Of a DNA stretch of 64,000 nucleotides, positions 1 to 64,000 are shown piece by piece. A program made the position numbers and the translations under genes. Origin of the DNA: Pseudomonas sp. A-1 (GTDB lineage Bacteria > Pseudomonadota > Gammaproteobacteria > Pseudomonadales > Pseudomonadaceae); contig NZ_SSTC01000002.1 in the NCBI RefSeq assembly GCF_004801855.1, positions 1 to 64,000 of the forward strand, read 5' to 3'. The notes under the pieces were generated by a model. The model did no database searches, was not told the DNA's origin, and saw only the letters and a program-made list of their open reading frames with translations. Position 1 is the stretch's first letter; every line of letters begins with the position of its first letter.

Positions 1-111
1 CAGTCACTGGCCGACGAGAACGCCCGGCTCAAGCGGCTGTTGGCCGAACAAGCCGAGGAGCTGGCCATCGTAAAAAAGGTCGCCGCGTACTTTGCCAAGA
101 GCCTCAAGTGA
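1..111 (+). CDS. IS3-family transposase OrfA, C-terminal part (partial)
   Basis: The frame is open from the window edge and ends in TGA at 109-111. The 36 visible residues form a leucine-zipper-like helix (ENARLKRLLAEQAEELAIVK) followed by a short tail ending in KSLK, which is the usual end of IS3-family OrfA, a helix-turn-helix protein that binds the IS ends. The stop overlaps the GTG start of orfB by two bases. The N-terminal HTH is outside the window. Confidence 0.8.
   Translation, partial: QSLADENARLKRLLAEQAEELAIVKKVAAYFAKSLK
72..78 (+). other. A6G slippery heptamer for -1 frameshifting (OrfAB)
   Basis: AAAAAAG lies near the end of orfA, and the orfB frame is open back through this point. 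IS3-family elements make their active OrfAB transposase by a -1 ribosomal frameshift on such heptamers. The sequence is seen directly; its use here is inferred from the family. Confidence 0.6.
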
Positions 112-510
112 AGTACGCCTTCATGAGAGCGCACGCCTTGCTGTTCCCGGTGAAAACCATGTGCCGCGTGCTGGGCGTGGCCCGCAGTGGCTTCTACGCT
201 TGGTGCTCACGCAAGACGTCGATGCGCCACCAGCGGAGGATTGAGCTGGATCGGCAGGTCGCGCAGGCATACAGCGCACGCAAAGGGCGCAGCGGGGCTC
301 CACGGCTGTGCCACGACCTGCGAGACGCCGGGCTGCCCTGCAATCGCAAGACAGTTGCCGCTTCGATGCAACGGCAAGGACTGCGTGCCAGGGCCGCCAA
401 GAAGTTCAAGGCCACCACCAACTCCCGCCACTCGCTGCCGGTGGCAGAGAACCTGTTCAAGCAGGATTTCACTGCATTGGCACCGAATCAGAAATGGGTG
501 GGCGACATCA
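108..510 (+). pseudogene. IS3-family transposase OrfB, 5' exon (interrupted by intron)
   Basis: The GTG start at 108 overlaps the orfA stop. The product has the IS3 OrfB N-terminal region (SGFYAW, then YGxxR-like and RKTVAASM segments) and reaches PNQKWVGDI, which contains the first catalytic Asp of the DDE triad. The codon after Ile is split by a GTGTG intron start at 511. Unspliced reading runs into intron sequence and stops at 531-533. Joined to 2344 onward, the frame continues as TYLHTEEGWLYLAVV, as in intact IS3 transposases. Because the 3' part is also lost, the gene is a remnant even after splicing. Confidence 0.85.
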
Positions 511-1024
511 GTGTGCCGCAGCAAGCGGCGTAAGAGATGAGGGTATGGCCCCTCGCCATCAGCTTGCAGGAGCGGGTGGCAAACCACCGCAAGCGGCTTG
601 GGTCAAAAGCCTCGGTCGTGAGCGTTGCGGAAAAGGCGCCCAAAGGCGTCAGGTGTGAACCCGGAAGGCGAACAACCGTGAACTGCCGTTCAAGTGTCGA
701 AACTACTCAGATGACATCGAAACCGGGGAGTGATGTTGCTCCGGGAGAGGCTGGGACGAAACTTGCTTACGGGCCCAGCGGTGTCCGGCATAGAGGCAGC
801 GCGAGCCGGGTTCGGGCTCTTGCGTTGAACTGCGGGAACCTTCGGTGGCGATGGCAAGGGAAAGGCGCAAGCCCGCAAGGCGAGGCCGACAGTACCGATG
901 CGCCACCAAGGGGCGGAGCGGCTCGTAGTAGTGATGAAGTCGCTGTAATGGCGAGGGAGCGAAGGGGCCGCATCATCCAGTCATTCGAATGCGCCAACTG
1001 CGTGAGCAGGAGGAGCCCATTCGC

Positions 1025-2266
1025 ATGACAAAGCCGTATGAAATTCCCAAGGCATGGATCTGGGAAGCGTATCAGCGTGTCAGGGCCAACAGAGGTTCAG
1101 CTGGCGTCGATCAGGAGTCGATCGAGCAGTTCGAACGTCGGCTGGGCGATAACCTGTATGTCGTTTGGAACCGGTTATGTTCCGGCAGCTACCTTCCGCC
1201 GCCGGTGAAAGGCGTGCCGATTCCGAAGAAAGCAGGGGGTGTGCGCCTGCTCGGAGTGCCCACCGTGGCGGACCGGGTGGCGCAAGCCGTGGTCAAGGGT
1301 GTATTGGAACCGATCCTGGAGCCGATCTTTCACCGCAACTCCTACGGCTACCGCCCAGGGCGTTCTGCGCTCGATGCGGTGGCGATGGTGCGGCAGCGGT
1401 GTTGGGAATACGACTGGGTCATCGAGTTCGACATCAAGGGACTGTTCGACAACATCGACCATGAGTTGCTGATGCGGGCGGTCCGAAAGCACTGTCAGAA
1501 TCCATGGGTGCTGCTGTATATCGAGCGCTGGCTCAAGGCACCGATGGAAATGGCGGATGGACAGCGGGTAGAGCGGACACGAGGCACGCCGCAAGGTGGC
1601 GTCATCAGCCCGCTGCTGGCCAACCTGTTCATGCACTATGCCTTCGACCGCTGGGTGACCGAGCATCTGCGCAGCGTACGTTTCTGCCGCTACGCCGATG
1701 ACGGGGTGATCCACTGTAAAAGCCAGGCGCAGGCGGAATATGTCTTGCGCCGACTGGCCGCCCGGTTCGGTGAGTGTGGGCTGGAGCTGCATCCGGACAA
1801 GACGCGGATCGTCTACTGTCGGGGTATCAATCGTCCGGACGACCATCCGGTCATCCAGTTCACGTTTCTTGGCTACACGTTCCGTCCGCGCAAGGCGGTG
1901 GACAAGCATGGCCGGGTCTATGTGAACTTTGCTCCGGCAGTCAGCCGCGATGCCCTGCGGGCAATGCGGCAGACTATCCGGGGCTGGCATCTCCAGCTTC
2001 AGTGCGACCGACAACTCGGCGACCTGTCTCGCCGGTTCAATCCAGTCTTGCGTGGCTGGTTGAACTATTACGGACGCTTCTATGGCTCGGCAATGGCCGA
2101 TGTCTGGAAACACCTGAACGCTTATCTGGCGCGGTGGCTAATGCGCAAGCACAAGTCCCTGGCTCGTCATAAACGACGGGCCAGGGCAATGCTTGGGCGG
2201 TTGGCTGCCGCATGGCCTCGGGCTTTCGTACATTGGGAGCTGGGATATGCTCCTTCGGCTGGATGA
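1025..2266 (+). CDS. ltrA: Group II intron reverse transcriptase/maturase
   Basis: This 413-aa protein helps its host intron fold and splice and copies it into DNA during retrohoming. Visible features in order are an N-terminal region (ANRGSAGVD), RT blocks with IPKKAGGVRLLGVPT, FDIKGLFDNIDH, the TPQGG motif and the YADD catalytic box (about residue 220), then a maturase X domain with the GIIM-type WLNYYGRFY segment. No zinc-finger or HNH endonuclease domain follows. MTKP at 1025 is the usual start for the family and has an AGGAGG upstream; an ATG at 989 would add 12 residues. Confidence 0.93.
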   Translation: MTKPYEIPKAWIWEAYQRVRANRGSAGVDQESIEQFERRLGDNLYVVWNRLCSGSYLPPPVKGVPIPKKAGGVRLLGVPTVADRVAQAVVKGVLEPILEPIFHRNSYGYRPGRSALDAVAMVRQRCWEYDWVIEFDIKGLFDNIDHELLMRAVRKHCQNPWVLLYIERWLKAPMEMADGQRVERTRGTPQGGVISPLLANLFMHYAFDRWVTEHLRSVRFCRYADDGVIHCKSQAQAEYVLRRLAARFGECGLELHPDKTRIVYCRGINRPDDHPVIQFTFLGYTFRPRKAVDKHGRVYVNFAPAVSRDALRAMRQTIRGWHLQLQCDRQLGDLSRRFNPVLRGWLNYYGRFYGSAMADVWKHLNAYLARWLMRKHKSLARHKRRARAMLGRLAAAWPRAFVHWELGYAPSAG

Positions 2267-2269
2267 TGG

Positions 2270-2303
2270 GAGCCGGATGAGTCGAGAGGCTCACGTCCGG
2301 TTC
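2270..2303 (+). ncRNA. Group II intron domain V (catalytic hairpin)
   Basis: The hairpin pairs GAGCCGGA with TCCGGTTC, has an inner TGAG stem and carries the AGC catalytic triad at 2271-2273. It lies directly after the maturase stop and is followed by a domain VI-like stem (GAGGGG...CCCCTG). This is the most conserved part of group II ribozymes and its pairing looks intact. Confidence 0.8.
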
Positions 2304-2343
2304 TGCGAGGGGCTGGGGGTGAAATTCCCCTGGTCTACTCACC

Positions 2344-2404
2344 CTTACCTGCACACCGAGGAAGGTTGGCTGTATCTGGCGGTGGTCATCGACCTGTATG
2401 GCCG
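2344..2404 (+). pseudogene. IS3-family transposase OrfB, 3' exon fragment
   Basis: Read in frame with the 5' exon, this stretch encodes TYLHTEEGWLYLAVVIDLYG, the segment following the first catalytic Asp in IS3 transposases. Similarity stops at about 2400, so the second Asp, the Glu and the IS right end are missing. Confidence 0.75.
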
Positions 2405-2493
2405 ATCCGCGCGGCGGTTTCCACCGCCCAGCGTTGCAGGCGGGTCAGGCGTTCCGGCGTATTGGCCTGGTAACGCTGCGCCGCCAACAATCG
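2400..2493 (-). other. Possible coding remnant cut by the IS
   Basis: Directly after the ATPase stop, the minus strand stays open in the same frame and gives an amphipathic sequence (LLAAQRYQANTPERLTRLQR) that reads like real protein and runs into the IS junction. No good start codon or ribosome binding site is visible; a TTG is the only candidate. It may be the start of a downstream gene truncated by the IS or a chance open frame. The family is not recognised. Confidence 0.25.
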
Positions 2494-5232
2494 TCAGGCC
2501 GCGGGGTGCAGGCGCGTCGCCAGCGCCGTGCGGCGGATCACCAGCTTCTCCAGCTCGGCCACGCAGAACACCAGCAGGCCGGCGCCCAGCACCTTGAGCC
2601 ACTCCAGCGGGGTCAGCCCGGCCGAGCCGAAGATCCCCTGCATGAACGGCGCGTAGGTGAAGGCCAGTTGCAAGGGGATGCAGGCGGCGATGGCCAGCAG
2701 CACGTAGCGGTTGCCGAGCAGGCCGCCGCGGCCGAGCACCGGGGCGAAGATGAAGCGGCTGTTGAGCAGGTAGAACATCTCCGCCACCACCACCGCGTTG
2801 ACCGCCATGGTCCGCGCCGTCTCCAGGCTGGTGCCGGCGGCCAGCTCCCAGAGGAACAGGCCGAGCGCGCCGGTCATCATCAGCACCGAGACCATCAGCA
2901 CCCGCCAGACGAAGAAGCCCGACAGCAGTGCCTCGCCCACCGGCCGCGGGCGGCGGCGCATGATGCCGCGCTCGGCCGGCTCGAAGGCCAGTGCCAGGCC
3001 CAGGGTGCTGGAGGTGACCATGTTGATCCACAGCACCTGCGCGGGGGTGAGCGGCAGGGCCAGCTCGAAGAGGATGGCGGCGATCACCACCAGCGCCTCG
3101 CCGCCGTTGGTGGGCAGCATGAACAGGATGAACTTCCTGATGTTGTCGTAGACCGCGCGGCCCTCGCGAACCGCGCTGGCGATGGTGGCGAAGTTGTCGT
3201 CGGCCAGCACCATGTCGGCGGCCTCCTTGGCCGCCTCGGTGCCCTTGAGGCCCATCGCCACGCCGACGTCGGCGCGCTTGAGCGCCGGGGCGTCGTTGAC
3301 GCCGTCGCCGGTCATCGCCACCACCTGGCCGTCGTCCTGCAGCGCCTGTACCAGGCGCAGCTTGTGCTCGGGGCTGGCGCGGGCGAACACGTCCACTTCC
3401 ATCGCCACCCGGCGCAGGGCGGCATCGTCCATCAGCGCCACCTCGGCGCCGGTGAGCGCCGGCTTGCCCACGCCGATGGCCAGCTGCGCGCCGATGGCGC
3501 GGGCGGTCTCGGCATGGTCGCCGGTGATCATCTTCACGCGGATGCCGGCCAGGTGGCAGTCGGCGACGGCGCGCATGGCCTCCTCGCGCGGCGGGTCGAT
3601 GATGCCGACCAGGGCCAGCAGCACGAAGCCGGATTCGGTGTCGGCGAACGCCAGCCGCTCGCGCTGCGGGGCGGCGCGCTTGCAGGCCAGGGCGAGCAGG
3701 CGCAGGCCCTGGGCCGCGGTGTCGGTGGCCATGCGCCGCCAGTAGTCGACCTCCAACGGCCGCTCGCCGTCGAGGTCGAGCTGCGCCACGCACATGTCGA
3801 GCACCCGCTCCGGCGCGCCCTTGACGAACAGCCATGGCTCGTCGTCTCCGTCGCGGTGGTAGGTGGCCATGAAGCGGTGCTGCGACTCGAAGGGAATCGA
3901 GTCGAGGCGCGGCCAGGCCTCCTCGCCCAGCTGCTGGGTGAAGCCGGTCTTGCCGCCGAGCACCAGCAGGGCGCCTTCGGTGGGATCGCCCTCCACGCGC
4001 CACAGCTGGTCTTCCTCGCGCAGGCGGGCGTCGTTGCACAGCACGCCGGCGCGGATCGCCATGGCCAGCGACGGATAGTGCGCGGCCTCGACGATGCGCC
4101 CGTCGAGGCTCATGTCGCCCACCGGCGCATAGCCCACGCCGCCGACGGCGAACACGTGGCCGGCGCAGACCACGCGCTGCACGGTCATCTCGTTGCGGGT
4201 CAGGGTGCCGGTCTTGTCCGAGCAGATGGTGGTGACCGAGCCCAGCGCCTCCACCGCCGGCAGGCGGCGGACGATGGCGTTGCGCCGGGCCATGCGCTGC
4301 ACGCCGAGGGCGAGGGTGACGGTCATGATCGCCGGCAGGCCCTCGGGGATCGCCGAGGCGGCGAGGGCGACCACCATCATGAACATTTCCGCCGGCGCAT
4401 GGCCGCGCCACAGGGTGCCGAGCACGAAGGTGGCGGCCGACAGCGCCAGGATGGCCAGCGCCAGCATGCGGCCGAAGCGGTCGACCTGGCGCAGCAGCGG
4501 CGTGCTCAGATTGCGGATGGCGGAGAGCATCTGGTTGATCTTGCCGAGTTCGGTGGCCGCGCCGGTGCCCACCACCAGGCCGCTGGCCTGTCCGTAGACC
4601 ACCAGGGTGCCCGACCAGGCCATGCCGTGGCGGTCGCCCAGCGGGGCGTCGGCGGCCACGCTGGCGGCGCTCTTCTCGACCGGCAGCGACTCGCCGGTCA
4701 GTGCGGCCTCCTCGACGCGCAGTTCCTTGACCTCGACCAGGCGCAGGTCGGCCGGCACGCGGTCGCCCGAGGCGAGCAGCACCAGGTCGCCGGGGACCAG
4801 GTCGGCGGCGTCGATCTCGCGGCGCTGGCCGTCGCGGACCACGGTGGCGTGCGGCGAGAGCATGGCGCGGATGGCGTCCAGCGCCGATTCCGCCTTGCCT
4901 TCCTGGATGAAGCCGATGATGGCGTTGACCAGCACCGCCAGCAGCAGCACGCCGGTGTCGACCCAGTGGCCGAGGATGGCGGTGATCACGGCGGCGGCGA
5001 GCATCACGTACAGCAGGATGTTGTGGAACTGCAGCAGAAGGCGCAGCAGCGGGCCGCGCTTCTTCGGTGGCGCCAGCCGGTTGGGCCCGTGGTGCGCCAG
5101 GCGCCGCCGGGCCTCGTCCTCCGACAGGCCGGCGAGGCCGGTCTGCAGGGCCTGCTCGATCTGCGCTCGCGACAGGGTATGCCAGGCAGGTTGCGCGGCT
5201 TCCTGGGGGGATGGGGTCGGGTGATCGGTCAT
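2494..5232 (-). CDS. P-type cation-translocating ATPase (PMR1/type II-like)
   Basis: This 912-aa inner-membrane pump would use ATP to move cations. In order it has the cation-ATPase N-terminal domain, paired membrane helices, the actuator motif TGES (residues 179-182), the PEGLP motif in helix 4, the phosphorylation site DKTGT with Asp339, a nucleotide-binding domain, MITGDH and GDGVNDAP near 641, and a C-terminal membrane domain. PEGLP favours a Ca2+/Mn2+-type pump, but helix 6 reads NMVTSS where Ca2+ pumps have N-x-x-T-D, so the transported ion is uncertain. ATG at 5232 follows an AGGA; 48 in-frame bases upstream lack support. It stands alone and is divergent from the next gene. Confidence 0.92.
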   Translation of the reverse strand: MTDHPTPSPQEAAQPAWHTLSRAQIEQALQTGLAGLSEDEARRRLAHHGPNRLAPPKKRGPLLRLLLQFHNILLYVMLAAAVITAILGHWVDTGVLLLAVLVNAIIGFIQEGKAESALDAIRAMLSPHATVVRDGQRREIDAADLVPGDLVLLASGDRVPADLRLVEVKELRVEEAALTGESLPVEKSAASVAADAPLGDRHGMAWSGTLVVYGQASGLVVGTGAATELGKINQMLSAIRNLSTPLLRQVDRFGRMLALAILALSAATFVLGTLWRGHAPAEMFMMVVALAASAIPEGLPAIMTVTLALGVQRMARRNAIVRRLPAVEALGSVTTICSDKTGTLTRNEMTVQRVVCAGHVFAVGGVGYAPVGDMSLDGRIVEAAHYPSLAMAIRAGVLCNDARLREEDQLWRVEGDPTEGALLVLGGKTGFTQQLGEEAWPRLDSIPFESQHRFMATYHRDGDDEPWLFVKGAPERVLDMCVAQLDLDGERPLEVDYWRRMATDTAAQGLRLLALACKRAAPQRERLAFADTESGFVLLALVGIIDPPREEAMRAVADCHLAGIRVKMITGDHAETARAIGAQLAIGVGKPALTGAEVALMDDAALRRVAMEVDVFARASPEHKLRLVQALQDDGQVVAMTGDGVNDAPALKRADVGVAMGLKGTEAAKEAADMVLADDNFATIASAVREGRAVYDNIRKFILFMLPTNGGEALVVIAAILFELALPLTPAQVLWINMVTSSTLGLALAFEPAERGIMRRRPRPVGEALLSGFFVWRVLMVSVLMMTGALGLFLWELAAGTSLETARTMAVNAVVVAEMFYLLNSRFIFAPVLGRGGLLGNRYVLLAIAACIPLQLAFTYAPFMQGIFGSAGLTPLEWLKVLGAGLLVFCVAELEKLVIRRTALATRLHPAA

Positions 5233-5490
5233 TGATCCGTCCTGTTCCGAGTTCCGTCGTGGGCAGGATAGGCCTGGCAATCCGGCAATTCCCTGCAGGA
5301 TATGTGTGATCTTGTTTCGCGATCGTGTCGACGACCGCTACGGAAGGCGTGGCTGAGGGCGAGTCCCCGGGCACGGTTTGCCGAGCCCGGTTATAACTAC
5401 AGGTCTCATCGTTCTAAACGCTTATGACAAAAAGCCGTTATTCTCCCGCGCAATTTGCGATGGGCTTGAGTTCGCTCTGCAGGGGTGATG

Positions 5491-6276
5491 ATGGATTCGG
5501 CGATTTTCGGTTTCGTGTTTGCAGGCCTGGCGGTCGGCTTCATCGTCGGCATGACCGGCGTTGGCGGCGGTTCGCTGATGACGCCCATCCTGCTGTGGTT
5601 CGGCATCAATCCGGCTACCGCGGTGGGCACCGACCTGCTGTACGCGGCGATCACCAAATCCAGCGGCGTGCTGGTGCACGGCAAGAACAGGAACATCGAC
5701 TGGGCCATCACCGGCTGGCTGGCGCTCGGCAGCGTGCCGGCCGCGGCGCTGACGCTGCTGTTCCTGCACAACCTGCATGCCGACCCGCAGGCCCTGAATG
5801 CGCTGATCAAGCAGGCGCTGGGCTTCGTCCTGCTGCTGACCGCGCTGGCGATCCTGTTCAAGAAGCAGCTGCTGGCCTTCGCCAGCCGGCATGCCGGCGA
5901 CCACTACCAGCTCAGCCCGCCGACGCTGAATGCGCTGACGGTCGTCACCGGCGTGATCCTCGGCGTGATGGTGACGTTGACCTCGATCGGCGCCGGCGCG
6001 CTGGGCACGGTCGCCCTGTTCATGCTCTACCCGTTCCTGCCCACCCGCCGCCTGGTCGGCACGGAAATCGCTCACGCGGTGCCCCTGACCCTGGTCGCCG
6101 GCCTGGGTCATGCCGGCATGGGCAGCATCGACTGGCAGCTGCTGGGCTACCTGCTGGTCGGCTCGCTGCCGGGCATTTATATCGGCAGCCATCTGACCGG
6201 GCGGATTCCCGAGCATCTCCTGCGTCCGTGCCTGGCGATCATGCTGTCCCTGATCGGCTACAAGCTGGCGTTCTGA
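5491..6276 (+). CDS. TauE/SafE (DUF81) family membrane permease
   Basis: The 261-aa product is nearly all membrane helices and has the two glycine-rich signatures of the DUF81 repeat, GMTGVGGGSLMTP near the N-terminus and LTSIGAGALGTV in the second half. Family members export sulfite, sulfonates or related organosulfur anions; the substrate here is unknown. AGGGG at 5481-5485 is best spaced for ATG 5491, although GTG 5485 and ATG 5488 are in frame. It is divergent from the ATPase and convergent with the nitroreductase. Confidence 0.88.
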   Translation: MDSAIFGFVFAGLAVGFIVGMTGVGGGSLMTPILLWFGINPATAVGTDLLYAAITKSSGVLVHGKNRNIDWAITGWLALGSVPAAALTLLFLHNLHADPQALNALIKQALGFVLLLTALAILFKKQLLAFASRHAGDHYQLSPPTLNALTVVTGVILGVMVTLTSIGAGALGTVALFMLYPFLPTRRLVGTEIAHAVPLTLVAGLGHAGMGSIDWQLLGYLLVGSLPGIYIGSHLTGRIPEHLLRPCLAIMLSLIGYKLAF

Positions 6277-6317
6277 GCCAGTCCCCCCGGCCTGCGCGGC
6301 CGGCAGGGCAAGCCAAC

Positions 6318-6352
6318 GATGGGCGAAGCACCTTGCGGTGTCTTCGCCCATC
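6318..6352. terminator. Bidirectional terminator-like hairpin between convergent genes
   Basis: GATGGGCGAAG pairs with CTTCGCCCATC, with a further inner CACC/GGTG pairing. It sits between the stops of the TauE-like gene and the nitroreductase gene and is followed by a short T-rich stretch. Confidence 0.6.
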
Positions 6353-6367
6353 GCGTTTCTGGCGGGC

Positions 6368-6961
6368 TTACAGGCTGAATTCGCCTTCCGCGGCGATGGC
6401 TTCCAGCGCCAGGCGCGGGCTGGGGGTTTCGCGGGCCTGCAGCGGCTCGGGCAGGCTGGCGGCGTCGCCGCGCTTGCCGACGGCGACCATGGCATGGACC
6501 TCGTAGCCGTCCGGGATCTTCAGCTCGCGGCGCGCCAGTTCCTTGTCGAAGCCGGTCATTGCGTGGGTGTGCCAGCCGGCCAGGTGCGCCTGCAGGGCGA
6601 AGAAGCCCCAGGCAGCGCCGGTGTCGAAGGCGTGCGAGGGGGCGGGCTGTTCCTCGCTCTTGCCCGGCGCCACGAAGCTGGTCTTCGAGACGATCACCAG
6701 CAGCGCCGAGGCGTGCTGCGCCCAGCCGCGGTTGAACTCGACCAGCAGGCTCAGGTAGCGCGGCCAGTCGGCGCTGTCGCGGCGCGCGTAGAGGAAGCGC
6801 CAGGGCTGCGAATTGTAGGCCGAGGGCGCCCAGCGCGCAGCCTCGATGAAGCCGAGCAGGGTGGTTTCGGGGATGTTCTCGCCGGTGAAGGCGCGCGGCG
6901 ACCAGCGCTTGATGAACTGCGGGTCGATGGCATGGGTGGCGACGCGGGAATTGTCGGTCAT
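6368..6961 (-). CDS. Nitroreductase family protein
   Basis: The 197-aa protein has the FMN-binding signature of small NAD(P)H nitroreductases: KRWSPRAFTGENIP at residues 19-32 and RWAPSAYNSQPWRF near 45, with GAAWGFFALQAH in the middle. Members reduce nitroaromatics, quinones or flavins as cytoplasmic homodimers; the natural substrate cannot be inferred. ATG at 6961 has AGGAG seven bases upstream. It is transcribed alone, toward the TauE-like gene. Confidence 0.88.
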   Translation of the reverse strand: MTDNSRVATHAIDPQFIKRWSPRAFTGENIPETTLLGFIEAARWAPSAYNSQPWRFLYARRDSADWPRYLSLLVEFNRGWAQHASALLVIVSKTSFVAPGKSEEQPAPSHAFDTGAAWGFFALQAHLAGWHTHAMTGFDKELARRELKIPDGYEVHAMVAVGKRGDAASLPEPLQARETPSPRLALEAIAAEGEFSL

Positions 6962-7187
6962 GGCTCCTGGATCCTTACTATCCGTTGATTGAAAACCTAC
7001 CCTTATAATTCGATGGCCTGACTTTGGTAACCCGTTGCGGATTTTTCCGGGCCTTCGCCCGCGGCGGAGACTCCCCAGCCAGGTGCGCCTCGGCGGCAGC
7101 GACCTGTAGTCGACCGGCCGCGGCGTGGTTTACTGCGCCAGCCAGCCCGTCGCAACGTGCTTCGCGGGCCCATGGAGAATCCGCCCG

Positions 7188-9407
7188 ATGCTTCGCCCCT
7201 TCGTGTCCGCTCTGCTGTCGTTGCTGATCACCGCTCCGCTGTTCGCCGGGCAGGTCGAGCGCCAGCCCCTGTTCGACTTCGTCAGCCCCGATGAGGCGGT
7301 GCAGCTCGCTACCCACAATGCCGCCCTGCCGGCACCCGCCGCCGAGGTCACGGCGCAGGGCGAGGCGCTGCGCCGGCTGACCTTCGCCGCGGGCGAGGTG
7401 GCGAGTGTGCGCCTGGCGCCGCAGGCGGGGAGCTGGGACTGGTCGCAGGCCGGCGCGATGAGTCTGCGCCTGCAGAATGCGATGGACTGGGCGCTGACCA
7501 TCGACGTGAAGATCGAAAGCGCCGACGGCCAGGCGCTGGTCAGTCGCATCGCCCTGCCGGCCGGGCCGGCCCAGGAGCTGCTGGTGCCACTGCAGGCCAG
7601 CTCGCCGCGACAGCAGGGGATGCGCGCCGCGCCGCCGATGCCATGGGAGCACGGCGGCCAGCGCATCCTGCTGGCCACGCAGGTGGATGGCCAGCTCGAG
7701 CGCAACCGGGTGGTGGCGGTGACGCTTTCGCTGGATCATCCGCAAGCGCCGCAGAGCCTGCTGCTCGGCCAGTTCGGCGTGCGCGCCGGAACCGATCTCC
7801 AGCAGGCGGGCTATGCCGGCCTCGTCGACGGCTACGGCCAGTTCAGCCGCGGCCAGTGGCCCGGGAAGGTCGACAACGACGCCCAGCTGCGCGAAGCGGC
7901 CGCCGCCGAACGCATCCAGTTGCAGGGCTGGCTGGCCGGGCGCCCTCGCCAGGATCGCTACGGCGGCCTGCTGGACGGCCCCAGCTTCGTCGCCAGCGGC
8001 TTCTTCCGCACCGAGAAGCGCGACGGCCGCTGGTTCCTGGTCACTCCGGAGGGCCATCCGTTCTATTCGCTCGGCGTCAATGCGCTCAGCGCGGCGCAGA
8101 GCGCGACCTACGTCGAGGGCCGCGAGGCCATGTTCGCCGACCTGCCGGCGGCCGGCAGCGCCCTGGCCGGCTGGTACGGCAGCGACGACAGCCGGCGCGG
8201 CACCGGCGCCAGCCGCGACCTCGGCTTCGCCCACGGGCGCTGGTTCGACTTCTACCGCGCCAACCTGCAACGCAGCTATGCCGAGCCGCGCTGCAGCAGC
8301 CCGGCGCCCGCCGCCGCGGCGGACTGCAGCGCCTTCGACGCCCGGCGCTGGACGACGCACACCCTCGACCGCCTGCAGGCCTGGGGCTTCAACACCATCG
8401 GCAACTGGAGCGATGCCGCCCTGGTGGAGGCCCGTCGGGTGCCCTACACCCTGCCACTGCTTATCAGCGGCGACTACGCGGTGGTCAGCACCGGCCTCGA
8501 CCTGTGGGGCGGCATGCCCGATCCGTTCGATCCCCGCTTCGCCGCGGCTGCCGAGCGTGCCGTGCAGGTCGCCAGCCGTGGCCATCGCGACGATCCCTGG
8601 CTGATCGGCTACTTCGCCGACAACGAACTGGCCTGGATCGGCAGCGGCGATCCGCTGCGGGCGCGCTACGCGCTGGCGCTGGGCACCCTGCGCCTCGGTC
8701 CGGAGTCGCCGGCCAAGCGCGCCTTCGTCGAGCAGTTGCGCGGCCAGTACGCCAGCGTCCGGCAGCTGGCGGCGGCCTGGGGCATCGCGCTGGCGGACTG
8801 GGGCGCTCTGGAGGGGGCCGGCTTCCAGGCGCCGCTGCCGCAGGAGGGCCGTCCGGCCATCGCGGAGGATCTGCAGCGCTTCCAGCGCCTGTACGCCGAC
8901 CGCTACTTCCGCACCGTCGCCGCGGCGCTCGAGGCGCAGGCGCCCAACCACCTGCTGCTGGGCGGGCGTTTCGCCGGCACCACGCCGGAGGCGGTGGCCT
9001 CCTGCGCGCAGTACTGCGACGTGCTGAGCTTCAACTTCTACACCCGCGAGCCACAGCATGGCTACGACTTCACCGTGCTGCGCGCGCTCGACAAGCCACT
9101 GCTGGTCACCGAGTTCCACTTCGGCTCGCGCGACCGCGGGCCGTTCTGGGGCGGCATGCAGGAGGTCTGGGTCGAGGAGCAGCGCGGTCCGGCCTATGCG
9201 CACTACCTGGAGCGGGCGCTGGCCGAGCCGAGCATCGTCGGCCTGCACTGGTTCCAGTACCTGGACCAGCCGGTGACCGGGCGCCTGCTCGACGGCGAGA
9301 ACGGCCACCTGGGCCTGGTGGCGATCACCGACCGGCCCTGGCAGGGCTTCGTCGAGGCGGTGCGCCAGGCCAACCTGGCAGTCACCGCGCGCCTGCTGGG
9401 TCACTAG
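7188..9407 (+). CDS. Secreted agarase-like glycoside hydrolase
   Basis: The 739-aa protein starts with a signal peptide (MLRPFVSALLSLLITAPLFA, cleavage near residue 20). An N-terminal beta-sandwich-like region precedes a TIM-barrel that opens with FFRTEKRDGRWFLVTPEGHP, typical of beta-agarase-type enzymes. Candidate catalytic residues are Glu480 in ADNEL (acid/base) and Glu642 in LVTEFHFG (nucleophile), as in clan GH-A enzymes such as GH42 and GH50. Substrate is unknown; agar itself is only suggested by family resemblance. ATG 7188 follows GGAG; an upstream in-frame start would spoil the signal peptide. Its 3' end overlaps the convergent gene by four bases. Confidence 0.75.
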   Translation: MLRPFVSALLSLLITAPLFAGQVERQPLFDFVSPDEAVQLATHNAALPAPAAEVTAQGEALRRLTFAAGEVASVRLAPQAGSWDWSQAGAMSLRLQNAMDWALTIDVKIESADGQALVSRIALPAGPAQELLVPLQASSPRQQGMRAAPPMPWEHGGQRILLATQVDGQLERNRVVAVTLSLDHPQAPQSLLLGQFGVRAGTDLQQAGYAGLVDGYGQFSRGQWPGKVDNDAQLREAAAAERIQLQGWLAGRPRQDRYGGLLDGPSFVASGFFRTEKRDGRWFLVTPEGHPFYSLGVNALSAAQSATYVEGREAMFADLPAAGSALAGWYGSDDSRRGTGASRDLGFAHGRWFDFYRANLQRSYAEPRCSSPAPAAAADCSAFDARRWTTHTLDRLQAWGFNTIGNWSDAALVEARRVPYTLPLLISGDYAVVSTGLDLWGGMPDPFDPRFAAAAERAVQVASRGHRDDPWLIGYFADNELAWIGSGDPLRARYALALGTLRLGPESPAKRAFVEQLRGQYASVRQLAAAWGIALADWGALEGAGFQAPLPQEGRPAIAEDLQRFQRLYADRYFRTVAAALEAQAPNHLLLGGRFAGTTPEAVASCAQYCDVLSFNFYTREPQHGYDFTVLRALDKPLLVTEFHFGSRDRGPFWGGMQEVWVEEQRGPAYAHYLERALAEPSIVGLHWFQYLDQPVTGRLLDGENGHLGLVAITDRPWQGFVEAVRQANLAVTARLLGH

Positions 9408-10621
9408 AGAACTATGCCCACCAGCTTCTTCAGCAGTTCTTCGAGCGGCATGACGGTGAGCAGCAGCGGCACCACCGGCAACAGCGTCGCAAACGCGAGG
9501 CGCATGATGACATCCCTGGTGACCGGGGCGATGCGCATCTCCTGCACCACTGCAAAGCTGTTGCCAAGATCGGCAAGCGACTGGATATCGCCGCTGCCCA
9601 CCAGCGGCTCATCGGCCGGAGCGCCACCGCGCAGCCATTTGTTGTCGAAGTCGCGCACGTAGTTCATCGCCAGACCGCCGTATTCGCGCAGGCCGATGCG
9701 CTTGGCGTTGGCCAGTTGCGCCGAAAAGACGAACAGCGGGGCAATGACCAGGCACTCGACGAAGATCACCACCATGGCGATCTCGGCCTTGAAAGCCGGC
9801 AGCCTGGAGCCGACGTAGAAGATCCGGTTGGCCAGCATCCCGGCCAGCAGCGCGCCGTGCGCCAGCGCCAGCGGCATGAAGGCGTAGGCCGAGTTGGCGA
9901 GGAAGCCCAGGCCGCCGACCCGGTCCGGATGGGTGGGTACCAGGTTCAGCTCGATGCGCGATACCTGCCAGAGAAAGCGCATCCAGATGAACAGGCGGAA
10001 GAACCAGCGGATCAGCAGGAACTGGAAGATCGGCACGCTCACGTAGCCGTACCAGATCCCGGCCAGCGACAGATCGAATCCCGAAGCGGTCGGCACCGTA
10101 TACCAGGTGGCGGTATCGAGGACGGCGGCGCTGCGCCATACCACCAGCACGCCAACCCCGTAGACGAAGGCGATGAGCAGCACCTCGGCGATCACCGAGT
10201 TGCGCAGGCGCATGGCGGAGGCAATGGCGGCCTCGAATCTCGTCGTCGCAGCTTCGGGGACCAGCCGGCGCTCGAGGAACTGCCTGACTACCGGACGGAT
10301 ACGCTGATGGACGATCAGCTCGGCGCCGATCAGCAACGGCATCGCCACTAGGAAGCGGATATGCACGTCGAAGTCCATCAGAAAGGGGATGGCCACCCCG
10401 CCGCCCAGCAGTCGTCCCTCGAGCGCCGAGAGCAGCAGCAGCGGCAGCCAGGCCAGCAGCGCGATGAAGAGGATGCGTTTCTGCGCCAGTTCGAGCGCGT
10501 CGCCGGACAGCCGCGCGCGGCGGAACAACTGGAACAGCGGGCCGCCGAGAACCAGCGAGAAGTCGGCCGGATCACTGGTGAATCGTTCAGGCGCTGTCGG
10601 CTGGTCGGGTGCAGTCTTCAT
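9404..10621 (-). CDS. Multi-pass inner-membrane protein of unknown function
   Basis: The 405-aa product has a short soluble N-terminus, about seven or eight hydrophobic helices (for example LFIALLAWLPLLLLSALEG, IRFLVAMPLLIGAELIV and a C-terminal LLPVVPLLLTVMPL) and a conserved-looking loop PTHPDRVGGLGFL. I do not recognise a family. The start is uncertain: ATG 10621 and ATG 10633 both lack a strong ribosome binding site. It is convergent with the glycoside hydrolase. Confidence 0.75.
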   Translation of the reverse strand: MKTAPDQPTAPERFTSDPADFSLVLGGPLFQLFRRARLSGDALELAQKRILFIALLAWLPLLLLSALEGRLLGGGVAIPFLMDFDVHIRFLVAMPLLIGAELIVHQRIRPVVRQFLERRLVPEAATTRFEAAIASAMRLRNSVIAEVLLIAFVYGVGVLVVWRSAAVLDTATWYTVPTASGFDLSLAGIWYGYVSVPIFQFLLIRWFFRLFIWMRFLWQVSRIELNLVPTHPDRVGGLGFLANSAYAFMPLALAHGALLAGMLANRIFYVGSRLPAFKAEIAMVVIFVECLVIAPLFVFSAQLANAKRIGLREYGGLAMNYVRDFDNKWLRGGAPADEPLVGSGDIQSLADLGNSFAVVQEMRIAPVTRDVIMRLAFATLLPVVPLLLTVMPLEELLKKLVGIVL

Positions 10622-10718
10622 TCCGGCTACCATGGCGGAGTCAATGTCCCTGACTGGCCCGTCAGGGCGGGGAGCCTTGCCCGGACAGTCCTGCTTGCCG
10701 GCCCGGAGCGCCCGGCGC

Positions 10719-10940
10719 GGTGTCCCCCGTTTCACGATAGACGATGAAGTCCGGGCCGGCGGCCGGCGACCTCCTGATCGCCAGCCGCTGGCGGTGTTCG
10801 CCTCGTCGCTGGCCGGCGTGGCGACCAGCATCAGTCATCCGGGCAAGACCTCGTCCCGCGGAGTGCCAGTGGAAACCCTAGCCAGCCTGGGCATCCACGA
10901 TGGCTCCGTGCGCGTCTCGGGACGATTGTTCAGATCCACG
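10719..10940 (+). pseudogene. C-terminal remnant of a Cys/Met-metabolism PLP-dependent enzyme
   Basis: The plus strand between two minus-strand genes encodes FASSLAGVATSISHPGKTSS followed by LASLGIHDGSVRVS. This matches the end of trans-sulfuration PLP enzymes (slggvesl-SHPa-tsh...GIsdGlvRlSvGlE). The expected VGLED tail is frameshifted just after VRVS, and upstream only a short resembling stretch (RFTIDDE) remains. No catalytic core is present. It is therefore a decayed 3' fragment of a cystathionine synthase/lyase or sulfhydrylase gene. Confidence 0.55.
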
Positions 10941-10963
10941 CAGCAGGCGTGGCTGCGCTCTCG

Positions 10964-11785
10964 TCACCCGGCCTGCAGCTCGAGGTGCTGCGGGGCGATC
11001 TCGCCGTCGCTGACCAGCAGGGCGAAGTGGATGACGCTTTCCAGTTCGCGGGTGTTGCCGGGCCAGGCATGGCGCTCCAGCACCTGCTGCGCCGCCAGGC
11101 CCAGCGTCGGCGCCGGCAGGCCGAGCCGCTGGGCGTGTACGCCGAGGAAGTAGCCGGCCAGCGGCAGGATGTCGCCCGGCCGCTGGCGCAGCGGCGGCAG
11201 TTCCAGGCTGCCATCGGCCAGGTAGTCGATCAGGCGCTGGTCGAACTTGCCCACCGCTGCCGCGCGGCTCAGGTCGAAGCTGGTGGCGGCCACCAGGCGC
11301 ACGTCCACCGGATTGGCTTCCCGCGCACCGACGCGCAGCACCTCGCGGGTTTCCAGGGCGCGCAGCAACTGCCCCTGCAGCTTCAGCGGCAGATCGCCGA
11401 TCTCGTCCAGATAGAGGGTGCCGCCGTGCGCCGAGCCGAACCAGCCGGCGCGGCTGCTCGCGGAGCCGTTGTGGACACCCGGCACGTGGCCGAACAGTTC
11501 GGCCTCGGCGTGCTGCGGGCTGAGGCTGGCGCAGTTGAGGGCGACGAACAGGCCGGGCCGGCCGCTGGCGCGGTGGATGTGGTGGGCCAGCAGTTCCTTG
11601 CCGGTGCCGGTTTCGCCGCGGATCAGCAGCGGCTGGCCGCCGGGAGCGAGGCGCTTGACCTCCTGGTACAGCGCCTGGGAGCGCGGGTCGACGAACACCA
11701 GCGCCTTGGCGCGGATGCTCAGCGGGCTGCGCTCGGCGTCGCTGAAGGTCAGCACGGGTTGGGCGAGCGGGTTGTCGGATGGCAT
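10964..11785 (-). CDS. Sigma-54 activator-like AAA+ protein lacking GAFTGA and HTH
   Basis: The 273-aa protein is essentially a bare AAA+ domain of the bacterial enhancer-binding protein family: Walker A GETGTGKE (57-64), Walker B TLYLDEIGDL (Asp127-Glu128) and sensor II HAWPGNTRELE. Where activators carry GAFTGA, the loop that contacts sigma-54, this one reads GHVPGVHNGSAS. The arginine-finger segment usually written FREDLYYRL reads FDQRLIDYL. There is no receiver or PAS domain and no Fis-type DNA-binding domain after HLELQAG. It may be a regulator that acts through partners, or a decaying activator. The hydrolase gene lies 64 bases upstream on the same strand. Confidence 0.85.
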   Translation of the reverse strand: MPSDNPLAQPVLTFSDAERSPLSIRAKALVFVDPRSQALYQEVKRLAPGGQPLLIRGETGTGKELLAHHIHRASGRPGLFVALNCASLSPQHAEAELFGHVPGVHNGSASSRAGWFGSAHGGTLYLDEIGDLPLKLQGQLLRALETREVLRVGAREANPVDVRLVAATSFDLSRAAAVGKFDQRLIDYLADGSLELPPLRQRPGDILPLAGYFLGVHAQRLGLPAPTLGLAAQQVLERHAWPGNTRELESVIHFALLVSDGEIAPQHLELQAG

Positions 11786-11849
11786 GGCGGACTCCGGGCC
11801 GGGGTGCGCGCCGGCCGTTCAGGACGAGGGGAGGCCCGCCGCGCGGGCT

Positions 11850-12431
11850 TCAGGCCAGGCGGCGGGCATGCTGTTCGATCAGGTTCTGCAGGCGGAAGAG
11901 GTGGGCGAAACCCTGCTCCCACTGGCGGTGGCCGGACTTGACGTTGATGTGCCCGGCGCCGGCCAGCAGAACCGGCTCGGCACCCCACTGGCGGGCCAGC
12001 TCCAGGGCGCGTGCCGGGGTGGCGGCGGGGTCGTTGTCCGAGCCGACCAGCAGGCTGGGGAACGGCAGCAGCTGGCGCGGGATGGGCGCGAAGTCCTGCA
12101 GCGCCTCGGGGCAGCCGGGGCGTTCGACGTCCGCCGGCGCCACCAGCAGCGCCCCCAGCACCTTGTCGCGCAGCGCCGGTGCCGCCTGGGCCGCCCAGTG
12201 GGCGAGGGTGACGCAGCCCAGGCTGTGGGCGATCAGGATCAGCCGCCGGGGCGCTGCCGCCACGTGGCAGTCGAGACTGGCGACCCAGTCCTCGCGACGC
12301 GGCTGCAGCCAGTCGTCCTGCTCGACCCGGCTGGCATCCGGCAGGCTGCGCTGCCAGTGACTCTGCCAGTGTTCGGCGGGGGAGCCCTGCCAGCCGGGCA
12401 GGATCAGGTAGTGGACGGCGTGACGGCGCAT
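11850..12431 (-). CDS. RBBP9/YdeN family serine hydrolase
   Basis: The 193-aa alpha/beta hydrolase begins with the family signature YLILPGWQGSPAEHWQ. The nucleophile elbow is AHSLGC, with Asp in GSDNDP and His in GAGHIN completing a catalytic triad. Family members are small cytoplasmic serine hydrolases of unclear substrate. It probably shares a transcript with the downstream AAA+ protein. A short, very AT-rich stretch upstream (12480-12540) likely holds its promoter. Confidence 0.88.
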   Translation of the reverse strand: MRRHAVHYLILPGWQGSPAEHWQSHWQRSLPDASRVEQDDWLQPRREDWVASLDCHVAAAPRRLILIAHSLGCVTLAHWAAQAAPALRDKVLGALLVAPADVERPGCPEALQDFAPIPRQLLPFPSLLVGSDNDPAATPARALELARQWGAEPVLLAGAGHINVKSGHRQWEQGFAHLFRLQNLIEQHARRLA

Positions 12432-12479
12432 GGGCTGGCCCTCGTGGAGGCTGTGGACCCGTGCAGTCTAGGTAGCGGA

Positions 12480-12540
12480 TGAAATATTGTTAAGTAATAA
12501 AAAATTATTTATCTATTCTATATGGTTATTTTTTTGTGAC
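12480..12540 (-). promoter_or_regulatory. AT-rich upstream region of the hydrolase gene
   Basis: About 60 bases between the patatin stop and the hydrolase start are strongly AT-rich in a GC-rich setting and include TATAGAAT and TTTTTTATTACTT on the minus strand. An individual -35/-10 pair cannot be assigned with confidence, but a promoter or UP-like element is likely. Confidence 0.4.
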
Positions 12541-13419
12541 TCAACCATGCCCCGGCCGATGGCGGTGGGGCGCCAGCAGCCAGTGCTGATCCTTGCCCTG
12601 CAACCGCTGCATGCCGTTCTGCAGCCAGTGGCTGGCGGCCTTCTCCGCCCGCTGGATGAGTTCTGCGGTGTGCGAGAAGTCGAAGGTGTTGATGGCCAGC
12701 GGGCACAGGGGCGGCAGCACGACCAGTTCGCAGCGCTGCGCGAAGCGGTCGACGTCGGCCAGCAACTGGCGCATGGCCAGCAGGTTGATGGCGTGCAGGG
12801 CGATGGCCAGCGCGCCGTGGGGTGGCTCCTGCAGCGCACAGGGCGTGCCGGTGGGCAGGATCAGCACGCGGGTCGCCCCCAGTTCGATCGCTGCGGAAAT
12901 CGGCGTGTTGCTGGCGATGCCGCCGTCCATCAGCGGCCGGCCGTCGATGACCACGCTGGGAAACACTGCCGGGATGGCCGCACTGGCGAGCAGGGCATCG
13001 GCGGCATCGCCGGTGGAGAGGATGACTTCCCGGCCGTCCAGCGCATCGGTGGCAACCACGTGGCAGGGCAGCGCGGCGTCTTCCAGGTTGCGGTAGGGCA
13101 GGCGCGTGGCGATCAGGGCGCGCAGCGGGTCGGGCTGCGCCAGAAAGTCGCGCCGGCCGAGCAGGCAGAGCAGGGTGTCGCTGGTCGACAGCGGGAAGAC
13201 ATCGCTGCGGCGCAGGTCCAGCCAGATGCGCTCGAGCTGCGCGACGCCGCTTTCGTCGGGTGCGGCGGCATAGTAGGCGGCGTTGATGGCTCCCACCGAG
13301 GCGCCGACCACCAGGTCGGGGGTAATGCGCGCGCGACACAGCGCCTTGAGCATGCCGACCTGCACGGCGCCGAGGCTGCCGCCGCCGGCCAGCACGAAGG
13401 CGGTCTTCGGCGCGCCCAT
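12541..13419 (-). CDS. Patatin-like phospholipase
   Basis: The 292-aa protein has the glycine-rich oxyanion motif GGGSLGAVQVG near residue 12, the serine nucleophile in GASVG (about 40-44) and the catalytic Asp in DGG (PLMDGGIASN). These are the Ser-Asp dyad elements of patatin phospholipases, which hydrolyse acyl chains from lipids. No signal peptide is present, so it is probably cytoplasmic. It follows a small hydrophobic protein gene by six bases, suggesting co-transcription. Confidence 0.9.
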   Translation of the reverse strand: MGAPKTAFVLAGGGSLGAVQVGMLKALCRARITPDLVVGASVGAINAAYYAAAPDESGVAQLERIWLDLRRSDVFPLSTSDTLLCLLGRRDFLAQPDPLRALIATRLPYRNLEDAALPCHVVATDALDGREVILSTGDAADALLASAAIPAVFPSVVIDGRPLMDGGIASNTPISAAIELGATRVLILPTGTPCALQEPPHGALAIALHAINLLAMRQLLADVDRFAQRCELVVLPPLCPLAINTFDFSHTAELIQRAEKAASHWLQNGMQRLQGKDQHWLLAPHRHRPGHG

Positions 13420-13425
13420 GAGGTT

Positions 13426-13611
13426 TCAGGGCAACAGGCTGGGCCAGATGCCGATGTTCGGTGGCAGCGGGCAGTGGTGGACATGGTCGCCGGTACACCC
13501 CTGTGCGAGCGGACCGCTGGCCGCGCTCTGGGCCTGGCCGCCGGCGACAAGGGCGACCCCCACGATCATGGCACCCAGCAGCCAGGGATAGGCATCAACC
13601 TTGACCTTCAT
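13426..13611 (-). CDS. Small exported or membrane-anchored protein
   Basis: This 61-aa protein has one N-terminal hydrophobic helix (YPWLLGAMIVGVALVAGG) followed by a short periplasmic-looking tail with two cysteines (GCTGDHVHHCPLP). GAAGGGG lies upstream of its ATG. It stops six bases before the patatin start, which suggests an operon. I do not recognise a family. Confidence 0.5.
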   Translation of the reverse strand: MKVKVDAYPWLLGAMIVGVALVAGGQAQSAASGPLAQGCTGDHVHHCPLPPNIGIWPSLLP

Positions 13612-13809
13612 GGCACGCCCCTTCGGTAGCGGTCAGGGAGTGCGGTCCGTGCATGCGGGGCAGAAAGCCGGCCTGCGGTTTCTGTCCCGGGCGTGGCGTG
13701 GGCGGAGCGGCCGTGGCCACGGATCCTCACAGGCTGAGCTTAGCCCAGCCCATCCGGGGCGGCATGGCGAGGGGAGGGGCGCTGCCCAGGCGGCAGGCTG
13801 GCCGGCAGT

Positions 13810-13832
13810 CCCGGAGCGCGTGGCGCTCCGGG
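13810..13832. repeat. Perfect 10-bp inverted repeat downstream of dctP
   Basis: CCCGGAGCGC and GCGCTCCGGG are separated by three bases, just past the stop of the TRAP binding-protein gene. It would form a strong hairpin, but no T-run follows in the gene's direction, so intrinsic termination is uncertain. Confidence 0.5.
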
Positions 13833-13851
13833 AGCCTATCGGGCTGACGGG

Positions 13852-14868
13852 TCAGCGGGAGGCGGAGGACAGGCTGCGCACGCCATCGACCAGCACCTTG
13901 CCGTCGACGCCGCTGGCGTCCTTGATCCAGGCATCGGCGACGCCGGCAGTGGCGTCCTGCATGGCCTTGTAGGCGGCGGCGTCGATGGCCACCAGGCCTT
14001 CGGCCGGGGTGGCGCTGCGGGCGGCGTCCATCGCCTTGTCCCAGGCGGTGGCGAAACGGTCGTTCAGCGCCGGGCCGCTGTTGCGGTCGATGATTTCCTG
14101 CAGGTCCTTGGGCAGGCTGGCGAACTTGTCCTGGTTCATCAGCATGGTCAGCACGGTGTAGCCGAAGGCGTTTTCGCCAGCCGGGGTGGCGCTGTGGTAC
14201 TGGGTCACCTCGTTGAGCTTGGTGGCCGGGACCACTTCCCAGGAGGCCAGGGCGCCGTCGACCACGCCCTTGGAGATGGCTTCGGTCATCTGCGCCGGCG
14301 GCATGCTCACCGGGGTGACGCCGAGGGCTTCCAGGGTCTTGGCGGCGGTGCGGCTGGAGGCGCGCAGCTTCAGGCCCTTGAGGTCCTCGAGGGTCTTCAC
14401 CGCCTTGCCGCGGGTGTGCAGGTCCATGCCGCCGTCGCCGAACACGGAGAGCACCTTGTAGCCCTTGAAGTCGTCCTTGGCATACTGCTCGTAGAACTTC
14501 CAGATGATGTCGTTACCGGCCTTGCCGCCGTAGGGCAGCATGAACGGCAGCTCGAGGGCCTCGACGCGCGGGAACTTGCCGGCGGAGTAGGCCGGGGCGG
14601 TCCAGACGATGTCGGCCACGCCGTTGCGCGCCATGTCGGCCAGCTTGGCGGGGGTGCCGCCCAGCTGCATCGACGGGTACAGCTGGCACTTCAGGCGGTC
14701 GTTGGACTCCTGGCGCAGCTGTTCGCACCACGGCTCGATGATGTTGACCTGGGCGTTGGAGGTGGACGGCAGGAAGTGCGCAACCTTCAGGGTATAGCTG
14801 TCGGCGGCCTGGGCGGCGCCGGCGGCGCCGATGGCGAGGGTGAGGGCTGCGAGCTTGAGGGTTTTCAT
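13852..14868 (-). CDS. TRAP transporter solute-binding protein (DctP family), orphan
   Basis: The 338-aa protein has a clean signal peptide (MKTLKLAALTLAIGAAGAAQA) and a mature start DSYTLKVAHFLPSTSN, typical of DctP periplasmic receptors. The fold's ligand-anchoring region is visible around LKLRASSRTAAKTLEALG, where an Arg normally binds a carboxylate. Members deliver organic acids to DctQM membrane subunits, but no DctQ or DctM gene lies on either side. The start at 14868 was chosen for the signal peptide; a longer frame runs upstream without support. Confidence 0.9.
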   Translation of the reverse strand: MKTLKLAALTLAIGAAGAAQAADSYTLKVAHFLPSTSNAQVNIIEPWCEQLRQESNDRLKCQLYPSMQLGGTPAKLADMARNGVADIVWTAPAYSAGKFPRVEALELPFMLPYGGKAGNDIIWKFYEQYAKDDFKGYKVLSVFGDGGMDLHTRGKAVKTLEDLKGLKLRASSRTAAKTLEALGVTPVSMPPAQMTEAISKGVVDGALASWEVVPATKLNEVTQYHSATPAGENAFGYTVLTMLMNQDKFASLPKDLQEIIDRNSGPALNDRFATAWDKAMDAARSATPAEGLVAIDAAAYKAMQDATAGVADAWIKDASGVDGKVLVDGVRSLSSASR

Positions 14869-15358
14869 GGAAGGAGGCTCCCGTTCTTGTTGTGGCTGGA
14901 TTGTTAACATTTCAATCAAGGGGTTGCACGTGTTTTTTGAAGCGTTTTCACGCTTGCGCGGCGCGCCTGCATTCGCGGCAAGGCGCTGCCCGTGCGTGCC
15001 CGGCGACGCTGGCCGGCCATGCGGCATGGTCCGCGGGGATGGCGTCGGCCGCGACTTTCCGTGATCCCGCGACGCTACCTGAGCGATTGGCGTTGCGCAC
15101 CGCGCAAAAGCTGACCCAGGTCAACGCCAGCTCCGATCCCGCGGAAAAGCCGCGCAATCAGGCGAGAAACGAGACGGCGCCGGCGGCGAGGCACGGCTGC
15201 GGCGCGGTCACTTCTTCTGCTCGTCGGCCAGTTCGGCCGCGGGATCGCTCCGCTGGCGAGGGCGGGCAAATAGGTCGAGAATGGCCGCCTGATGCGCGCC
15301 CGGCAATCGGCGCGCGCGACCACGGTCAGCCCCGGCAGGGGCCAAGCGGAAGGACAGC
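14869..15358. other. Gene-free interval (about 490 bases)
   Basis: Open frames here have no ribosome binding site or recognisable product. The interval should contain the divergent promoters of dctP (AT-rich stretch near 14900-14940) and of the acidic small protein to the right. I see no repeat or RNA gene. Confidence 0.5.
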
Positions 15359-15802
15359 ATGGACAAGATATGGCAACAGATGTGCACGGCGGCCGGTATC
15401 GACCCGCAGCGGCGGCTGGCGGCGCGCCGGGCGATCCTCGAGGACGCCCAGGCGCTGGAGTGCACCCTCTACCGCCCCGACGAGAATGACCCGGATGCCG
15501 AGGAGGAGGATCTGGGCGAGGCCCGCGTCCTGCTGGTCGGGCCGTTCCAGGCACCGGAGCACTGGGAGGCCGCGGAGCGCGAGGCATTCTTCGGCGACGA
15601 CGATCCGGCACTGTTCGTCACCGCGCTGATCGAGTGCGAGGCCGAGCCCGGCTCCGCTGCCTTCTTCCTCGCCGAGGAGGGCGACTACCTGGCGGCGATG
15701 ACCGGCCAGGGCGAGGTGGCGATGTATTACGTCCACGACTGTGCCGAGGACGACCACGGCCGGCGTTGCGTGCTGATCCGCGACGACCAGCCGCTGGATT
15801 GA
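15359..15802 (+). CDS. Acidic protein of unknown function
   Basis: The 147-aa product is strongly acidic (stretches such as DENDPDAEEEDLGE and FFGDDDP), soluble, with no signal peptide. AAGGA sits just before its ATG. It is convergent with the next small gene, stops being 10 bases apart. I recognise no domain; codon use fits the host. Confidence 0.65.
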   Translation: MDKIWQQMCTAAGIDPQRRLAARRAILEDAQALECTLYRPDENDPDAEEEDLGEARVLLVGPFQAPEHWEAAEREAFFGDDDPALFVTALIECEAEPGSAAFFLAEEGDYLAAMTGQGEVAMYYVHDCAEDDHGRRCVLIRDDQPLD

Positions 15803-15812
15803 GCGGCGCGCC

Positions 15813-16064
15813 TCAGTGGCGCAGCAGATAGGTCTCGTCGTCGGCCTGGACCTGTTCGAACACCCACTGCCAGTAGCCCAGCAGGGTGGCGCCGCCATTG
15901 ATCGCGTGCAGCCACTGGGCGCGGGAGAAGTGCGGGTGTTCGGCGTGCCGGTGGCCGGCCGCGTACTTGTCCTGCAGCTCGTTGGGCGAGCAGCGGAAGT
16001 CGTTGAGATCGTAGGGAGAGGCCTTCCTCAGGGCTATCGTGCGGCCAGTGAGCGAGATGAACAT
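15813..16064 (-). CDS. Small protein of unknown function, possibly SOS-controlled
   Basis: The 83-aa soluble protein is rich in aromatic residues and histidine (GHRHAEHPHFSRAQWLHAIN). AAGGAG precedes the ATG at 16064. A perfect LexA box lies about 90 bases upstream and no other gene start is closer on that strand, so DNA-damage induction is the most specific hint to its role. No family is recognised. Confidence 0.65.
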   Translation of the reverse strand: MFISLTGRTIALRKASPYDLNDFRCSPNELQDKYAAGHRHAEHPHFSRAQWLHAINGGATLLGYWQWVFEQVQADDETYLLRH

Positions 16065-16152
16065 GGCTGGGCTCCTTGCGGTTTGCTTCGATGACTGTCG
16101 CCCCGGCGGGCGCCGGGACGGAGGGCGGACAGGCCCTCCGGCTTCCGGATTA

Positions 16153-16168
16153 CTGTATATGCGTACAG
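16153..16168. promoter_or_regulatory. LexA (SOS) box
   Basis: The sequence CTGTATATGCGTACAG matches the gamma-proteobacterial LexA operator CTGT-N8-ACAG exactly and has TA flanking on the left as in strong sites. It lies between a terminator-like hairpin and the start of the 83-aa gene on the minus strand. Confidence 0.75.
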
Positions 16169-16200
16169 TTAAAAATCAAGCATTCCTGCATGCGGAAACG

Positions 16201-16228
16201 ACAGACCCCGGCGCAGGCCGGGGTCTGT
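16201..16228 (-). terminator. Strong hairpin after the 113-aa gene
   Basis: ACAGACCCCGGC pairs perfectly with GCCGGGGTCTGT around a GCAG loop. In the minus direction it is followed by CGTTTCC, a weak T-tract. It separates the 113-aa gene from the SOS box. Confidence 0.65.
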
Positions 16229-16270
16229 GTGGCGTCACCCGGGGAGGGTGGCGGGGGGTGATGTGTTGCT

Positions 16271-16612
16271 TCAGTGCACGAGCTGCTCGAACAGGTAGTC
16301 GGGCAGCGGGTCGATCACGATGCTCTGGCCCCGGTAGTTGGCCTTCACCTCGTCCCTGGCGATCACGCCGTGCGGCAGGCGCGTGTCGTCGCCCAGTTGC
16401 TCGCGCGCGCGGTAGTCGATCAGGCAGCCGTCGGCTTCTACCCAGATATGGGGAGAGATCACCTTGCCGTCCAGTTCCACAGTTCCCAGCATTGCCCGAT
16501 ACGGAATCCGCTTCTCGGCGAGGCGCGTCACCACGAGGCGGCTCAGGCCGTCGCAGGCAGCCTTGGCGGAGTCCAGGTCATCGAGCAGGTTCTTTAGCTG
16601 GGGTTCGTTCAT
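16271..16612 (-). CDS. Conserved-looking protein of unknown function (113 aa)
   Basis: The soluble protein includes a central PHIWVEADGCLIDYRAR segment followed by charged and proline residues. The W-x-E-x-D-G context is reminiscent of proteins that fold around a transglutaminase-like core, but key residues are not clear. AGAGGA precedes the ATG. It is monocistronic, between two terminator-like regions. Confidence 0.7.
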   Translation of the reverse strand: MNEPQLKNLLDDLDSAKAACDGLSRLVVTRLAEKRIPYRAMLGTVELDGKVISPHIWVEADGCLIDYRAREQLGDDTRLPHGVIARDEVKANYRGQSIVIDPLPDYLFEQLVH

Positions 16613-16785
16613 GAGGGGATTCCTCTGCTTGTCAAGGTGGCCCCATTTTAGACCAAGGTCTAATGCTCGTGAATAGGTTAACGACGGATTCGGGCGATTT
16701 TTTTGCGGCGCACAACGGTCGCTCGCTGCCCGGGGGCAGCCTGCGCCGACCTGCCGTGGGCTGGTCGGCGCCGGACAAGCGTACC

Positions 16786-17259
16786 TCAGTGGGGCTTGCT
16801 GCGCGTCGACTTGCGCCGGGCGGAGGCACCCTCGGGGCTCAGCAGGTGCAGGTAGTCCTGCAGGTAGTCCTGCAGGGTGGTGCTGATCGGCATGGCTCCG
16901 GTGGTTTCCTTGAGGGCGGCGGCGGCCTCCTTCTGCCAGGCGGATACCGCTTCCTGGGTCGCGGCGGAGAGCGAGCCGTGATTGCTCAGGGTGGTTTCCG
17001 CCAGATGCTGCACGGCGCGGGTCTGCAGCTGCAGGGCCTTCCAGTAGAGGTCGCTGGAGACCAAGGCCAGGCGGCTCCAGTCGCTGGCGTCGAGCATGCG
17101 CGTGGTGGCGTTCTCCAGTTCGGCGGCGCAGGTGTCGACCGCCCGGCTGCCGGCCTCGTTCCAGCGCAGGGCGTTTTCCCGCTGCAGGTCGCAGAGGCGG
17201 AAGGAGAACTGCAGATTGACCTTGTACAGCGTCAGGGCGGACTGGGCATCGAAATACAT
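16786..17259 (-). CDS. Phasin family protein (PHA granule-associated)
   Basis: The 157-aa protein is almost wholly helical and amphipathic, with the phasin-type arrangement of repeated Ala, Leu and Gln heptads and a basic tail (ARRKSTRSKPH). Phasins coat polyhydroxyalkanoate granules and stabilise the PHA synthase. It lies 42 bases downstream of phaC on the same strand with its own GAGGGAA ribosome binding site, which supports the assignment. Confidence 0.78.
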   Translation of the reverse strand: MYFDAQSALTLYKVNLQFSFRLCDLQRENALRWNEAGSRAVDTCAAELENATTRMLDASDWSRLALVSSDLYWKALQLQTRAVQHLAETTLSNHGSLSAATQEAVSAWQKEAAAALKETTGAMPISTTLQDYLQDYLHLLSPEGASARRKSTRSKPH

Positions 17260-17301
17260 GGCGACTTCCCTCGGGGCTGAGGTGGGAGGAGGGGCGGCAG
17301 G

Positions 17302-19083
17302 CTACTTTTCACGCACGTACTGGCCGGGCGCGTCGTCGAGCGGCGGATAGCCGCGCTCGGGGGTGCCCAGCGCGGGTGGCGCGACGGGTGCCCCTGAGCG
17401 CTCCTGCAGCCAGGCCTGCCACTGCGGCCACCAGGAGCCCTCGTGGCGCGGTGCATTGGTCAGCCAGGCGTCGGGGGCCACGTAGGTGCCGCCGGCGGGG
17501 CGGTCCATGACCTGGTAGTGGCGCCGGGCCCGGCCCGGTTCGCTGACGATGCCGGCGTTGTGGCCGCCGCTGGTGAGCAGGAAGGTGATCGGCGCCGGCG
17601 TCAGGTAGTGCAGCTTGAACACCGAGCGCCAGGGAGCGACGTGGTCCTGGGTGGTGGCCACGCAGAAGATCGGCGTGTCGATGTCGCTCAGCGACACCGG
17701 GCGCCCGCCCACCGGGTAGCGTCCCTCGCTGAGGTCGTCGTTGAGGAACAGGCGGCGCAGGTACTGGGCGTGCATGCGGGCCGGCATGCGCGTGGCGTCG
17801 GCGTTCCAGGCCATCAGGTCGTTCATCGTGCCGCGCTCGCCCATCAGGTACTCGCCGACCATGCGCGACCACAGCAGGTCGTTGGAGCGCAGCAGCTGGA
17901 AGGCGCCGACCATCTGTCCGGCGGTCAGGTAGCCGGTTTCGCGCATCTGGGCCTCGAGCAGGCTGACCTGGCTCTCGTCGATGAACAGCGCCAGCTCGCC
18001 GGGCTCGGTGAAGTCGGTCTGCGCGGTGAACAGGCTGACCGAGGCGAGGCGCTCGTCGTTGTCGCGGGCCATGGCGGCGGCGGCGATCGACAGCAGGGTG
18101 CCGCCCAGGCAGTAGCCGGTGGCGTGCACCTTCTGGCCGGGGACTATGGCGTTGATCGCCTCGAGGGCGGCGAAGAAGCCGAGCTGCAGGTACTCGTCCA
18201 TGCCCAGGTCGCCGTCCTCGGCGCCGGGGTTCTTCCACGACAGGCAGAACACCGTGTGGCCCTGGTCGACCAGGTACCTGACCAGCGAGTTGTGTGGCGA
18301 CAGGTCGAGGATGTAGTACTTCATGATCCACGCCGGCACGATGAGGATCGGCTCGGGATGGACGGTACCGGTGGTCGGCGCGTACTGGATCAGTTCGATC
18401 AGGCGGTTCTTCAGCACCACCTTGCCGGGCGTCGTCGCCACGTCGCGGCCGACCACGAAGTTCTCGGCGCCGGCCGGCGGCCGGCCGGCGGCCATCCGCT
18501 CGAAGTCCTCCAGCCAGTGGATCATGCCGCGCGCCAGGTTGCCGCCGCCGGTTTCCAGGGTGCGCTGCAGCACCACCGGGTTGGTCGGCAGGTAGTTGCC
18601 GGGCGAGAACAGGTCGAGCAGCTGGCGGGCGGCGAAGGCCACCACCTCCTCGTGGTGGCGCGACACCCCGCGCACGCCGTGGGTCGCCGCGCGCCACCAG
18701 TCCTGGGTGAGCAGGAAGGACTGGTGCATCAGGTTGAACGGCCAGTCGTGCCACTCCCGGGCGGCGAAGCGACGGTCGCGCCTGGGCGGTTCGACGCAGT
18801 CGTGGGCCGGGCAGTCGGGGGTTGCGAGGGCGATCTCGCGCAGGTACTGGCTGACCCGCCGGGTATGTTCCAGCGCCAGGCTGGTCAGCTCCAGCTGCTT
18901 GCCGGGCGAACCGGCCAGGTGGCAGGACCAGTCGATCAGGGCGAGCAAGAGGGCGGTGGGGGAGAGCGACGAACTGGCCCGGGCGATCGCGGCGTGGACC
19001 TTGAGATCGAGGGGATTGGGGGCGCCGTCGTCCGGCACGGGCGTCGAAGGCGGCAGGGCGGCCGCAGGGGTGGGCATGTTCAT
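17302..19083 (-). CDS. phaC: Poly(3-hydroxyalkanoate) synthase (class I-like PhaC)
   Basis: The 593-aa enzyme polymerises hydroxyacyl-CoA into polyester granules. It has the PhaC N-terminal domain (WHDWPFNLMHQSFLL, FSPGNYLPTNP), then the alpha/beta-hydrolase core with the lipase-like box GYCLGG (Cys nucleophile), Asp in the AQTDF/ATTQDH region and the catalytic His in GGHNAG. The length and single-gene arrangement with a phasin, without paired synthases around a depolymerase, are unlike the usual medium-chain phaC1ZC2 locus of Pseudomonas and resemble short-chain (class I) loci. AAGGAG precedes the ATG. Confidence 0.9.
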   Translation of the reverse strand: MNMPTPAAALPPSTPVPDDGAPNPLDLKVHAAIARASSSLSPTALLLALIDWSCHLAGSPGKQLELTSLALEHTRRVSQYLREIALATPDCPAHDCVEPPRRDRRFAAREWHDWPFNLMHQSFLLTQDWWRAATHGVRGVSRHHEEVVAFAARQLLDLFSPGNYLPTNPVVLQRTLETGGGNLARGMIHWLEDFERMAAGRPPAGAENFVVGRDVATTPGKVVLKNRLIELIQYAPTTGTVHPEPILIVPAWIMKYYILDLSPHNSLVRYLVDQGHTVFCLSWKNPGAEDGDLGMDEYLQLGFFAALEAINAIVPGQKVHATGYCLGGTLLSIAAAAMARDNDERLASVSLFTAQTDFTEPGELALFIDESQVSLLEAQMRETGYLTAGQMVGAFQLLRSNDLLWSRMVGEYLMGERGTMNDLMAWNADATRMPARMHAQYLRRLFLNDDLSEGRYPVGGRPVSLSDIDTPIFCVATTQDHVAPWRSVFKLHYLTPAPITFLLTSGGHNAGIVSEPGRARRHYQVMDRPAGGTYVAPDAWLTNAPRHEGSWWPQWQAWLQERSGAPVAPPALGTPERGYPPLDDAPGQYVREK

Positions 19084-19259
19084 CGTTTACTCCTTCAACT
19101 GGCGGAACAGGCTCTCGCGGTGCCGCAGCGCTCCGTTGATGCGGCGCAGACGCCCGCAGGCGGACGTCTGGAAGGCTCGGGCCAGACGGTATAGAGATCG
19201 GGGCTCGAGGAACAGGATAGCTGTCTTTTGTGCGCTGCAACAGGAAAAGCTCGGGTGGC

Positions 19260-20714
19260 TCACTCCCGGGCGTCGTCAGCGGTGCGGGTCAGCGGCGGCA
19301 GGAAGTCGCGGTCCGGGTCGTAGTCGGGCTTGAGCCAGGGCGACAGCTCCTGCAGGTCCTCCGGGCTGAGGATGCCGGCCGCCTGCTTGAGGCGCAGCTG
19401 CTCGAGGAGATAGCTGTAGCGCGCCTCGTTGTACAGGCGCACGGCGCTGTACAGCTGGCGCTGGGCATCGAGCACGTCGACGACGTTGCGGGTGCCCACC
19501 TCGTAGCCGAGCTGGGTGGCTTCCAGGGCGCTGCTGCTGGAGACGATCGCCTGCTTGCGGGCCTCCACCTGGGACACCGCGCTGTTCACCGCGCGGTGGG
19601 AGTCGCGGGTATTCTGCACCACCTGGCGGCGCAGGCTCTCGCGCTGTTGCTCGCTCTGGCTCAGGCGCTGCCAGGCCTCGCGCACCTGCGAGCTGGTCAG
19701 GCCGCCGCTGAACAGCGGGATGTTCAGTTCCAGGCCGATGCTCTGCTGCGCCACGTCGCTGATGAGCGGGCCGACGCGCCCGGACAGCGCGGTATTGCTG
19801 TAGCCCAGGCGGTCGTTGTCGCCCTTCTGGTACTGCGCCACCAGGTCGATGGTCGGTGCGTGGCCGGCCTTGCGCTGGCGCAGGGTCTGCTCGGCGCCGC
19901 TCACCGCGTACTGGCTGGCCTGCAGCAGGATGTTGCGCTGCATGGCGGTGTCGACCCAGGAGTCGGATTCGTTGGGTGCCGGCGGGACGATCGGCAGCTC
20001 GTGGCGGACGCCCTCGACGAAGCGGTAGTGACGGTCGGTGAGGGTGGTCAGCGCCTGGAAGGCGTCCTCCACCCGGCGCTCGGCGATCAGCCGGTTGGCG
20101 CGCGCGGTGTCGCGGCCGGCCTGGGTCTCGAGCACCTCGGTGCGATCCGACAGGCCGACCTCGAAGCGCGCGCTGGCCTGCTCGAACTGACGCTGGAAGG
20201 CCGCTTCCTCGGCCTTGGTCGCCGCCAGGGTGTCCTGGGCGCGCAGCACGCCGAAGTAGGCGTCGGCGCTCTGCAGGATCAGGTTCTGCTCCACCGCCGA
20301 CAGCTCCAGCGCGGCCTGGCTGCTCACTGCCTTGGCGGCCTGCAGCTGGAACCAGCGGTCGGCGCGCAGCAGCGCCTGGCTGAGGCTGGCCTGGAAGAGC
20401 GGGCCGCTGCGCGAGAAGCTGGTCGAGGGCTGGTCCAGCTCGGTGCGGGTGTCGCGCAGGCTGGCGCCGCCGTTGAGCTGCGGCAGCAGGGCGGAACGCG
20501 CCTGCGGTACCGCTTCCTTGCGCGCCTGGTAGTCGGCACGTGCGGCGGCCAGGTCGGCGTTGTTGCGCATCGCCTCCATGTAGACGCCGAACAGGTCGAC
20601 GCGGGTCGACAGCGCCGGCTGTTCGGCTCGCAGGCCGTGGCTGGCGCCCAGGGCGATGGCCAGCGCCAGCAGGCGAGCGAGGCTGGGGGTCCGTTTCAAG
20701 GTGAGTTTCCTCAT
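19260..20714 (-). CDS. TolC-family outer-membrane channel protein
   Basis: The 484-aa protein has a signal peptide (start MRKLTLKRTPSLARLLALAI) and two similar alpha-helical halves rich in Ala, Gln and Arg, as in TolC-type channels. The second half includes VGTRNVVDVLDAQRQLYSA, a hallmark of the family. It closes the exporter operon, linking the inner-membrane ABC complex to the outer membrane. ATG 20714 gives the best signal peptide; a GTG at 20741 overlapping the permease stop is an alternative. Confidence 0.88.
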   Translation of the reverse strand: MRKLTLKRTPSLARLLALAIALGASHGLRAEQPALSTRVDLFGVYMEAMRNNADLAAARADYQARKEAVPQARSALLPQLNGGASLRDTRTELDQPSTSFSRSGPLFQASLSQALLRADRWFQLQAAKAVSSQAALELSAVEQNLILQSADAYFGVLRAQDTLAATKAEEAAFQRQFEQASARFEVGLSDRTEVLETQAGRDTARANRLIAERRVEDAFQALTTLTDRHYRFVEGVRHELPIVPPAPNESDSWVDTAMQRNILLQASQYAVSGAEQTLRQRKAGHAPTIDLVAQYQKGDNDRLGYSNTALSGRVGPLISDVAQQSIGLELNIPLFSGGLTSSQVREAWQRLSQSEQQRESLRRQVVQNTRDSHRAVNSAVSQVEARKQAIVSSSSALEATQLGYEVGTRNVVDVLDAQRQLYSAVRLYNEARYSYLLEQLRLKQAAGILSPEDLQELSPWLKPDYDPDRDFLPPLTRTADDARE

Positions 20715-20737
20715 GTTCCTGATCTGCGAAGTATCCG

Positions 20738-21853
20738 TCACTGCAGCGACCTGCGCAGGCGGCCGAGTGCGCCGGCGAAGAAGGCCGCGCCGATGGTCGC
20801 CAGGGCCAGCAGCTGCGGCCAGACGATGTCGACCCCGGCGCTGCGGAACAGCACGGCCTGGGCCAGCTGGACGAAGTGGGTGGTGGGCGCGGCCAGCATC
20901 ACCTGCTGGACCGCTTCGGGCATGCTCTCGCGCGGGGTGACGCCACCGGAGAGGATGTGCAGCGGAATCATCACCAGGATGGTCAGCAGGCCGAGCTGCG
21001 GCATCGAACGCGCCACGGTGCCGAAGAAGATGCCCATCGAGGTGGTGGCGAACAGGTGCAGGGCGCAGGCGCCGATGAACAGGGCCAGCGAGCCCTGCAG
21101 CGGGATGTCCAGCCAGCCGCGCACCACGAAGGCCAGCGAGAAGGCGGCGGCGGCGAGCACCACCAGGCCCATCGCCCAGATCTTGCCGAGCATGATCTCG
21201 ACGGGGGTGACCGGCATCACCAGCAGGTGCTCGATGGTGCCGTGCTCGCGCTCGCGGATCAGCGCCGCGCCGGTGAGGATGATCGCCAGCATGGTGATCT
21301 GGTTGACCACCTCGTTGACCGCGCCGAACCAGGCGCGGGTCAGGTTGGGGTTGAAGGCGGTGCGCACCACCGCCTCCACCGGCAGGGCCTCGGCGCTGCG
21401 GTAGCGCTGGACGAACTCGGCCACCTCGGCGGCGATGATCTGCTGGATGTGCCCGGCGCCGGTGAACGCCTGGCTGACCTGGGTGGCGTCGACGTTGAGC
21501 TGGATGGCCGGCCGGCGGCCGGCCAGCAGGTCCTCCTGGAAGCCCGGCGGGATGTTCAGGGTGAAGGTGTAGCGGCCATCGTCCATGCCGCCGTCCATCT
21601 GCGCGTGGTCGATGTACACCGGCGGCACGAAGTAGGGCAACTGGAAGGCGTTGAGCAGGCGCTGCGAGACCGGCGAGCGGTCCTCGTCGACCACCGCGAT
21701 GGTGGCGCGGTGCGGCGCCTCGGGGATGGCGGTGGCGCTGGAGTAGATCGCCAGGGTGAAGGAGTAGACGATCAGCACCACCAGCGCCGGGTCGCGGTAC
21801 AGGCTGCGCAGTTCCTTGAGGCCGAGCTGGAGGATGTTGGACAGGGCGCGCAT
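20738..21853 (-). CDS. yhhJ: ABC-2 type transporter permease (YhhJ-like)
   Basis: The 371-aa protein has the ABC-2 membrane layout: one N-terminal helix (VLIVYSFTLAIYSSATAIPE), a large periplasmic domain, then five helices with the GTIEHLLVMPVTPVEI signature between helices. It starts one base after rbbA ends, with GGAGAAG overlapping the rbbA end. It corresponds to YhhJ, the last gene of the Escherichia coli yhiI-rbbA-yhhJ set. Confidence 0.88.
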   Translation of the reverse strand: MRALSNILQLGLKELRSLYRDPALVVLIVYSFTLAIYSSATAIPEAPHRATIAVVDEDRSPVSQRLLNAFQLPYFVPPVYIDHAQMDGGMDDGRYTFTLNIPPGFQEDLLAGRRPAIQLNVDATQVSQAFTGAGHIQQIIAAEVAEFVQRYRSAEALPVEAVVRTAFNPNLTRAWFGAVNEVVNQITMLAIILTGAALIREREHGTIEHLLVMPVTPVEIMLGKIWAMGLVVLAAAAFSLAFVVRGWLDIPLQGSLALFIGACALHLFATTSMGIFFGTVARSMPQLGLLTILVMIPLHILSGGVTPRESMPEAVQQVMLAAPTTHFVQLAQAVLFRSAGVDIVWPQLLALATIGAAFFAGALGRLRRSLQ

Positions 21854-21854
21854 G

Positions 21855-24587
21855 TCACTTCTCCTGCTTGCGCAGGCCGGCGACGCTGGCCAGGGTCAGC
21901 AGCGGGATGGCCAGCAGCAGCGGGACGAACGAGGGCAGCAGCTCGCCCATGTCGAGCGCCTTGGAGAACACCCCGCGGCTGATGATCAGGAAGTGGCTGG
22001 TCGGGTACAGCTGGCCGATGAAGGCGCTGGCGCCCTCCAGCGCCGACACCGGGTGGGTCAGCCCGGAGAACTGGATGGCCGGCAGCAGGGTGGCGATGGC
22101 GGTGCCGAAGATCGCCGCGATCTGGCTGTGCAGGATCGACGACATCAGCAGGCCCAGGCCGGTGGAGCAGAGGATGTACAGCAGCGCGCCGAGGCTCAGG
22201 GTCAGCAGGCTGCCCTTGAGCGGGATGCCCATGACGAACACGGCGAGCAGCACCATGGTGAAGAAGTTGATCATGGCCAGGCCGACGTAGGGCAGCTGCT
22301 TGCCGAGCAGGAACTCCAGGCGGGTGGTCGGCGTGACGTAGAAGTTGGTGATCGAGCCCAGCTCCTTCTCGCGCACCACGCCGAGGGCGGTGAGCATCGC
22401 CGGGATCATCATCAGCAGGATCGGGATCATCGCCGGCACCATCGCCGGCAGGCTCTGCACGTCGGGGTTGTAGCGGTAGCGGATGGCCACCTCGGCCGGC
22501 TGGGTCGCGTCGACCCCGGCCTCGCGGGCCAGCTCCTGCAGGTAGCTGGCGTGCAGGCCCTGCACGTAGCCCTTGACGGTGTCGGCGCGCACCGGCATGG
22601 CGCCGTCGATCCAGAACGCCACCTGCGGGCGGTCGCCGCGCTTGAGGTCGCGGCCGAAGCCGGGCGGGATCTCGATGGCCAGGCTGATCTCGCCGCTGCG
22701 CAGGCGCCGGTCCAGCTCGGCGTGGCTGGCCAGCGGCGCCTGCTCGATGAAGTAGCGCGAGCCGGCGATGTTCTGCAGGTAGCTCTGGCTGGTGGTGGTC
22801 TGGTCGCGGTCGAGCACCGCGTAGCTGAGGTTCTCCACGTCGAAGCTGACGCCGTAGCCCATGATGAACATCAGCAGCACGGTGCCGAGCGTCGCCAGCA
22901 GGGCACGCACCGGGTCGCGGCGCAGTTCCATGGACTCGCGGCGACTGTAGCTGAGCAGGCGCCGCAGGCTGAAGCGCGCGTGCTGTTCGGCGCTGCCGGC
23001 GACCTTGCGCGGCGCCGCGCGGGGCGCGCTGTCCGCGCTCGGCTGCTCCTCCGCGGCGTCGGCCTGCGCATCCTCCAGATAGGCGATGAAGGTCGCCTCC
23101 AGGGTCGGCAGGCCGCGCTTTTCCATCAGCGCCTGCGGCGTGTCGCTGTCCAGCACCTTGCCGGCGTGCATCAGCGAGATGCGGTCGCAGCGCAGCGCCT
23201 CGTTCATGAAGTGGGTGGAGATGAAGATGGTCACCCCTTCCTCGCGCGACAGCTGGATCAGCAGTGCCCAGAAGCCGTCGCGGGCGATCGGGTCGACGCC
23301 CGAGGTGGGTTCGTCGAGGATCAGGATCTCCGGCTGGTGGATCACCGCCACTGCCAGCGACAGGCGCTGGCGCACGCCCAGCGGCAGGTTGTCGGGCAGG
23401 CTGTCGAGTTCGTCCTGCAGCTCGAAACGCTCGAGCATCTCGCGGATGCGCGCCTGGCGGCGTTCGGCCGGTAGGTGGAACAGGCGGGCGTGCATCTCGA
23501 GGTTCTGCAGCACGCTCAGCTCGCTGTACAGCGAGAAGGCCTGCGACATGTAGCCGACGCGCTGGCGGGTCTGCAGGTCGTGCGGGTCCACCGGCTTGCC
23601 GAACAGCAGCGCTTCGCCCGCGCTGGCCGGCAGCAGGCCGGTGAGCATCTTCATGGTGGTAGTCTTGCCGCAGCCGTTGGAGCCGAGAAAGCCGAAGATC
23701 TCCCCGCGTTCGATGCGGAAGTTCACCCGGTCGACCGCCACGAAGTCGCCGAAGCGCATGCTCAGGCCGTGCGCCTCGATGGCGATGCTGTCGTTGTGCT
23801 GGCGCGGCGGGATCACCAGCGCCTGGTGGTGCTGGCGCCTTTCCTCCGGCAGCAGGCGGATGAAGGCCTGCTCCAGGTTGTCGCTCCGCGTGCGTTCGAG
23901 CAGTTCGGCCGGCGTGCCGGTGGCCAGCACCCGACCGGCGTCCATCGCCACCAGGTGGTCGAAGCGCTGCGCCTCGTCCATGTAGGCGGTGGCCACCAGC
24001 ACGCTCATCTGCGGGCGGCCGGCGCGGATGCGCTCGATCAGCTCCCAGAACTGGTTGCGCGACAGCGGATCGACGCCGGTGGTCGGCTCGTCGAGGATCA
24101 GCAGGTCGGGGTCGTGGATCAGCGCGCAGCACAGGCCGAGCTTCTGCTTCATGCCGCCGGACAGCTTGCCGGCCGGGCGGTCGAGGAAGGGGTGCAGGCC
24201 GGTGCTGCGGGTCAGCTCGTCGATGCGCCAGCGCCGCTCCGCGCGGGCCTGGCCGAACAGGCGGGCGAAGAATTCGAGGTTCTCGCGCACCGTGAGAGTA
24301 GGATAGAGGTTCCTGCCCAGGCCCTGCGGCATATAGGCGATGCGCGGGCACACCGCGCGGCGGTGGTCCTTGTCGGCCATGTCGCCAGCGAGCACCTCGA
24401 CGCGGCCCTGCTGGATCTGCCGGGCGCCGGCGACCAGCGCCAGCAGGCTGGACTTGCCGACCCCGTCCGGGCCGATCAGGCCGACCATGCACCGGGCGGG
24501 GATCTCCAGGCCGATGCCGTCGAGGGCAGGGGTCTTGCCGTAGACGAGGCTGACGTTGTCCAGCCGGGCGACGCGCTCCTCACTCAT
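21855..24587 (-). CDS. rbbA: RbbA-type ABC transporter: two ATPase domains fused to a permease
   Basis: The 910-aa length and order match E. coli RbbA (about 911 aa). The first ATPase has Walker [10 protein letters not shown] and signature LSGGMKQK, the second GSNGCGKTT with a divergent signature (LGVRQRLS), followed by a C-terminal ABC-2 permease with a large periplasmic loop. RbbA was reported as a ribosome-associated ATPase, but in this operon an efflux role is equally likely. The ATG overlaps the TGA of the upstream membrane-fusion gene. Confidence 0.9.
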
Positions 24588-25666
24588 TGGCCGGCATTCG
24601 CGTTCAGCTGCAGGTGGGCGGGCCACTGGGCCTCAGGCGCGAGCTTGAGGTAGGCCATGCCGGGCAGGCCGGTCTTCACCTGGTCCTGGTGCTTGCGCAG
24701 CAGTTCCGGGTCGATGCGCGCCTTGACGCGGAACATCATCTTTTCCCGCTCGCTGGCGGTTTCCACGGTCTTGGGGGTGAACTGGGCGACGCTGGCCACG
24801 TAGCTGACCCTGGCCGGGATGACGAATTGCGGCGCGGCGTCGAGCACCACGCGCACCTCGCTGCCCAGCGCCACCAGTCCGGCCTGGCGCTCGGGCAGGA
24901 AGAAGGTCATGTACACGTCGGCCAGGTCGACCAGGTTGAGCAGCTTGCCGCCGGCGCCGAGCACCTCGCCGGGCTGGGCGATGCGGTACTGCACGCGGGC
25001 CACGCGGTCGATCTTCAGCGCGCTGTCGTCGATGTCCGCCTGCAGGCGGGTCACCGTGGCCTTGGCGGCCTCGACGGCGGATTCGGCTTCGATCACCTGC
25101 GAGCGGGCCGCCTCGATGGCGGCCTGGTCGGACAGTACCCGGGCCCGCGCCGCGGCCAGCGCCGCCTGGGCGCCCTGCAGGGCGGCGAGGTCGTCGTCGA
25201 GCTGCTGCAGGGCCATGGCGTTGCGCTTGACCAGCGCCGCGGTGCGCTGGTGGCGCTTCTGCGCGGCGGTCAGCTCGGCCTGGCGCTGCAGCACCACCGC
25301 CGCGGCGGTGGCCTTCTCGCTCTCGCGCTGGGCGACCAGGGCGTGGGCGGTGTGGATGGCGTTCTGCGCCTGGCGCACCTGGGCCTGGGCCTGGCTGAGC
25401 TGCGCCTGCAGCACCGTGGTGTCCATGCGCGCCAGCACCTGGCCGGGCTGGACGAAGGCGCCCTCGTCGACCTCGATGGCGGCGATGCGCCCGGCCAGCT
25501 TGGTGGCCACGTCGATCTCGGTGGCCTCGATGCGCCCGTTGCCGCTGACGAAGCCCTCGCCGAGGCCCTTGGGCTGCAGCCCCTGCCAGACCAGCCAGCC
25601 GGCGCCGGCCAGCGCCGCGAGGAGAATGCCGCGGGCGATCCATTTGCGTTGATTCATCTCGTCCAT
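24584..25666 (-). CDS. yhiI: HlyD-family membrane fusion protein (YhiI-like)
   Basis: The 360-aa protein has one N-terminal membrane helix, then [20 protein letters not shown], a lipoyl-like half, a long coiled coil with [11 protein letters not shown], and [20 protein letters not shown] in the second lipoyl half. This is the periplasmic adaptor of tripartite exporters and agrees closely with E. coli YhiI as I recall it. It is the first gene of a four-gene operon with overlaps or very short gaps: yhiI, rbbA, yhhJ, TolC-family gene. ATG 25657 is an alternative start. Confidence 0.9.
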
Positions 25667-25763
25667 CCGTTTGCGAGGGCGCTTCCTCTATCTATCAGAC
25701 CAGCCGTGCATTGCCTATCGCTCAAGCGGACTATCCGCAGCGCCCCGGCCTGTGGACGCTGCA

Positions 25764-26531
25764 TCAGCTGCGCCGCCGCCGCCGCAGTTGCCAGCCCAGG
25801 CGCAGGTCGTCGAACACCGGCACCAGCGCCAGGGTCAGCAGCAGGGCCGCCAGCGGTACGGTGACGAGAAAGCCGAAGTGCTGGAAGCCGAAGGCGCCGC
25901 TGACTCCGCCGGTGAAGAAGCAGCCGACCAGCAGGGCGTTGATGCGCAGGCGCTCGCGGTTGGCGCGTACCGGCACCTGGTCCGGGCGCTCGTGGCGGTT
26001 GACGTAGAGCGCCTTGCCCAGCTCGATGCCGATGTCGGTGATCATCCCGGTAACGTGGGTGGTGCGGATCTCGGCGTTGGAGAGCTTGGTGATGATGGCG
26101 TTCTGCAGCCCCATGATGAAGCACAGCAGCATCACGGTGAGCGGCACGAAGAAGCCGGGAATCTCCATCAGCCGCGCCCCCAGCACGCCGAAGCACAGCA
26201 GCAGGCCGGCCTCCAGTAGCAGCGGCAGGGCGAACTGGCCGTGCAGGCGGCGCCGGCGCGAGAAGTTGATCAGCAGGGTGGAGGTGATGGCCCCGGCGAC
26301 GAAGGACAGCAGGCCGCCGATACCGCCGAGGGCCAGGTCGCTGGCGCCGAGCACCAGGTTGTCGGCCACCGAGGAGAGGATGCCGGTCATGTGCGAGGTG
26401 TACTGCTGCACGGCGATGAAGCCGCCGGCGTTCGCCGCCCCGGCGATGAACGCCAGGCACAGGCCGAGCTGGCGATTGCTCTGCCGGGAACGGCGGCGAT
26501 CGGTGAGGCGGCGGGCGTACTTGATCGGCAT
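25764..26531 (-). CDS. YoaK/DUF1275 family membrane protein
   Basis: The 255-aa protein has six or so helices and the family core AFIAGAANAGGFIAVQQYTSHMTG in its first half, with LQNAIITKLSNAEIRTTHVTG in the second. The function of the family is not established. It ends about 100 bases upstream of the exporter operon on the same strand. Confidence 0.85.
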   Translation of the reverse strand: MPIKYARRLTDRRRSRQSNRQLGLCLAFIAGAANAGGFIAVQQYTSHMTGILSSVADNLVLGASDLALGGIGGLLSFVAGAITSTLLINFSRRRRLHGQFALPLLLEAGLLLCFGVLGARLMEIPGFFVPLTVMLLCFIMGLQNAIITKLSNAEIRTTHVTGMITDIGIELGKALYVNRHERPDQVPVRANRERLRINALLVGCFFTGGVSGAFGFQHFGFLVTVPLAALLLTLALVPVFDDLRLGWQLRRRRRS

Positions 26532-26860
26532 GGCTCCGGGGAATCCCTCCGTCCGGGCTGCGGGGTAAGTGGCCGGATTATACGGCCGGCTTGCAGTCGC
26601 GTGGTGAGCTGGTTGGGCCTGGCGATCCAGCGGCAGTGGCGAGTGGGGGGCAGGCAGCCATTTTATCAGGCGTCACTTAACATAATGAATTGCAATCGCC
26701 CATGTTGGCATCACCTGCACGCTTCACCGGTCAACAGAAGAGCGCATTGATCGCGCGCGCCCATCGTCGATCCGCGGCGCCTGGCGTGGGCGCTGGCAAA
26801 GCCCGTGCCGCTGGCTAGATTCAAGAGGTCGCCGCCGAGGGCTTCGGCCCGGAGAGTCCC
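26532..26860. other. Divergent intergenic region (about 330 bases)
   Basis: It lies between the YoaK-like gene and the decarboxylase, which point away from each other, so it should hold both promoters. The stretch near 26660-26705 is the most AT-rich (TTTTATCAGG, TTAACATAATGAATTG). No open frame, repeat or terminator is convincing. Confidence 0.4.
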
Positions 26861-29017
26861 ATGAGCACGTTCAAGATCGCCTGCCCGTCCTCACTGTTCG
26901 ACAGCTTCATCCTCGAACACGCGATGATCGATCTGGCCAGCACCGACTTCACCAACGTAGCCGCCGTGGTGACGGCGGCGGACGAGGCGCGCGAGGTGCT
27001 GGCCCGGATCGCCCATACCGGTTTCCCGATCCCGCTGTTCGTCGCCCTGCGGCCGGGCGAGGCGGTGCCGGAGGACATCCTGTCGCGCATCGCCGGCACG
27101 CTGCAGGTGGGCAAGGGCGAGCGCCATTTCAACGGCAAGCGCATCGCCCAGGCGGCCGAGACCTACGCGCAGAAGCTCTACCCGCCGTTCTTCAGGGCGC
27201 TCAAGGAGTACGTGAAGACCGGCAACGTGGCCTTCGACTGCCCAGGGCACCAGGGCGGGCAGTTCTTCCGCGGGCATCCGCTGGGGCGGGCGTTCTTCGA
27301 GTTCTTCGGCGAGAACGTGTTCCGCGCCGACCTGTGCAACGCCGACGTCAAGCTCGGCGACCTGCTGATCCACGAGGGACCGGCCCGCGATGCGCAGATG
27401 AACGCCGCGCGCATCTACAACGCCGACAAGACCTACTTCGTGCTCAACGGCACCTCGACCTCCAACAAGGTGGTCACCAGCGCCCTGCTGGCCAAGGACG
27501 ACCTGGTGCTGTTCGACCGCAACAACCACAAGTCCATCCATCTCGGCGCGCTGATCCTCTGCGGCGCCAGGCCGGTGTACCTGGAGACGGCGCGCAACTG
27601 CTACGGCTTCATCGGCGGCATCGATGCGCACTGTTTCGACGAGCAGTACATCCGGGCGGCGATCGCCGAGGTCGACCCGGACAGGGCGCAGCAGAAGCGG
27701 CCGATCCGCCTGGCGGTGATCCAGCTCGGCACCTACGACGGTACCATCTACGACGCCCGCCAGGTGGTGGAGAAGATCGGCCGGCTGTGCGACTACATCC
27801 TGTTCGACTCGGCCTGGGTCGGCTACGAGCAGTTCATCCCGATGATGCACGACAGCTCGCCGTTGCTGCTCGACCTGGGGCCGGACGATCCGGGGCTGTT
27901 CGTCACCCAGTCGGTGCACAAGCAGCAGGCGGGCTTCTCGCAGTCGTCGCAGATCCACAAGAAGGACCGGCACATCAAGGGCCAGCCGCGCTACTGCAAC
28001 CACAAGCGGCTGAACAACGCCTACATGATGCATGCCTCCACCAGCCCGTTCTATCCGATCTTCGCGGCGCTGGACGTCAACGCGCAGATGCACGACGGCC
28101 TGGCCGGGCGCAACCTGTGGCGCGAGTGCATCAGGAACGGCGTGGAGGCGCGCAAGCTGATGCTGCGCACCTGCAAGTACATCAAGCCGTTCATCCCGGC
28201 GCAGGTGGACGGCCGCCCGTGGGCCGAGCACGAAACCGAGATGATCATCGACGACCTGCGCTTCTTCAAATTCCGGCCGGAGGACCAGTGGCACGACTTC
28301 GCCGGCTACGCCAGGGACCAGTACTACGTCGATCCGTGCAAGATGCTGCTGACCACCTTCGGCATCGACCCGACCACGGGGGGCTATGCCTCGCTCGGCG
28401 TACCGGCCGCGGTGCTCGCCCACTACCTGCGCGCCAACGGCATAGTGCCGGAGAAGGCCGACCTCAACTCGATCCTGTTCCTGCTCACGCCCTCGGACAA
28501 CTTCGCCAAGCTGCAGCACCTGGTGGCGCATATCGCCCAGTTCGAGCGGCATATCGACCACGACAGCCCGCTGAGCGAGGTTCTGCCGGCCATCCATGCC
28601 GCGCACGAGAAATACGCCGACTACACGCTGCGCCGGTTGTGCCTGGAAATGCACGATTTCTACAGGCGCCACGAGATGAACAAGCTGCAGAAGCAGATGT
28701 TCCGCAAGCAGCACTTCCCCCGCCAGGCGCTGACGCCGTGGGAGGCCAACCAGCATCTGCTGCGCAACAACGTGGAGCTGGTGCCGCTGGCCGAAATCGA
28801 CGGGCGCATCGCCGCCGAAGGGGCGCTGCCCTATCCGCCGGGGGTGCTCTGCGTGGTGCCCGGCGAGGTGTGGGGCGGTGCGGCGCTGCAGTATTTCCTG
28901 GCCTTGGAGGAGGGCGTCAACGCGTTGCCCGGCTTCGAGCCGGAAATCCAGGGCGTCTACCTGCAGCGCGAGGCGGACGGGCGCAAGCGCGCCTACGGCT
29001 ATGTGATCAGGGAGTAA
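26861..29017 (+). CDS. Orn/Lys/Arg decarboxylase (fold type I, SpeC/SpeF-like)
   Basis: The 718-aa cytoplasmic enzyme decarboxylates a basic amino acid with PLP. After an N-terminal wing domain comes the large PLP domain with TSTSNKVV, FDSAWVGYEQF and the PLP-binding Lys in SVHKQQAGFSQSSQIHKK, then a C-terminal domain with PPGVLCVVPGE. Length and motifs fit the ornithine decarboxylases of E. coli (SpeC/SpeF, about 711-732 aa) better than the longer-lived lysine or arginine enzymes. Ornithine to putrescine is therefore the best guess. Confidence 0.88.
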   Translation: MSTFKIACPSSLFDSFILEHAMIDLASTDFTNVAAVVTAADEAREVLARIAHTGFPIPLFVALRPGEAVPEDILSRIAGTLQVGKGERHFNGKRIAQAAETYAQKLYPPFFRALKEYVKTGNVAFDCPGHQGGQFFRGHPLGRAFFEFFGENVFRADLCNADVKLGDLLIHEGPARDAQMNAARIYNADKTYFVLNGTSTSNKVVTSALLAKDDLVLFDRNNHKSIHLGALILCGARPVYLETARNCYGFIGGIDAHCFDEQYIRAAIAEVDPDRAQQKRPIRLAVIQLGTYDGTIYDARQVVEKIGRLCDYILFDSAWVGYEQFIPMMHDSSPLLLDLGPDDPGLFVTQSVHKQQAGFSQSSQIHKKDRHIKGQPRYCNHKRLNNAYMMHASTSPFYPIFAALDVNAQMHDGLAGRNLWRECIRNGVEARKLMLRTCKYIKPFIPAQVDGRPWAEHETEMIIDDLRFFKFRPEDQWHDFAGYARDQYYVDPCKMLLTTFGIDPTTGGYASLGVPAAVLAHYLRANGIVPEKADLNSILFLLTPSDNFAKLQHLVAHIAQFERHIDHDSPLSEVLPAIHAAHEKYADYTLRRLCLEMHDFYRRHEMNKLQKQMFRKQHFPRQALTPWEANQHLLRNNVELVPLAEIDGRIAAEGALPYPPGVLCVVPGEVWGGAALQYFLALEEGVNALPGFEPEIQGVYLQREADGRKRAYGYVIRE

Positions 29018-29033
29018 GGCCGGGTTGCTGGCG

Positions 29034-29672
29034 CTACTGGTGCAGTACCAGCCGGTGCTCCGTGCGCAGCGTGCCGAACAGCTCGGCGGCGGCGTAGGTG
29101 CTGTAGTGCAGTTCGCGCACCGGCAGCGGCAGTAGTTCGGCGTCGGCGAACTCGCCCAGCCGCTTCTGCAGGGCCTGCCGCGGCACGGCACGGGCGAACA
29201 GGCCGACCGTCAGGTGCGGGTGGTAGGGCGCCTGGCGGATTTCCGCGCTGTGCGCGGCCAGCGCTGCGCGCAGGGCCCCCAGGCGCCGGTCGGGATCACC
29301 GACGGTGAGGAAGGGTGCGCTGGCGTAGCTGTCCAGGCCGCCGATCTGCAGCTCGAAGGGGCGATCCGCCAGCCGGCGCAGTGCATCGAACTGGGCGGAG
29401 AGGCGTTCGCCGGGAAAGTCGTCGTCGAAGCGCGCGGCCTCGGCCGGAAAGCCGCAGACGAACAGGGTGATATGCGCCTGGCGCCGGTAGTCTCCATGCA
29501 GCCAGGCGCCCAGATGCGCGCGCGCCCGTTCGAGGCGGGCGAGGATGCGCGGGCAGTCGACCGGCAGGGTCCACACGCCATAGCGGGTGCGGCCGCGGTG
29601 CCACTCCGGATAGTCGCGCCGCTCGCAGGCGATGCTCTGCTCCGGGGCGTGCAGCGGGTCGGAGAAGCGCAC
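29034..29672 (-). CDS. 2H phosphoesterase (2'-5' RNA ligase-like)
   Basis: The 212-aa protein has the two H-x-T motifs of the 2H superfamily, AHITLF (about residue 67) and PHLTVGLF (about 150), which form a cyclic-phosphodiesterase or RNA-ligase active site. It starts with GTG one base after the helicase stop, so it is translationally tied to it. RNA 2',3'-cyclic phosphate processing is the family's usual activity; the substrate here is unknown. Confidence 0.82.
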   Translation of the reverse strand: MRFSDPLHAPEQSIACERRDYPEWHRGRTRYGVWTLPVDCPRILARLERARAHLGAWLHGDYRRQAHITLFVCGFPAEAARFDDDFPGERLSAQFDALRRLADRPFELQIGGLDSYASAPFLTVGDPDRRLGALRAALAAHSAEIRQAPYHPHLTVGLFARAVPRQALQKRLGEFADAELLPLPVRELHYSTYAAAELFGTLRTEHRLVLHQ

Positions 29673-29673
29673 C

Positions 29674-32316
29674 TCAGGCCAGCGGCGCCAGCAGGGCGTC
29701 GAGGTCCGCCTCGCTCAGCGTCCATTCACCCTGGCCGCCGCCTTCCAGCACGCTGCGGGCGAGACTGGCCTTGTTCTGCTGCAGCTGCTGGATCTTCTCC
29801 TCGACGCTGCCGCGGGCGATCAACCGGTAGACGAACACCGGCTTGTCCTGGCCGATGCGGTAGGCGCGGTCGCTGGCCTGGGCCTCGGCGGCCGGGTTCC
29901 ACCAGGGGTCGAAGTGGATCACCGTGTCGGCGGCGGTCAGGTTGAGGCCGGCGCCGCCGGCCTTGAGGCTGATCAGGAACACCGGCACCCGGCCGCCCTG
30001 GAACGCCTCTACCGGCGCGCGGCGGTCCTGGGTGGCGCCGGTGAGCTTGGCGTAGGCGATCTTGCGCGCCTTCAGTTCGGCTTCGATCAGGCCGAGCATG
30101 CTGGTGAACTGCGAGAACAGCAGCACGCGGCGGCCCTCGGCGATCAACTCCTCGAGCATCTCCAGCAGCGCAGTGAGCTTGCCGGAGTCGGCGCTGGCGT
30201 GTTCGGCGCCCTCGTCGCCGAGCAGGCGCAGGTCGCAGCAGGCCTGGCGCAGGCGCAGCAGCGCTTCGAGGATCACCAGCTGGCTGCGGCCCAGGCCGAG
30301 GCGCTGGATCTCGGCGCGCACCTTCTGGTCCATGGCCAGGCGCAGGGTCTCGTAGCGGTCGCGCTGCACGTCGGTCAGCTCGATGCGCTGGGTGATCTCG
30401 GTCTTCGGCGGCAGCTCGCGGGCCACCTGCTCCTTGGTGCGGCGCAGCAGGAAGGGCTTGACCCGCGCCACCAGGTGGGCGAGGCGCAGCGCATCGCCGC
30501 GCTTCTCGATCGGCGTGCGGTAGACCCGGGTGAACGCCTTGCTGTCGCCCAGCCAGCCGGGCATCAGGAAGTTGAACAGCGACCACAGCTCGCCGAGGTG
30601 ATTCTCCAGCGGCGTGCCGGTCAGGCACAGGCGCTGATCGGCCATGAGCTGGCCGGCGGCCTGGGCGGCGCGGCTGCGCGGGTTCTTGATGTTCTGCGCC
30701 TCGTCGAGGATCAGCAGGTGCCAGTGGCGGCCATGCAGCTGCTTGAGGTCGCGCGGCAGCAGGGCGTAGGTGGTCAGCACCAGGTCGCTCTGCTCGATCT
30801 GCGCGAACAGGCCCTTGCGCCGGGCGCCGTGCAGGGCCAGCACGCGCAGCTCGGGGGCGAAGCGCGCCGCCTCGTCCTGCCAGTTGGGGATCAGGCTGGT
30901 GGGCATGACGATCAGCGTCGGGCTGGTCAGCCGGCCGGCCTGCTTCTCGGCGAGGATGTGCGCCAGGGTCTGCAGCGTCTTGCCCAGGCCCATGTCGTCG
31001 GCGAGGATGCCGCCGACCTTGAGTTCGCGCAGGGCCTGCAGCCAGGCCAGGCTGTGCTGCTGGTAGTCGCGCAGTTCGGCGCGCAGACCGGCCGGGGTGG
31101 CCACCGGCTGCTGCGGCAGCTCCTGCAGGCGGCGGGCGAACTCGCGCAGGCGCTCGCCGCCCAGCCAGTGCAGCGCCGGCACCTGCTCCAGGGCGGCCAG
31201 GCGCGCGGCGTCGGCGCGGCCCAGGCGCAGGCGCTCGCTCCAGATCGCGTCCTCGTCCTGCTCGGCGCGGAAGTACAGCTCGCCGAGGCTGGCCAGCAGC
31301 GGCTTGAGGCGGCCGAAGGGCAGGGCGACGCGGCGCCCGCCGTAGCTGCGCGGCAGCGGCACCAGCAGCTCCTCGTCGTCGCCGCGGCGGGCCAGCGCCT
31401 CGCCGGTGAGCAGCCAGGGCGAGTGGCGGATGGCGTGGAGCAGGATCGGCAGCAGGCTGACCTTCTCGCCGTCCACCTCGATGCCCATCTCCAGGTCGAA
31501 CCAGTCGCCTTCCTCGGCTTCCTCGATGCCGACGTGCCAGTCGCCGAGGGTCGCCAGGTTGAACTGGAAGTCCGGCTGCAGGCGGATCTGCCAGCCCTGT
31601 TCGCGCAACTGCGGCAGCTGCTCGCGGACGAAGTGCAGCCAGGCGGCATCGTCGGGCAGCTCGAAAGGCTCGCCGGCGCTTTCCGGCAGGGCCTCGCTGC
31701 GGCGCAGGGCGATGCTGAAGCCGCAGGCAGTGAGCTGCTGGCGCAGCGCGGCCTCGACTTCCAGCTGGCGGGCGATGCGCAGCTGGCGGCGGGCGTCGAG
31801 GGCGACCAGCCACTCCTTCTGCGCCACCCGGCCGAAGGTGACGTGGCCCTGGTAGTCGAAGGCCAGCGCGGCGCGGTGCTGGGTCTGCTCGATCATCCGC
31901 CCCTTGCGCGCGTCGTAGTGCACGCGCACGTGGCTGCCGAGGATCAGCCGCGGCTGCGGCGCCGCGGCGGGCAGGTCGATGATTTCCGGCGGGGCGTCGC
32001 GGTCGGGCACGCTATGCCCCTGCAGCTGCAGGCGCTCGAGGGTCAGCAGGGCGGCGACCACGTGCTTGCAGTTGTAGCCGACCGGGCAGCTGCAGCGGCC
32101 GTCGACGTCCCAGTGCGCGCCGCGGTCGATCAGGCGGATGCGCTGGCGGTAGCGCTGGCGGCCGGATCCGCGGCACTCGGCGAGCAGCACGCCCTTCTCG
32201 AGGCCGTCGATCTGCGAGCGGTTGTCGAGGAAATAGTCGCGGCCACGGCTGTAGTCGCCGGTGCCGAAGGCCTGACGCCAGTCCTGTACGCGCAGCTGGT
32301 GGATGCTCAGGGTCAT
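29674..32316 (-). CDS. SWIM zinc finger plus SNF2-family helicase
   Basis: The 880-aa protein has an N-terminal SWIM zinc finger (CSCPVGYNCKH near residue 75), a middle region with no known motif, then a SNF2 ATPase: LADDMGLGKTLQT (Walker A variant), DEAQNIKN (motif II), LTGTPLEN, and QASDRAYRIGQ (motif VI). Such proteins are DNA translocases found in many bacteria, usually linked to nucleic-acid repair or transcription. The start at 32316 excludes a long unsupported upstream extension. It is followed immediately by the 2H phosphoesterase gene. Confidence 0.9.
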   Translation of the reverse strand: MTLSIHQLRVQDWRQAFGTGDYSRGRDYFLDNRSQIDGLEKGVLLAECRGSGRQRYRQRIRLIDRGAHWDVDGRCSCPVGYNCKHVVAALLTLERLQLQGHSVPDRDAPPEIIDLPAAAPQPRLILGSHVRVHYDARKGRMIEQTQHRAALAFDYQGHVTFGRVAQKEWLVALDARRQLRIARQLEVEAALRQQLTACGFSIALRRSEALPESAGEPFELPDDAAWLHFVREQLPQLREQGWQIRLQPDFQFNLATLGDWHVGIEEAEEGDWFDLEMGIEVDGEKVSLLPILLHAIRHSPWLLTGEALARRGDDEELLVPLPRSYGGRRVALPFGRLKPLLASLGELYFRAEQDEDAIWSERLRLGRADAARLAALEQVPALHWLGGERLREFARRLQELPQQPVATPAGLRAELRDYQQHSLAWLQALRELKVGGILADDMGLGKTLQTLAHILAEKQAGRLTSPTLIVMPTSLIPNWQDEAARFAPELRVLALHGARRKGLFAQIEQSDLVLTTYALLPRDLKQLHGRHWHLLILDEAQNIKNPRSRAAQAAGQLMADQRLCLTGTPLENHLGELWSLFNFLMPGWLGDSKAFTRVYRTPIEKRGDALRLAHLVARVKPFLLRRTKEQVARELPPKTEITQRIELTDVQRDRYETLRLAMDQKVRAEIQRLGLGRSQLVILEALLRLRQACCDLRLLGDEGAEHASADSGKLTALLEMLEELIAEGRRVLLFSQFTSMLGLIEAELKARKIAYAKLTGATQDRRAPVEAFQGGRVPVFLISLKAGGAGLNLTAADTVIHFDPWWNPAAEAQASDRAYRIGQDKPVFVYRLIARGSVEEKIQQLQQNKASLARSVLEGGGQGEWTLSEADLDALLAPLA

Positions 32317-32374
32317 GGATGATCGGACCGGAAAGCCTCGGGCGGCTCCCGATCCGGCAGCCCGCCCCGACGGC

Positions 32375-33358
32375 TCACCCCAGTCGACGCTCCCACAGTT
32401 CGGCGGCGCGCTGGAAGGCGGCCTCACGCTCCAGGCCCAGGCCACGCAGGGCGAGGGCCATGGTGGCGAGCACGGCCAGGCGGCCGTAGGCGTCCTCGGC
32501 CTCGCCGCACCAGAAGGCGGCCAGGTGCTCGGGGTCGAGGCTGGCCGGCTTGACGTGACGCTGCGCCGACAGCGCCGGCCATTCCTCGTCCCACGCCTGG
32601 CCGGCGGTGGCGCCGAACAGGTGGGTGTCGACGTCGGGATTGACCTCGATCTCGCCGCCATCGCCCTTGATGACGATGGCGTGGTCGCCGAGCAGCACGC
32701 TGGCCTCGCGGTGGATGGCCTGGTAGCCGGGGTGGAAGATGCTCTGCAGCACGCAGCGCGCGCCCAGCGGGTTGAGCACGCGGGCCAGCGAGTGGATCGG
32801 CGAGCGCAGGCCGAGGGTGTTGCGCAGGTCGATCATGTGCTGCAGGCGCGGCATCCAGGCGCCCAGCGGGATAAAGGCGACATTGCCCAGGTCCAGGGCC
32901 TGGCCGACCTGCGCCCAGTCGCTGCAGCAGGGGATGTCCAGCCGGTCGAGCAGCTGCTCGCTGTACAGGCGCCCGGCGGTGTGTGCGCCGCCGCCGTGCA
33001 TCAGGATGCGCACGCCGCTGGCGGCCAGGGCCTTGGCCGCCAGCAGGTACCAGGGCAGGTGGCGCTTCTTGCCGGCGTAGCTCGGCCAGTCCAGATCGAC
33101 CACGGTGGGCGGTGCGTTGAGGCGCTCGCGCACCGCCTCGGTGAAGCCGGCGATCTCCTCGGCGCTCTCCTCCTTGTGCCGCAGCAGCATGAGGAAGGCG
33201 CCGAGCTGGACCTCCTCGGCCTTGCCGTCGAGCAGCATGCCCATGGCCTCGCGGGCCTCCTCGCGGGTCAGGCTGCGCGCGCCGCGCTTGCCCTTGCCGA
33301 GGATGCGCACGAACTGCGCGAAGGGGTGTTCTGCGGGAGTCACCAGGGTCGGGGTCAT
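32375..33358 (-). CDS. ybiB: YbiB family protein (TrpD-like glycosyltransferase fold)
   Basis: The 327-aa protein resembles anthranilate phosphoribosyltransferase in fold: FLMLLRHKEESAEEIAGFTEAV at the N-terminal helical domain and LMHGGG, FIPLGAWMPRL, LNPLGA later. The TrpD active-site glycine loop is replaced, and E. coli YbiB binds nucleic acids rather than making tryptophan. ATG 33358 overlaps the tusE stop (ATGA), placing it at the end of the tus operon. Confidence 0.85.
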   Translation of the reverse strand: MTPTLVTPAEHPFAQFVRILGKGKRGARSLTREEAREAMGMLLDGKAEEVQLGAFLMLLRHKEESAEEIAGFTEAVRERLNAPPTVVDLDWPSYAGKKRHLPWYLLAAKALAASGVRILMHGGGAHTAGRLYSEQLLDRLDIPCCSDWAQVGQALDLGNVAFIPLGAWMPRLQHMIDLRNTLGLRSPIHSLARVLNPLGARCVLQSIFHPGYQAIHREASVLLGDHAIVIKGDGGEIEVNPDVDTHLFGATAGQAWDEEWPALSAQRHVKPASLDPEHLAAFWCGEAEDAYGRLAVLATMALALRGLGLEREAAFQRAAELWERRLG

Positions 33359-33690
33359 ATGCAATTGGTCGGTTTGGGCAGTCCGGCCAGCTTGGCGGCC
33401 AGTTTGGCAGGAGTGCCATGGAACAGTTGGTTGAGGTGCAGGCTGTTGCCCTTTTCCGGGCCGAGCTGCTGGGCGGTGTAGCGGATCAGCGGGCGGGTGG
33501 CCGGCGACAGCTGGAATTCGGCATAGAAGCGCCGCAGCAGTTCGAGGATTTCCCAGTGCGCCGCGCCCAGCACGATCTGCTCGCGCGCGGCCAGCGCCTC
33601 GGCCACCGCCGGGTTCCAGTCGTCCAGCGCGACCAGGTAGCCGTCCTTGTCCAGGGCGATGTCCTTGCCGTCTACGGTGATCATGTTCAT
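33355..33690 (-). CDS. tusE: Sulfur relay protein TusE (DsrC-like)
   Basis: The 111-aa protein ends in GLPKPTNCI with the conserved penultimate-region Cys that accepts persulfide from TusBCD and passes it to MnmA for 2-thiolation of tRNA wobble uridine. YLVALDDWNP and the PLIRYTAQQLG segments fit the DsrC/TusE family. Its ATG overlaps the tusB stop, and its own stop overlaps ybiB. Confidence 0.93.
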   Translation of the reverse strand: MNMITVDGKDIALDKDGYLVALDDWNPAVAEALAAREQIVLGAAHWEILELLRRFYAEFQLSPATRPLIRYTAQQLGPEKGNSLHLNQLFHGTPAKLAAKLAGLPKPTNCI

Positions 33691-33986
33691 AGCCAGCTGT
33701 TGGTCCGCTCGAAACGCAGGGTCAGCTCGACGAAGCCGGGGTAGTCGAGCGGGTGGACGAACTCCGGCGCGGCGATGCCGCGGGCCTGGAGGTCCTCGGC
33801 GAGGGCGAACAGCCGGCGGTCGGCCGGCAGCGCGCGCAGCACCTCGAACGGCTGCGAGCCGGGTTGCAGGGCGTAGACGGCGTCGCCGCAGAGCAGCAGG
33901 CCATCGCCCGGGCCGAGCAGGCGCAGGCAGCTGGCGCCGCTGGTGTCGGCGAACGGCGAACGGGAAAGCAGGTGCAGGGTGGCCAT
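33687..33986 (-). CDS. tusB: Sulfur relay protein TusB (DsrH-like)
   Basis: The 99-aa protein fits TusB: MATLHLLSRSPFAD at the start, GDGLLLCGDAVYAL in the middle. It forms the TusBCD heterohexamer for tRNA thiolation in the cytoplasm. Position between tusC and tusE with one- and four-base overlaps is decisive for the assignment. Confidence 0.9.
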   Translation of the reverse strand: MATLHLLSRSPFADTSGASCLRLLGPGDGLLLCGDAVYALQPGSQPFEVLRALPADRRLFALAEDLQARGIAAPEFVHPLDYPGFVELTLRFERTNSWL

Positions 33987-34345
33987 CAGAGGGTGATCAC
34001 CAGGTCGTGATGGTTGAGCAGGGCAGGCAGTTCGGCGTCGGGCAACTCGGTGACCGGCAGGGCGAGCTGCCGGGCGGTGAGGCCGCGGCGCTGCAGGTCG
34101 CTGGCGGCGACGTACAGCGCCTCGACCCCGAACAGCGGCAGCGCCTGCAGGTTGGCGGTCAGGTCCTTCTGCTCGACGGCCTTCGGGTGCTGGCCGCTGT
34201 GCAGCTGGAACACGCCGTCATCGAGAAACAGCAGACTGATCGGCAGGTCGAAGGCGCCGCCGGCCAGGGCGATGTCCAGCGCCTCGCGGGCGGCCGGGCC
34301 GTTCCACGGCGAGCGGCGGCAGATCAGCAGCAGGGATTTGGCCAT
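33986..34345 (-). CDS. tusC: Sulfur relay protein TusC (DsrF-like)
   Basis: The 119-aa protein has the DsrF/TusC pattern KSLLLICRRSPWNG, AREALDIALAGGAFD and LFLDDGVFQL. It is a structural partner of TusB and TusD. Its ATG lies one base after the tusD stop. Confidence 0.92.
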   Translation of the reverse strand: MAKSLLLICRRSPWNGPAAREALDIALAGGAFDLPISLLFLDDGVFQLHSGQHPKAVEQKDLTANLQALPLFGVEALYVAASDLQRRGLTARQLALPVTELPDAELPALLNHHDLVITL

Positions 34346-34346
34346 C

Positions 34347-34739
34347 TCAGTCCCCTCCGAAGCAGATCAGGCGGTCGGCGTCCTGGGCCGCCTCATGCAG
34401 CTGGCCGAGACCGGACAGCTCCCAGGGCGCCTCCAGGTTGTGGCTGGCGCGGCCGTAGCGCTGCGCTTCTTCCGCGTTCAGCACGCCGCGGCGCAGGGCG
34501 GCGGCGATGCACACCACGCCATCCAGCTGGTGCTCGGTGACGAAGGCGCGCCAGGCGGCCGGCAGGTCCAGCTCGTCCTGTGCGCTGACCGTCAGCGCGG
34601 AAGCCAGCTGCACGGCGTCCTGATAGAAGAACAGGCGGACGATCTCGTGGCCGCCAGCCAGCACTGCCTCGGCGAAACGCAGGGCACGGCGGCTGGACGG
34701 GGCGTGGGGCGGGGCGAACAGGGCGATGGCGAATTTCAT
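34347..34739 (-). CDS. tusD: Sulfurtransferase TusD (DsrE-like)
   Basis: The 130-aa protein starts MKFAIALFAPPHAPSS and has the active-site Cys in DGVVCIAAALRRG, which carries the persulfide in the TusBCD complex. LFFYQDAV and the C-terminal DRLICFGGD match the family. It is the first gene of tusDCBE-ybiB and has its own promoter region after the upstream terminator. Confidence 0.93.
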   Translation of the reverse strand: MKFAIALFAPPHAPSSRRALRFAEAVLAGGHEIVRLFFYQDAVQLASALTVSAQDELDLPAAWRAFVTEHQLDGVVCIAAALRRGVLNAEEAQRYGRASHNLEAPWELSGLGQLHEAAQDADRLICFGGD

Positions 34740-34786
34740 CTGGAGCGGCCTGGCAACAATGCCGCCCATGATAAACGCAAACGAAA

Positions 34787-34809
34787 GAGCCCGCCAAAGT
34801 GGCGGGCTC
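34787..34809 (-). terminator. Terminator of the Bax-inhibitor-1-like gene
   Basis: GAGCCCGCC and GGCGGGCTC form a nine-base stem with a five-base loop. In the minus direction it is followed by TTTCGTTTGC, giving an intrinsic terminator between the upstream gene and tusD. Confidence 0.8.
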
Positions 34810-34831
34810 CAGAGGGCACGGCAGGGCGGGA

Positions 34832-35500
34832 TCAGTCGTCGCTGCCCATGATGCCGAAGATCTGCAGCAGGCTGATGAACAGGTTGTAGATCGACACGTA
34901 CAGGCTGACGGTCGCCATGATGTAGTTGCGCTCGCCGCCGTGGATGATCTCGCTGGTCTGGTAGAGGATCGCCGCCGAGGAGAACAGCACGAAGCCGGCG
35001 CTGATCGCCAGTTGCAGGCCGCTGATCTCGAACAGCCAGGCGGCCAGCATGGCGCTGAGCAGCACGAAGAAGCCGACGGTGATGAAGCCCGACAGGAAGC
35101 TCATGTCCTTGCGGGTGGTCAGCACGTAGGCCGACAGCCCGCCGAAGACGATGGCGGTCATGGTGAAGGCGCTGACGATCACGTCGGCACCGTTGGCCAT
35201 GCCCAGGTAGCGGTCGAGGATCGGGCCGAGGGTGTAGCCCATGAAGCCGGTCAGGGCGAAGGTGCTGAGCAGGCCCCAGCCGGAGTTGCGCAGCTTCACG
35301 GTCAGGAAGAACAGGCCGTAGAAGCCGACCAGGGTGATCAGGATGCCCGGGTGCGGCACATGGGCCTGCTGCGCGGCGAAGGCCACCAGGCCGCTGAAGC
35401 TCAGGGTCATCGCCAGCAGGGCGTAGGTGTTGCGCAGGACCTTGCTGGTCTCGATCTGGTCGACCTGCGTGCCCTGCAGGACATAGGGTTGTTCGCGCAT
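34832..35500 (-). CDS. Bax inhibitor-1/YccA family membrane protein
   Basis: The 222-aa protein has seven membrane helices after a short soluble N-terminus (MREQPYVLQGTQ) and the family loops (LRNTYALLAMTLSFSGLVAF, STFALTGFMGYTLGPIL). YccA-type members interact with the FtsH protease in E. coli; others act as Ca2+-leak channels. ATG 35500 has AGGAGG nine bases upstream. Confidence 0.9.
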   Translation of the reverse strand: MREQPYVLQGTQVDQIETSKVLRNTYALLAMTLSFSGLVAFAAQQAHVPHPGILITLVGFYGLFFLTVKLRNSGWGLLSTFALTGFMGYTLGPILDRYLGMANGADVIVSAFTMTAIVFGGLSAYVLTTRKDMSFLSGFITVGFFVLLSAMLAAWLFEISGLQLAISAGFVLFSSAAILYQTSEIIHGGERNYIMATVSLYVSIYNLFISLLQIFGIMGSDD

Positions 35501-35589
35501 TGTGCTTTCCTCCTGGACATGCAACGTCCGCCAGACTGGCGGGATGCCCGAATCTTAGCAAAGCCGGACGCCACGCCAAGAAACAGAGT

Positions 35590-35617
35590 TTGACAGTCTG
35601 TTTCGATCGGGTAGTAT
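35590..35617 (+). promoter_or_regulatory. Promoter of tRNA-Ser
   Basis: TTGACA (35590-35595) and TAGTAT (35612-35617) are separated by 16 bases and lie 13 bases before the mature tRNA, as expected for a strong sigma-70 promoter. Confidence 0.75.
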
Positions 35618-35630
35618 TGCCGCCCGTTGT

Positions 35631-35718
35631 GGAAGTGTGGCCGAGTGGTTTAAGGCAGCGGTCTTGAAAACCGCCGACGGGCAACCGTCCGTGAGTTCGA
35701 ATCTCACCGCTTCCGCCA
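35631..35718 (+). tRNA. tRNA-Ser (UGA anticodon)
   Basis: An 88-nt class II tRNA: acceptor stem GGAAGTG/CGCTTCC (one G-U pair), anticodon loop CTTGAAA with anticodon TGA, a long variable arm (GACGGGCAACCGTC), T-loop TTCGAAT and an encoded CCA at 35716-35718. It reads UCA and related serine codons. Its 3' end is the phage attachment site. Confidence 0.95.
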
Positions 35719-35720
35719 TT
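35690..35720 (+). other. Probable attL: 3' end of the tRNA-Ser gene
   Basis: The integrase gene lies about 115 bases away and points toward the tRNA, the usual layout for tRNA-targeted tyrosine integrases that rebuild the tRNA 3' end. The core must end near the CCA, but its exact limits need the right junction, which is outside the window. Confidence 0.65.
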
Positions 35721-35794
35721 ACATCAAGCCAGAAGCCGCGCCAGTCGCGGCTTTTGCGTTTCTGGCAGTCTGGCGCGGTACCGCAGCGCGTCGC

Positions 35795-35830
35795 ATCGTT
35801 TCCGCAACTTCTAGGATCGTTTCCGCAACT
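35795..35830. repeat. Direct repeat next to attL (candidate integrase arm sites)
   Basis: ATCGTTTCCGCAACT occurs at 35795-35809 and again at 35816-35830, a 21-base spacing equal to two helical turns, between the tRNA and the integrase stop. Paired repeats beside the core fit integrase arm-type binding sites. Confidence 0.55.
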
Positions 35831-35834
35831 CGGC

Positions 35835-36893
35835 TCACTTGGTGGGTTCGACGATCTCGCCAATGCGCCTGTAAACGGTGTCGGTGATCCGCTTGTCTGT
35901 ATGCCCGAGCAAGCGGGATGCCTTGCTCAAATCCGCGATTTCCGAGGCTGCTTTGGGGCGGATGTCGCGGAACTGGAACTGCCGGATGACGGCCGCCAGC
36001 TTCTCGTCCTCGGCCTTCAGCGCTTTGGCAGCAGCCTTGTCCCTGGCATCGTCGAAGCGCCGGCGCAGCATGGGGGAAGTGACCCTGACGGCGTCGTCGG
36101 TGACTATCAGCCACGGCCCACGTACCGACAGCTGCCGGCGTCGTTCCAGCAGCCGATCAACCAGCGTGCCCAGGGCGGTGCCCTCGAGCACGATGCGCAG
36201 CTTCTTCGTCGTCTTGCTCTGTGCGACCTGCAGGTATCCGTCAACGATGTCTGCCGCCCGCATGGCCAGAACGTCCCCCGGGCGCTGGCCTGTTAGGTAG
36301 GCCAGGTCCATAGCATCGCGCAGTTCGGGCGCGGCCTGGGCGTAGACCGCATCCCACACCTCCTGCGTGGCGTAGTAGTCGCGCGGCGTTTCCTTGTTCT
36401 TGCGCAGCCGGGTCGCCGGGTTCGGCTTGTCGGTGATCCCCCACTCGCGTGCGATGTTCCAGATGTGCGACAGGAGGCTGATCTCCCGGTTCGCCCTGAC
36501 CTTGGCTGACCGCGCGTCCCGGTACTGGGCGAGCACGGCGGGAGTGATCGCCTCCAGCGGCGCGTCACGGAACACCTTGCGCAGCTGGGTCAGCGACAGC
36601 AGGTTGTCGCGCTGTGTCCGGCTGGCCTTGTCCGGAATGATCTCCCGTTCATACCGATCGAACACGGCGCCCATCGTTCCGCCAGCCGACGGGGCTGGTT
36701 TGCAGTCCAGCTTTGCCCACTCCCGCTTGGCTGCGTCGAAATCGCTGCCAAGCGGAATTTCCTTCCTTTTTCCATCTTCATCGCGGCCGTTGTAGAAGTA
36801 GTAGACCAGCCGCTTACCACTTTTCAGCGTCCGCACCCGCTCCAGCATCCTGGGCGGGAGCTTCCGGTTCTGCGGGGACTTCGGGCGCATCAT
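35835..36893 (-). CDS. Phage tyrosine recombinase (integrase)
   Basis: The 352-aa enzyme has an arm-binding N-terminal domain, a SAM-like core-binding domain (about 70-160) and a catalytic domain with Arg in TGQRPGDVL, the box II region FRDIRPKAASE, LLGHTD and the nucleophile Tyr in TDTVYRR. Box II carries Arg where the classic His-x-x-Arg has His, as some phage integrases do. Its start overlaps the stop of the 74-aa gene. It ends beside the tRNA, consistent with integration there. Confidence 0.93.
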   Translation of the reverse strand: MMRPKSPQNRKLPPRMLERVRTLKSGKRLVYYFYNGRDEDGKRKEIPLGSDFDAAKREWAKLDCKPAPSAGGTMGAVFDRYEREIIPDKASRTQRDNLLSLTQLRKVFRDAPLEAITPAVLAQYRDARSAKVRANREISLLSHIWNIAREWGITDKPNPATRLRKNKETPRDYYATQEVWDAVYAQAAPELRDAMDLAYLTGQRPGDVLAMRAADIVDGYLQVAQSKTTKKLRIVLEGTALGTLVDRLLERRRQLSVRGPWLIVTDDAVRVTSPMLRRRFDDARDKAAAKALKAEDEKLAAVIRQFQFRDIRPKAASEIADLSKASRLLGHTDKRITDTVYRRIGEIVEPTK

Positions 36894-37114
36894 CCCACCT
36901 TCGACAAATCAAGGCTCCAGGCTTCGGCTGGTGCCGACTTCGGCGCGATTCCGGCCATCCGCATGCGGGCATACACGCGGCCGACGACCGGGTGCCCCGC
37001 GCGATTCTTGTGATAGACCCATCGCTCTACGTCAAGCCATTCGCGCTGCTTGCTTGGCATGCTGTAGCCGGTGATTTCTGCGAGCTCCTGGTCGGAGAGG
37101 ATTTCGCTTTCCAT
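36890..37114 (-). CDS. DUF4224-like small phage protein
   Basis: The 74-aa protein with LSDQELAEITGYSMPSKQRE and a W/Y-rich middle matches the DUF4224 type found beside phage integrases. It may act with the integrase, for example as a directionality factor, but this is inferred from position only. AGGAGG lies upstream; its stop overlaps the int start. Confidence 0.7.
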   Translation of the reverse strand: MESEILSDQELAEITGYSMPSKQREWLDVERWVYHKNRAGHPVVGRVYARMRMAGIAPKSAPAEAWSLDLSKVG

Positions 37115-37202
37115 GGGCAATAGTCCTCCTGGCCGCCCGGCTGGGCAGCGCTCAGGTGTGGATAGGGGGAGGAGTCAGGCTGCGGCAGGTGGCCGGTGCT
37201 GA

Positions 37203-37568
37203 TCAGTCGTTGCTATGGTGCTGGGTGCCGCTGAGGCACTCCGGATCACCGCACTCGCAGGTGCTGGTGCCGACCTGCTCCCACTCGATGTCCTCGTCAT
37301 CGATGCTGCCCAGCTCGGCAAACGGACCGGCCTCGATCTGCTCGCGCGCCAGGCTGGCGGCCGTGGGCTCGTCGATCTGGTCGAATGCGGCGTCGAGTTG
37401 GTCCCAGCCATCGTCGTTGTCTGGGTACCCGAGCTTGATGTCGCAGACGCTGCCGTTGGGCATGCGGAAGGTGATGGCCAGCTCCGGGCCGTCGTCGCCG
37501 CGGCGCGTGATGACCAGGATCTGGCCGATGCCTTCGACTGCGAAGAGTTTGGCGAAGGGCTTGCTCAT
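37203..37568 (-). CDS. Acidic phage protein of unknown function (121 aa)
   Basis: The soluble product is acidic with a C-terminal cysteine cluster (CECGDPEC) and no known domain. AAGGAG precedes ATG 37568, whose first bases overlap the stop of the 37-aa gene. It belongs to a three-gene overlapping set reading toward int. Confidence 0.7.
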   Translation of the reverse strand: MSKPFAKLFAVEGIGQILVITRRGDDGPELAITFRMPNGSVCDIKLGYPDNDDGWDQLDAAFDQIDEPTAASLAREQIEAGPFAELGSIDDEDIEWEQVGTSTCECGDPECLSGTQHHSND

Positions 37569-37678
37569 GCTTGGTTCTCCTTGATCTTGTCCTGGTGCAC
37601 GGGCCGGCAGCGGTGGCAGCTGCAGCCGGCTGCTTCGCGGAGGGGCAGTTGGGATCTGCAGTAGGTGGGGCGGTTCAT
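37565..37678 (-). CDS. Cysteine-rich micro-protein (37 aa)
   Basis: The very short product contains four cysteines (YCRSQLP...GCSCHRC), enough for one small zinc site. Both ends overlap neighbours by the ATGA arrangement, which strongly supports translation despite the size. No family is recognised. Confidence 0.55.
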   Translation of the reverse strand: MNRPTYCRSQLPLREAAGCSCHRCRPVHQDKIKENQA

Positions 37679-38103
37679 TCGACCGACTGCTCCTGGCTGA
37701 AGGTGGGCAGGGCCCCGGCGAGCTTGCGGACCTTCGCCATATCCTCCGGCGGGTAGCCCCACACATTGCCGGCATACCAGGCGCGCTCAGGGCCGAGGAG
37801 CCAAATGGGTACCGGCTCGCCGGTGAGGACGTACTCGCAGAGTTGCTCAGCCAGGTACTGCAGGGTTCCGCCGTGGTTGAAGCCGTGCCACCGACTGGCG
37901 CGGCTGTCCTGGTGCGTGTCAATCCGCTCGCCCGAGCAGTCATCGACCCACCAGATGCGGCCGTGCAGGTCGACCTCGACACGCGCGTAGCGATCGAGAT
38001 TCTCGGAGTAGAAGAAGCGGCGACCGTGGTCGCCGATGATGCGAATGGCTTCGTTGCAGTGCTCGGCGCGCTGCTGCATCAAAGCGTGGTTTTCTGTGGG
38101 CAT
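37675..38103 (-). CDS. Phage protein of unknown function (142 aa)
   Basis: The soluble protein has an FYSENLDRYARVEVDLHGRI stretch and an aromatic C-terminal half (WLLGPERAWYAGNVWGYPP). It is the first of three overlapping genes. No domain is recognised. Confidence 0.7.
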   Translation of the reverse strand: MPTENHALMQQRAEHCNEAIRIIGDHGRRFFYSENLDRYARVEVDLHGRIWWVDDCSGERIDTHQDSRASRWHGFNHGGTLQYLAEQLCEYVLTGEPVPIWLLGPERAWYAGNVWGYPPEDMAKVRKLAGALPTFSQEQSVE

Positions 38104-38182
38104 GGGAATACCTCGCCGGGGTGGCGCGATGGCATGGAGTGCGGTAGTTTTTGGGCGTAACTAAAGGGAGGATTTGGCGGTA

Positions 38183-38791
38183 ATGGCGATGCTAAATGAA
38201 TTTGGGCGTAGTTTGTTCAAGCCATGGTTTTCAGTTCAGAATGTTTTGTTGGCTCTAGCAGGGATATTTATTATTTCGCTTTTCAAGCTTTCGGCTACTG
38301 AGTTGGCTAGCTGGGTTCAGGCTATAGGGTCTATTACAGCTGTGTGGGGGGCGTTCAAAGTAAGCCAGCTTCAGCGGGAACAGGGCGAAGTTCAACGGCG
38401 GGAGAGCGATAGAAAGAAGGCCGAGGCTTACTATGCGGTAGTCTCAAGCGCCGTTACTGATGCTACCGTGCTTGGCGCGATGGCTTATTCAAACTCGTTC
38501 AATGGTGGGTTCAAGGAGAATTGGGATGAATATTTGTGCAAGATGGTTGAGTCATCGTTTAACTCGCTCAAGAAAATCCCGGCCCACGAGTTGGGAAGTA
38601 AAAAACTTGTGAGCTCTTATGCTGGTATTGTTAGTTGCATTGCTCAGATGATTGGAAAGATCGAGGCGGCAATGCGAGACACTGAATGTCAAGAGCAGGA
38701 AGTAGCTAATGCATGTGCAAGTGTTGTCGCTCTAGCAAAATTGCTGGATTATAACTGGCAGTGTTATAAGGAAGCCTCATCTGCTGGGTGA
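38183..38791 (+). CDS. Membrane-anchored protein, likely lysogenic-conversion (moron) gene
   Basis: The 202-aa protein has an N-terminal membrane region (VQNVLLALAGIFIISLF) and a further hydrophobic segment (LASWVQAIGSITAVWGAF), then a soluble helical domain. Its DNA is clearly richer in A and T than its neighbours and it faces the opposite way from the whole left operon. These are typical signs of an independently acquired gene expressed from the lysogen. ATG 38183 is chosen because GGAGG lies 11 bases upstream. Function unknown; phage exclusion is possible. Confidence 0.75.
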   Translation: MAMLNEFGRSLFKPWFSVQNVLLALAGIFIISLFKLSATELASWVQAIGSITAVWGAFKVSQLQREQGEVQRRESDRKKAEAYYAVVSSAVTDATVLGAMAYSNSFNGGFKENWDEYLCKMVESSFNSLKKIPAHELGSKKLVSSYAGIVSCIAQMIGKIEAAMRDTECQEQEVANACASVVALAKLLDYNWQCYKEASSAG

Positions 38792-38833
38792 TGGAGCCTC
38801 CTTAATATCGCGGTTGTGTGCAGCGCGTCACTT

Positions 38834-40642
38834 TTACGAGTGATCGCCAAGTTGCTCAATGCTAAAGCCCACCGCTACCGGCCGCACCCAGATCGGCATA
38901 GCCGACAGCATGAACGTCTCCCCCTGCCCGGCCAGCAGCAGGGTGGTCCCCATGACGTGGGCGATGGCCTCTGCTGCCGCCGGCGGCACCGCGTTGCCGA
39001 TGCGCTCCCGCCAGGCCTGATCGGACAGGCCGTCCAGCTCCAGCTGCTCCTCCGGGTCCACCAGGCTCTGCAGGGCGGCCAGCTCGAGCGTCGTGAACGG
39101 TCGGTGCCAGGTGCCATCGAGGGCGCGGATCACACAGGTCAGGCGCTCGTCGGCTGCCGGCATGCGCGGATCGGCGACGCTCCAGCGGCCGTTGTCTTGG
39201 CGCGCGCTTGCTGACACGGCGCCGGCCAGGCCATCCCAGGCCACCACGCCGTAGTGCCCGCCGGTCAGGTAGGCGTCGCCGGCGACACGGCGCATGCCCG
39301 GGCGTGGATCGGCAATCGACTGCTGGCCACCCTGCACACCCTTGCCCCCGGCGATGACGGTACCGGCCGGCTGGCTCCAATCCCGCACCACCAGGTTGTT
39401 GCTGTGGCGATTCCAGCCCGGCCGCGGATCGGCCACGCACTGCCCGCCAGCGCTCGGCGACTGGCCGCCGGTCACGGTGCCGGCTGCCTGGTCCATCGGC
39501 ACGATGCGGTAGACGTTGTTGTGGCGCACGCCGGCCGGCCGCGGATCGGCGACGCTGAACGTGCCTTGCCCGGGCGACTTCACGCCGATCACCGCCCCGC
39601 TGGTCTCGTCCCAGCGGCGCACGCCGTACTGCTGGTACTGCAGGGCCTCGGCCGGCGCCCGCGGGTCGGCCACCGAGAATGCGCCGTTGGTGGGGCTGCT
39701 GCGGCCGGCGACGGTGCCAACCGCCTGATCCCAGTCGCGCACGCCAAGGTAGCCGGCCTGGTACTCGGGAACGATGACGAAGTCGCGCAGGTAGCCGTCC
39801 TCGATCGCCAGGCGGTTCAGGCTGCGCCAGTCCTTCCCGGCCTCGACCAGGGCGAGACGCACCCAGGTCTTCCACTGCAGTGCCGGTACCCGGTGCATCG
39901 GCCCGGCGGCCTCGACATCGCCGGCCAGCGGCATGCGGCCGAGGATGTCGCCCACCGAGCGCAGGGTCTTCTTCTCCGGCTCGTACAGGAACGGCGGCAC
40001 CTTCTCGACGTGGCGCGCCACCAGCAAGAAACGCTTGCGGCTCTGGGCCAGGCCGCCGAGCTCGCCGCAGTCGTGAGTGGTTTCGGCGACGGCATAGCCG
40101 TAGTGGCCGAGCAGCTTGCCGATCTGGTCCAGCAGGTGCCGGCCGCGGGTGGCCAGCCGGGGCACGTTCTCGAACACGATCAGGTCGACCGGGTTGTGCC
40201 GCCAGGCCTCGCACATCAACCAGACGCACCTCAAGGTGAGTTCGTTCAAGGCCTGGTACTTCGGGGTCTTGCTCATGCTCTCGGACAGCAGGCCGCTGGC
40301 GCCCTTGCATGGGCTGCTGATGAAGACCGCGTGCGGGTCTTCGTTCTGTGCGGCGCGGCGGATGTCCTCGGGCGTTGCCTCCCTCCAGCCGGCCGGCGGC
40401 TCTACGCCGTGGAAGCGGGTGTACTGGTCGCGGGTGAACAGGTCCAGCAGGGTGCCCGGCACGCCGGCCAGCCGCTCGAAGTCGCGCAGCCCGGCCGGGT
40501 CGACGTCGATGCCGCCGAGGCAGCGCCACTCGGCCTGCTGGTTGCCGACCACCGGTCGGGCGCGGTTGAAGCCCTTGGCGCCGCCGCCGAGGCCGCAGCA
40601 GAAGTGGAAGTGCTTGAAGGTGCGTTTGATCATTCCTGACAC
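38834..40642 (-). CDS. DNA cytosine-5 methyltransferase with internal repeats
   Basis: The roughly 600-aa enzyme has motif I FCCGLGGGAKGF, the catalytic Cys in SSPCKGASG (about residue 110), ENVP (motif VI) and a C-terminal RERIGNAVPP (motif X). Between motif VIII and X lie five copies of a roughly 40-residue unit ending in ADPR (about 39165-39740), where the target-recognition region belongs. GTG 40642 has GGAG six bases upstream; ATG 40633 is the alternative. It modifies cytosine in DNA, probably to shield the phage from host restriction. Confidence 0.88.
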   Translation of the reverse strand: MSGMIKRTFKHFHFCCGLGGGAKGFNRARPVVGNQQAEWRCLGGIDVDPAGLRDFERLAGVPGTLLDLFTRDQYTRFHGVEPPAGWREATPEDIRRAAQNEDPHAVFISSPCKGASGLLSESMSKTPKYQALNELTLRCVWLMCEAWRHNPVDLIVFENVPRLATRGRHLLDQIGKLLGHYGYAVAETTHDCGELGGLAQSRKRFLLVARHVEKVPPFLYEPEKKTLRSVGDILGRMPLAGDVEAAGPMHRVPALQWKTWVRLALVEAGKDWRSLNRLAIEDGYLRDFVIVPEYQAGYLGVRDWDQAVGTVAGRSSPTNGAFSVADPRAPAEALQYQQYGVRRWDETSGAVIGVKSPGQGTFSVADPRPAGVRHNNVYRIVPMDQAAGTVTGGQSPSAGGQCVADPRPGWNRHSNNLVVRDWSQPAGTVIAGGKGVQGGQQSIADPRPGMRRVAGDAYLTGGHYGVVAWDGLAGAVSASARQDNGRWSVADPRMPAADERLTCVIRALDGTWHRPFTTLELAALQSLVDPEEQLELDGLSDQAWRERIGNAVPPAAAEAIAHVMGTTLLLAGQGETFMLSAMPIWVRPVAVGFSIEQLGDHS

Positions 40643-40716
40643 GGTGTTCTCCAGGCAAAGCAATGCCGCGCCGTCGGAGATCGCGGCGGCGGGCGAGGGT
40701 GATGGGGGAACCTGCG

Positions 40717-41568
40717 CTATGCAGTTTCTTCAAGTGGAAGCCCGCGTTGCTGCAGTGCAGCCATACAGGCAGGATTGAGCCAGAGGCACTCGGTGCGCGT
40801 TGCGCCTCCGCGGCCTGCGGAGATCCGTGCAGTTGTAGTGTTCATGGCCCAGCCATGGAGAGCATCGCGGTACATGTCGCTCGGGTAGCCGGAGAGAACA
40901 ACCATGCCCTGGAGGCTGGCGATCGCTTGGAGCAGGTCTCTGTGTTCGTCGTTGCTCAGCTCGTGCCGGTAGTAGCCATTCTTGCCGGCATCGAGCACTC
41001 GAGTTTCGTGCAGATAGGGCGGGTCGACGTAATGCAGGGTCAGCGGCGAGTCGTGTGCGGCCATGACCTCAATCGCCGACCGGTTCTCGATGAGTACGCC
41101 AGAGAAGCGCAGCCCAATGGCTGCCAGTTGCTCCGGGTAGCGGGCCCACAGTTGCTGAGCTGTGCCGTAGGCGCGTTTGGTGTCGATCCGAAAGCCGGTC
41201 GCACCCTTGGTGGCGCCGGCGGAGCCGAATCCCATCTGTGCTCGGATAATCGTGCGGCGGGCCCGCTCGATAGGATCCGCAGCCGGCTCCCAGGCGAGTT
41301 CGAACTCAGCGCGGGCGTAAGGGGTCAGCACCAGCAGTTCCGTCAGTGCCTCCCGGTTGGCGGGCTGCTGTAGCACTCGGAATAGGTTGACCATTTCGCC
41401 ATCTAGGTCGTTGTAGACCTCGCCGTGAGACCGCTGCTTGCGAAGCATCACGCCGGCAGCACCACCGAAAGACTCGACGTAGATCTGGTGTGGGGGGAAG
41501 TGCTGAATAACCCAGGGAGCAAGCCTGAACTTGCCTCCGTGGTAGCGGATGGCCGGTGAATTAATCAC
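40717..41568 (-). CDS. DNA N6-adenine methyltransferase (Dam/D12 class)
   Basis: The 283-aa protein begins SPAIRYHGGKFRLAPWVIQ (D12-class motif X), then ESFGGAAGVML (motif I, SAM binding) and the catalytic DPPY in HYVDPPYL (motif IV). It starts with GTG. With the upstream-lying cytosine methyltransferase it makes a two-enzyme modification set without a visible restriction endonuclease. Confidence 0.9.
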   Translation of the reverse strand: MINSPAIRYHGGKFRLAPWVIQHFPPHQIYVESFGGAAGVMLRKQRSHGEVYNDLDGEMVNLFRVLQQPANREALTELLVLTPYARAEFELAWEPAADPIERARRTIIRAQMGFGSAGATKGATGFRIDTKRAYGTAQQLWARYPEQLAAIGLRFSGVLIENRSAIEVMAAHDSPLTLHYVDPPYLHETRVLDAGKNGYYRHELSNDEHRDLLQAIASLQGMVVLSGYPSDMYRDALHGWAMNTTTARISAGRGGATRTECLWLNPACMAALQQRGLPLEETA

Positions 41569-41639
41569 GGGGTGCCTTCTCCTGGTCGATCGATGCCGCG
41601 CCGCCGGCGTTGGCCGGCAGCAGGCGGGTGGTGTGGTGG

Positions 41640-41870
41640 TTATGCTCCCGCGCTGCTTTCGGCGCGGGCCTTGGGCTTGCGCCGCTTCAGCACCGTCTCG
41701 GGGTCAATGCGGCTGGTTCGAGGCGGCACCGGCACCGGATTGAAGCCGGCGATCACCCGGACCTCGCCGCCGCAGGCCAGGTGCTGGCCGAGCAGGGAGG
41801 CGAGCCGTTGCCGCTCGGCCTCCTTGCTGCCGATGGTGTTGATCCGGTCGTAGGGCTGCGGATCGATCAT
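41640..41870 (-). CDS. Small phage protein of unknown function (76 aa)
   Basis: The soluble product has a Pro-Arg rich C-terminal third (PVPVPPRTSR...KRRKPKARA), which suggests nucleic-acid contact. Its ATG overlaps the stop of the ATPase gene. No family is recognised. Confidence 0.6.
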   Translation of the reverse strand: MIDPQPYDRINTIGSKEAERQRLASLLGQHLACGGEVRVIAGFNPVPVPPRTSRIDPETVLKRRKPKARAESSAGA

Positions 41871-43708
41871 GCGGCGGCCTCCATGGCGTTGCCGATCACT
41901 CCACCCTCGACCCAGACCGCCTGCAGGCCCGGCGGGGTGCTGACCATCGGCGCCTTCATGGTGCCGGCGATGATGGCGCTATCCAGCGTGCCGTCCTGGG
42001 TGCGTGCCATCAGAAGCCTGATGATCTGGCCGCGGCTCGGCAGGTCCAGCACGTCGTAGCGATCGAGCACCACGAAGCGCAGGCCGGACAGCGAAGCGAT
42101 GGCGATGGCCAGCAGCGCGTCGCACCGCCAGCGCTCGGACTCGGACAGCAGGCCGTAGGCGCGGCCGCCGAACTCGACGCCGATGTCGCTGCCGATCTGC
42201 ACCGGCTGCCAGCCAGCGGCGGCGGACAGGTCGGCCAGCAGGGTGTTCACCGGGGCGAGCGCGCCGGCCAGGATCTCAGCCGGGATGCCAGTGGGCGCCA
42301 GTGCGTCGGCGATCAGCGTCCAGCTCTTCACCGCGGCGTGGTGGCCGGCTGCCTCGGCGATGATCTTGCCGCGGTCGGCCTGGGCACGCTGGGCATCCTG
42401 CAGGGCCTGCTGCTTGGCCATCAGCCTGTCCCGCTCTTGGCGCAGGTCGTGGATGGCCTGCTCAGCGTTGGCCATGGCCTCCGCGGTCGGGATGCCGGCG
42501 GCCTCTGCTTCCAGCGCCTGCAGCTGCGCGGCGGCGTCCTGCGAGGCCTTCAGGTCGCGCTCGTCGTTGGCGACTGTGCGAGTCAGGCTGTCGACGTAGC
42601 CTTGATACTCGGGGACGCTCTTGGCCAGTTTGGCGTCCGCGGCCCCGGTCTCGGCCAGCGGGCCGTGCTCGGCGGTGTAGCGCTCGAGCAGCAGCTTGGC
42701 GCGGTCCATCTCCTCGAGCACGCTCCAAGGCGTGGTGAGGCCGCTGTCGGCCTCCTGCACGCCGGCAGTGCGCAGGGCCAGCGCCTGCCAGTCGGCCAGG
42801 TTACGCGCCATGTCGTGCACCAGTCCCTGCTTGCCGCCGGCCGCTGCAGCCTCCGCGGCGGCGAGCTGGCCCTGCCAGTGCTTGAGATCGCCGGTGTCGT
42901 TGTTCAGCTTGTGCTGGCGCCGCTGCAGCAGGGCGGCCGTCTCGCGCAGCTCGGCGATGCGCTGCTGGCGCTGATCGGCGGCGGCCATGGCGGCCTTGTG
43001 GCCGCCGATGGTCTGCTGTGCCTCGGACAGATCGAGCTCGACCACGGACAGCTCGCGGCTGACCGCCTCGAGGTCTTCCGGCTTCACCTCGACGGCAGTG
43101 ACCGTTTCCGGCTCCCAGCCCTCGGCCTTCTCGCTGCCGTAGGCCTCGCCGGTGATCGCCTTCCAGGCGCCACGCGCCTCGCTGGCGTACTCCTTGGCCT
43201 GGACGACGGCGGCATCGAAGCCTGTCCGGAGCATCGGCTTGATCCGCTCGATCAGGCTGGCCTCGGCGCCCTTGTCGGCCAGGCGCTTGGCGATCTCGTT
43301 CGGGCTGGCGCTGGCGCCGGTGAGGCCGAACAGCACGCGGCGGCGCTCTTTCTCGTCCAGTGCGGCGAACTTGCTGGTGTCCAGCACGAAGGGCAGGCAG
43401 GGCAGGTCGACCAGGGGCGCACCCTTGCCGCTGGGCAGAGCCACCGCGGCGGACTCCTGTTCGCCGGTGGCGCCGGTCCAGCTGACCACCGCCTCGCCCT
43501 TCTTGGCGCCCTCGGTGACCAGCTTGGCCAAGTCCTTCTTCAGGTTGACGCGACGCGGCTGGCCGGTGAGGGCCATGCTGATCGCATCCAGCATGCTCGA
43601 CTTGCCGGCGCCGTTGAAGCCGGAGACCAGCAGCACCGGCTCGGAAACAGCAAGGGCCGCATGACGCAGCCCTTGGAAGTTGGTGACTTCGATGTTCGTG
43701 ATTCGCAT
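41867..43708 (-). CDS. SMC/RecF-like AAA ATPase
   Basis: The 613-aa protein starts with RITNIEVTNFQGLRHAALAV and Walker A GFNGAGKSS, has a long coiled coil (about 200-450), and ends with a signature region LLSESERWRCDALL and Walker B-like FVVLDRYDVLD. This layout resembles SbcC/RecN/RecF proteins that hold or process DNA ends. No SbcD-like nuclease is adjacent, but RecT and a PD-(D/E)XK nuclease are in the same operon, so a role in phage recombination is likely. Confidence 0.85.
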   Translation of the reverse strand: MRITNIEVTNFQGLRHAALAVSEPVLLVSGFNGAGKSSMLDAISMALTGQPRRVNLKKDLAKLVTEGAKKGEAVVSWTGATGEQESAAVALPSGKGAPLVDLPCLPFVLDTSKFAALDEKERRRVLFGLTGASASPNEIAKRLADKGAEASLIERIKPMLRTGFDAAVVQAKEYASEARGAWKAITGEAYGSEKAEGWEPETVTAVEVKPEDLEAVSRELSVVELDLSEAQQTIGGHKAAMAAADQRQQRIAELRETAALLQRRQHKLNNDTGDLKHWQGQLAAAEAAAAGGKQGLVHDMARNLADWQALALRTAGVQEADSGLTTPWSVLEEMDRAKLLLERYTAEHGPLAETGAADAKLAKSVPEYQGYVDSLTRTVANDERDLKASQDAAAQLQALEAEAAGIPTAEAMANAEQAIHDLRQERDRLMAKQQALQDAQRAQADRGKIIAEAAGHHAAVKSWTLIADALAPTGIPAEILAGALAPVNTLLADLSAAAGWQPVQIGSDIGVEFGGRAYGLLSESERWRCDALLAIAIASLSGLRFVVLDRYDVLDLPSRGQIIRLLMARTQDGTLDSAIIAGTMKAPMVSTPPGLQAVWVEGGVIGNAMEAAA

Positions 43709-43714
43709 GGCCTG

Positions 43715-44470
43715 TTACTCCAGGTTGAGCTCCGCCGGCTTCTTCAGGACGCGGTACAGGTTCTCGTCCGGGTGCGCGCCTTCGGTTTCCAGCGCGATGG
43801 TCCCGGCCTCCAGCATCAGCAGGATGACGCGGCGGGCCTCGTCGTAGCTGAGGGCGAAGCGCGACTGCAGGTAGCCGAGGTCGATGGTCTTCTTGCGGGT
43901 GACGACAGCGGCCTCCAGATCGGCCAGCGTGTGGCCCGCGAAGGTTTCGGCGGCCGGCAGGCTGAGAGTGTCGTCTGCGGTGGTGTACTCGGCATCGAGC
44001 GGGGCGTCATCACCCCAGGCACCAGGATCCTGCATGTCCCGGTCGCCGCCGTTCAGGTCCAGCGGGTTCTGGTCGGGATCGGGCGCGACGGCGCCGTCGA
44101 CGTTGCCCATGAACTCATCGGCGCCGCCCAGGATGATCAGGCAATCCTGCTCGACGGCATCCAGCAGCTCGTGGCGGCAGGGGCTGTGCTGGTTGATCAC
44201 CAGGACCGCCTTCATCTTGTCCTTGATCGCCACAGACTCGAGCTTGCCATAGGCGGTTTTGCGCTCAGCGCTGGCGATCATGTGCACGGCCAGGGTCACG
44301 GCATTGGTGACCTGGGTCTTCAGGCGATCGATGACGTCGGCCTGCTTGGCCTCGCTCATCTTCTGCCAGCAGTCGGGCATGATGCGGATCTCCTGCACCA
44401 GGCCGGCGAGGATCTTTTCGCCGATATTGTCGGCGGTCATCTGCAGAAACTGCGGGTTGTGCTCGGTCAT
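43715..44470 (-). CDS. Phage protein with C-terminal FtsK gamma-like winged helix
   Basis: The 251-aa protein has a helical N-terminal half, an acidic linker (about 140-190) and a C-terminal DNA-binding-like domain, LGYLQSRFALSYDEARRVIL and LMLEAGTI, resembling the FtsK gamma domain. AAGGA precedes ATG 44470. It may guide a partner to DNA. No catalytic motif is seen. Confidence 0.65.
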   Translation of the reverse strand: MTEHNPQFLQMTADNIGEKILAGLVQEIRIMPDCWQKMSEAKQADVIDRLKTQVTNAVTLAVHMIASAERKTAYGKLESVAIKDKMKAVLVINQHSPCRHELLDAVEQDCLIILGGADEFMGNVDGAVAPDPDQNPLDLNGGDRDMQDPGAWGDDAPLDAEYTTADDTLSLPAAETFAGHTLADLEAAVVTRKKTIDLGYLQSRFALSYDEARRVILLMLEAGTIALETEGAHPDENLYRVLKKPAELNLE

Positions 44471-44480
44471 GCGGTAGTCC

Positions 44481-44681
44481 TTATGCGGCTGCAATGCGCT
44501 CCAGCTGCTCGAGCTGGGTGTCGCTGAGGTAGGTGCGGGTGCCGTAGCGCTGGAAGTTCGCGCGCAGGTCCGCGGCGAACTGGTCTTCCCAGTCGTTGCT
44601 GGCGTTGAGCTCGGCGGCGCCGAGGAGCGCGGTGAACTCCTCGGGCCGGTCGAAGATTTCCGTGATGGTGCGAGAGGCCAT
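44481..44681 (-). CDS. Small phage protein of unknown function (66 aa)
   Basis: The acidic product (WEDQFAADLRANFQRYGTRTYLSDTQ) ends six bases into a short gap after RecT. Its position between recT and the gamma-domain gene suggests the same operon. No family is recognised. Confidence 0.65.
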   Translation of the reverse strand: MASRTITEIFDRPEEFTALLGAAELNASNDWEDQFAADLRANFQRYGTRTYLSDTQLEQLERIAAA

Positions 44682-44687
44682 CGGCGC

Positions 44688-45506
44688 TTACTCGAAGTTC
44701 AGGCCGTCCAGGTTGGCGGGCTGCTGCTGGGCCTGGGGTTTGGCCTGCTGCCGCGCGGGCTCCGGCTCGGGCTGGAGGATCTCGCCGGTGATGGTGTCCA
44801 CCACCTCGGCCTCCTCGTGCGGCAGGGCCTCCTGCCGATCGGCCTGCGGGGCGGCAGGCTCGACGGTGCGCAGGGTGTCCAGGTCGACCGAGTAGCCGCC
44901 GGAGCCGTCGCGCTTCGCGTCAAAGGTGTCGCGCAGCTCTTCCTCGGTTTGCAGGCCCATGCCCAGATCGGGCGCGTAGGCGCGCTGCCAGAAGGCGGCG
45001 GCGCGGTAGATGAACATCTGGTCGGGCATGGTCTTCCACTTGCTGCCGTTCTTGGTCGACCAGCCCTCGGCGTTGACCATCTCCCAGGTGACCCAGATCC
45101 CATCGAGGCGCTCGTTGGTTTCCTTCTCGACCGCCCAGGCGCGGCAGCCGTAGTCCTTGTCGCCGGGCTTGCCCTTCCACTCGTAGCGCAGGGTGCTGTA
45201 GCGCCCGCAGGTGTTCACCGTGGCGATCAGGAACTTGCTCGACCAGCCCGGGGTGCCGTGCACCACGTACAAGTTCTGCATTGTCATGAGGGGGTTGGCG
45301 CCGATGCGTTGGGCCATGTCCAGCGCGATCATGCAGTTGGGCAGGTTGCCCTGGTACTGCTTGGGCACCAGGTCCGAGGAGGCAAACGCCTTGGCGATGC
45401 GTTGCATCAGCTCGAAGCCCTGCAGGTCAAAGAAGCTCATGGCGACGGGCGCTTGAGCACGCTGCTGGGGCTGCTGGAGCTGTTGAATGGAAGTGGGTTG
45501 GTTCAT
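44688..45506 (-). CDS. recT: RecT/Red-beta family recombinase
   Basis: The 272-aa protein has the RecT core: FELMQRIAKAFASSDLVP, ALDMAQRIGANPLMTMQNLY, GWSSKFLIATVN and FWQRAYAPDLGMGLQTEEEL. RecT anneals single-stranded DNA during phage recombination. The following exonuclease-like gene would supply the 3' overhang. An acidic-proline tail is typical. Confidence 0.93.
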   Translation of the reverse strand: MNQPTSIQQLQQPQQRAQAPVAMSFFDLQGFELMQRIAKAFASSDLVPKQYQGNLPNCMIALDMAQRIGANPLMTMQNLYVVHGTPGWSSKFLIATVNTCGRYSTLRYEWKGKPGDKDYGCRAWAVEKETNERLDGIWVTWEMVNAEGWSTKNGSKWKTMPDQMFIYRAAAFWQRAYAPDLGMGLQTEEELRDTFDAKRDGSGGYSVDLDTLRTVEPAAPQADRQEALPHEEAEVVDTITGEILQPEPEPARQQAKPQAQQQPANLDGLNFE

Positions 45507-45519
45507 CGTGTGCTCCTGG

Positions 45520-46329
45520 CTATTCGGCCTTGTAGGGACAGGTCTTCCAGCGCACGCAGTAGCGTGCGCTGCAGAGAGGGCTTTGCGGGTTGGGCGGGAA
45601 CAGGCCGGTGCGGAACATGTCCGCGGCGAACTGGATCAGGCCGGGGTAGTCCTCTGTGCCGACCATCAGCTCGCGGGCGCCGATGATTTCGCCGGTACCG
45701 GTTTCCGGCCGGCCCTTGGTCTTGAGGCCGATGATCTCGGCCGGCGCGGTGCAGGGCTCGCCGGTGGTGTGCTCGTAGAGCAGCTCGTAGGTGCCGAGCT
45801 GGGGCTTGTGGCCCTTGGTCTTGGCGACGCCCTGGCTGACCGCGGCGCCGCCGGTCTTCACGTCGGCGATGCCGATGCCGTCGCAGTCGCGCTTGATGCG
45901 CGCCCTGTCCAAGGTGCCTGTGAGACGCACGACGACCCCGCCGCCGCAGTTGATCTCAAGCGGCTTGGTTTCCAGCTCAACCGCCACGAACTGGTAGCGG
46001 GGGCTGATGTCCAGGCAGTAGCGGGTGTGCAGGGTCAGGCCGGTGGCTTCCGCCTCGCTTGGGGTAAGGTCGGAGCCGCGCCAGTCGACGTCGAACTCGG
46101 GATGGCGAAGCGTCTCGACCAGGTGCTCTGCGGCATCGAAGGCCGAAAGCTCCTGGCCGGCGATACGGGCGGCGTCGAAGGCCGCGGTGCTGGCGTGGAT
46201 GGCGGTACCGAGCAGGGCGCGCGGGCTACTGGGCGACTTCATGCCCAGCAAGTGGACGCCCTCCCAGCGGTACCCACAGTCGAACAGCGAGCCCCAGGAC
46301 GAGGCTCGAACGGTGGTGGTGCTGGTCAT
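45520..46329 (-). CDS. PD-(D/E)XK nuclease, partner of RecT
   Basis: The 269-aa protein has GTLDRARIK and GIADVKTG, which supply the Asp and D-x-K residues of the PD-(D/E)XK active site, and QLGTYELLYEH, a typical following helix. It carries a Cys near the start (DCGYRW) and a C-terminal C-x4-C-x5-C cluster, reminiscent of the 4Fe-4S cysteines of AddB/Cas4-type nucleases. Lying 13 bases upstream of recT, it is the probable exonuclease of the phage recombination pair. Confidence 0.85.
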   Translation of the reverse strand: MTSTTTVRASSWGSLFDCGYRWEGVHLLGMKSPSSPRALLGTAIHASTAAFDAARIAGQELSAFDAAEHLVETLRHPEFDVDWRGSDLTPSEAEATGLTLHTRYCLDISPRYQFVAVELETKPLEINCGGGVVVRLTGTLDRARIKRDCDGIGIADVKTGGAAVSQGVAKTKGHKPQLGTYELLYEHTTGEPCTAPAEIIGLKTKGRPETGTGEIIGARELMVGTEDYPGLIQFAADMFRTGLFPPNPQSPLCSARYCVRWKTCPYKAE

Positions 46330-46341
46330 GGGGTGTTCCGA

Positions 46342-46461
46342 TCAGGAAGTGATTGCCTCGGCCAGGCCCAGCGCCGCGCAGTATGCGGCCATGGCCAGGA
46401 GGGCGAGGGATGTGCCGCACCAGGTGGCACGGCGGCGGGCTTTCTGGTGCTCGGAGGTCAC
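46342..46461 (-). CDS. Membrane micro-protein (39 aa)
   Basis: The short product starts with a basic head (TSEHQKARRR) and one hydrophobic helix (SLALLAMAAYCAALGLA). GTG 46461 overlaps the stop of the upstream gene (GTGA), supporting translation. Function unknown. Confidence 0.45.
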   Translation of the reverse strand: MTSEHQKARRRATWCGTSLALLAMAAYCAALGLAEAITS

Positions 46462-46652
46462 GGTCGCACCTCTAGCTCGATGTACCGGCGCCCGCCGCGG
46501 ATGGTCAGCGCACCTCGCAGGCCGCACTCGATCAGCGGGGTATTCGGTGGCAGACCCAGCGCCTCGGGCAGCGGCCGGGTGGTGAGCACGGTGACGGTGC
46601 GGATCTCGTTGAGCTGGTCGTCGACGATGCTGCGGACGGGGGAGGTGGTCAT
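46458..46652 (-). CDS. Small phage protein of unknown function (64 aa)
   Basis: The soluble product has a beta-rich end (CGLRGALTIRGGRRYIELEV). Its ATG overlaps the stop of the upstream gene. No family is recognised. Confidence 0.55.
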   Translation of the reverse strand: MTTSPVRSIVDDQLNEIRTVTVLTTRPLPEALGLPPNTPLIECGLRGALTIRGGRRYIELEVRP

Positions 46653-47005
46653 GCTTCGCCTCCCGCGCGCTCGGCGATGAAGCGGGAGCGGCACTCGTTG
46701 TCCATGCAGATCCGCAAGCAGTCGAGCGGCTCGCCAACCACGTCGTCGAGGCGGTCGCGCAGGGTGCGCCACTTGCTGTCACTGACGCGGAACAACGCGG
46801 CCATGGCGTCGATGATCTCGGCGTGGCTCATCACCTCGTAGGCGTACTCGGCGAACGCCTTGGTGGTTTCCTTATCGCCGCTGTCGAGCAGGTCGGAGAT
46901 GCGATCCTCTGCCTCTTCACGGGCGTAGTCGTGCTCGGGTTCGGCTGTGTCGTGGGCGAACTGGCCGCGGCGCATGGCGGCGGCATTGCGAAGTGCTGGG
47001 GTCAT
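46649..47005 (-). CDS. Phage protein of unknown function (118 aa)
   Basis: The acidic helical protein has a DYAREEAEDRISDLLDSGDK stretch and two Cys near the end. ATG 47005 has GGAG upstream. Codon use fits the phage block. Confidence 0.65.
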   Translation of the reverse strand: MTPALRNAAAMRRGQFAHDTAEPEHDYAREEAEDRISDLLDSGDKETTKAFAEYAYEVMSHAEIIDAMAALFRVSDSKWRTLRDRLDDVVGEPLDCLRICMDNECRSRFIAERAGGEA

Positions 47006-47418
47006 GGCGTGCTCCTGCGTGCATGAGTCGACGCACCGCGCTGATGCGGCGACCGATGCAGACTGGGGATGGGAGGAGGGTGCCGGCAGTGCCACCACGG
47101 GATGCCGGCGGTGATGCAGGGCGCATCGGGAAGACCAGCGATTCGCATGCGCTACCTCGGGCTCATGCGCGATGCGCTGCCACTGAGCTGCATGGTCTGG
47201 CCTTTCCGATCCGCCCTGGTGGGGCGGTCGGGCCGGTCTTTCCCGGCTGTCATCTGCTCTTCGCCACCGGCGCAGTTGCCGGCATGGGGCCTCGTACGGG
47301 GCTGGCTTGCGGATTACTCGAACTGCTGGGGCGCATGTCCGCGACCGTGATCGCGGCTGCCGAGGGTTTCAGCGCTGACCCCTGCAGCATCCCGATCCAC
47401 CGGCGGGTGTCGCTGCGG
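47006..47418. other. Gene-free interval (about 410 bases)
   Basis: Plus-strand open frames here lack a ribosome binding site and read against the operon. The minus strand is broken by stops. It may hold an untranslated part of the left transcript; I see no terminator or tRNA-like fold. Confidence 0.4.
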
Positions 47419-47643
47419 TTACTGGCCGCGGGCCTTGGCGATGGCTGCGCGAGCTGACTTGATGGCATTACCAAGACCGCAGCAGTAATACGGCTCGTCC
47501 CACCTTGCGCATACTTGCTCCAGCGCCTCCAGCAGCCCGCTGTGGTCGCCCGGCATAGCCGCGACTACGCGCCCGCCGGCCAGCTGCTGGCCCACGTGGA
47601 TGCCCTCGGCGTGGTCCTCGATGACTACTGTGATGCGGGTCAT
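47419..47643 (-). CDS. Small phage protein of unknown function (74 aa)
   Basis: The product ([20 protein letters not shown] start, [20 protein letters not shown] end) is soluble. Its ATG overlaps the stop of csrA, so the two are translationally coupled. Confidence 0.65.
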
Positions 47644-47834
47644 GCCGGCACCGCCTTCGCAGGGGCCGGCAGTCCGGCCTGGATGCGCTGGTAGATCTCC
47701 TCGCGGTGGACGTCGATGTCCTTCGGCGCGTTGATGCCGATGCGTACTTGGTTGCCTTTCACTCCGAGGACGGTGACGGTTATGTCGTCGCCGACCATCA
47801 GGGTTTCGCCTACGCGCCGAGTCAAAATCAGCAT
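47640..47834 (-). CDS. csrA: CsrA/RsmA carbon storage regulator, canonical form
   Basis: The 64-aa protein begins [20 protein letters not shown] and keeps all known RNA-contact residues (Leu4, Arg6, Arg7 and Arg44 in VHREE). Up to residue 53 it is nearly identical to E. coli CsrA as I recall it; only the tail differs. CsrA dimers bind GGA motifs in mRNA leaders and control translation. AAGGAGG lies six bases before ATG. It sits in the leftward early block behind the pL-like promoter, so it is probably made during lytic growth. Confidence 0.93.
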
Positions 47835-47937
47835 TTCTGACCTCCTTGGTCATGGTGTTGGTGTGCTTCCGGCATGGCCCTCGTGTTGAAGGCCATCCCG
47901 CGAAGCACCCGGCGCGGGGCCGGGCACTTGGCGCCTG

Positions 47938-48117
47938 TCAGGCTGCGGTCAGCTTGCTCGGCCGCACGCTCACGGGCTTCCCGTCGACCTCGACCTGGGC
48001 ATACACGCCCAGGCCTTTGCCCGGGCCCCGGTTGATCTCGCCGAGGTACTTGCCGGTCTTCATCTGGCCGCGCGGGTTGGTGAACTTCACCGGCTGGTTT
48101 TTCTTGAACTCGCTCAT
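47938..48117 (-). CDS. Small basic phage protein (59 aa)
   Basis: The product looks like a small SH3-type beta-barrel: FKKNQPVKFTNPRGQMKTGK, then VYAQVEVDGKPVSVRP. GGAAG precedes ATG 48117. It is the first clear gene leftward of the pL-like promoter. Confidence 0.65.
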   Translation of the reverse strand: MSEFKKNQPVKFTNPRGQMKTGKYLGEINRGPGKGLGVYAQVEVDGKPVSVRPSKLTAA

Positions 48118-48258
48118 GGCGCACTTCCTTCGGTTGGTGGTTTTCCCAATGGCCGCTGTCGCCAACGGCCATCAGTGAAAACGTCAGGTCTTGCTGGGCG
48201 CTGTTTCTGGCCACCTGCGCCTGCCTGCTAGACTTCGTGCACTGACCAGGGGCCGTAC

Positions 48259-48516
48259 ATGAAGAAGAAAAAACAGCCAAGCGGCGTGAAGAAGCCAACT
48301 GCTCGCCAGTTGGTGAAGCGGCTGGAAGAGCAGATCGCAGCCGCTCGGTTGCAGATGGAAAGCCGGCAACCTGGGAGCGGTGGTGCCGGCATCGCAAATC
48401 ACATCCTGAATCTTGAGCGGCAACTGGCTGTCGCCAGGTCTCACATCAAATCCAAGTTCTCTTCCGTCAATCACAGCGTGGTCGACGGTTCCTTCGGTAG
48501 CGGCAAGCGCCGCTGA
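48259..48516 (+). CDS. Basic small protein of unknown function (85 aa)
   Basis: The lysine-rich head (MKKKKQPSGVKKPTARQLVK) and coiled-coil-like middle suggest nucleic-acid binding. AGGGG sits six bases before the ATG. It runs against the left operon. No family is recognised. Confidence 0.5.
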   Translation: MKKKKQPSGVKKPTARQLVKRLEEQIAAARLQMESRQPGSGGAGIANHILNLERQLAVARSHIKSKFSSVNHSVVDGSFGSGKRR

Positions 48517-48848
48517 TCCCCTGACCAATCCGCCCTGGGGAGCCAGGCGGGGCACGATGCGTTGCGGGTCATTCGCACGGTTAGAGCATTTCGCCCTGGA
48601 TCAGCCGATGGGTTTCTCCCACCGTTGGCAGGCTTTCGCGCCTGTCTGCTCCCCGGTCGCCGCAAGAGGCATCGTGGTCTGTTTCATCGGTTTTCTGACC
48701 TCCCACCGATGGAGCCGGGAGTGACCTAGGCCGCCAACGCGTGGCGGGGTAGTCGTTCATGGCGCAGGTTGTTAAAGAGCGTTCGGGCCAATGCCCGGGC
48801 ATCGCTGCCCTTGTCGGCCCTGCTAGGGCCTGCCGTGTGTGCGGCGTT
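48517..48848 (-). other. Leader region of the leftward operon
   Basis: Downstream of the pL-like promoter and before the first clear gene lies about 330 bases. It includes a possible hairpin (CCGCCCTGG / CCAGGCGGG at 48526-48547) and one 28-codon frame (48601-48687). No antiterminator gene is recognised. Confidence 0.4.
48601..48687 (-). CDS. Possible leader micro-ORF (28 aa)
   Basis: An ATG at 48687 with GGAGG eleven bases upstream opens a 28-codon frame (start MKQTTMPLAATGEQ). It is the only supported start in the leader. Its product has no known resemblance, and it may be non-coding. Confidence 0.25.
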   Translation of the reverse strand: MKQTTMPLAATGEQTGAKACQRWEKPIG

Positions 48849-48854
48849 GAAACA

Positions 48855-48883
48855 AATATCACGCATTGTGTTTTTGCAGTCAA
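48855..48883 (-). promoter_or_regulatory. Leftward early promoter (pL-like)
   Basis: On the minus strand TTGACT (48883-48878) and GATATT (48860-48855) are 17 bases apart, close to sigma-70 consensus. Two repressor-type operators overlap the -35 and the -10/spacer. It reads into the csrA and recombination genes. Confidence 0.75.
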
Positions 48884-48896
48884 CACGAATCGTGAT
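48858..48896. promoter_or_regulatory. Operator pair over pL (OL-like)
   Basis: ATCACGCATTGTGTT at 48858-48872 and AACACGAATCGTGAT at 48882-48896 match the pattern ATCACG-N3-CGTGTT found between cI and cro; the second is the reverse orientation. Centres are 24 bases apart. Confidence 0.7.
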
Positions 48897-48915
48897 TTTT
48901 ATTTCGTGGTGCATG

Positions 48916-48940
48916 AAAAAGCCCGCACGGTGGCGGGCTT
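48916..48940 (-). terminator. Terminator after the 79-aa gene
   Basis: AAGCCCGC pairs with GCGGGCTT; in the minus direction it runs into TTTTTCATG. It ends the paralogue pair transcript just before pL. Confidence 0.75.
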
Positions 48941-48962
48941 GAGGTAGCGCTGATCGACAGGC

Positions 48963-49202
48963 TCAGGAGCGGTCGAGGTACCAAGAGAGGAGCACCCGAC
49001 CGTCGCCGAGGCTGACCAAGCGCAGGTCGGTGGTGCTGCCCAGCTCGTAGAGCAGGCGCTGCCAGTCCTGCAGGCTCTCGCAGGGCCGGCGGCTGATTGT
49101 CACCTCGTGGAGACGCTGAGCCCGAGGTGACCGGATGGCCTCCTGCACACGGCAGGCGAGCGCGAGGTAGGTGTCTGTTGGGTGGAGGTCCGGAATAGGC
49201 AT
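48963..49202 (-). CDS. Small phage protein, paralogue A (79 aa)
   Basis: The product shares with its neighbour the pattern Y-x-x-L-A-x-R-x-Q, PRAQ, a D-W-x-x-LL helix and a C-terminal DG-x-V-x-L-x-W strand. Function unknown. It follows paralogue B by 27 bases and ends at a terminator. Confidence 0.65.
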   Translation of the reverse strand: MPIPDLHPTDTYLALACRVQEAIRSPRAQRLHEVTISRRPCESLQDWQRLLYELGSTTDLRLVSLGDGRVLLSWYLDRS

Positions 49203-49229
49203 GGGAAGATCCTTTTCACTCGGAGCTGA

Positions 49230-49478
49230 TCACTCGGTACTCGGTGCTGCCCAGGTCAGGTAGACGGAGCCGTCTTCCTGGGGCGCCAGGGTCACGCTCT
49301 CTTCTTCGCTCAGTTGCTCGAGCAGCAGGTTCCAGTCGTCCTCCAGCTCATCCGGCTCGCGGGCGATGACGGCCCGGCGCTCCAGCTGGGCGCGCGGCGC
49401 CAGGATCAGCTTCTGGATCCGGCGGGCGAGGAGTTCGTAGGGAGTGGGAAGGGTGGTGGCGGTTGCTTTCTTTGCCAT
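49230..49478 (-). CDS. Small phage protein, paralogue B (82 aa), LexA-controlled
   Basis: The soluble product (ELLARRIQKLILAPRAQLE, DWNLLLEQLSEEES, DGSVYLTW) is clearly related to paralogue A, so a local duplication occurred. AAAGGAG precedes ATG 49478, and a perfect LexA box lies 16 bases upstream of the start, over the likely promoter. SOS induction is therefore expected. No known family. Confidence 0.7.
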   Translation of the reverse strand: MAKKATATTLPTPYELLARRIQKLILAPRAQLERRAVIAREPDELEDDWNLLLEQLSEEESVTLAPQEDGSVYLTWAAPSTE

Positions 49479-49494
49479 GCAGGCATCTCCTTTG

Positions 49495-49510
49495 CTGTAT
49501 GTATATACAG
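49495..49510. promoter_or_regulatory. LexA (SOS) box in the prophage
   Basis: CTGTATGTATATACAG fits CTGT-N8-ACAG exactly, with an AT-rich core and TA on the right flank, as in strong operators. It overlaps the promoter region of paralogue B. Confidence 0.8.
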
Positions 49511-49567
49511 TATTTTGAGATGAACGCGAGAGCAAGAGGGAGATGGTGTAGAACGGCTGACGCAGAA

Positions 49568-49594
49568 ACAAAAAGCCCCGCTCAGTGGCGGGGC
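49568..49594 (-). terminator. Terminator of the repressor operon
   Basis: GCCCCGC and GCGGGGC form a seven-base stem, followed in the minus direction by TTTTTGTTTC. It closes the cI-nuclease-RsmF-like-membrane protein set. Confidence 0.8.
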
Positions 49595-49677
49595 AAATAG
49601 GGGGAAACTCTCAGTCCCTGCAGGCTATGCCCCGGACCGTGAAGGTTTCGTCATGCGGATGTCGGGCAGACGTGAAT

Positions 49678-50142
49678 TCAACGCTGGCTCTGCAGCTGTC
49701 CAGAGGCCCAGGCTTTCTCGAACCTCTCGCGGGCCTTATTGGCCGACGCCTCGCACACCTGCTTCCGCTGATCGGACTCTGGATACATGCACGCTCTGGA
49801 CGGCTGGTAGAAGTGCTCCCAGGCGTCATCCTTCGCGGCGATCTCGGCCTGCCGGAGCCGTGCTGCCGCGACTAGCTCGGCTTGGCGACGCGTATCGACG
49901 GCTTGCTGCCGGGCGAGCTGCTCGGGGGTTGGCCTCGGAGGGGGAGCGGCCAGGCGCTGTCGTGCCTGCTGTTGCTGCTGGATCTTCTGGACGGCGGCCT
50001 GAGCTTTCTCGGTCTGCTGCTGAGTCATGTCCTGGATGGCGGAAGCGCTCACCCGGTAGACGGCGTATGAGCCACCGACGGAGATGATCACGCCCAGCAG
50101 CCAGGCGATGGGGGATAGTGGTTTGCGGTGGCGTCGTGCCAT
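49678..50142 (-). CDS. Membrane-anchored Gln-rich protein
   Basis: The 154-aa protein has one N-terminal helix (IAWLLGVIISVGGSYAVYRV), a Gln/Ala-rich coiled stretch, a proline linker (APPPRPTPEQ) and a C-terminal part with two cysteines (ACMYPE...QVCEAS), probably periplasmic. It is the last gene before the operon terminator. Start at 50151 is also possible. No family is recognised. Confidence 0.6.
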   Translation of the reverse strand: MARRHRKPLSPIAWLLGVIISVGGSYAVYRVSASAIQDMTQQQTEKAQAAVQKIQQQQQARQRLAAPPPRPTPEQLARQQAVDTRRQAELVAAARLRQAEIAAKDDAWEHFYQPSRACMYPESDQRKQVCEASANKARERFEKAWASGQLQSQR

Positions 50143-50238
50143 GAGTGGCATCCGTGCGATAGATCACAAAATGATATCGCAGAGGATCGCCGCTCGGGAG
50201 GCATGAAGTGAAAAGCCTACGCGGCGACGGCCGCTCTC

Positions 50239-50457
50239 TCAGATTGGCTGACGCTCTGTTAACTCCTCCCGCAGCACCAGCAGCTCACGCGGCGCATCGA
50301 CCATCAGTCGCACCTGGGCGCCGCGACCGCTTATTTCCTTGATAGTGATCTCGATGCCATCGGCCTGCAGGGCGCGCAGGAACTCCTGCGGGTCGGCTGC
50401 GGGGTCGAGGGTAATGACCAGCTTCTGGCCTGCTTTGCGGCTGAGGATGAGGGGCAT
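50239..50457 (-). CDS. CsrA-family protein, RsmF/RsmN-like (copy 2)
   Basis: The 72-aa protein starts PLILSRKAGQKLVITL, then has an inserted segment DPAADPQEFLRALQADG before the beta strand IEITIKEI, and ends VDAPRELLVLREEL, where the Arg equals Arg44 of CsrA. The inserted helix is the mark of Pseudomonas RsmF/RsmN. It follows copy 3 by 26 bases. Being downstream of cI, it is expected in the lysogen. Confidence 0.85.
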   Translation of the reverse strand: MPLILSRKAGQKLVITLDPAADPQEFLRALQADGIEITIKEISGRGAQVRLMVDAPRELLVLREELTERQPI

Positions 50458-50483
50458 GGTTCGCGTCCTGGCGATCAGTTTCG

Positions 50484-50717
50484 TTATTGGCTGAGGGACT
50501 CGCGCTGGGCGTTGTCCCGCGCTACAAGCTCCTCTCGCAGCACCTTCACTTCCTGTGGCGCCGTGATGTCGAGGTACACCCGAGAGTCACCGATGAAGGC
50601 GACGCCGATCTCTATCCCTTCTTTGAGGATTCGCTGGACGGCCTCCTGCAGATCTGCGGCTGGATCTATGGTCAGGAAGATTCGCTGTCCGACACGGCGA
50701 GTGAGCTGGAGAGGCAT
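50484..50717 (-). CDS. CsrA-family protein, RsmF/RsmN-like (copy 3)
   Basis: The 77-aa protein has PLQLTRRVGQRIFLTI, the inserted DPAADLQEAVQRILKEG, IEIGVAFIGDSRVYL and ITAPQEVKVLREELV with the conserved Arg. Copies 2 and 3 are each other's closest relatives in the window. AAGGA lies before ATG; the leader CAACGCAAGGACG is shared with the nuclease gene and contains a GGA that CsrA-type proteins could bind. Its gap to the nuclease gene is 22 bases. Confidence 0.85.
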   Translation of the reverse strand: MPLQLTRRVGQRIFLTIDPAADLQEAVQRILKEGIEIGVAFIGDSRVYLDITAPQEVKVLREELVARDNAQRESLSQ

Positions 50718-50739
50718 GGTACGTCCTTGCGTTGAAGGG

Positions 50740-51648
50740 TTACCGGCAGAGCGCCTCGCAGGGCACGCCGTCGTTGTTGCCGTCCAGCCGACCGTTGCCG
50801 CACTGCTGCAGGTGGAACTTCGCCTCCTCGCACGAGGACATCTGGCCGCACGTTTTCTTCGTCGAGCAACTGTAGCTGGTGCCACCGGCGCTGCCGCCGA
50901 TTGCGCTGCCGGAAGAGGTACCGGCTACGCGCTGCGCGCCGCCAGAGCAGTTGCTCAGGTCCACCTCTCCAACGTAGGGGTTGCCCCAGCCCATGGCGCA
51001 GGCCGTTGCCTGGTTGCGCCACTTCTCCCACGCGCTGACCGGATACTGGTGGTTCCAGGCCTCGTAGGTGCGGCGGTCCAGATTGGAGAGCCGCAGCTTG
51101 TAGCGGTCGGCCATGTACAGGTATATCCGAGCGGAGGCGCCGCGCACTTTTTCCGGCGGCATGGCGGTCTTCGCCTTGAAGTCCACCACCATGGGGCATG
51201 CGCCGTACTGAGTCGGCTTGCCGGTGACCATGCCCAAGGCGAAGTTCGATCGGTCGCCGTTCACCTCGCCGATGCTCGGTACCAGGTTGTGCAGGTCGGC
51301 TTCAGCCGCAGCGAATACCGGGTCGTTCGCTGTGCAGTTGTCGCGCCCGCCGGCCTGCCAGCACTGACGCTGGTGGCCGATCACCCATGCGGGCACGATG
51401 TGCTCCCACTCGACGCGGCTGGCTCGCTCGGCGTTCTTGCGCGGCTGGTAGCCGCAGCTCTCGAGGTCGACGCGATTCCCCGTGTATTCGCAGCCGCAGT
51501 AGAAGGTCCTCTCCTGACCGGCGTAGAGCTTCCACGCTACCTTCTTGGCTTCGTTGAAGGTGCGCGGAGCCTCGATGCCCTGGAAGGCGAGGGCGACAGG
51601 CGAGAAGAGGGCGAGCAGCAGGGTGGCTGCGAGGAGCTTGGAGTGCAT
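50740..51648 (-). CDS. Secreted endonuclease I (EndA/NucM) with Excalibur domain
   Basis: The 302-aa protein has a signal peptide (MHSKLLAATLLLALFSPVALA), the endonuclease I core with WEHIVPAWVIG (His-Asn metal-finger region) and DLHNLVPSIGEVNGDRSN, and after a Gly/Ser linker an Excalibur calcium-binding-like module (CEEAKFHLQQCG, RLDGNNDGVPC). It should cut DNA in the periplasm or outside. Located 24 bases after cI on the same strand, it is probably expressed by lysogens. Confidence 0.88.
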   Translation of the reverse strand: MHSKLLAATLLLALFSPVALAFQGIEAPRTFNEAKKVAWKLYAGQERTFYCGCEYTGNRVDLESCGYQPRKNAERASRVEWEHIVPAWVIGHQRQCWQAGGRDNCTANDPVFAAAEADLHNLVPSIGEVNGDRSNFALGMVTGKPTQYGACPMVVDFKAKTAMPPEKVRGASARIYLYMADRYKLRLSNLDRRTYEAWNHQYPVSAWEKWRNQATACAMGWGNPYVGEVDLSNCSGGAQRVAGTSSGSAIGGSAGGTSYSCSTKKTCGQMSSCEEAKFHLQQCGNGRLDGNNDGVPCEALCR

Positions 51649-51672
51649 GGCGCGTCCTTGCGTTGTTGGCTG

Positions 51673-52380
51673 TTATCGCCGGAGCTTCATCTTGGCCTCG
51701 ACGACCACGCCGATCAGGCGGCAGCGCTCGTCGATCGGGATCATACGATAGGCCGGGTTCAGTGGTTTCAGGTAGAGCTGGCCGGCGTCGGCCACCAGCA
51801 GCTTGAAGGTGGCTTCGTCGGCGTCAACCAACTTGGCCACCACCATGTCGCCCGGGCGCGGCTCGACGCCGGTGTCCACCAGGATCAGGTGCCCCTCGGG
51901 GATGCTCGGCGGTACCGGCGAGGTCATGGAGTCGCCGCTGACCTTCAGCCAGAACGCAGAACCCTTGGCCTGGTAGTCGGCCAGCTCGAAGGTGTCGTAG
52001 GCCCATGGCTCGTAGGCCTCGATGGCCTCTTGCCAGGCGCCGGCAGCCACCTGGCTGATCACGGGGTAGCGGTAGAGACGGTCGGGCTGCTGGGCGGGGG
52101 TGACGTTGCCGGATTCGGCTGTCTTGGAGCCTCCGTCGGCCTGTCCAAGGACGGCTGGCTCTGCTACTCGTTGGGGCGGCTCGCCATATGTGATTTGCGC
52201 AACAGACACCCCAACCGCGGCAGCAATTTTTTCCAAATCGGCAAGCGTCGGCTCGCGAGTGCCTGACTCGTAGTTGCCGACCCTTGATTGAGACTTCCAG
52301 CCACACGCACTGGCAAGCGCAGCTTGAGATAGGCCTGCTGCTTTCCGGTGGTGGGCGATGCGTTTTCCTAGCGTATTCAT
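51673..52380 (-). CDS. Phage repressor (CI-like, HTH plus S24 peptidase)
   Basis: The 235-aa protein has an XRE HTH (LSQAALASACGWKSQSRVGN, residues 17-36) and an S24 self-cleavage domain with Ala113-Gly114, nucleophile Ser151 in SGDSM and Lys193 in ATFKLL. RecA-stimulated cleavage would induce the prophage. It faces the Cro-like gene across three operator-like sites. ATG 52380 begins MNTLGKRI. Confidence 0.93.
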   Translation of the reverse strand: MNTLGKRIAHHRKAAGLSQAALASACGWKSQSRVGNYESGTREPTLADLEKIAAAVGVSVAQITYGEPPQRVAEPAVLGQADGGSKTAESGNVTPAQQPDRLYRYPVISQVAAGAWQEAIEAYEPWAYDTFELADYQAKGSAFWLKVSGDSMTSPVPPSIPEGHLILVDTGVEPRPGDMVVAKLVDADEATFKLLVADAGQLYLKPLNPAYRMIPIDERCRLIGVVVEAKMKLRR

Positions 52381-52393
52381 GTCGCTGATTCTA

Positions 52394-52453
52394 ATCACGC
52401 TCCGTTATAGGGCGGTTTCACTTATCGTGTTTGCGATCATCACGAAACGTGTT
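52394..52453. promoter_or_regulatory. Operator triplet between cI and cro (OR-like)
   Basis: Sites are ATCACGCTCCGTTAT (52394-52408), TTCACTTATCGTGTT (52417-52431) and ATCACGAAACGTGTT (52439-52453), spaced 23 and 22 bases. The third is the best match to ATCACG-N3-CGTGTT and lies in the spacer of the rightward promoter. The first overlaps a TATAAC on the minus strand that could be the -10 of the repressor promoter. Confidence 0.72.
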
Positions 52454-52459
52454 TATTCT
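52431..52459 (+). promoter_or_regulatory. Rightward early promoter (pR-like)
   Basis: TTGCGA (52431-52436) and TATTCT (52454-52459) are 17 bases apart and precede cro by about 26 bases; the best operator fills the spacer. Confidence 0.6.
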
Positions 52460-52485
52460 GTGCTCGTTGCCGATGGAGTACGCAC

Positions 52486-52710
52486 ATGAACCGTATTCGT
52501 GAAATCCGCGAGTCGGCTGGAATCAGCCAAGCCGACCTTCGCCGCCAGCTCAACTGGGGACAGGCGCGACTCGCTAACTACGAGCTAGGTATCCGAAAAC
52601 CTGGCCTGGATGAAGCTCGAGCCTTGGTTGGGGCGCTTCAGGCTCTTGGGGCCGACTGCTCATTGGACACTGCTTTCCCTCAAGAACCAGCCCACAAGCC
52701 CGCCGCCTGA
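52486..52710 (+). CDS. Cro-like HTH regulator
   Basis: The 74-aa protein has an XRE HTH (GISQADLRRQLNWGQARLAN). GGAG lies seven bases before ATG. As first gene after pR and divergent from cI, it fits Cro. Confidence 0.85.
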   Translation: MNRIREIRESAGISQADLRRQLNWGQARLANYELGIRKPGLDEARALVGALQALGADCSLDTAFPQEPAHKPAA

Positions 52711-52745
52711 CTCAAGCCCGCCAACCACCCGCGAGGAACCACCCC

Positions 52746-53099
52746 ATGACAAAACTCCGCGAAGACCGGCGCCGCAAGGCGCCCGGCACGCACCTGACCG
52801 AGGAGATCAAGGTGCGCGTGTGCGACGAGGACTACCGCGAGCTGATCGAGGCGTCGCGGCTGAGCCATGCCGAGAACCTGACTGGCTACGCCCGGGACTG
52901 CCTGTTCATCGGTCACCGCCTGCAGCAGGGCAGCCAGCGCGAGCAGATCCTGGCGGCGCTGGTGATGCAGCAGAAGGCCCATACCCTGGCGGCGCTGTTC
53001 CGCGGCGAGCAGCTGGATCCGGAGCGCCTGAGCGAGCTGCTGGCGGAGCTGGTGAAGCAGGCCGGCGAGGCCAGTGTGCGGAAACGGAAAAGCGCCTGA
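52746..53099 (+). CDS. Phage protein of unknown function (117 aa)
   Basis: The helical, charged protein (THLTEEIKVRVCDEDYRELI, then LTGYARDCLFIGHRLQ) resembles ribbon-helix-helix or mobilisation-type small proteins in its first part. It could be a CII-like regulator by position. GAGGA precedes the ATG. Confidence 0.6.
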   Translation: MTKLREDRRRKAPGTHLTEEIKVRVCDEDYRELIEASRLSHAENLTGYARDCLFIGHRLQQGSQREQILAALVMQQKAHTLAALFRGEQLDPERLSELLAELVKQAGEASVRKRKSA

Positions 53100-53118
53100 C
53101 AGGGCCTAGGAGGATTCG

Positions 53119-53316
53119 ATGTTCGCAAAGGACGTATGTGATGCGGCACTGGCGCGGCTGAGCCACGCCGAGCGGCAAGAACTCGACCGGGAGGCGGCCC
53201 GCCGCGGTTGCAAACCCAGCGAGGCCCTGGTGGCCGTGGCGTTGGAAAACCTGCAGCAGCAGCTCTACGCGCTGACCGCCTCGCATGGCCAGCGCCTGGT
53301 GCTGGTCAAGGGATAG
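53119..53316 (+). CDS. Small phage protein of unknown function (65 aa)
   Basis: The helical product (AALARLSHAERQELDREAAR) has AGGAGG before its ATG. It ends 70 bases before the replication gene. Confidence 0.65.
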   Translation: MFAKDVCDAALARLSHAERQELDREAARRGCKPSEALVAVALENLQQQLYALTASHGQRLVLVKG

Positions 53317-53386
53317 GCCGGGAGGCCTCGCGAGAGCGGGGCTTTCCGACATGGGAGGCCCTACCAGGGCGCAATGGGATTGCCGA

Positions 53387-54217
53387 ATGCCAAGTTTCCA
53401 GATCAACGACGATGAGCGCGAGGCCCTGCGAGGGCTGCCGATGCTGGCGCGCGAGATCTACGTGTTCGGCCTGCGGCCGTTCATGGACTTCTCGACCGGC
53501 ATCGTCGGCATCAAGCGCGGCGTCTCGTGGAAGTCCATCGCCGAGGAGCTGTACGTCGAGCCACACCAAGGCATCAAGGGCGGCGAGGCATCCGAGAAGG
53601 AGCTGCGCCGGGCCCTGGTCTGGCTGCAGAAGGCGGGTTTGCTCAGCCAGAACCAGGCCGAGAGGCGCCTTGTTTTCGAGCTGCTGCTGGCGACACGGGA
53701 TCAGTCCGCCCGAAATAAAGTGGGCAGTAAGTGGGCAGATGAAGTGGGCAGTGATGTGGGAGGGCCGCAGCCCAGTAACGACGCGGCTTCCACGGAAGAA
53801 GAGGGCAGAGAAGTGGGAGGGGGTGAATTGCCGAAAGTGGGCACACCTCCGGTATCCGGTAAAAGCAATCCTACAGCACACAACGCGTGCGAGGCGTTCG
53901 ACGCCCGTGACCGTTTCCCCATGCACGATGGCTGGGAGCCAGGCCGCAATACCTTCGCGGCGGTGCTCACGCGCAACGGCATGGCCAACGTGCGGTTCCA
54001 CCCTGATCAACTCCTGGAGTTCCGCAGCTACTGGATCGCCAGGCCAGACAAGCACCAGACGCAAGCTCAGTGGGAGCACCAGCTCGCCCAGCAGCTCAAG
54101 CGCACCACCCGAATCCAACAATCCAGACCCGAGGACATGGCCCATGAAGCCCGTGGACGAACTCCTGCGCGGCGCACGCGCAGTGCTGTCGACATCCTGC
54201 ACGACGACAACTGGTGA
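53387..54217 (+). CDS. Replication initiation protein with DnaT-like domain
   Basis: The 276-aa protein has an N-terminal winged-helix-like domain (MLAREIYVFGLRPFMDFSTG...VSWKSIAEELYV), a low-complexity acidic linker with repeats of VGS/VGG, and a C-terminal DnaT-type segment (HDGWEPG, FHPDQLLEFRSYWIARPDK). It is the O-like partner that would bind the origin and recruit a primosome. The start at 53387 is the MPSFQIND methionine. Confidence 0.78.
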   Translation: MPSFQINDDEREALRGLPMLAREIYVFGLRPFMDFSTGIVGIKRGVSWKSIAEELYVEPHQGIKGGEASEKELRRALVWLQKAGLLSQNQAERRLVFELLLATRDQSARNKVGSKWADEVGSDVGGPQPSNDAASTEEEGREVGGGELPKVGTPPVSGKSNPTAHNACEAFDARDRFPMHDGWEPGRNTFAAVLTRNGMANVRFHPDQLLEFRSYWIARPDKHQTQAQWEHQLAQQLKRTTRIQQSRPEDMAHEARGRTPARRTRSAVDILHDDNW

Positions 54218-54869
54218 TTCCGTGGAGAGCAATGTGCACGACCTAGAGGCCAGGGCGCGTACCGCCGTCAAGCGCGTGTTCGCCACGCTCAAGAGCAGCT
54301 ACCCGGCCTGGTACGAGCGGCATTACGGCGACGTGCGGGCCGAGAGCCTTGCCAAGCGGATCTGGATGACGGGCATCAAATCCCTGACCGATGTGCAGGT
54401 CGATCGTGGTCTGCAGCGGATGGTGCTGGACGCCGATTACCCGCCCAGCCTCAAGGAGTTCGTGAAGCTGTGCCTGCGCATCGATGGGGTCCCTGATGCC
54501 GGTACCGCTTGGTATCAGGCCCTGCGCAAGCACTACGGCCACGAGGCCGTGAGGGTGGCCGCCAAGCTGACGGGAACCTACGACCTGCAGCGCTCCGGCT
54601 ACGGCGACGTGGTGCTGCGTGCTGAGTTCGAGCGCAACTACGCCATCGTGGTGCGCCGCTTGGAGAACGGCGAGCCGCTCGATGGAGCGATCCTGAAGGG
54701 CATTTGCCACGACAGCCAGAAGTCGGTTCTTGAGCTGGCCGACGAGCACGCCGAGCAGCAGTTTCAGGAGCGCCTCAAGCAGCAGGGAGTCCCGCAGGCC
54801 GGCCAGGCGGCACGCTTGGCGCTGCTGGCCAAGCTGGGCATCCAGCGCGGAGAGCAGGCCCATGGCTGA
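54144..54869 (+). CDS. Replication protein P-like (helicase loader)
   Basis: The 241-aa protein resembles lambda P family helicase loaders: VFATLKSSYPAWYERHYGD, GLQRMVLDADYPPSLKEFV. It overlaps the O-like gene by 74 bases in another frame and has GAGGA before ATG 54144. Confidence 0.78.
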   Translation: MKPVDELLRGARAVLSTSCTTTTGDSVESNVHDLEARARTAVKRVFATLKSSYPAWYERHYGDVRAESLAKRIWMTGIKSLTDVQVDRGLQRMVLDADYPPSLKEFVKLCLRIDGVPDAGTAWYQALRKHYGHEAVRVAAKLTGTYDLQRSGYGDVVLRAEFERNYAIVVRRLENGEPLDGAILKGICHDSQKSVLELADEHAEQQFQERLKQQGVPQAGQAARLALLAKLGIQRGEQAHG

Positions 54870-55302
54870 CTTCCGCCCCATCGTGTTCACAGTCCCAGGC
54901 GAGCCCCAGGGCAAGGGGCGTCCGCGGATCGGCCGGGTCGGCCAGCATGCCCGCATGTTCACGCCGGCGAAGACCGTGGCCTACGAGGGCCTGGTAGCGC
55001 TCGCCGCCCAGGAGGCGATGCAGGGCCGCGACATGATCACCGGGCCGGTGCTGATCGAGCTGCACATCCTGCATGGGGTTCCGCAATCCATGTCGAAAAA
55101 ACGGAAGGCCATGGCGCTCGCCGGCGAGCTGCTGCCGATGAAGAAGCCCGACACGGACAACGTGCTCAAGGCCATCTGCGATGGCTGCAACGGCGTGGTC
55201 TGGAAAGACGACGTGCAGGCTACCGACGGAGTGTTCCGGCGCCGGTACAGCGAGACACCCGGCGTGAGGGTGCGGATCGTGCCGCTGATGGAGGGGGAGT
55301 AA
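54862..55302 (+). CDS. rusA: RusA-family Holliday junction resolvase
   Basis: The 146-aa protein starts RPIVFTVPGEPQGKGRPRIG and has KPDTDNVLKAICDG and VWKDDVQATD, giving the three catalytic aspartates of RusA. It resolves branched DNA after phage replication. The ATG overlaps the previous gene end. Confidence 0.92.
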   Translation: MADFRPIVFTVPGEPQGKGRPRIGRVGQHARMFTPAKTVAYEGLVALAAQEAMQGRDMITGPVLIELHILHGVPQSMSKKRKAMALAGELLPMKKPDTDNVLKAICDGCNGVVWKDDVQATDGVFRRRYSETPGVRVRIVPLMEGE

Positions 55303-55404
55303 TGCGCGCTTCCGCAGCCGCCCGCGCATAAAAAAAGCGACCCACCCGAAAGTGCAGCCGCCCGTGACAAGGCCAATGGTAGCACCTTCGGGGGAGGGGA
55401 TCGC

Positions 55405-55707
55405 ATGCGGTGGAGATCGCGGCATTACGACTGCGAGCAGCAGCTCACGCTGGACCTGACGGTTGTCGAGGTCGCGCGAGTATCGACCACCTGCGCATCT
55501 GGAACGCCGATCACCATCAACGGCGTGACCAGGAGCGCTGGCGAGTGGGCCGAGCTGCGCGGGCTGAAGTGGCAGACGGTGAAGATGCGCAGGATGAGGG
55601 GCGACAACTGGCGGGACGCGCTGGATCCGGAGCGTCCACGAGGTCTGTGGATGCAGGGGTGGATCCTCAGCAGCAAGCCTGGGCAGGAGGTCAGGGCAGG
55701 GCGTTGA
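55405..55707 (+). CDS. Phage protein with intron-nuclease-repeat/AP2-like DNA-binding motif
   Basis: The 100-aa protein contains ITINGVTRSAGEWAELRGLK, followed by a TVKMRRMRGDNW helix, as in small DNA-binding repeats of homing nucleases. Its place between replication and lysis genes is where late antiterminators usually lie. Function inferred only. Confidence 0.6.
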   Translation: MRWRSRHYDCEQQLTLDLTVVEVARVSTTCASGTPITINGVTRSAGEWAELRGLKWQTVKMRRMRGDNWRDALDPERPRGLWMQGWILSSKPGQEVRAGR

Positions 55708-55732
55708 CCGGCTGGGCCAGTCACATAGCGTC
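55704..55732 (+). promoter_or_regulatory. Repeated late-region motif, copy 1
   Basis: TTG (55704) then ten bases and CCAGTCACATAGCGTC (55717-55732). It precedes the holin by 34 bases. Confidence 0.65.
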
Positions 55733-55766
55733 GCCGGCACCTCATCACTGGACAGGTGCACGAAGA

Positions 55767-56024
55767 ATGGCGGCCCAGCACACGCACACGGAACTCGCGG
55801 CGGAAGTGGTCGGAGCCTCGCTTGGTCAGAAGGCGACGATGGCCGGCGCGGCCACCGGCCTGGTCGGCTGGCTGGCGCAGGTGAACTGGATCGGAATTGC
55901 TGGCGTGGTGATTGCCGCACTGGGCCTGGCGGCGAACATCTACTTCCAGATTCGGCGAGATCGCCGTGAATCCGCCGAGAGCACGGCGCGCATCGAGGCG
56001 CTCAAGGAGCGGTGCGAGCCATGA
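55767..56024 (+). CDS. Holin
   Basis: The 85-aa protein has a soluble head, two closely spaced hydrophobic stretches (ATMAGAATGLVGWLAQV, WIGIAGVVIAALGLAANIYF) and a basic tail, as in HP1/P2-type holins. It would permeabilise the inner membrane. Its stop overlaps the lysozyme start. Confidence 0.82.
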   Translation: MAAQHTHTELAAEVVGASLGQKATMAGAATGLVGWLAQVNWIGIAGVVIAALGLAANIYFQIRRDRRESAESTARIEALKERCEP

Positions 56025-56542
56025 GCCGGACACGTCAGGCTGTTGCGGTGCTCACACTGAGCGCGGCTGGCTTCCTTGGCTGGGTGGCTGGCGAGGGCCT
56101 GGTGCTGACGCCGCACATACCGACCCAGGGCGACGTGCCGACCATCGGCGCCGGCAGCACCCGCTACGAGGACGGCACGCCGGTGCGGCTGACGGACCCG
56201 CCGATCACCCGCGAGCGCGCCCTGCAGCTGGCGCGCAATCTTCACAGCGAGGAGGAGGAGCGTTTCCGGGCCTCGCTGCCCGGGGTGTCGCTGCACCAGG
56301 AGGAATACGACCTCTACCTCGACTTCAGCGGCCAGTTCGGCATCGGCAACTGGCGCAGCTCGAGCATGCGCCGGTACCTGCTGGTCGGGGAGTACCGGCA
56401 GGCGTGCGAGGCGCTGTTGCGCTGGCGCCGCCAAGCCGGACGCGACTGCAGCCTGCCGCAGAACTGGGGGCCGAAGGGCTGCAGGGGCGTGTGGACCCGG
56501 CAGCAGGAACGGCACCGCAAGTGCCTGGAGGCACAGCGATGA
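56021..56542 (+). CDS. Phage lysozyme (GH24), probable SAR endolysin
   Basis: The 173-aa protein has an N-terminal weakly hydrophobic helix (AVAVLTLSAAGFLGWVAG) suitable as signal-anchor-release sequence, directly followed by the GH24 active site EGLVLTPHIPTQGDVPTIGAG with Glu and the Thr of the triad. It cleaves peptidoglycan. Confidence 0.9.
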   Translation: MSRTRQAVAVLTLSAAGFLGWVAGEGLVLTPHIPTQGDVPTIGAGSTRYEDGTPVRLTDPPITRERALQLARNLHSEEEERFRASLPGVSLHQEEYDLYLDFSGQFGIGNWRSSSMRRYLLVGEYRQACEALLRWRRQAGRDCSLPQNWGPKGCRGVWTRQQERHRKCLEAQR

Positions 56543-57048
56543 TCAGCACGCGCGCTGTCACCTTCGTCGGTGGCGCCTGCTTGGCCACTGGCCTGCTGCT
56601 GGGGATGACCCTGCAGGGCTGGCGGCTCGGTGCGGAGCTGGCCGAGCAGGGAGAGCAGCATTCCAGCCAGTTGCAGCGCATAGCCGAGGAACACGCGGCC
56701 GCCATCGCCGGCCAGCAGCAGGCCCGCCAGGCGCTGGAGGAGCGCCTGCACGTCCTGGACACGAACACCACCAAGGAGCTATCCGATGCCCTCGCTGAGA
56801 ATGAACGCCTGCGCCGCCTCTATTCTGCTGCTGACGATGAGCGTCGCCGGTTGCGCATCGAGGTCCGAGTCGCCCAGGCCGACGCCGTTGTGTCAGCGGC
56901 CGCCGGCGCCGGCAGCATGGGCGATGCAGCCCGCCTCGAACTCAGTGAGCGAGCTGGACAGTCTGTTTGGGATATCCGGGCAGGAATGATCAGCGACCAG
57001 CAGAAGTTGGCCTACCTGCAGCAGTGGGCCAGGGAATTGATGAAGTAG
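56539..57048 (+). CDS. Rz: Rz-like inner-membrane spanin
   Basis: The 169-aa protein has one N-terminal membrane helix (FVGGACLATGLLLGMTL) and a long periplasmic coiled coil. It joins Rz1 to fuse the membranes in the last step of lysis. Confidence 0.85.
   Translation: MISTRAVTFVGGACLATGLLLGMTLQGWRLGAELAEQGEQHSSQLQRIAEEHAAAIAGQQQARQALEERLHVLDTNTTKELSDALAENERLRRLYSAADDERRRLRIEVRVAQADAVVSAAAGAGSMGDAARLELSERAGQSVWDIRAGMISDQQKLAYLQQWARELMK
56786..56989 (+). CDS. Rz1: Rz1-like outer-membrane spanin lipoprotein, nested in Rz
   Basis: The 67-aa product has a lipoprotein signal with lipobox SVAGC and a Pro-rich mature part (SPRPTPLCQRPPAP). It lies wholly inside Rz in another frame, the usual layout of embedded spanin pairs. 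Confidence 0.85.
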   Translation: MPSLRMNACAASILLLTMSVAGCASRSESPRPTPLCQRPPAPAAWAMQPASNSVSELDSLFGISGQE

Positions 57049-57054
57049 AACAGA

Positions 57055-57075
57055 CCCCGCCTCGGCGGGGTTTTT
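57055..57075 (+). terminator. Terminator after the lysis cassette
   Basis: CCCCGCC and GGCGGGG form a seven-base stem followed by TTTTT, five bases after the Rz stop. Confidence 0.88.
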
Positions 57076-57083
57076 CATGCCCG

Positions 57084-57112
57084 TTGCCTGTCGGTGCCAG
57101 TCACATAGCGTC
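57084..57112 (+). promoter_or_regulatory. Repeated late-region motif, copy 2
   Basis: TTG (57084), ten bases, then CCAGTCACATAGCGTC (57097-57112). It is just after the terminator and 33 bases before the next start. Confidence 0.68.
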
Positions 57113-57145
57113 GATGGCTCAACTACCGCGACTGCAGGAGCAGCC

Positions 57146-57403
57146 ATGAGTATCGACAAGATCAACGACGACACCTTCCTCTCCGTTACCGAGGCCATGG
57201 GGCTGGCAGGCGAGGCCCTGGAGAAAGGCGACGCCGACCTGCTGCTGGTCATCAGCCTGGCCGGTGAGCGCGAGAGCGCTGTACTCGGTGGCCGGGTGGA
57301 CACTGCGCAGGTGGAGCGCGTGGAGCAGCTTCTGGTCGAGCTCAAGGCGCGTGCCCGGGCCGAGGGCGAGGGTGATCACGTCCTGCATGTGTGGCGGGGC
57401 TGA
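57146..57403 (+). CDS. Small phage protein of unknown function (85 aa)
   Basis: The soluble product (SVTEAMGLAGEALEKGDADL) has GGAG before ATG 57146. It may be the first gene of the packaging block. Confidence 0.65.
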   Translation: MSIDKINDDTFLSVTEAMGLAGEALEKGDADLLLVISLAGERESAVLGGRVDTAQVERVEQLLVELKARARAEGEGDHVLHVWRG

Positions 57404-57434
57404 GGTAGGCCGGGTATGGCTGAAGAGGTGACGC

Positions 57435-58061
57435 ATGGCAGGCGGTGAGCGCAAGCAGATCGACTGGGAGGCGGTTGAGCGGGATTACCGAGTTGGCCAG
57501 CTGTCTCTGCGCGCCTTGGCGGCCAAGCACGGCACCACCCCAGGCGCGATCAGCAAGAAAGCCAAGAAGGAGGGGTGGACTCAGGATGCCAGCCAGGAGG
57601 TGCGTGAGCGGACCCGTGCGGCGCTGATCAAGGCGCCGGCGGCCGAGCAGGAAACACGGGATGGAAACGCTGTTTCCTCGGCTGGAAACGCCCCCACGCG
57701 GGAAGACATCGAGGTGGCCGTCCAGACCAATCTGGCGGTCATCAGCCGGCACCGGAAGGACATCGGCCATGGGCACCGGCTGGTCGGCCTGCTGTTCTCG
57801 CAGCTGGAGGAGGCGGCGCGGCATCGCGAAGAGATCGAGGACGAGATCGAGCGGGAGTGCTCCGGTGACGAAACCACCGCGCGGCGCACCCGCATGCTCA
57901 AGGCCGTGAGCCTGCCGTCGCATGCGGGCGTGATCCGCGACCTGTCGACCGCACTGAAGAACCTGATCCCGCTGGAGCGCCAGGCCTACAACCTCGACGA
58001 GGTGTCGAGCGAGGAGAGCTTCGAGGAGCGGCTGGCGCGGCTGGTGGGTGACAGCCAGTAG
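57435..58061 (+). CDS. Terminase small subunit-like protein
   Basis: The 208-aa protein has an N-terminal HTH (LSLRALAAKHGTTPGAISKK) followed by helical regions. The domain is typical of small terminase subunits that bind pac/cos DNA, and the large subunit follows three genes later. Confidence 0.78.
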   Translation: MAGGERKQIDWEAVERDYRVGQLSLRALAAKHGTTPGAISKKAKKEGWTQDASQEVRERTRAALIKAPAAEQETRDGNAVSSAGNAPTREDIEVAVQTNLAVISRHRKDIGHGHRLVGLLFSQLEEAARHREEIEDEIERECSGDETTARRTRMLKAVSLPSHAGVIRDLSTALKNLIPLERQAYNLDEVSSEESFEERLARLVGDSQ

Positions 58062-58067
58062 ATGGGG

Positions 58068-58096
58068 TTGCGGCCGCTCGCCAGTCACATAGCCTG
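58068..58096 (+). promoter_or_regulatory. Repeated late-region motif, copy 3
   Basis: TTG (58068), ten bases, then CCAGTCACATAGCCTG (58081-58096). It is 26 bases before the Gp49-like gene. Confidence 0.62.
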
Positions 58097-58122
58097 CCGG
58101 GCTCCAACCACTGGAGATCCCC

Positions 58123-58707
58123 ATGAACGAGAAGATCATCCACGCAATCAGCGCGCTCGGCTACACCGCCAAGGATCTGCTGAGCATTACCCGGCGCGAC
58201 GACCAAGCCACCTCCACCGCGCACAAGGTGCTGAAGGTGATCGACTCCCTGCTGGACAGCCTCGGCGAAGCATCCCCTACGCAGTCAGCGCGACTGGCTG
58301 ACGAGGCCATGAGCGTGGTGAACATCGCTGGCGGCTCGGCAGCTGCCCGCGAGGCCGAGCAGCGCGCCCTGGAGGCAAGCTTTGCCGCGCCGAGCGTCAC
58401 CCAAGACCGCATCAACGAGCTGCTGGCGCGCGTGACCTACCGCTACGAGCACCCGGAGGGCGCCACCGCAACCTTCGCCCACGCCTTCCTTGATGACGAG
58501 TTCTACCTGGCCACCGGCTTCTCCGCGTGCGTCAGCCCGGAGAACTACAACCAGGCCATCGGCGAGAAATACGCCGGCCGCAATGCGTTGGAGAAGGCCA
58601 CCGGAAAGCTGTGGGAGCTGGAGGGCTACGCCCTGTTCCAGCGCCTGCGTGATCCGCGTTGCAGCGGCAGTACCTGCGGCCCAGTTACCACCCTGGAGGC
58701 ACGCTAA
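58123..58707 (+). CDS. Gp49-family phage protein (N4 gp49/Sf6 gp66-like)
   Basis: The 194-aa protein ends in a domain with FAHAFLDDEFYLATGFSACV, NYNQAIGEKYAGRNALEKAT and LWELEGYALFQRL, as in the Gp49 family of unknown function. Its stop overlaps the next start (TAATG). Confidence 0.75.
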   Translation: MNEKIIHAISALGYTAKDLLSITRRDDQATSTAHKVLKVIDSLLDSLGEASPTQSARLADEAMSVVNIAGGSAAAREAEQRALEASFAAPSVTQDRINELLARVTYRYEHPEGATATFAHAFLDDEFYLATGFSACVSPENYNQAIGEKYAGRNALEKATGKLWELEGYALFQRLRDPRCSGSTCGPVTTLEAR

Positions 58708-59132
58708 TGCGCCAGTACATCGGGACCAAAATCGTCAGTGCGCAGCCCATGACGCGCGCCGAGTACAACGCCTACCGCGGCTGGGAGCTGCCGGCCAACG
58801 AGGACGGCGCCGACGCCGGCTATCTGGTCGAGTACCACGACGGCGGCAAGCCCAACGACGACCGCCACGCCGGCTATATCAGCTGGTCGCCGGCCGAGCA
58901 GTTCGAGCGTGCCAACGTGGCCTTCGATGCCGCCGACGGCCAGGCGCCGCACCAGATCCGAGTGGTAGCCGAGCGCGCCGATCTGGACGCGCGAGCCGAG
59001 CGCCTGCGCAGCTTCATCATGGGCGACACCTTCGCCAGCCTGCCGCTGGATGAACAGCGCCGCTTGTATCGGCAGAACATGCTGATGGGCGAGCTGTCCA
59101 GCGTCCTCGGCGAGCGCATCGCCGCGTTCTGA
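58707..59132 (+). CDS. Phage protein of unknown function (141 aa)
   Basis: The N-terminal part is mixed, and the C-terminal part is a helical region (LDARAERLRSFIMGDTFASL, QNMLMGELSSVLGERI) like crAss001_48-type proteins. It precedes a terminator. Confidence 0.65.
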   Translation: MRQYIGTKIVSAQPMTRAEYNAYRGWELPANEDGADAGYLVEYHDGGKPNDDRHAGYISWSPAEQFERANVAFDAADGQAPHQIRVVAERADLDARAERLRSFIMGDTFASLPLDEQRRLYRQNMLMGELSSVLGERIAAF

Positions 59133-59158
59133 TCCTGACCGCGCCTTGGTCGCCCATT

Positions 59159-59184
59159 AGCCCGCCCCGTGCGGGCTTTTTTTC
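59159..59184 (+). terminator. Terminator before the terminase large subunit
   Basis: AGCCCGC and GCGGGCT flank a five-base loop and are followed by seven T residues, a strong intrinsic terminator. Confidence 0.88.
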
Positions 59185-59199
59185 GCCTGCGCGCAGGGC

Positions 59200-59228
59200 T
59201 TGCGCCGCCGCTCCAGTCACATAGCGTC
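59200..59228 (+). promoter_or_regulatory. Repeated late-region motif, copy 4
   Basis: TTG (59200), ten bases, then CCAGTCACATAGCGTC (59213-59228). It lies 16 bases after a terminator and 29 before the terminase start. Confidence 0.68.
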
Positions 59229-59257
59229 CGCCACATCGCAACGATTGTGGCCGCCCC

Positions 59258-60799
59258 GTGACCAACGCCGACATCCTGCTGCAGAAGCTGATCGAGGACG
59301 ACGAGCTCTACTGCTCGCGTAACCTCAAGATCCGCACGAAGGAAGGCAACATCGTCCCCTTCGAGTGGAACGACGCCCAGCGCCTGCTGCACGCCAAGCT
59401 CGAGGAGCAGCTGCAGCACTGTGGCTGGGTGCGGGCCCTGGTGCTCAAGGGCCGTCAGCAGGGCTGCTCGACCTACGTCGCGGCTCGTTTCTACAAGCGC
59501 ACCAGCATGCGCTTCGGCAAGCGGACGATGATCCTGACGCACCTGGACGCCGCCACGCAGAACCTGTTCGGGATGGCGAAGACCTACTACGAGCTGAGCG
59601 ATCCGGCGCTGCAGCCGGCGATCAAGGCCAACTCGGGTAACGAACTGTCGTTCGCCAAACTGCGCAGTGGCTACAAGGTGGCCACCGCGGGCTCGAAGAA
59701 CGCCGGGCGCTCCGACACCGTGCAGTACCTGCATGGCTCCGAGGTGGCGTTCTGGCCCAATGCCCAGCAGATCATGGCGGGGCTGGGCCAGACCGTGCCG
59801 CTGCTGCCGGGCAGCGAGATGATCCTCGAGACGACCGCCAACGGTCTGGGCAATCTGTTCCACAAGATGTGGACGCTGGCTGTCGCCGGTAAGTCCGACT
59901 TCATGCCGGTGTTCATCCCCTGGTTCGTGCAGCGCGAGTACCGCCGCGAGGTGCCTCCCGGCTTCGAGATGAGCGCCGAGGAGCAGGAGTACATGGCCAC
60001 CTTCGGGCTCGACCTCGAGCAGATGGCCTGGCGCCGCTCCAAGATCGACACCGACTTCACCGGCGACGAGGACTGGTTCAACCAGGAGTACCCGGCAACC
60101 CCCGACATGGCCTTCCTCAAGGTTGGCCACAAGCCGTTGATCAAGACCCTGCGGGTACAGCGCGCCCGCAAGCAGCGCATTGAGCACATGCAGCGTATCG
60201 GCGCCCATGTGGTCGGCCTTGACCCGGCCCGCGGCGGCGACACCTCGACTTTCATCCATCGCCAGGGCCGCGTGGCCTGGGGGCTGGAGCGCATCGACAT
60301 CGCAGACACCATGGCCGTCACCGGCCGCGCCGCGCGCCTGCTGCAGGACGACCGGACCATCCGGATGCTGTTTGTCGATATCGGCGGCTTGGGCGCCGGC
60401 ATCTACGACCGCCTGGTGGAGCTCGGCTTTGGTGAACGGGTGACCGCGGTCAACTTCGGCTCGAAGGCCACCGACGAGCGCAAGTACTTCAACAAGCGCG
60501 CCGAGATGTGGGGCGAGCTGGCCGAGTGGCTGCACGACGACATCACCCCCTGCATCCCCGACGACGACCAGCTGCACGGCGACCTGACCGCCGTCAGCGG
60601 CAACAAGTACAGCTCCAACGGCCAGCTGAAGCTCGAATCCAAGGAGAAGATCCGCGAGGAACTGGGGCGCTCACCGGACGACGGCGACGCCCTGGCGCTG
60701 ACCTTCGCCGAGCCGGTGGCGGCCGACGACACCTTCACCGAGGACTGGCGCACCAAGCTGCTGCGCAACCGGTCCCGCAAATCCGCGATGAGTGCCTGA
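59258..60799 (+). CDS. Terminase large subunit
   Basis: The 513-aa packaging motor has an ATPase half with ALVLKGRQQGCSTYVAARF and a nuclease half with VVGLDPARGGDTST, FVDIGGLGAGIYDRL and DDGDALALTF, which supply the RNase H-like acidic residues. It uses GTG at 59258. Confidence 0.9.
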   Translation: MTNADILLQKLIEDDELYCSRNLKIRTKEGNIVPFEWNDAQRLLHAKLEEQLQHCGWVRALVLKGRQQGCSTYVAARFYKRTSMRFGKRTMILTHLDAATQNLFGMAKTYYELSDPALQPAIKANSGNELSFAKLRSGYKVATAGSKNAGRSDTVQYLHGSEVAFWPNAQQIMAGLGQTVPLLPGSEMILETTANGLGNLFHKMWTLAVAGKSDFMPVFIPWFVQREYRREVPPGFEMSAEEQEYMATFGLDLEQMAWRRSKIDTDFTGDEDWFNQEYPATPDMAFLKVGHKPLIKTLRVQRARKQRIEHMQRIGAHVVGLDPARGGDTSTFIHRQGRVAWGLERIDIADTMAVTGRAARLLQDDRTIRMLFVDIGGLGAGIYDRLVELGFGERVTAVNFGSKATDERKYFNKRAEMWGELAEWLHDDITPCIPDDDQLHGDLTAVSGNKYSSNGQLKLESKEKIREELGRSPDDGDALALTFAEPVAADDTFTEDWRTKLLRNRSRKSAMSA

Positions 60800-60803
60800 C
60801 GAG

Positions 60804-62903
60804 ATGAGTCCGACCGCCGAAACCAACCGCACGGCCTACGAGAACTGGCAGCGCTACGAGTACGGGCGTATGCGTGGGCACCTGGACTACGTGAAGACCG
60901 CTCGCATCAACGAGGGCATGTACTTGGGCGGCGGCCTGCAGTGGAGCGCGGAAGATCTGCAGGCCCTGGCCGAGGCCGGCCGCCCGGCCTTCGAGTTCAA
61001 CCAGATCCTGCCGAAGATCAACGCCGCCCTCGGCTACCAGATCGCCAACCGCATGGACATCACCTTCCGCCCTCGCGGCGGGCAGGCCGATCAGGATCTG
61101 GCCAGCACCCTGTCCAAGCTGACCATGCAGATCGCCGACAACACCCAGCTGCACTGGAAGGAGTCGCAGGTCTTCGCCGACGGCCTGGTGCAGCAGCGCG
61201 GCTACTTCGACGTGCGGATCAGCTATGAGGACAGCCTGCTGGGCGAGGTGCACATCGACGCGCTCGACCCGCTGGACGTGATCCCCGACCCGGATGCCAA
61301 GAGCTACGACCCGGACAGCTGGGCCGACGTGATCGTGACCCGCTGGCTGACCCTCGACGAGATCGAGGCGCTGTACGGCACCGCCAAGCGCAACGAGGTG
61401 GACCAGACCAAGCCGGACGAGAGCGACTTCGGCGAGGACATGGGCGACGAGGCCCGCAACAAGTTCGGCGACAACAACAGCGGCTACAACGACCGCATGG
61501 GTGTGGCCACCCAGGCCGACGGCGAGCGGCGAGTGCGGGTGATCGATCGCCAGTTCTGGCGCATGGAGAAGGCCGAGGTGCTGATCACCCCGACCGGCGA
61601 CATCCGGGTGGTCGACAGCCTGAGCCCGGCTCGGGTCGCCGCCATGGAGGCCGCCGGCGCGATCCGCCAGAAGCGCCGTGTCCGCCGGGTGCGCTGGGTG
61701 GTCAGCACGCAGTGCGTGGTGCTGCACGATGACTGGTCGCCGTTCCAGCACTTCACGGTTGTGCCGTACTTCCCGTTTTTCCGCCGCGGCGTCACTCGCG
61801 GCTTGGTCGACAACGCCATCGGCCCGCAGCAGATGCTCAACAAGTCGCTGAGCCAGATGCTGCACATCATCAACACCACCGCCAACTCGGGCTGGATCAC
61901 CTGGGCGAACACCCTGGCCAACATGACCGAGGACGAACTGGAGGACCGTGGCGCCGAGACGGGGCTGCACATCAGCCTGAAGAAGGAGACTCCGACCGAG
62001 AAGATGCCGCGCAAGATCCAGCCGAACCAGGTACCGACCGGGCTGGACCGCATCATCGAGCGCTCCGCGGTGCTGCTGGAGCAGGCCACCGGCATCAACG
62101 ATGCCATGGTGGGCAACACCGGGCGCGAGGTTTCGGGCATCGCCATCCAGAGCCGCCAGCACGCCGCCCAGCAGCAGTTGGCCGTGCCGCTGGACAACCT
62201 GGCGCGCACCCGCAACCTGCTGGCCCGACGGATCCTCGACCTGATCCAGGGTTTCTACGATCAGCCGCGCATCGTCCGCATCGTCGAGACCGACGCCCGC
62301 GGCCGGGAGATGACCGAAGAGCTGGCGCTGAACTACCCGGCGGCCAACGGCCAGATCCTCAACGACCTGACCATCGGCGAGTACGACGTGGTGATCGCCG
62401 AGGTGCCGCTGCAGGTGACCTTCGAGAACAGCCAGTTCCTGCAGGCCATCGAGCTGGTCGACAAGGGCGCGCCGATCCCATGGCCGTTCGTGCTGCGCTA
62501 CTCGAACCTGGCCCACAAGCAGGAAATTATCGACGCGCTCGAGCAGCAGGCCCAGCAGCAGGCCGACCCGCTGGTCGAGGCCAAGGTGGCACTGACCCAG
62601 GCGCAGACGCAGAAGACCCTGGCCGAGAGCGTGAACAAGGCTGTCGAGTCGCAATACAGCGCGATGCAGGCGTCCGGGGTGATCGCCACCACTCCGGCGA
62701 CCGCGCCGCTGGCCGATGCGCTGCTCCGCTCGGCCGGCTACGTCGACCGCGACGCGGCGCCCATCGTGCCGGAGTACCAGGCCAACGTGCCGACCGCACC
62801 AGTGGCACCGGACGCACCGACCAATACCAATCCGTTGACCCCGGCCAACCCGGCCGTGGGCGTGGCTGCGGGTATCGAAACCCAGGCCATCGAACCTGTT
62901 TAA
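60804..62903 (+). CDS. Portal protein (P22 type)
   Basis: The 699-aa protein has the P22-portal pattern: a core with RPAFEFNQILPKINAALGYQ, a long barrel-like helix region, and REVSGIAIQSRQHAAQQQLA, then a Thr/Ala/Pro tail. It forms the DNA gate of the capsid vertex. ATG 60804 or GTG 60792 could start. Confidence 0.85.
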   Translation: MSPTAETNRTAYENWQRYEYGRMRGHLDYVKTARINEGMYLGGGLQWSAEDLQALAEAGRPAFEFNQILPKINAALGYQIANRMDITFRPRGGQADQDLASTLSKLTMQIADNTQLHWKESQVFADGLVQQRGYFDVRISYEDSLLGEVHIDALDPLDVIPDPDAKSYDPDSWADVIVTRWLTLDEIEALYGTAKRNEVDQTKPDESDFGEDMGDEARNKFGDNNSGYNDRMGVATQADGERRVRVIDRQFWRMEKAEVLITPTGDIRVVDSLSPARVAAMEAAGAIRQKRRVRRVRWVVSTQCVVLHDDWSPFQHFTVVPYFPFFRRGVTRGLVDNAIGPQQMLNKSLSQMLHIINTTANSGWITWANTLANMTEDELEDRGAETGLHISLKKETPTEKMPRKIQPNQVPTGLDRIIERSAVLLEQATGINDAMVGNTGREVSGIAIQSRQHAAQQQLAVPLDNLARTRNLLARRILDLIQGFYDQPRIVRIVETDARGREMTEELALNYPAANGQILNDLTIGEYDVVIAEVPLQVTFENSQFLQAIELVDKGAPIPWPFVLRYSNLAHKQEIIDALEQQAQQQADPLVEAKVALTQAQTQKTLAESVNKAVESQYSAMQASGVIATTPATAPLADALLRSAGYVDRDAAPIVPEYQANVPTAPVAPDAPTNTNPLTPANPAVGVAAGIETQAIEPV

Positions 62904-62919
62904 ACCCAAGGGGGCTCCC

Positions 62920-63822
62920 ATGCGCGACAACGACGACAACCTGGACACCGAACTGGACACCGATCTGCTGGACCGCGGCGATGAGGTCGGCGACCTGCCG
63001 CCGGAGGAAGACGAGCTGCCGCTGGACGACGAGGAGCGTGAAGAGAACGAGGGGGATGCAGCTGCGGAGGAAGAGCCGGCGCCGGCCAAGGGCAGCCGCA
63101 CCGTGCCGCATGCGCGCTTCAACGAGGTCAACGAGCAGCTGAAGCAGGAGCGTGCCGCCCGCCTGCAGCTGGAGGAGGAGCTGGCCCGCGCCCGCGGCGC
63201 CCAGCAGACCCAGCCGTCGGCTGCTGAGCAGAAGCCGCAGGAGAAACCGACCGAATTCGACTTCAAGGCTGCCCGCAAGCAGCTGCGCGAGGCGATCTAC
63301 GAGGGCGATGATGCCAAGGCCGAGCAGCTCGAGGAGGAGATCGAGCGGCAGACCGAGCTGCGCCAGACCCGCATCGCCGAGCAGCGCGCCCAGGAGCTAC
63401 TCGAGCAGCGCACCCGCGAGCAGCAGCAGAAGGCGATCAAGAACGAGGTGGAGACCGCCGTGGCGGCGGCCTATGCGAGCTACCCGTTCCTCGATGCCGC
63501 TGGCGAGCAGGCCAACCAGGACGCCATCGACGAGGTGATAGCGCTGCGGGATCTTTATATTTCCCGCGGCAAGTCGCCGGCTCAGGCCATCGCCGATGCC
63601 GTGGCCAAGGTCGGCCCGCGCTACGCTGAAGCCCCTGCTGCCAAGCCGGACGGCAAGGCGACCATCGAGCAGAACCTGGAACGCGAGCGGCGCATCCCGC
63701 CGACGATGCCCGGGGTCGGCGAGCGTGCCCGCAAGATCGACTACGCCAATCTCAGCGAGGACGAATTCGAGAGGCTGCCCGAGGCCGAGAAGCGCAAGGC
63801 TCGCGGCGATTTCGTGGGTTGA
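62920..63822 (+). CDS. Probable capsid scaffolding protein
   Basis: The 300-aa protein is very acidic and helical with a coiled coil (about 65-170) and lies directly after the portal and before the expected major capsid gene, as scaffolds do in P22-like phages. A basic Lys/Arg C-terminus (LPEAEKRKARGDF) fits capsid binding. The assignment is positional. Confidence 0.65.
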   Translation: MRDNDDNLDTELDTDLLDRGDEVGDLPPEEDELPLDDEEREENEGDAAAEEEPAPAKGSRTVPHARFNEVNEQLKQERAARLQLEEELARARGAQQTQPSAAEQKPQEKPTEFDFKAARKQLREAIYEGDDAKAEQLEEEIERQTELRQTRIAEQRAQELLEQRTREQQQKAIKNEVETAVAAAYASYPFLDAAGEQANQDAIDEVIALRDLYISRGKSPAQAIADAVAKVGPRYAEAPAAKPDGKATIEQNLERERRIPPTMPGVGERARKIDYANLSEDEFERLPEAEKRKARGDFVG

Positions 63823-63847
63823 CGGCCCATTCCAGTCACATAGCGTT
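63819..63847 (+). promoter_or_regulatory. Repeated late-region motif, copy 5
   Basis: TTG (63819), ten bases, then CCAGTCACATAGCGTT (63832-63847), just past the scaffold stop in an interval without a gene up to the window edge. Confidence 0.65.
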
Positions 63848-63877
63848 CGCCCCGTAGCTTCCTCAGCTGCATGACCG

Positions 63878-63934
63878 CCGGCCTTCGGGCCGGTGCGTCA
63901 CCGGGCTTCGGCCCTCGCTCACCGAGTCACGGTG
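63878..63934 (+). other. Cluster of three hairpins, two with UUCG loops
   Basis: CCGGCC-TTCG-GGCCGG (63878-63893), GGGC-TTCG-GCCC (63903-63914) and CACCG-AGTCA-CGGTG (63920-63934) follow the fifth motif copy with no open frame between them. cUUCGg loops are very stable RNA folds, so a structured leader or processed RNA is likely. Confidence 0.5.
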
Positions 63935-64000
63935 TCCTCGCCTGCAGGGCGTAAAGCTGCGCCGGCCCCGAGAGCCTGAATCTCGTCTTCGCCTGGGTGG

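Follow-up and report, generated by a model that had tools for sequence, protein, structure and literature searches.

P2 Ogr and P4 Delta are small phage activators, each of which switches on several late operons by way of a repeated DNA element; the Ogr sites lie upstream of the promoter (at about −55), and Ogr itself is a zinc-binding protein with several cysteines. T4 MotA is a phage activator that works with a sigma-70 −10 element at many middle promoters, the MotA box replacing the −35 element at about −30. The antiterminators Q, AlpA and GafZ bind within the promoter spacer (PMC6606751, PMC7969949, PMC9371919, PMC11150451), and the AlpA-binding element (ABE) has the sequence GGGACG-N5-GGTA (PMC7969949). 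Here, we describe a repeated motif in a Pseudomonas prophage whose copies look like late promoters: a TTG in the −35 position is followed by the box CCAGTCACA and by a weak −10 element (TAGC[C/G]T). The probable reader of these copies is a small DNA-binding protein of an undescribed family, whose gene lies immediately upstream; this assignment is very likely. The core sequence was not found in a full-text literature search.

Copies of the motif ahead of the late genes

The window, that is, the whole stretch of 64,000 nucleotides that was analysed, contains five exact copies of TTG-N10-CCAGTCACATAGC, all on the + strand, at positions 55704, 57084, 58068, 59200 and 63819, exactly as given in the preliminary description. 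The only other match with up to three mismatches is a three-mismatch site at 13525, and the shuffled window yields a mean of 0.30 matches at this tolerance (maximum 2). A sixth copy, TTGCCGCCACCGCCGAGTCACATAGCCT, lies on the same contig 17 kb past the window (C166:80673-80700); its core differs at one base, and the spacing of its TTG is unchanged. The repeated unit proved to be longer than first stated: base 28 is T in all copies, base 27 is either G or C, and the 3′ end forms a −10-like TAGC[C/G]T.

All of these putative promoters precede late genes. Copy 1 (TTG..CCAGTCACA..TAGCGT; 55704-55731) is followed by the lysis genes (55767-57048), namely, a holin (55767-56024), an endolysin (to 56542) and a spanin-like gene (to 57048), the former two being called from PHROG matches and the latter from its position and sequence. 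Copy 2 (57084-57111) comes immediately after a terminator-like hairpin (57059-57071, + strand) and heads the small-terminase unit, consisting of an 85-aa ORF (57146-57403) and the small terminase gene itself (57435-58061), whereas copy 3 (58068-58095) precedes a two-gene unit, 58123-58707 (gp49/66-like) and 58707-59132. Copy 4 (59200-59227) again has a strong terminator-like hairpin immediately 5′ to it (59159-59177, + strand), and precedes the large terminase, portal and scaffold-like genes (59258-63822). Copy 5 (63819-63846) lies ~208 nt 5′ of the major head protein gene, which begins outside the window at C166:64053, and the sixth copy precedes a 499-aa late gene. The two terminators reported directly before copies correspond to these terminator-like hairpins, and the promoter role that had been proposed for the motif is judged likely to be right; its promoter-like layout is conserved in relatives. 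The start codons, by contrast, had been placed 26-34 bases further on: the distances from the last base of the motif are in fact 37, 36, 29 and 32 nt for copies 1-4, respectively, and ~208 nt for copy 5. Nor do all copies sit in a gap, as had been supposed, given that the TTG of copies 1 and 5 overlaps the TGA stop codon of the preceding gene. The ~200-nt leader of the major head gene (63853-64000 and on to C166:64053) carries GC-rich hairpins, and it folds barely better than shuffled sequences (z −1.43).

Anatomy of the motif across relatives

An exact scan of IMG/VR returned 36 stretches, ~27 of which share this layout before a start codon, often directly after a terminator hairpin; these first collection searches demanded part of the motif, and ~9 loci of the exact scan (e.g. 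L016, L018, L022, L025, L028, L033 and L034), together with L050 and L053, appear to be chance matches and were excluded from the logo. With the relaxed pattern CAGTCACANANNNT, in which the TTG is not required, 72 sites were found in 15 of these viral records (2-8 per record), confined to a single strand within each record, and the reversed control gave none. The preliminary description would have regarded the motif as a mere repeat had transcript 5′ ends never fallen near the copies and had its spacing not been kept in relatives; the layout is conserved, and the motif persists within unrelated flanks, which excludes that reading. Within one mismatch, it was not found in the first 50 kb of either Acidovorax AP1 or KPP25, which are relatives by portal protein.

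The logo compiled from 93 non-redundant sites reads TTG[C/A]-N9-t[C/T]CAGTCACATAgc[C/G]T. AG, CACA and the last T are invariant in this set, although the last T belonged to the definition of the set; it is present in 103 of the 104 sites having at most one box mismatch. In sigma-70 terms, the logo corresponds to TTGNNN-N16-TAGC[C/G]T, with the box at about −21 to −13. Compared with TATAAT, the hexamer TAGC[C/G]T keeps T(−12), A(−11) and T(−7) and none of the other positions, and a plain consensus scan of the region gives no match. The downstream box had been described as unlike a sigma-70 −10; it is more accurately a box joined to a putative degenerate −10 that retains A(−11) and T(−7). As read from the sequence, then, a weak −10-like hexamer is fused to the box, and an altered sigma factor is not needed. 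Around the expected transcription start, ~7 nt downstream of the hexamer, there is a weak preference for C/A.

The distance from the box to the −10 is constant in all 93 sites, whereas the TTG, in 46 sites gathered without requiring it, lies 16 bp from the −10 in 32 cases and 17 bp in 8, in keeping with the 16-18 bp expected of a sigma-70 −35 element. The 17-bp cases are mostly divergent copies that point away from an adjacent copy. The ten-base spacer is not strictly invariant: relatives conserve the layout, but a minority of copies have TTG-N11. The two contacts proposed at the outset, a −35-like TTG and a downstream box, are both recognizable, but the TTG-N11 copies fit a sigma factor at the TTG rather than the rigid two-site footprint of one regulator: with the box locked to the −10 and the TTG allowed 1 bp of play, sigma would read the TTG and another protein the box. 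Terminator-like hairpins occur within 60 nt upstream of 18 of the 93 sites, compared with 0.7 in shuffled sequences, and downstream of 2 of 92.

Several relatives carry back-to-back copies with overlapping −35 regions (L113:3017/3022, L118:2993/2998, L101:3079/3075 and others), in which the second copy faces an oppositely read gene; TTGCAA is its own reverse complement. At one site that recurs in several phages (L044:1221, L076 and L082), a terminator hairpin, AGCCTGCTTACGAGCGGGCT followed by a T run, overlaps the −10. Because of this overlap, the predicted start falls within the loop of the hairpin, and RNA begun at this promoter would be without the 5′ arm and would escape the terminator. 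A promoter for a T7-like polymerase, which GTCACATAG faintly resembles, was set aside, as the TTG keeps sigma-70 spacing with its 16/17-bp play.

A candidate regulator encoded at 55405-55707

The ORF at 55405-55707 (+ strand), which ends at copy 1, encodes a 100-aa protein that is likely to be the regulator of the motif. A phage regulator gene co-occurring with the motif had been anticipated, and homologs of this ORF are indeed present in 14 of the 15 motif-bearing viral records (E 1e-19 to 1e-58), the remaining record being a 31-kb fragment; by coordinates, they lie upstream of every motif site on their strand. A search of IMG/VR with the protein family only gave 33 loci, 32 of which have the motif downstream on the same strand; in the exception, L117, a box is found upstream of the homolog gene itself. 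The family has no match in Pfam or NCBIfam, no relative in the PDB by sequence and none among 50,697 phage records (INPHARED) or 72,556 plasmid records, and a fold search of the PDB gave nothing useful. Of 398 genomes from the host's family, 18 encode a member, and a class-wide sample of 369 yielded the genome of origin only. A close prophage is present in Pseudomonas sagittaria JCM 18195, and prophage similarity suggests that the host is a Pseudomonas near P. sagittaria.

The AlphaFold2 model consists of a β-hairpin (residues 35-44) and a helix-turn-helix (45-51 and 56-64; pLDDT about 90) flanked by disordered ends, with KWQTVKMRR as the predicted recognition helix. Foldseek matches this model to viral models of phage HNH and GIY-YIG endonucleases and of PVL ORF-50-like proteins (best E 8e-4), and 8 of 10 family members show a weak match to PHROG 3377 (HNH) that is restricted to the DNA-binding part. 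The 100-aa protein contains no HNH nuclease motif and has no Pfam match, and one cysteine is conserved in 32 aligned family members. It was also considered whether the protein might be an alternative sigma factor; this is unneeded, and the protein, besides lacking any match to sigma factors, falls short of the size required.

Some homologs stand alone (L047:14981-15255, L117, L135, L136, L138 and L140); each of their genes is closely preceded by a CAGTCACA-type box that lacks a TTG at the usual distance. The first of these, equivalent to contig C89:34981-35255 of G000, adjoins an apparent tRNA 3′ end, as might be expected at the boundary of a satellite or other integrated element. A 171-aa frame in L140 / L152 (G047:C57:26807-27190) contains two tandem copies of the DNA-binding domain; the helix of the first domain is altered (LSWAAVWTRR), and a CCAGTCACATAGCGT box precedes the frame. 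The lone homologs that have a box before their own gene may sit in elements that exploit a helper phage's late switch.

Covariation of the recognition helix with the box

Proteins with WQT in the recognition helix are associated with AGTCACA (58 sites across 15 records, alongside 3 AGCCACA strays), those with WNT with AGCCACA (31 of 31 sites in 4 records) and those with WDT (L143 and L144) with AGTGACA; additionally, a WST protein (L135) is paired with AGCCACA and one WTT protein (L151) with a TC box. In the tree, the WNT proteins form a clade inside WQT (support 100/99), and L135 is placed elsewhere with moderate support. The four WNT phages are near-copies and were counted as one event, which leaves ~3 independent helix-box switches. 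By this covariation, one helix residue is linked to box positions 5-6. It suggests direct recognition and is the best evidence that the protein would bind the box itself.

Proposed mechanism and alternatives

We favour, with a probability of roughly 0.7, the explanation that a temperate-phage family uses the motif as its common late promoter, at which the 55405-55707 protein binds the box in the spacer and helps sigma-70 polymerase at a weak −10. The helix-turn-helix protein, made with the early genes, would bind CCAGTCACA directly against the −10 and, once bound, would help the host sigma-70 RNA polymerase at promoters whose own −10 (TAGC[C/G]T) is weak; one early protein could, in this way, turn on five or six late operons for lysis, packaging, head and tail. 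What the sequence itself shows is an arrangement like that of a promoter, the association of protein with motif and the covariation of recognition helix and box; we infer binding by the protein, activation of initiation and the timing. Against this explanation, a protein bound so close to the −10 might obstruct polymerase instead, the independent helix-box switches number only ~3, and the boxes of the lone family members have no TTG, so not every box is a promoter of this kind.

The same protein, bound to the same spacer box, might instead load on to a polymerase paused just downstream and carry it through the terminators of the late operons, as processive antiterminators of the Q/AlpA/GafZ type do. 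The binding element is located between −35 and −10, as for phage 21 Q, AlpA and GafZ, and, as with lambda Q, the gene comes last among the early genes, directly ahead of a late promoter, but a −10-like pause element is not enriched in the first transcribed bases (24 of 93 sites, versus 30 of 93 neighbouring windows). Moreover, the leaders of copies 1-4, at 29-37 nt, leave no room before the first gene, and no terminator was found there; terminators are instead followed by a fresh copy of the promoter, with 5-9 copies per phage, and the protein, for which no similarity to 21Q or AlpA was detected, is much smaller than either. Given the short leaders, and the absence of both a terminator and an enriched pause element, an activator between −35 and −10 is favoured, and antitermination is considered unlikely. 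Thus, of the agents first suggested (an activator, an altered sigma or an antiterminator), the second is unneeded, and the third has less support than activation.

Repression is a much poorer candidate: a box that abuts the −10 would let the protein cover the −10 region of otherwise constitutive late promoters, and the boxes just upstream of the lone family members' own genes are such as an autorepressor might have; however, because the 55405 gene is read with the early lytic genes, and not from the CI side, this is very unlikely. Additionally, there is no good −10 (no promoter-like match in the region), which makes a strong unaided promoter improbable. We consider it least probable of all that the motif is not a promoter, but rather a DNA site for packaging, replication or recombination, or an RNA element, that co-occurs with the gene through shared descent only. 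One-strand repeats across the late region would be consistent with such a site, whereas a TTG at sigma-70 spacing with 16/17-bp play, the placement directly after terminators, the back-to-back pairs that each face their own gene and the covariation with the neighbouring gene's recognition helix all argue for a promoter.

If activation from the spacer is indeed the mechanism, this would be the late-gene switch of a Pseudomonadaceae temperate-phage family for which INPHARED phage records hold no regulator homolog, and an undescribed regulator family would be paired with its DNA site, with natural variants of both. The system is simple enough to be assayed with a reporter and one gene, and it could serve as an orthogonal promoter set. 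It also raises the question of how a protein lodged between −35 and −10 activates polymerase rather than blocking it.

Comparison with known systems

Lambdoid Q (phage 21 Q and lambda Q; PMC6606751) resembles the present system in that a phage protein is encoded just before a late promoter, sigma-70 polymerase is used and the element falls between −35 and −10, as seen when the position of the box in the logo is compared with PMC6606751. There, however, a single promoter is served, and phage 21 has 6-bp direct repeats, whereas here there are many copies with a single 9-bp box, no enriched pause element (93 sites), no leader terminator before the late genes (copies 1-4) and an unrelated 100-aa protein. 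AlpA of Pseudomonas aeruginosa (PMC7969949, PMC9371919) shares the host group, the presence of several target promoters and a spacer element read by a helix-turn-helix, but it is a ring-forming antiterminator built of several helices, and the terminator that it passes lies downstream of its promoter; the ABE sequence, GGGACG-N5-GGTA, is absent from the logo, in which the invariant box is CAGTCACA.

In its predicted fold, the 55405 protein resembles the DNA-binding module of phage HNH and GIY-YIG homing endonucleases, as well as PVL ORF-50-like proteins, all as viral models; unlike the homing endonucleases, it has no nuclease domain and stands alone beside its proposed target promoters. It is conceivable, and we put this forward tentatively, that it represents a new class of phage late regulator, in which the DNA-reading module of a homing endonuclease serves as a stand-alone activator, docked in the spacer against the −10, that drives many promoters and has a readable natural specificity code (residue 57 being Q with TC, N with CC and D with TG at box positions 5-6). 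T4 MotA is likewise a phage activator that acts with a sigma-70 −10 at many promoters, although here the TTG is retained and the box directly adjoins the −10. P2 Ogr differs in that the present box lies in the spacer and the present family has only one conserved cysteine, in place of the several zinc-binding cysteines that define Ogr. What P2 Ogr and P4 Delta do share with it is a small protein, several late operons and a repeated element, and the satellite-borne homolog is a possible parallel.
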